Source of the DNA: Synergistales bacterium
GTDB lineage: Bacteria > Synergistota > Synergistia > Synergistales > 79-D21
NCBI GenBank assembly: GCA_015657435.1
Contig: JADLKH010000004.1
Span: forward strand, 429,107 to 441,803
DNA: 12,697 bases
Direction of reading: 5' to 3'
Below are positions 1 to 12,697 of this stretch, in pieces. A program made the position numbers and the translations under genes. Numbering within the stretch: the first letter of the stretch is position 1; each line of letters starts with the position of its first letter. A model generated the notes under the pieces. That model worked only from the letters and a program-made list of their open reading frames with translations, did no database searches and was not told where the DNA came from.

Positions 1-546
1 CAGCAGGAGGCCGGGGAAGATGGTCGAAAGGAAAAGTGCGGCAACCGACTGCTGGGCCACCAGACAGTAGATCAGGGCTGGGACGCTGGGCGGAATCAGG
101 TACCCGAGAAAACTGGACGCGCACAGCACGGCTGTCGTGTATCGCCTCTGGTAGCCGTATTTTTCGAGTTCGGGCACCAGCAGGGGGATGAGGGCGGAGA
201 TGCAGGGCAGGGAAGAGCCCGTCAGGGCCCCGAGGAAGAGCGTGGCGACGATGGCGACGACGATGAGGCCCCCCTTGACCTTCCCGACAAGCGCGTTGGA
301 GAACCGCACGATCCGCTCGGCGAGACCGGACACCGACAGAAGGCTTCCTGCGAAAATGAAGAAGCCGATGGCGACGAGGATCTCGGAATTGAGGGAATGA
401 TAGAAGGTCGTGGCGGTGAACTTCAGGGAATCACCCAGAAGGAACAGGCCCGCAAAGGTGCTTCCGAGGAAGACCCATCCGATGGGGATCCCCACCGCAA
501 GACCGGCGAAAAACAGGAACAGGCTGAGGAGGATGCCGGGTTCCAT
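1..546 (-). CDS. dctM: TRAP transporter large permease DctM (partial, N-terminal 182 residues)
   Basis: Large membrane subunit of a tripartite ATP-independent periplasmic (TRAP) transporter. In this family it is the channel-forming, ion-coupled component that moves a substrate, usually an organic acid, delivered by DctP. The visible part starts MEPGILLSLFLFFAGLAVG and continues as successive hydrophobic helices. It includes the segment GALTGSSLPCISAL and the helix-breaking LIPPSVPALIY, both typical of the DctM family. The reading frame is open to base 1, so roughly the last 240 residues of a normal 420-440 residue protein lie outside the window. The start ATG follows AGGAGGAG, which overlaps the dctQ stop codon; the intergenic gap is 12 nt, so translation is probably coupled. 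Last visible gene of the iclR-dctP-dctQ-dctM unit. The substrate cannot be read from this subunit. Confidence 0.93.
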   Translation of the reverse strand, partial: MEPGILLSLFLFFAGLAVGIPIGWVFLGSTFAGLFLLGDSLKFTATTFYHSLNSEILVAIGFFIFAGSLLSVSGLAERIVRFSNALVGKVKGGLIVVAIVATLFLGALTGSSLPCISALIPLLVPELEKYGYQRRYTTAVLCASSFLGYLIPPSVPALIYCLVAQQSVAALFLSTIFPGLLL

Positions 547-558
547 GTGCGGCTCCTC

Positions 559-1059
559 CTATTGTTCCGCCCGCCGAGAATCGGCGAGAAAGAGGTAGAG
601 GTTCCTCAGCATGTGGTAGACGCAGAGGCAAAGTGAAAGGAACATGGCGTAGGCCAGCCAGCTGATGTTGAACCAGGGGACGAGGGTCGACCATTCGGGA
701 AACCGGATGGCTGCGAGCAGAGTATGGCTGGCCGGGGACAGGAAGATGAGCAGGATGACCAGGGAAACGACCTGAGCCGCCAGCCCGTGAACGCGCGCAG
801 CGGAGGGCCGCCTGCGTTCGATGGCGTTGTGGAGAACCTCCACCGCCGTATGCCCCCCAACCTTTGTCGTGTAGGCCAGCGAGGCGTACAGGCAGATCAC
901 GTAGAGATAGACATAGAGGTCGCCGATTCCCATGATCTCGAAGTGGAGAAGGTACCGGTTGAACACCTGGATGAAGGCCAGAGTGGTCGTCAGGCCCAGG
1001 CAAACGCAGGCCACCCACTTTTCCATGCCCGCGAGGGCATTGTCCAAGCGATGAAACAT
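559..1059 (-). CDS. dctQ: TRAP transporter small permease DctQ
   Basis: Small four-helix membrane subunit of the TRAP transporter; in the family it docks with DctM and is needed for transport. The 166-residue protein has four hydrophobic segments, near residues 15-35 (WVACVCLGLTTTLAFIQVF), 45-62 (GDLYVYLYVICLYASLAY), 95-115 (QVVSLVILLIFLSPASH) and 130-150 (WFNISWLAYAMFLSLCLCVY). The early FNRYLL motif is usual for DctQ. I chose the ATG at 1059 because GGGAGG lies 7 nt upstream; an in-frame ATG at 1086 lacks such a site and would add nine residues. It lies between dctP (73-nt gap holding a hairpin) and dctM (12-nt gap). Length is normal for the family. Confidence 0.92.
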   Translation of the reverse strand: MFHRLDNALAGMEKWVACVCLGLTTTLAFIQVFNRYLLHFEIMGIGDLYVYLYVICLYASLAYTTKVGGHTAVEVLHNAIERRRPSAARVHGLAAQVVSLVILLIFLSPASHTLLAAIRFPEWSTLVPWFNISWLAYAMFLSLCLCVYHMLRNLYLFLADSRRAEQ

Positions 1060-1087
1060 GGCGAAGCCTCCCTTTGGGTGAGACAAA

Positions 1088-1124
1088 GGCCCGAAGAACC
1101 GGAAAAAATCCGGTTCTTCGGGCC
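1088..1124 (-). repeat. Perfect 16-bp stem hairpin between dctP and dctQ
   Basis: GGCCCGAAGAACCGGA (1088-1103) and its exact reverse complement (1109-1124) enclose a 5-nt loop of A on the plus strand. On the transcribed minus strand the stem is followed only by TTTGTCTC, a poor U-tract, so it is a weak terminator at best. The place, directly after the binding-protein gene, is where an RNA hairpin could protect the dctP 3' end or reduce read-through into dctQM, giving more periplasmic protein than permease. That role is inferred. Confidence 0.7.
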
Positions 1125-1132
1125 GCTTGCGG

Positions 1133-2206
1133 TTATTTCCTCAATTTCGCGGCTTCGACACGAACCTTCGCAAGCTCCGCCTGGACGGTCCGGGTCATGT
1201 TCTGGCCCGGGAAGGCCTTGTCCATCCAGGGCTTGACCAGTTCCTTCCAGATGCTGTCCACGTCCGAGGCCTTGAAAAAGACTTCCTTTTCCGCGGGGGT
1301 AAGCTGCACCATCTGAAGTCCCTTTTGCTTGAGGGTCGCCGTGTCTTCCGCAAGCGCGTTCTTCTGAAGGTTCAGGGCATAGGCCTCCGCGTCCTTGGCG
1401 GCTTTCTGGACGACGGTCTTGAGGTCGGGGGGAAGTTCATCCCACGCCTGGCGGTTGACGGCGATCTGGGCCGCGTCCCACGCCATCCCCATGTCCGTGT
1501 AGTACTTCATGACTTCGTACTGGCGTTCGGCAACGAGAAGGTTGGTCGTGCTCCAGCAGCCGTCGACGACCTTTCTGGAAAGGGCGTTGTACAGTTCGGA
1601 CCACGGCACCGTTTCCATGCTCATTCCGGTTCCCTTGCCCATGTTGCCCAGGGCCCGGACCATGCCCAGAGAAGACGAAACCCGCATCTTCAGGTTTTTC
1701 AGGTCGGCGGGTTTCCGGATCGGCCGGACGTTGTTCCCCAGTCCGTATCCCCCGCCCGAGATCGAGAAGAGCACGTGCATGTTGGTCTCGTTGTAGGCTT
1801 TTTCCATGATCTTGTGCAGGATCCCGCCGGGGGTTCTGAACGCGAGGGAAAACTCGTCGTAGTTGGAAACCGTCCAGGGCATGAAGTTGACCACGCCGCC
1901 GGGGACAAGGTTCACGTAGGGAACGAGCATGGCCATTTCGATCTCGCCCTGCCGGACTCCGGCAAAGGTTTCGTTGTGGCCTCCGAGGAGTCCGTCGGGG
2001 AAAAGCGTGATCTCCATCCGTCCGCCCGAGTTCGTCTTCACCTGGGCGCAGAACCGGTCGAAGGCCTTCTGGAGGACAGGCCTTGGCCAGGGCACTGCGA
2101 AGCGCCACTTGACCTCGGTTTTTGCTTCGGCGGGCCTGGTTTCCCCGCCGAGGAAGATGAAACATGCCGTCAATGCGATCAGGACGAACAATGCTGCTTT
2201 TTTCAC
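1133..2206 (-). CDS. dctP: TRAP transporter substrate-binding protein DctP
   Basis: Periplasmic solute receptor of the TRAP system (DctP/SBP_bac_7 family), 357 residues. It has a Sec signal peptide: KK followed by a hydrophobic core (AALFVLIALTACFIFLGG) and a likely cleavage site after AEA at residue 28. The mature part shows the family pattern: VKWRFAVPWP at the start, LKNLKMRVSSSLGMVRALG, in which this region's arginine normally binds the substrate carboxylate, then VPWSELYNALSRKVVDGCW and the C-terminal long helices. The start is taken as GTG at 2206 because GGGAGG lies 8 nt upstream and the signal peptide begins there; an ATG at 2260 would overlap the upstream regulator gene and spoil the signal peptide. 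It follows the iclR gene by 25 bp. The ligand is likely a carboxylate but is not identifiable by reading. Confidence 0.94.
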   Translation of the reverse strand: MKKAALFVLIALTACFIFLGGETRPAEAKTEVKWRFAVPWPRPVLQKAFDRFCAQVKTNSGGRMEITLFPDGLLGGHNETFAGVRQGEIEMAMLVPYVNLVPGGVVNFMPWTVSNYDEFSLAFRTPGGILHKIMEKAYNETNMHVLFSISGGGYGLGNNVRPIRKPADLKNLKMRVSSSLGMVRALGNMGKGTGMSMETVPWSELYNALSRKVVDGCWSTTNLLVAERQYEVMKYYTDMGMAWDAAQIAVNRQAWDELPPDLKTVVQKAAKDAEAYALNLQKNALAEDTATLKQKGLQMVQLTPAEKEVFFKASDVDSIWKELVKPWMDKAFPGQNMTRTVQAELAKVRVEAAKLRK

Positions 2207-2231
2207 TTCCCGCACCTCCCAGAGTGTGGAT

Positions 2232-3002
2232 TCATTTCCTGAATGCCAGTTTGTAGGCAACCTGCCGTGCCCCCTGCTGCAGGAGGGGAAGGTGCTCCAG
2301 CATGCCTTCCCTCGAGAATCGCGACGTGTTTGCGGAGATGGAGAGGGCCATCCGGACCGGCTTTCCCTCTTCGACGATGGGCACGGACAGGGCGATCAGA
2401 TCTTCCTCGTATTCGTTTTCGGACATGGCGTAGCCTTTTTCCCGGATCGATGCGTATTCCCTGAAGAGTTCCTCCATGGTCCCGATGGTTCTGGATCCTT
2501 TCTTGTCGAGCCCCCGTTTTTCAAGGATTGCGGCGATCGTGTCGCGGTCCTGCCAGGCAGCCAGAAGCTTGGCGGAAGCCCCGCAGTGAATGGGGATTGC
2601 ATCGCCGAAAACGACGCCCCCCTTGAGGGCGTAGCAGGGCTCGTTGGGGTTTTCCTCGATAAGGATGAGGAAGGCCTCGTCCTTCTCCCAGATGGTGAGG
2701 TAGGAGGTGGCTTTGGAGGTTTCGGTCAGCTGGTGCAGGACAGGCTGAACGATGTCCGTGATGCCCTTCTGTTCCCGGTAGAGGTTGCCCAGGCGGAACA
2801 GGGCAGGGCCTAGCGTGTAGTGTTTCGACTGGAGGTCCCGGATCAGGAAGGCGTTTTCCTCCAATACCCGAAGAATTTTCAGCGCACCCGGTTTCGACAT
2901 GCCCAGGCCGGAGGCAATCTCGGTCAGATTCATCGAATACGGGGCTTTCCTGAGCAGGGTGAAAATGAATAGGGCTTTTTCCAGGCTGGTCGAGTTGTCC
3001 AT
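2232..3002 (-). CDS. IclR-family transcriptional regulator
   Basis: 256-residue one-component regulator. Residues 1-65 form the winged helix-turn-helix of the IclR family (SLEKALFIFTLL, then MNLTEIASGLGMSKPGALKILRVLEENAFL). Residues 75-250 are the IclR effector-binding domain, including PIHCGASAKLLAAW, the interdomain GxxxGYAMSENEYEEDLIALSVPI stretch and the final LSISANTSRF. Length is standard. The ATG at 3002 has AGGAG 8 nt upstream. It is the first gene of the TRAP operon and is co-directional with dctP 25 bp downstream. It therefore probably senses the transporter's substrate and controls its own operon through the inverted repeats at 3026-3035 and 3114-3128. Whether it represses or activates cannot be told from sequence. 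Confidence 0.93.
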   Translation of the reverse strand: MDNSTSLEKALFIFTLLRKAPYSMNLTEIASGLGMSKPGALKILRVLEENAFLIRDLQSKHYTLGPALFRLGNLYREQKGITDIVQPVLHQLTETSKATSYLTIWEKDEAFLILIEENPNEPCYALKGGVVFGDAIPIHCGASAKLLAAWQDRDTIAAILEKRGLDKKGSRTIGTMEELFREYASIREKGYAMSENEYEEDLIALSVPIVEEGKPVRMALSISANTSRFSREGMLEHLPLLQQGARQVAYKLAFRK

Positions 3003-3025
3003 ATAATTATCTCCTGGATAACTAG

Positions 3026-3035
3026 ATTAGCTAAT
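3026..3035. promoter_or_regulatory. Palindrome ATTAGCTAAT, candidate operator
   Basis: Perfect 10-bp palindrome just downstream of the predicted start of the iclR operon transcript (about +7 to +16), a place typical for repression. It shares the TTAGC/GCTAA half-site with the inverted repeat at 3114-3128. Assignment to the adjacent IclR protein is an inference. Confidence 0.45.
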
Positions 3036-3048
3036 AAGTAATATAAAA

Positions 3049-3077
3049 AAAATAAGCATTGTGCCTCGCTATGTCAA
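3049..3077 (-). promoter_or_regulatory. Sigma70-type promoter of the iclR-dctPQM operon
   Basis: On the minus strand a perfect -35 box TTGACA (3072-3077) and a -10-like TATTTT (3049-3054, four of six consensus bases) are 17 bp apart, in a strongly AT-rich gap. Transcription would start near 3042 and leave a leader of about 40 nt before the regulator's ATG. Confidence 0.6.
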
Positions 3078-3113
3078 TAGTTCGAGGTTGAAATATCAAT
3101 ACGACTTTTGAAA

Positions 3114-3128
3114 TTAGCGTATAGCTAA
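3114..3128. promoter_or_regulatory. Inverted repeat TTAGC-N5-GCTAA, candidate operator
   Basis: Two 5-bp arms separated by 5 bp, about 70-85 bp upstream of the predicted iclR operon start. The arms repeat the core of the palindrome at 3026-3035, so one dimeric regulator could bind both and loop the DNA between. It also lies just before the remnant hydrolase gene on the plus strand. Confidence 0.4.
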
Positions 3129-3136
3129 CAGGAGGA

Positions 3137-3599
3137 TGGGGGGCGTTCCCCGGCTCCCTCGCTATGGAAATCAGCAAAAAGGAGTACAACGCCTTTGTCA
3201 TAAGGTATCGCATCGGCAGCCAGGAAAAGGCCACGGAAGATCTGGCGGCGGACATAACCTATATCTTCAGGAAAGCGGAAGAACTTGAGGTAAACATTAA
3301 AGACTATTCTTTATGGGGTGGCTCTGCCGGAGCCAGGATGGTTGGAGGTATTGCCTTAAACGATGTAGCAGAGTATGGAGGCGGTCATTTGCCCAAACCA
3401 TCTACCGCAGTCCTTGCTTATACCGGTCAGTGCAAATGACGGTATTGCAAATGCCTCCATCGTCGACAGGCGTGTAAAGAATCTGCGTGAAGCGGGAATT
3501 GAGGTCGAATATCGTCGATATAGAACTGCCGGTCACGGCTTCGGTCTCGGCAGAGGTACAGATGCCGAAGGGTGGCTAGATCTCGCGGTTCAGTTCTGG
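3137..3599 (+). pseudogene. Decayed alpha/beta-hydrolase (esterase-like) gene
   Basis: Two overlapping reading frames together resemble the C-terminal two thirds of a carboxylesterase of the acetyl-esterase type. The first frame contains YNAFVIRYRIG, a downstream helix and the nucleophile elbow WGGSAG (GxSxG, Ser codon near 3323), then ends at a stop at 3437-3439 after LAYTGQ. The second frame resumes with NDGIAN (acid residue region) and ends with GHGFGLGRGTDAEGWLDLAVQFW, which carries the catalytic His (near 3534). About 15 residues expected between YTG and NDGIAN are missing, so the lesion is a small deletion plus frameshift near 3426-3440. The N-terminal oxyanion-loop region (HGGG) is also absent. 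Base composition is poorer in GC than the neighbours, which suggests transfer before decay. No plausible intact start was found. Confidence 0.75.
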
Positions 3600-3780
3600 G
3601 CCGTGTCCTTCTGGTTCACACCGGAAGACCCGAAGCGCGGAGCAGAAGAACGGCCTGTTCGCGGAACGGGTGCTGCTTCGCACGGAACGCGGACTGCGGG
3701 AAATCGGACCTCGGCAAAGTCGTTCGATAGACGCGGGAAGCAGTGGAGAGAAACCGGTCAACCGGCTTCGAACCGACGGA

Positions 3781-3818
3781 TAAAAAAGGACCTCCCTCGA
3801 TGGGGAGGTCTAGTTTTT
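3781..3818 (+). terminator. Rho-independent terminator, bidirectional-looking
   Basis: Stem GACCTCCC (3789-3796) with GGGAGGTC (3803-3810), loop of 6 nt, followed by TAGTTTTT on the plus strand and preceded by six A, which form a U-tract on the minus strand. It ends any transcript through the hydrolase remnant and insulates the following membrane-protein gene. Confidence 0.75.
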
Positions 3819-3844
3819 ACTTCGCGATTATCCAAATGCGAGTG

Positions 3845-3857
3845 TATCATCATGATA
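3845..3857. promoter_or_regulatory. Inverted repeat TATCAT-C-ATGATA before the membrane-fusion gene
   Basis: Perfect 6-bp inverted repeat with a 1-bp centre, 26 bp upstream of the ATG at 3884. TATCAT (3845-3850) also resembles a -10 box, but no good -35 box lies 16-18 bp upstream. It could be a promoter element or a small operator; the evidence is weak. Confidence 0.25.
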
Positions 3858-3883
3858 AAGCAGCCAGAGCAGGGGGAATGGCA

Positions 3884-6007
3884 ATGCATCTTATCGACAT
3901 GCTTCTTCCGACTCTTCAGCATTTCCGAATCCTGGGGTACTGGGTGATTCTCGCGCTGTCTTTCTGGCAATCCACGGTTTTCATCGGGATGGTCGTCCCC
4001 GGGGAACTCCTCTTTCCCGCAATCGGGTTCCTTGTGGCCAACGGCACTTTCGATCCCATCGACGCCTTCTGGTTCTGTTTCGCCGGGGCGCTGGGCGGAT
4101 ATGCCCTCAGTTATTACCTTGGGATCAGGGGAAACGACCTGGCTGCCCGGTTCAAGAGGCTATCCCCCCAGATCGAGCGCGGGAAGCAGCTTCTTTCCAG
4201 GTATGGACTTTGGGCCATGATCCCCGGCCGGTTCATGACAATCGGGGCATTGATCCCCTTCCTTGCCGGTTTTGCCCGTTTGCCCCGTCTTCGGTTCCTG
4301 TTTTCCGCCTTGGTCTGCAACGCCGTCGGGATTGGAGGTTTGCTCCTGGCGGGGTACTTTGCTGGCCACGCCTGGGTTGGGTTCGGATTGTGGGCGGGTC
4401 GCTTTCTTTTTTTCGTGGCCACATTGGTCGTGATCGCCACGGTCTACTGGATAGCCAGGACCCTTGTCGTGAGGGGTGCATGGCCCCTGGCCATCGTGCT
4501 GTCCTCGATTTTCCGATCGATGGGGCGGGGAGCCCTGTCGAACCCTCACGTGGAATCCCTCATGAAACGGCATCCCCGAATCACCCGCTTTCTGGCCGAA
4601 CGCTTCGATACCAGGCGTTTTGAAGGCCTGCCCCTGACCCTCTTGTCGATCGGACTTGCCTACTCCCTGGTGCTTTTGGGCGGGCTTGTCGAGGATCTCC
4701 TCACCTCTGACCCGATCGTGGCTGTGGATAAGCGTCTGGAGGCCCTTTTGCTGGTATTCAGGACCCCCAGGCTTCTTGGGGCCTTCGTGAAGGTGACCCT
4801 GCTCGGCAACTGGCAGATCATCCTGGGAGGTTCGGTGCTGTTTTCCCTCTACCTGGTCCTGGTGAAGGAAAAGGACTTCCTTCTGCCCTTCTGGATTTCC
4901 CTGGGCGGCTGCGGGTTTTTCACCACCGTGGGCAAGTGGCTTTTCCATCGGCAGCGCCCCTTCGACATGACCCAGCTGATGGAATACTCGTTTCCCAGCG
5001 GGCATTCGACCTACACCGCCTTCTTCTACGGATTCCTGATCTACTTTTTCGTCCGGCAGGCAAAAGAACGAACCCGGCGAATCAACCTGGTTTTCCTCTG
5101 GGCAGGGGTCGTCGCCGCAGTCGCGTTCAGCCGTCTTTACCTGGGGGTGCACTACCTGAGCGACATCCTCGCGGGGATGCTCCTGGGCTTTTCCTGGCTT
5201 CTCGTCGGCATCAGCCTTGTGGAGTTGAGAAAAACCCGTAAGCCGCAGGATGAATCGGGAGGGACGCCCATTGGAGACAAACGAAAACAGCATTGGGGAT
5301 ATGCCCTTCTCGCGGCTTTCGCCTGCCTTTACATTTTTGTGGCGGCCACCTACACACCGCCCTATTTCAGGGAACCTGCCGCGCAAGCTCCATTGCGGGA
5401 AGAAACGAACCCGTTCGCTCCCTTCGATTCGGGGCACCTGCCCAGGTATACGGAAACGATCACGGGATCCCCTCAGGAGCCTCTTAGCCTGATGATCTTC
5501 GCTAGGGACGAGGGAAACCTTGCCGCGGCCTTGAGAAAGGCCGGTTGGGAGAAGGCGGATCCCGTGTCTTTACGGACCTTGCGGAAGGTCTTCTACGCGG
5601 CCCTCATGAACCGATCCTATTCCAACGCGCCGGTGACTCCCTCTTTCTGGAACGCGGCTCCACTGGATCTTGCCTTCGAGAAGGAGACGGGCTTGCGTTC
5701 GATCCGGCAAAGGCACCACATCCGTCTTTGGAAAACAGGCTGCAGGATGCCCGACGGGAGCCTGCAGTACGTCGGGACGGCCAGCTTCGACAAAGGGGTG
5801 AACTGGCTCCATTTCAGCCACCGGATTGACCCGGCCATCGACGTGGAACAAAAAACCTTCGTGGAGGACTGTCTGAAAGCGGGCATCGTCTCCGCAGTCA
5901 AATATGTCCCGTTTGTCGCGCCTTCCATGGGAGCGAATTTTTCGGGAGACGCCTTCTTTTCCGATGGGAAAATCGCGGTCCTGAAAATCGATTCCGCGGC
6001 TCCCTAG
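3884..6007 (+). CDS. DedA - PAP2 phosphatase - LssY_C fusion membrane protein
   Basis: 707-residue integral membrane protein with three modules. Residues about 20-200 match the DedA/SNARE-associated family (VVPGELLFPAIGFL, then PGRFMTIGALIPFLAGFARLP), whose members act as lipid-carrier flippases. Residues about 250-450 are a PAP2 lipid phosphatase with all three catalytic motifs: KWLFHRQRP (351-359), FPSGH (370-374) and SRLYLGVHYLSD (416-427). Residues about 471-707 begin with one more membrane helix and resemble the LssY C-terminal domain. The set suggests dephosphorylation and recycling of an undecaprenyl-type or other lipid phosphate at the cytoplasmic membrane; substrate is inferred. I prefer the ATG at 3884 (AGGGGG 7 nt upstream) over the ATG at 3878, which is too close to that site, and over 3743, which lies upstream of the terminator. 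It appears to be transcribed alone. Confidence 0.9.
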   Translation: MHLIDMLLPTLQHFRILGYWVILALSFWQSTVFIGMVVPGELLFPAIGFLVANGTFDPIDAFWFCFAGALGGYALSYYLGIRGNDLAARFKRLSPQIERGKQLLSRYGLWAMIPGRFMTIGALIPFLAGFARLPRLRFLFSALVCNAVGIGGLLLAGYFAGHAWVGFGLWAGRFLFFVATLVVIATVYWIARTLVVRGAWPLAIVLSSIFRSMGRGALSNPHVESLMKRHPRITRFLAERFDTRRFEGLPLTLLSIGLAYSLVLLGGLVEDLLTSDPIVAVDKRLEALLLVFRTPRLLGAFVKVTLLGNWQIILGGSVLFSLYLVLVKEKDFLLPFWISLGGCGFFTTVGKWLFHRQRPFDMTQLMEYSFPSGHSTYTAFFYGFLIYFFVRQAKERTRRINLVFLWAGVVAAVAFSRLYLGVHYLSDILAGMLLGFSWLLVGISLVELRKTRKPQDESGGTPIGDKRKQHWGYALLAAFACLYIFVAATYTPPYFREPAAQAPLREETNPFAPFDSGHLPRYTETITGSPQEPLSLMIFARDEGNLAAALRKAGWEKADPVSLRTLRKVFYAALMNRSYSNAPVTPSFWNAAPLDLAFEKETGLRSIRQRHHIRLWKTGCRMPDGSLQYVGTASFDKGVNWLHFSHRIDPAIDVEQKTFVEDCLKAGIVSAVKYVPFVAPSMGANFSGDAFFSDGKIAVLKIDSAAP

Positions 6008-6308
6008 GGACGGGGAAACGGACCCCCTTCCTGGGCACATCCCCTGGGGCGAGCGCATTGACCGTTGCCGGATAGGCCAGCCGTCCGATTCGTGCTCTTG
6101 CTGCCCGAACTGATCCTGGGGGCTGGTGATCTGTGGTGGAGTGTATTGGTCGGGGTTGCCTTCCGGGCCAGGTGGGTTAAACCGACGGCGGAAAGGGTAG
6201 AAAGAGGCACCTTCCCGCCGTCTCAAAATGACCGGGAAGTCTTTGAAAATCGTGGGATAATCTAAAGACGCTAAACCGATACACAGTCAAATTCGGAGAG
6301 TGATTTTC
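6008..6308. other. Intergenic gap without a convincing gene
   Basis: About 300 bp between the membrane fusion gene and the deaminase. Both strands were read. A 66-codon plus-strand frame (6065-6265) has no ribosome site and no recognisable protein character. The gap holds the hairpin at 6184-6222. A GATAAT (6256-6261) resembles a -10 box but has no matching -35. A structured leader or small RNA is possible but is not shown. Confidence 0.5.
6184..6222. repeat. Strong hairpin upstream of the deaminase gene
   Basis: GACGGCGG (6184-6191) pairs with CCGCCGTC (6215-6222); the stem continues inward as AAGG (6193-6196) with CCTT (6210-6213) after one A-C mismatch, leaving a 13-nt loop. No T-run follows on the plus strand, so it is not a standard terminator for the upstream gene. 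On the minus strand only TTT follows. Confidence 0.5.
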
Positions 6309-6857
6309 TTGCAGGAACCCGAACGCCTTCTTCACGTGATTCGTCACGACATCTACCCCCTCACCGAGCGCCTGGTGGCTGAAGGAAACAACCTTTTCGG
6401 GGCGGCGGTGCTGGCCGGGCCGAACCTGGACCTGGTGGTCGCGGACAGCAACCGCCGGGAGGAGGATCCCACCCTGCACGGTGAGATCGCCACGATTCGC
6501 GCGTTTTACCGTTTGCCGAATCGGCCGGACCCGGCGACAACCGTCTTCATCAGCACCCACCAGCCGTGCCCCATGTGCGCGGCGGCTCTCGCCTGGTGCG
6601 GGTTCCGGAAAATCTTCTACCTCTTCGACTACCGGGAGACGGCTCTCGATTTCGCCATGCCGGGCGATTTGGCGATCCTGGAGGAGCTGTTCGGGGCGAA
6701 GGTCCTGCGGCACGACAACGCTTTTTTCAGGATGGTCCCCATCCGTGAGCTGGCCGCGGGATCGCCGAAGAGGGAAGAGTTATTGAAGGAAATCGATTCG
6801 ATCAAGGCCCTGTACAGGAACCTGAAGGTGAAGGGCGTGAACGGAGAGGAGGGGTGA
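6309..6857 (+). CDS. CDA-fold nucleoside/nucleobase deaminase
   Basis: Zinc-dependent hydrolytic deaminase of the cytidine/deoxycytidylate deaminase superfamily, 182 residues from the preferred start. The signature is complete: HGE (His57 as zinc ligand, Glu59 as proton shuttle) and PCPMC (Cys87 and Cys90 as zinc ligands). HGE instead of HAE, and THQPCPMC where tRNA adenosine and guanine deaminases usually have a Glu before PCPMC, make TadA an unlikely identity, so the substrate stays open. A C-terminal extension of about 40 residues, rich in Lys and Glu, goes beyond the minimal fold. Start: TTG at 6309 lies 10 nt after GGAG; the in-frame GTG at 6300 would be only 1 nt from it. The gene ends 4 nt before msrB, and the msrB ribosome site lies inside its last codons, so the two form an operon. 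Confidence 0.85.
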   Translation: MQEPERLLHVIRHDIYPLTERLVAEGNNLFGAAVLAGPNLDLVVADSNRREEDPTLHGEIATIRAFYRLPNRPDPATTVFISTHQPCPMCAAALAWCGFRKIFYLFDYRETALDFAMPGDLAILEELFGAKVLRHDNAFFRMVPIRELAAGSPKREELLKEIDSIKALYRNLKVKGVNGEEG

Positions 6858-6861
6858 GCCG

Positions 6862-7257
6862 ATGGTTGAAAAGATCGTGAAGTTCGAGGACGACTGGGCG
6901 AAGCAGCTGACGCCGCAGCAGTTTCTGGTGACGCGGAAAAAGGAGACCGAGCCGCCGTTTTCGGGAAAGTACTGGGACTGCCATGAAGACGGCACGTATG
7001 TCTGCGTGTGTTGCGGAAATCCGCTTTTCGACTCGAGGGACAAGTTCGATTCCGGGACCGGATGGCCGAGCTTCGGAAAGCCGCTGGGGGAGGAAAGCGT
7101 TCAGGTCCGGGAGGATTTCAGCCTTTTCATGCGGCGGGTCGAGGTGCTCTGCGCACGCTGCGATGCGCACCTGGGGCATCTGTTCGAGGATGGCCCGCCC
7201 CCGACGGGCATGCGCTACTGCGTCAACTCGGCGTCTCTGGATTTCAGGGCCCGCTGA
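6862..7257 (+). CDS. msrB: Peptide-methionine (R)-S-oxide reductase MsrB
   Basis: Reduces the R-epimer of methionine sulfoxide in oxidised proteins. The 131-residue protein is full length for a single-domain MsrB. Two CxxC pairs bind structural zinc (Cys48/Cys51 and Cys97/Cys100). The core motifs are GTGWPSF (65-71), RCDAHLGHLFEDGP (99-112) and RYCVNSASL, whose Cys120 is the catalytic nucleophile. The resolving cysteine of two-Cys forms (GCGWPSF) is replaced by Thr in GTGWPSF, so recycling must use another cysteine or act directly with a reductant; this is inferred from family knowledge. GGAGAGGAGG lies upstream, within the end of the deaminase gene 4 bp away, which implies translational coupling. 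No MsrA partner is seen in the window. Confidence 0.96.
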   Translation: MVEKIVKFEDDWAKQLTPQQFLVTRKKETEPPFSGKYWDCHEDGTYVCVCCGNPLFDSRDKFDSGTGWPSFGKPLGEESVQVREDFSLFMRRVEVLCARCDAHLGHLFEDGPPPTGMRYCVNSASLDFRAR

Positions 7258-7300
7258 GGGAGGTCCGAACCGCGCCGGCCGGGCCCCCCTCAGGTCTTTT
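7254..7300 (+). terminator. Possible terminator after msrB
   Basis: CTGAGGG (7254-7260, overlapping the msrB stop) can pair with CCCTCAG (7287-7293), followed by GTCTTTT. The loop is long (26 nt) and GC-rich and may hold internal pairing. It is the only terminator candidate before the convergent gene at 7312. Confidence 0.35.
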
Positions 7301-7311
7301 GGGTGAAGAAG

Positions 7312-7485
7312 TCAGCGTCCCCGCACCGGGTGGGAGCGCTCCCACTCGGTCAGGAAACCCGTAGCCGTCCGTGCTTCCTGGTAGGCCAGGGCGAGGCCGG
7401 TCTGCTCGTCAAGCAGCACTTCCGCGTCCGTGGTTCTCGAGATCCCGTGTTCCGCATGAAGCCGTGCGTTCTTTCCGTCGATCAT
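7312..7485 (-). CDS. Small hypothetical protein downstream of paaK (57 aa)
   Basis: I do not recognise this protein. It starts MIDGKNARLHAEHG and is soluble-looking, with no membrane segment, signal peptide or cysteine. It is rich in Arg, Glu and Ala and helix-prone in the middle (EVLLDEQTGLALAYQEA). The case for a real gene is the start: an excellent site AAGGAGGG lies 6 nt before the ATG at 7485, and the gene begins 19 nt after the paaK stop on the same strand, so it should be co-transcribed. A longer frame beginning at 7503 would put the start upstream of this site. The 26-nt palindrome at 7325-7350 lies inside its last codons. It could be a small partner or regulator of PaaK, but nothing in the sequence shows this. 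Confidence 0.6.
   Translation of the reverse strand: MIDGKNARLHAEHGISRTTDAEVLLDEQTGLALAYQEARTATGFLTEWERSHPVRGR
7325..7350. repeat. 26-bp near-perfect palindrome inside the small ORF
   Basis: The centre GTGGGAGCGCTCCCAC (7330-7345) is a perfect palindrome; it continues outward through one G-T pair (7329/7346) to four more matched pairs. As RNA it would form a very stable hairpin near the 3' end of the minus-strand transcript. No T-run follows on either strand. It may be a protein-binding site or an mRNA 3'-end stabiliser. Confidence 0.55.
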
Positions 7486-7504
7486 TTCTATCCCTCCTTG
7501 CAAT

Positions 7505-8755
7505 CTAAGCCGCTTTTTTGATGCGGACGGCCTTGCCGGTGGAGCGTTCCAGGGCGGCAGGTGCCAGAAGGCTGAATCCGACCCGGATGCCCAGTCCCTC
7601 GTTGAGTTTCTTCGACGCGAGCCGGGCGAGTTTCGCGGAGGCTTCCGCGTCCAGGGTGGCCTCGGATTCGCAATGGACCGTCAGTTCCTTCAGGTAATCC
7701 TTCTCGGTGATTTCCAGCTGGTAGTTCAGGGACAGACCGGGAATCCGGTCAAGCAGAGCTTCCACCTGGGACGGGAACACGTTCACGCCGCGGATGATGA
7801 TCATGTCGTCGCTGCGTCCCTTGACGCGGGCCAGCCGCACGCCGGTCCGGCCGCAGGGGCACGGCTCGGGGATGATCCGGGTGAGGTCGCGGGTGCGGTA
7901 GCGCACCAGGGGCATGGCTTCCTTGGTGATGGTGGTGATGACCAGTTCGCCTTCCTCGCCGTCGGGGAGGACTTCCCCTGTGACCGGGTCGATGATCTCG
8001 CAGAGGAAGTGCCTGCTGTTCAGGTGAAGCCCGTTGCGATGGCCGCATTCCATGGCCACGCCGGGGCCGATGATCTCGCTGAGGCCGTAGGAGTCGATGG
8101 CGATGACCTCCAGTTCCTTTTCGATCCGTTCCCGCATGGCCTCCGACCAGGCTTCGCCGCCGAGGATGACCATGCGCAGGGGGAATTTGTCCCGCAGATT
8201 CCTTTCCCGAATGATCTCCGCCAGATGCAGGGCGTAGGAGGGCGTGCTGGTCAAAACGCTCGTGCCCAGATCCTCCATCAGCAAAAGCTGGCGCTCGGTG
8301 AAGCCGCCGCCTGTGGGAACCACGGCCGCGCCAAGGGCCTCGGCCCCGTAGTGGAATCCCAGGGCGCCGGTGAACAGGCCGTAGCCGAGGATCACCTGGA
8401 AGGTATCGTCCGCGGTCACGCCGGCGGTTTCGAGGCAGTTGGCCATGCACTCGGTCCAGGAGGCGATGTCGTTCTTCGTATACGCGACGACGGTGGGCTT
8501 GCCCGTCGTTCCCGAGGAAGCGTGGTAGCGCACGAGCTCCCGTCTGTCGCAGGCCAGGAGGCCTGTGGGGTAGGCGTCCCGCATGTCCTGCTTCGTGGTG
8601 AAGGGCAGGCGGCGAAGATCTTCGGGCCGTTTGATGTCGTCAGGGGTGACGCCGGCCTTCTCCATCTTGCTCCGGGTCAGAGGAACACGGTCCCATACCC
8701 TTCTTACGGTTCTTTGCAGCGCTTCCATGCTTCCCTGTTCCCATTCCATCTCCAT
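7505..8755 (-). CDS. paaK: Phenylacetate-CoA ligase (PaaK family)
   Basis: AMP-forming ligase that activates phenylacetate or a related aryl acid to its CoA thioester. The 416-residue protein shows the PaaK order of motifs: the P-loop SSGTTGKPT (80-88), SYGLSEIIGPG, the PaaK-type cysteine pair PCPCGRTG, KGRSDDMIIIRGVNVFPSQVE at the domain hinge, and a C-terminal STGKAVRIKK with the expected catalytic lysine. Length matches the shorter anaerobic PaaK homologues. The ATG at 8755 is chosen because AAAGGAG lies 5 nt upstream; further upstream codons fall in a terminator. A promoter, leader peptide and terminator/antiterminator precede it (8771-8989), so expression is probably set by attenuation in response to aromatic amino acids. 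No indolepyruvate oxidoreductase genes, a frequent neighbour of such ligases, are present here. Confidence 0.93.
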   Translation of the reverse strand: MEMEWEQGSMEALQRTVRRVWDRVPLTRSKMEKAGVTPDDIKRPEDLRRLPFTTKQDMRDAYPTGLLACDRRELVRYHASSGTTGKPTVVAYTKNDIASWTECMANCLETAGVTADDTFQVILGYGLFTGALGFHYGAEALGAAVVPTGGGFTERQLLLMEDLGTSVLTSTPSYALHLAEIIRERNLRDKFPLRMVILGGEAWSEAMRERIEKELEVIAIDSYGLSEIIGPGVAMECGHRNGLHLNSRHFLCEIIDPVTGEVLPDGEEGELVITTITKEAMPLVRYRTRDLTRIIPEPCPCGRTGVRLARVKGRSDDMIIIRGVNVFPSQVEALLDRIPGLSLNYQLEITEKDYLKELTVHCESEATLDAEASAKLARLASKKLNEGLGIRVGFSLLAPAALERSTGKAVRIKKAA

Positions 8756-8770
8756 CACGACTCCTTTCGG

Positions 8771-8812
8771 AAAATAAAAAAAGGCCGGGGTCCCCTTTTG
8801 GGGACCCCGGCC
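8771..8812 (-). terminator. Attenuator terminator in the paaK leader
   Basis: Perfect 13-bp stem GGCCGGGGTCCCC / GGGGACCCCGGCC (8800-8812 and 8783-8795) with a 4-nt loop, followed on the minus strand by seven T, an A and four T. It is a textbook intrinsic terminator, but it stands before paaK, ending 9 nt upstream of the paaK ribosome site and downstream of the leader peptide. Its place marks it as a regulatory attenuator rather than the end of a gene. Confidence 0.92.
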
Positions 8813-8858
8813 TCGAATCGGCACGGACGCCTAGGCGTCGGCCCATCGAGGGGGTCCC
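8801..8858 (-). promoter_or_regulatory. Antiterminator of the paaK attenuator
   Basis: On the minus strand GGGACCCCCTCGA (8846-8858), lying inside leader codons 23-27, is complementary to TCGAG-GCC-GGGGTCCC (8801-8816) over 13 bp with a 3-nt bulge. The second segment contains most of the 5' arm of the terminator, so the two structures exclude each other. Between the arms lies the perfect palindrome GACGCCTAGGCGTC (8826-8839), centred on the leader stop codon. Pairing was worked out by hand; alternative folding needs to be computed. Confidence 0.75.
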
Positions 8859-8926
8859 ACGCCGGTAAAATAATAGCGAACGGTGAAGAAGCGGTTCAAT
8901 TTAGGGGTTACGGAATGAAGTCTCAT
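8831..8926 (-). CDS. Aromatic leader peptide controlling paaK (31 aa)
   Basis: A 31-codon frame from ATG at 8926 to TAG at 8831, with GGAGG (8933-8937) 6 nt upstream. It starts about 28 nt after the predicted transcription start. Codons 13-20 read FFTVRYYF: five aromatic residues in eight, with tandem Phe (8885-8890) and Tyr-Tyr-Phe (8867-8875). One Trp lies near the end. This is the design of leader peptides such as pheL and hisL, where a ribosome stalled at the regulatory codons lets the antiterminator form. Here a stall at Phe or Tyr codons would leave the antiterminator arm in codons 23-27 largely free, while a ribosome reaching the stop codon would cover it and allow termination. Basic N-terminus, no other feature. 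It is too short to be picked up by usual gene finding. Confidence 0.8.
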   Translation of the reverse strand: MRLHSVTPKLNRFFTVRYYFTGVGPPRWADA

Positions 8927-8955
8927 TTTCTTCCTCCGCGAACTGCAGATATTGT

Positions 8956-8971
8956 GGTGCTTTATAGCACC
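8956..8971. promoter_or_regulatory. Inverted repeat over the paaK -10 box, candidate operator
   Basis: GGTGCT-N4-AGCACC, a perfect 6-bp inverted repeat that embraces the whole -10 hexamer of the paaK promoter. A repressor bound here would block RNA polymerase, adding an initiation control to the attenuator. No candidate regulator is adjacent. Confidence 0.5.
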
Positions 8972-8989
8972 GATTAAATGGGATGTCAA
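8961..8989 (-). promoter_or_regulatory. Sigma70 promoter of the leader-paaK unit
   Basis: Minus-strand TTGACA (8984-8989, perfect -35) and TATAAA (8961-8966, five of six -10 bases) with an ideal 17-bp spacer. Start predicted near 8953-8955, which places the leader peptide ATG about 28 nt downstream. Confidence 0.85.
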
Positions 8990-9049
8990 GGGCTGGAGGT
9001 CCCGGATTCTCCCCTGTCTTTGGTCTACCCTTTTACCGCGATAGTGGGT

Positions 9050-9055
9050 TATAAT
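9050..9055 (+). promoter_or_regulatory. Consensus -10 box for the gene at 9085
   Basis: A perfect TATAAT, 29 nt before the GTG start. No recognisable -35 hexamer lies 16-18 bp upstream, so activator dependence or a weak promoter is possible. It is divergent from the paaK promoter, about 85 bp away. Confidence 0.45.
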
Positions 9056-9084
9056 AACTCTAAAGCGGAAGGAGGCTGCATGCC

Positions 9085-9600
9085 GTGAAGAAAAGTGAGT
9101 TCGAATCCTACGTCGATTTGCGCAAAAAGCTGGAGGAGAGGGCCGTGGAACTCTGCCACCTTTACGCGAAGGCCTACTACGGGGTGGAAGAGGACGAGCG
9201 GGACATCGTGGTTACCGAGATCGAAGTGGGACGCAGCGGCCGGGTCATGTTCAACTACTCGGTCGGCGACCTCGACGAGACGCTCTACCTCCCTCCGGAG
9301 TACCTCTGGCGGACCGACGAGGAGGTGCTCGTCCTCATGGATCTGGACAATCAGGTGAAGGACGAGACCATGAAGAGGCAAAGGGAAAAGCTGGCCTCCG
9401 GCGCCGCCGAAGGGGCCGGAATGCCGAAGAGGGAGGGGATGGAGATGAACGATGAACCCGAACTCCTTTTAAACCTCAACTGCACGTCCGACCTGACCTG
9501 TTTCATCGAGTACATCGACTACGATCTCCAGGAACTGCGCGACTTGATTTCCGATCTTGACCGGGGGTGGGTGGAACACGCCCAGCAGGGGCACGCCTAG
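9085..9600 (+). CDS. Acidic protein of unknown function (171 aa)
   Basis: I do not recognise a family. The protein is cytosolic-looking: no signal peptide or membrane helix, and strongly acidic. Residues 1-35 are helical with a heptad-like pattern (FESYVDLRKKLEERAVELCHLYAKAYYG). Residues 35-75 look like beta strands (IVVTEIEVG, VMFNYSVGDLDETLYLPPEYLW). Residues 76-110 are an acidic helix ending in a Lys/Arg-rich stretch, followed by a low-complexity Gly/Ala linker (103-117). The tail (125-171) has two cysteines (NLNCTSDLTCF) and an acidic helix. GTG at 9085 has GGAGG 9 nt upstream. It has its own -10 box and a terminator right after it, so it is likely monocistronic, divergent from paaK. Confidence 0.8.
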   Translation: MKKSEFESYVDLRKKLEERAVELCHLYAKAYYGVEEDERDIVVTEIEVGRSGRVMFNYSVGDLDETLYLPPEYLWRTDEEVLVLMDLDNQVKDETMKRQREKLASGAAEGAGMPKREGMEMNDEPELLLNLNCTSDLTCFIEYIDYDLQELRDLISDLDRGWVEHAQQGHA

Positions 9601-9631
9601 CTCCTTTTTCCCGTTTTCACCTGAACGCCCG

Positions 9632-9658
9632 GCCGGCGGCTTTTCCCGCCGGCTTTTT
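9632..9658 (+). terminator. Rho-independent terminator after the 171-aa gene
   Basis: Stem GCCGGCGG (9632-9639) and CCGCCGGC (9646-9653) with a 6-nt loop, followed by TTTTT. It lies 32 nt after the stop codon at 9600. Confidence 0.88.
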
Positions 9659-9728
9659 CGTCGGCTTTTTCTCCTTTCCGAGCCGGGAATCGGGGAAAAA
9701 TAAAGAGGCGGAATCCGTCGGCAAAGCC

Positions 9729-9757
9729 TTTACGGAAGCCCCGCAACAGGCTATAAA
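9729..9757 (+). promoter_or_regulatory. Promoter of the acyl-CoA synthetase operon
   Basis: TTTACG (9729-9734, four of six -35 bases) and TATAAA (9752-9757, five of six -10 bases) with a 17-bp spacer, downstream of the terminator at 9632. Start expected near 9764, about 30 nt before the ATG at 9794. Confidence 0.6.
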
Positions 9758-9793
9758 AAGCATCAGCACGTTTAACGAGGGGAGTGGCCCCGA

Positions 9794-11299
9794 ATGGAAA
9801 AAACGCAGCGGCTCGACATGGGCATCGAGAAACGGAACGGCTCTTTCCCGGAGGAAAGGTGCCTGTGGTGGAACGGCTCGTGGTGGAGCCGGAAAACGTT
9901 CTCCGAAAAGGTGGAGGCGGCCGCGCGAAGCCTTGAGTCCGGAGGCTTCCGCGCAGGCGAGAGGGTGGCCTGTTTCCTGCCGAACTGTCCCACGGTGCTG
10001 GTGCTTTCGGTTGCCGCCTGGAAGCTGGGTGGAACCGTCATCCCCCTGAACATGAAGGCGGGGACGCCGTCGATCCTCAAGATCCTGCGCCATGTGGAAC
10101 CGGCGGGTGTTTTCCTTCACGAGAGCATGCAACCCCTGTTGGAGATCCTCGAGACGGAGGGCATCCCCGCGGCGGTCGTCGGCCCCGAAGGAGAGCTCCC
10201 CCCTCTGTCCATGCGCCCCGTGACCCGCGAGCCCGAAGACCTGGCCGTCATCTTCGCCACATCGGGCACCACGGGCGACCCGAAGGCGGTTCCGCTGACG
10301 CACTCCAACCTGCTGGACAACGCGACGAACGTTCACGAGAACATCGAGGGGTTCGAGACGGGCCGGGTTTTGATGAACGTCCTGCCGAACTTTCACGCGT
10401 TCGGTTACACGATCTGCGGCCTTCTTTCCCTGCTTTTCGGGCTGCCGCAGGTTATTTTGCCTTCCTTCATTCCCCTGAAGTCGTTCTTCGAAGCCCTCAG
10501 GGCCACCCGTACCGAGATTCTCATCGCCGTGCCCACCATGCTGCCCTTCATCCTGGGTTCGGTGGCCAAGGGCGAGGAATGCCCCGATTCGCTGAAATAC
10601 ATCCTCACGGGAGGCGGACGCCTCGACCCGACCCTCGACACGCGTGTGCGGGACACTCTCGGCGTGGTGGTCTTCGAGGGCTACGGCCTGACGGAGACGT
10701 CGCCGGACGTGGCGGCGAACCGAAGCTTTGCCTCGAAGAAACTGGGGACGGTGGGCCCGGCCCTGCCGAGTTTCGAGATCCAGGTGCGCGACGATTCGGG
10801 CAATGTCCTTGGTCCGAACAGGGAAGGCCTGCTCTGGGTCAGGGGTCCGTCGGTTTTCTCGGGTTACTTCAGGTCTCCGGAGATGACGGACGAACGGATC
10901 GTTTCGGGATGGTTCAACACGGACGATATCGTCCGGGTCGACGAAGAAGGCTATATCGAGATCCTGGACCGGGCCAGCGACCTCATCATCGTGGGCGGTT
11001 TCAACGTCTACCCGCAGGAGGTCGAGACGATCCTGAACCAGGTGCCGGGAGTGGTCATGTCCGCGGTCATCGGAATCCCCAACGCGGTTTCGGGAGAGGT
11101 CCCGAAGGCTTTCGTCATCCTGAAGGAGGGATCCGACGTCACCGCCCAGTCCATCGTCGCGTACTGCAAGGAGCACATGGCCCACTACAAGGTTCCCCGC
11201 AAGGTGGAGTTCGTTTCCGAACTGCCCCTGTCGAGCGTGGGAAAGGTCCTGCGGCGGGAGCTGCGGAGGCTCGAGAAAAACTCGGGCAAGGCAAGCTAG
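9794..11299 (+). CDS. AMP-dependent acyl-CoA synthetase (fatty-acid type)
   Basis: Adenylate-forming ligase (ANL superfamily), 501 residues, that activates a carboxylic acid to an acyl-AMP and then a thioester. All core motifs are present: P-loop ATSGTTGDPKAVPLTH (about 149-164), the HAFGYT segment, GYGLTETSP (about 297-305), WFNTDDI, the hinge DRASDLIIVGGFNVYPQEVE, and the C-terminal SSVGKVLRREL with the catalytic lysine. Overall it resembles medium/long-chain acyl-CoA synthetases and the synthetase half of Aas (2-acyl-glycerophosphoethanolamine acyltransferase). The substrate could be a fatty acid on CoA or on acyl carrier protein. ATG at 9794 has GAGGGGAG 9 nt upstream. The stop codon at 11299 touches the ribosome site of the TPR gene, so the genes form an operon. 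It is distinct from the PaaK-type ligase nearby. Confidence 0.9.
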   Translation: MEKTQRLDMGIEKRNGSFPEERCLWWNGSWWSRKTFSEKVEAAARSLESGGFRAGERVACFLPNCPTVLVLSVAAWKLGGTVIPLNMKAGTPSILKILRHVEPAGVFLHESMQPLLEILETEGIPAAVVGPEGELPPLSMRPVTREPEDLAVIFATSGTTGDPKAVPLTHSNLLDNATNVHENIEGFETGRVLMNVLPNFHAFGYTICGLLSLLFGLPQVILPSFIPLKSFFEALRATRTEILIAVPTMLPFILGSVAKGEECPDSLKYILTGGGRLDPTLDTRVRDTLGVVVFEGYGLTETSPDVAANRSFASKKLGTVGPALPSFEIQVRDDSGNVLGPNREGLLWVRGPSVFSGYFRSPEMTDERIVSGWFNTDDIVRVDEEGYIEILDRASDLIIVGGFNVYPQEVETILNQVPGVVMSAVIGIPNAVSGEVPKAFVILKEGSDVTAQSIVAYCKEHMAHYKVPRKVEFVSELPLSSVGKVLRRELRRLEKNSGKAS

Positions 11300-11310
11300 G
11301 AGGTCTCGTC

Positions 11311-12096
11311 TTGGAAGAGCCAAAAACGCCGCCGGCCGATGAGCCCGTCAAGACGGAAGCGGTCGGATCGGACATTCCCGACATTCCCGAAGACGAGCTG
11401 CACGAGGGGCCAAGGAAGTGGTGGACAAGGCAGAACGCCTTGTTCGTGGGTTTTTTCGCGCTGGTCATCCTTTCCGTCGCCGGCTTCTACATCCAGAGGG
11501 GGATCGTCCAGGGCTACGAGCACCGGGGCGACAGGTACCTCGACCAGAAGGACTACGACCGGGCGCTGAAATACTTCCTCAAGGCCGCTCGGCATGATCC
11601 GCAGAATCCCCGGGTGGTTTTCTCCGTGGGCAAGGCCCTGCTGGCCCTTGGGCGGGAGCACGAGGCGCTGCAGGCCTTCCGCTCCAGCTTCCGGCTGGGA
11701 GGGGCCAACGCGGAGCTGTACCTCTACATGGGTTTCGTCGAAAACCGCATCGGTCGTCCCTATCAGGCCGAACTGTTTTTCACTCATGCCCTGAAGATCG
11801 ACCGCAAGCTCTTTGCGGCCCATCGGGAACTGGGAATGCTCCGCCTGAAGGAGTCGGATCCGGCGGGCGCGGAGAGCCACCTCTCGCAGGCCCAGAAGGG
11901 CTATGCCTTCGACAAGGACCCCGAGCTCTACAGGATCCTGGCCGAGACCCGGATGCGCCTCCTGCTTTACGAACCTGCCGCCGAGACCCTTACGGTCGTC
12001 GTGAAGGGCTCCCCGGGTGATGCAAAGGCGGAGGAAGCCCTGCGAAAGGCTCGCCGGGAGATCGAGCTGGAAGATCTCTACCGGAGGATAAGATGA
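11311..12096 (+). CDS. Membrane-anchored tetratricopeptide repeat protein
   Basis: 261-residue protein with a Pro/Glu/Asp-rich cytoplasmic N-terminus (1-35), one membrane helix (about 42-61, NALFVGFFALVILSVAGFYI) and about five tetratricopeptide repeats outside (66-235): for example GDRYLDQKDYDRALKYFLKA, GKALLALGREHEALQAF, GFVENRIGRPYQAELFF, and LGMLRLKESDPAGAESHL. It ends in a charged helix. TPR proteins scaffold protein assemblies; the partner is unknown. Basic residues before the helix (RKWWTR) suit an inside N-terminus. TTG at 11311 is the start: AGGAGG (11298-11303) lies 7 nt upstream, partly inside the upstream stop codon; no ATG gives a comparable site. The stop overlaps the next gene's ATG (ATGA), so all three genes are likely translated together. 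Confidence 0.88.
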   Translation: MEEPKTPPADEPVKTEAVGSDIPDIPEDELHEGPRKWWTRQNALFVGFFALVILSVAGFYIQRGIVQGYEHRGDRYLDQKDYDRALKYFLKAARHDPQNPRVVFSVGKALLALGREHEALQAFRSSFRLGGANAELYLYMGFVENRIGRPYQAELFFTHALKIDRKLFAAHRELGMLRLKESDPAGAESHLSQAQKGYAFDKDPELYRILAETRMRLLLYEPAAETLTVVVKGSPGDAKAEEALRKARREIELEDLYRRIR

Positions 12097-12697
12097 TGGC
12101 CGGCCGCGGGAGGCGATGCCTTTCCGCGGCTTTTTTCGCCGCCGTTCTCGGGTTGACCGTTTGCCGCCTGCCCGCCCTCGCGGACGATCTTCCACTTCCT
12201 CGCTTCGAATCCGCGGATTGCCCCTTCGAAATCCCTTCGGACGGCTCCGTTCGGTACGGCCGGCTTGTTGTGCCGGAAAACCGGGCCGAACCCGGAAACG
12301 GGCGGACGGTTTCCATCGCCGTTCTGATCCTGAAGAGCCGATCCGGTCATCCCCGGCCGGACCCGGTCCTGTACCTGGAGGGCGGCCCCGGCGGGCCGTC
12401 CGTGTCGTATTACGGGGATTGGCTGGCTTCCCCCATCCTGGAACACCGGGACCTGATCCTGTTCGATCAGCGCGGCGTCGGTCATTCGATCCCGTCCCTG
12501 TCCTGCCCGGAAATCCGGACCTCCCGGTTCGAGGCCCTTTCTCCCGGGAAGGACCCTGCCGAGGCCCTGAGCGAGAGGCTGGAATCGGCCCGCCTGTGCG
12601 CGGCCCGCCTTCGAAGCGACGGAGTGGATCTTTCGGCCTACAACACGGCGGAGAGCGCCCGCGACCTGGCCGACCTGAGACGCGTCCTGGGCATTCC
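12093..12697 (+). CDS. Secreted alpha/beta hydrolase, tripeptidyl-aminopeptidase-like (partial)
   Basis: The frame stays open to the right edge, giving the first 201 residues. An Arg-rich start, hydrophobic core (LSAAFFAAVLGLTV) and LPALA-DD suggest a signal peptide cleaved near residue 30. The body resembles the proline iminopeptidase/tripeptidyl aminopeptidase group: YGRLVVPENR, LYLEGGPGGPSV (oxyanion-hole region HGGPG type, here EGGPGG), LILFDQRGVGHS, and YNTAESARDLADLRRVLG just before the expected nucleophile GxSxG, which is outside the window. These enzymes cleave short peptides or act as esterases. GGAGG lies 5 nt before ATG 12093 and 8 nt before ATG 12096, so either may start the protein. 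Its start overlaps the TPR stop codon. Confidence 0.85.
   Translation, partial: MMAGRGRRCLSAAFFAAVLGLTVCRLPALADDLPLPRFESADCPFEIPSDGSVRYGRLVVPENRAEPGNGRTVSIAVLILKSRSGHPRPDPVLYLEGGPGGPSVSYYGDWLASPILEHRDLILFDQRGVGHSIPSLSCPEIRTSRFEALSPGKDPAEALSERLESARLCAARLRSDGVDLSAYNTAESARDLADLRRVLGI

Follow-up and report, generated by a model that had tools for sequence, protein, structure and literature searches.

The window, by which we mean the whole stretch of 12,697 nucleotides of Synergistales DNA that was analysed, carries on its minus strand a gene for a PaaK-like aryl-CoA ligase. Between positions 8989 and 8755 of that strand a promoter, a ribosome-binding site, a 31-codon frame, a terminator with a U-tract and the ribosome-binding site of the ligase follow one another in this order. 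A first-pass annotation had read this arrangement as a transcription attenuator with a Phe/Tyr leader peptide, and direct reading of the sequence found every part that it named in its place. The features, in the direction of transcription, are:

8961..8989, minus strand: promoter, TTGACA (8989-8984), 17-base spacer, TATAAA (8966-8961); read directly
8932..8937, minus strand: leader-peptide ribosome-binding site, GGAGGA; read directly
8831..8926, minus strand: leader peptide ORF, ATG at 8926, 31 codons (MRLHSVTPKLNRFFTVRYYFTGVGPPRWADA), stop TAG at 8833-8831
8867..8890, minus strand: regulatory codons Phe-Phe-Thr-Val-Arg-Tyr-Tyr-Phe (codons 13-20); aromatic run kept, N-terminal residues variable
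8846..8860, minus strand: arm A, 5' arm of the putative antiterminator, GTGGGACCCCCTCGA (codons 23-27); pairs with arm C (cognate-arm test)
8834..8844, minus strand: arm B, GGGCCGACGCC; competing hairpin A:B with 8863-8852 (fold and covariation)
8800..8816, minus strand: arm C, 3' arm of the putative antiterminator, overlapping the 5' arm of the terminator (read directly; arm swap test)
8781..8814, minus strand: intrinsic terminator hairpin with a perfect 13-bp core (fold and terminator scan)
8771..8782, minus strand: U-tract (read directly; terminator scan)
8761..8767, minus strand: paaK ribosome-binding site, AAAGGAG; read directly
7505..8758, minus strand: paaK-like aryl-CoA ligase, Tyr/Phe leader class, start GTG 8758 or ATG 8755

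The promoter, already called a consensus one, gave 11 of 12 consensus matches in a promoter-pattern scan of the leaders; a separate promoter scan missed it because that scan demands a T at position 6. The frame with its good ribosome site and FFTVRYYF run, the arm in codons 23-27 that can pair with the 5' side of the terminator, and the perfect 13-bp terminator with its U-tract ahead of the paaK ribosome site are all as they had been described. The paaK terminator ranks top of 19 terminator-like sites in the window, where shuffled sequences gave 14.9 ± 3.7 sites of any quality. Folding of the leader, which had been proposed as a check, gave the RNA 8750-8960 a stability beyond that of shuffled sequence (z -3.26), which equalled it in 2 of 200 cases. 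Rfam gave no match above threshold in the window and none to the T-box (RF00230), and the 8 sub-threshold matches at the leader site were weak and unrelated, none of them an amino-acid leader.

The ligase contains PF00501 and PF14535 above cut-off, and scores 477.8 bits against TIGR02155, under the equivalog cut-off of 646.3. Solved PaaK enzymes match it with E-values down to 3.4e-112, and we therefore call it PaaK-like. The closest named ligase records are from Synergistaceae MAGs, at 92% and 90% identity. Elsewhere in the window a DctP-type TRAP binding protein and an IclR-type regulator are encoded at 1133-3002 (minus strand), and an acyl-CoA ligase at 9794-11299 (plus strand).

Conservation and pairing of the leader in Synergistota

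We surveyed 61 Synergistota genomes, that of the window (G000) included, and read the regions upstream of those ligase genes that reached 40% identity across more than 250 residues. Fifty-two genes qualified: 36 have a leader upstream, one further gene lies at a contig edge and 15 have none. An automatic rule called 29 of the leaders, and 7 were recognised by eye (L119, L120, L136 and two each in L137 and L138); two more frames that the rule picked out, at L249 and L251, were rejected as leaders. At an identity of at least 54%, a leader precedes all 27 testable paaK genes in the 61 genomes (28 genes, one at a contig edge). A record from Thermovirga (L037) has one as well. Among the leaders the N-terminal residues vary freely, and the aromatic run, the arms and the terminator are retained across relatives, which is the conservation on which the first-pass annotation had made its reading depend. 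Of the 32 leaders scanned, 27 have a promoter-like pair ahead of them, with 7 to 11 of 12 positions matching; none was found before L115, L116, L134 (only 51 bases upstream), L135 and L144.

Twelve of the 15 leaderless paaK genes sit just behind iorA on the same strand; the others are L142, L145 and L149. Twenty iorA loci were scanned for aromatic frames, and those listed for six loci are unlike the module, a check valid for 17 or 18 of the 20 given the weak points at L163 and L174, where another long ORF was taken, and at L155, with 279 bases upstream only.

The terminators of different subgroups do not align, and A:C pairing was therefore tested by swapping arms. Among 17 representatives, hand-picked from 30 leaders by dropping 13 near copies, cognate A:C pairing averaged -25.3 kcal/mol against -19.6 ± 0.9 for swapped arms, and 0 of 20,000 permutations were as good. 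For all 30 leaders the values were -25.0 and -20.0 ± 0.6, the best of 10,000 permutations reaching -22.4. Two Trp leaders were left out of these statistics, having no A:C pair under the arm definition used. The effect is an average one: because many arms are alike, the cognate terminator arm ranked first in 5 of the 17 representatives and among the top three in 12. Compared singly with shuffled C arms, four of the 17 sequences were weak (the window z -1.4, L122 -1.2, L118 -0.6, L135 +0.2). The window's own A:C pairing, matched by 24 of 300 terminator-arm shuffles, is only modestly above chance because the arms are G+C rich. It is the comparison across species, rather than the window alone, that makes the predicted antiterminator convincing.

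The competing A:B hairpin has 96.9% standard pairs over 24 sequences and was destroyed by sliding the partner, a test in which the structure, derived from the same alignment, favours the real over the slid versions. Seventeen cells have changed on both sides, against a shuffled mean of 4.0, with 0 of 500 shuffles as high; further pair types, one of five covariation measures, were not above shuffles (79 of 500). RNAalifold on a MAFFT alignment recovered the A:B hairpin only. The mutually exclusive stems with compensating changes that had been named as a check on relatives are thus present. If the leader were a constitutive terminator behind an aromatic frame that arose by chance, the z of -1.4 for the window's A:C pair would cause no surprise, but conservation and covariation across genera contradict this explanation, which we regard as hardly credible.

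A proposed switch and its relation to known attenuators

Several features expected of a ribosome-mediated attenuator are found here: a short translatable frame with a Shine-Dalgarno sequence and clustered codons for the sensed amino acid; an intrinsic terminator ahead of the structural gene, also in the homologous leaders; and a putative antiterminator exclusive with the terminator, with compensating changes, weak in 4 of 17 single sequences. In the proposed switch, plentiful charged tRNA-Phe and tRNA-Tyr would let the ribosome pass the aromatic codons and run over arm A. With arm A covered, arm C would pair with its downstream partner, the terminator would form and transcription would end before paaK. 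Under a shortage of charged tRNA the ribosome would stall at the aromatic codons, its leading edge covering the foot of the A:B hairpin and leaving arm A free; arm A could then pair with arm C, no terminator would form, and paaK would be expressed.

We modelled the switch on 30 leaders by folding RNAs that end with arm C and keeping the bases under the ribosome footprint unpaired. With a footprint of -15/+15, a ribosome on the last aromatic codon left a mean of 14.1 A:C pairs, and one standing five codons past the aromatic run left 0.2. A ribosome at the stop codon left 8.4, and the stalled position had more pairs than the stop position in 30 of 30 leaders. The contrast was smaller with other footprints; -15/+18 gave 10.7 against 8.5 pairs, stalled above stop in 25 of 30. 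Stalling would thus favour read-through, and passage over arm A would forbid the antiterminator. In most leaders A:C likewise forms without a ribosome, and with about 8 pairs remaining at the stop codon the off state would have to rest on kinetics or timing.

The pheL/pheA, trpL and hisL leaders are ribosome-mediated attenuators of enteric bacteria. With them the paaK leader has in common a promoter, a short frame with a run of sensed codons, an exclusive antiterminator and terminator, and a logic of the biosynthetic type. One difference is the place of arm A, which sits within the frame, 3-7 codons behind the run, and has the terminator arm as its direct partner, with arm B competing for A; another is that the controlled gene encodes an aryl-CoA ligase. 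The proposed pheL/hisL-type layout accordingly stands as regards ribosome-mediated attenuation, which the comparison of sequences supports, but not as regards the classical arm order 1:2, 2:3, 3:4, which is not kept in the Phe/Tyr class, where arm A pairs with both B and C. The mechanism would be of a known kind, with a different arm arrangement, on a gene where it changes the biology to be expected.

We put at about 0.8 the probability that the leader is a ribosome-mediated transcription attenuator sensing charged tRNA-Phe and tRNA-Tyr, its likely purpose being to make aromatic amino acids from arylacetates. The attenuator interpretation of the first-pass annotation is supported to this extent by the sequence data. 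The comparison shows the parts, their conservation and covariation, and the match between sensed residue and paralogue, while the direction of regulation and charging as its signal are inferred.

We found no attenuator or T-box described for paaK in the open full-text literature that was searched. Stav et al. 2019 (PMC6429828) surveyed intergenic regions of Thermovirga lienii, a member of Synergistota, and the legend of their Fig. 6b names a pair of uORF candidates, with Phe and Tyr codons, that are tied to genes of shikimate metabolism; the words 'paaK' and 'phenylacetate' are absent from the main text. Brewer et al. 2021 (PMC8632094) describe uORFC-13-1, with Phe or Tyr codons, linked to aroF in Acholeplasma. 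These uORFs resemble the paaK leader in their Phe or Tyr codons and their link to aromatic metabolism, but they are described as tied to shikimate genes and aroF. As the Thermovirga record has the leader, it may have been partly detected earlier in PMC6429828.

The same module before other genes, and T-boxes before paaK

The paaK leader is one member of a Synergistota module that serves several amino acids, a finding that goes beyond the first reading. A covariance model built from 24 leaders gave 60 matches in 33 of the 61 genomes at E 0.01, and with stricter filters, at E 0.001, matches in 52 of 185 genomes of the phylum. The paaK leaders account for 27 of the 60; we inspected 31 of the other 33, together with two weak matches in the window's own genome, L242 (E 0.075) and L243 (E 0.091).

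Branched-chain runs precede several genes. At L243 (G000:C1:98579-104709; leader at about 3001-3131, plus strand; the weak match just named) a V/L/I run, LVLVLALIIGHGFPPGAAGA, is followed by ilvN and ilvC, and V/L/I runs also stand before look-alike genes at L221 and L237. Runs of Ile codons precede threonine-dehydratase-like genes at L215, L216, L218, L233 and L234, one of which was tested with HMMs and lies above the Pfam and below the NCBIfam cut-off, and at L224 the gene of a 2-oxoacid:ferredoxin oxidoreductase gamma subunit. A second site at L218 precedes an AzlC-like gene (below cut-off), with no qualifying frame listed there. For the V/L/I leaders L240 (G000:C2:490219-490342), L217, L226 and L235, found in four genomes of the genus to which the window belongs, no gene could be assigned immediately downstream.

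Aromatic runs are found before further genes. A Phe run at L220 leads into a gene for a solute-binding-protein-like product, possibly PheC, followed by DAHP synthase, with a look-alike at L225, and mixed aromatic runs precede a sodium:solute symporter at L213 (by HMM) and at L230, L231 and L241 (by resemblance). Aromatic-rich leaders also stand before genes at L242, L214, L223, L239, L232 and L236, the last two mixed with Ile; no qualifying leader frame is listed at L222, L238 and L244. The genes at these nine sites are candidates for transporters of aromatic amino acids or aryl acids; those at L214, L222, L232, L239 and L242 gave no Pfam or NCBIfam family above cut-off. At L229/L255 (G041:C76:1304-1427) the paaK-type leader is complete, but no paaK can be recognised behind it (best tblastn E 0.05), and the gene seems to have been lost or to have decayed. 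The leader at L219 (G011:C14:72499-72629) has the run YYFYYWF; the frame that follows ends at 55 codons, and no plus-strand ORF of 120 codons lies within 3 kb downstream. L227 and L228 (E 0.007-0.008) have no leader frame and were taken as false matches.

Wherever the downstream genes could be named, the leader runs fit them. Both ilvN-ilvC and DAHP synthase act in biosynthesis, and this hints at the sign of control that the module would exert. The variation of the run with the downstream gene (F, Y, W, I, V/L/I) also bears on whether the leader could be an arrest peptide of the TnaC type, sensing a small molecule such as an arylacetate and not tRNA charging. Many leaders do carry a VGPP-like tail behind the aromatic run, as such a peptide might, but the tail is lost or rewritten in L129, L118, L128 and L124, and with this variation of the run an arrest peptide becomes quite improbable.

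Outside the phylum, 31 clostridial-type paaK loci, of 80 in a homologue listing, were scanned with Rfam. A T-box stands directly before paaK in 10 of the 31 (11 T-boxes, L039 having two tandem ligases, each with its own), and at L067 a Tyr (UAC) T-box is followed by a sodium:solute symporter and then paaK; the remaining 20 have no T-box in the Rfam scan. The specifier of the 11, read by eye, is Phe (UUC) in 10 and Tyr (UAC) in one, the first copy at L039. None of the 20 Synergistota paaK loci scanned has a T-box. The T-box leaders (RF00230) are like the Synergistota leader in being placed before PaaK relatives and in their predicted sensing of the charging of Phe or Tyr tRNA, but they bind the tRNA directly and have no leader peptide, whereas the Synergistota leader uses a peptide frame. 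Two unrelated RNA devices, attenuator and T-box, would then act on related genes in response to the same signal, and an attenuator module is described in a phylum where Rfam has nothing at this site.

Sensed residue, ligase paralogues and direction of the pathway

The window's genome has a second ligase copy with 61% identity and its own leader, MTNPTNSKMSVRFFFTGVGPPRRADA. Thirteen genomes have at least two leader-bearing copies (G000, G001, G009, G013, G018, G019, G022, G026, G033, G043, G044, G049 and G054), and each of them has one Tyr-containing and one Phe-dominated run, the class being judged from the run adjoining arm A; some runs are short (FSF, YSY), and the Phe-type run GYFF of G018 and G026 includes one Tyr. 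In G009, G018, G026 and G033 there is a further ligase copy with a WWW run. This third PaaK paralogue (L150, L151, L247, L250) is 42-43% identical, and when L150 is folded its Trp codons are paired with the ACCGCC behind them. Pairing of Trp codons in a leader stem is a feature of classical trp leaders.

A FastTree tree of 60 ligases was read without support values, the leader labels having been set before the tree and the alignment columns were seen; L154 (contig edge) and L245-L247 (near copies of L128, L118 and L151) were left out. A single large clade holds the Tyr class, which has a second origin in L137/L138; the three Trp-type genes cluster, and so do the two Tyr T-box genes. Phe-class genes do not make up a single clade, with L115/L116 adjoining that of the Tyr class and L136, L137, L138 and L144 in other parts of the tree.

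Two columns were chosen post hoc from a scan of the whole alignment. Column 222, the residue directly before YGLSE, holds Ser in 16 of 16 Tyr-leader and Asn in 2 of 2 Tyr T-box ligases, 18 Tyr-type genes that because of shared descent amount to about three independent changes. All 24 Phe-type ligases, 14 with leaders and 10 with T-boxes, have Ile or Val there, and all three Trp-type and all 15 leaderless ligases have Ile. At column 123 the 24 Phe-type genes have Tyr or Phe and the 16 Tyr-leader genes Leu or Thr, but both Tyr T-box genes have Phe. Allowing for a five-residue tag, we take columns 123 and 222 to correspond to Tyr136 and Ile236 of PaaK1, an enzyme of solved structure; column 222 presumably also corresponds to a specificity-code position of peptide-synthetase adenylation domains. 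The pocket residues searched for are not named in the available parts of PMC4498308, PMC8388817 and PMC9493321. The residue that the leader would sense differs between paralogues in step with column 222, a putative pocket residue, and we treat the pocket reading as a lead.

Annotation normally places paaK at the first step in the breakdown of phenylacetate. For the leader-bearing genes the purpose is likely to be biosynthesis or salvage instead, a reading that was not part of the first-pass annotation and that draws on the direction in which control would act, the position of ligase genes next to iorA and the match between paralogues and their leaders. In such a salvage the ligase would make the aryl-CoA, indolepyruvate:ferredoxin oxidoreductase (IOR) would carboxylate it reductively to the arylpyruvate, and transamination would give the amino acid. 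A route from arylacetates to aromatic amino acids by IOR is known from archaea and rumen bacteria. The path proposed here resembles it in leading from an aryl acid through a CoA ligase and reductive carboxylation to an amino acid, and differs in its evidence, which consists of regulation, gene neighbours and a putative pocket residue. The IOR alpha subunit is above cut-off in 55 of the 61 Synergistota genomes versus 2 of 14 control genomes.

Synergistota are amino acid fermenters, and this lifestyle would suit a PaaK that is catabolic even behind a real attenuator, low Phe/Tyr supply then being merely a proxy for growth state. The catabolic PaaK is also the best NCBIfam match of the ligase, though below cut-off. 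We nevertheless find a degradative role unlikely: expression induced by shortage has the wrong sign for degradation, the same module precedes ilvN-ilvC and a DAHP synthase operon, and the T-boxes on clostridial paaK belong to a family known to read uncharged tRNA. The data suggest that the anaerobic hosts use PaaK to make aromatic amino acids, not to destroy them. The substrates and the direction of flux are likewise inferred.

We hold it fairly probable that the Synergistota module has been retuned by its codons to Phe, Tyr, Ile and Val/Leu/Ile, with a Trp-run leader of different topology besides, that the codons report the substrate of each ligase paralogue (phenylacetate, 4-hydroxyphenylacetate or indoleacetate), and that Clostridia achieve the same wiring through T-boxes. 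If so, salvage of arylacetates to amino acids would be a regulated and widespread biosynthesis route of anaerobes, hidden under the name of a catabolic gene. If Phe/Tyr shortage induces paaK, annotating it as a degradation gene may give the wrong direction in strict anaerobes, and the substrate of each paralogue could be predicted from the codons of its leader.

Chorismate synthase was found in 33 and prephenate dehydratase in 33 of the 61 genomes. The window's genome has both, and salvage would therefore not be obligatory there. A link between the leader and loss of the shikimate pathway was considered and rejected: chorismate synthase is present in 12 and missing from 7 of the 19 genomes in which paaK bears a leader, one of the 7 being only 56% complete, and the leader is therefore no simple marker of auxotrophs.
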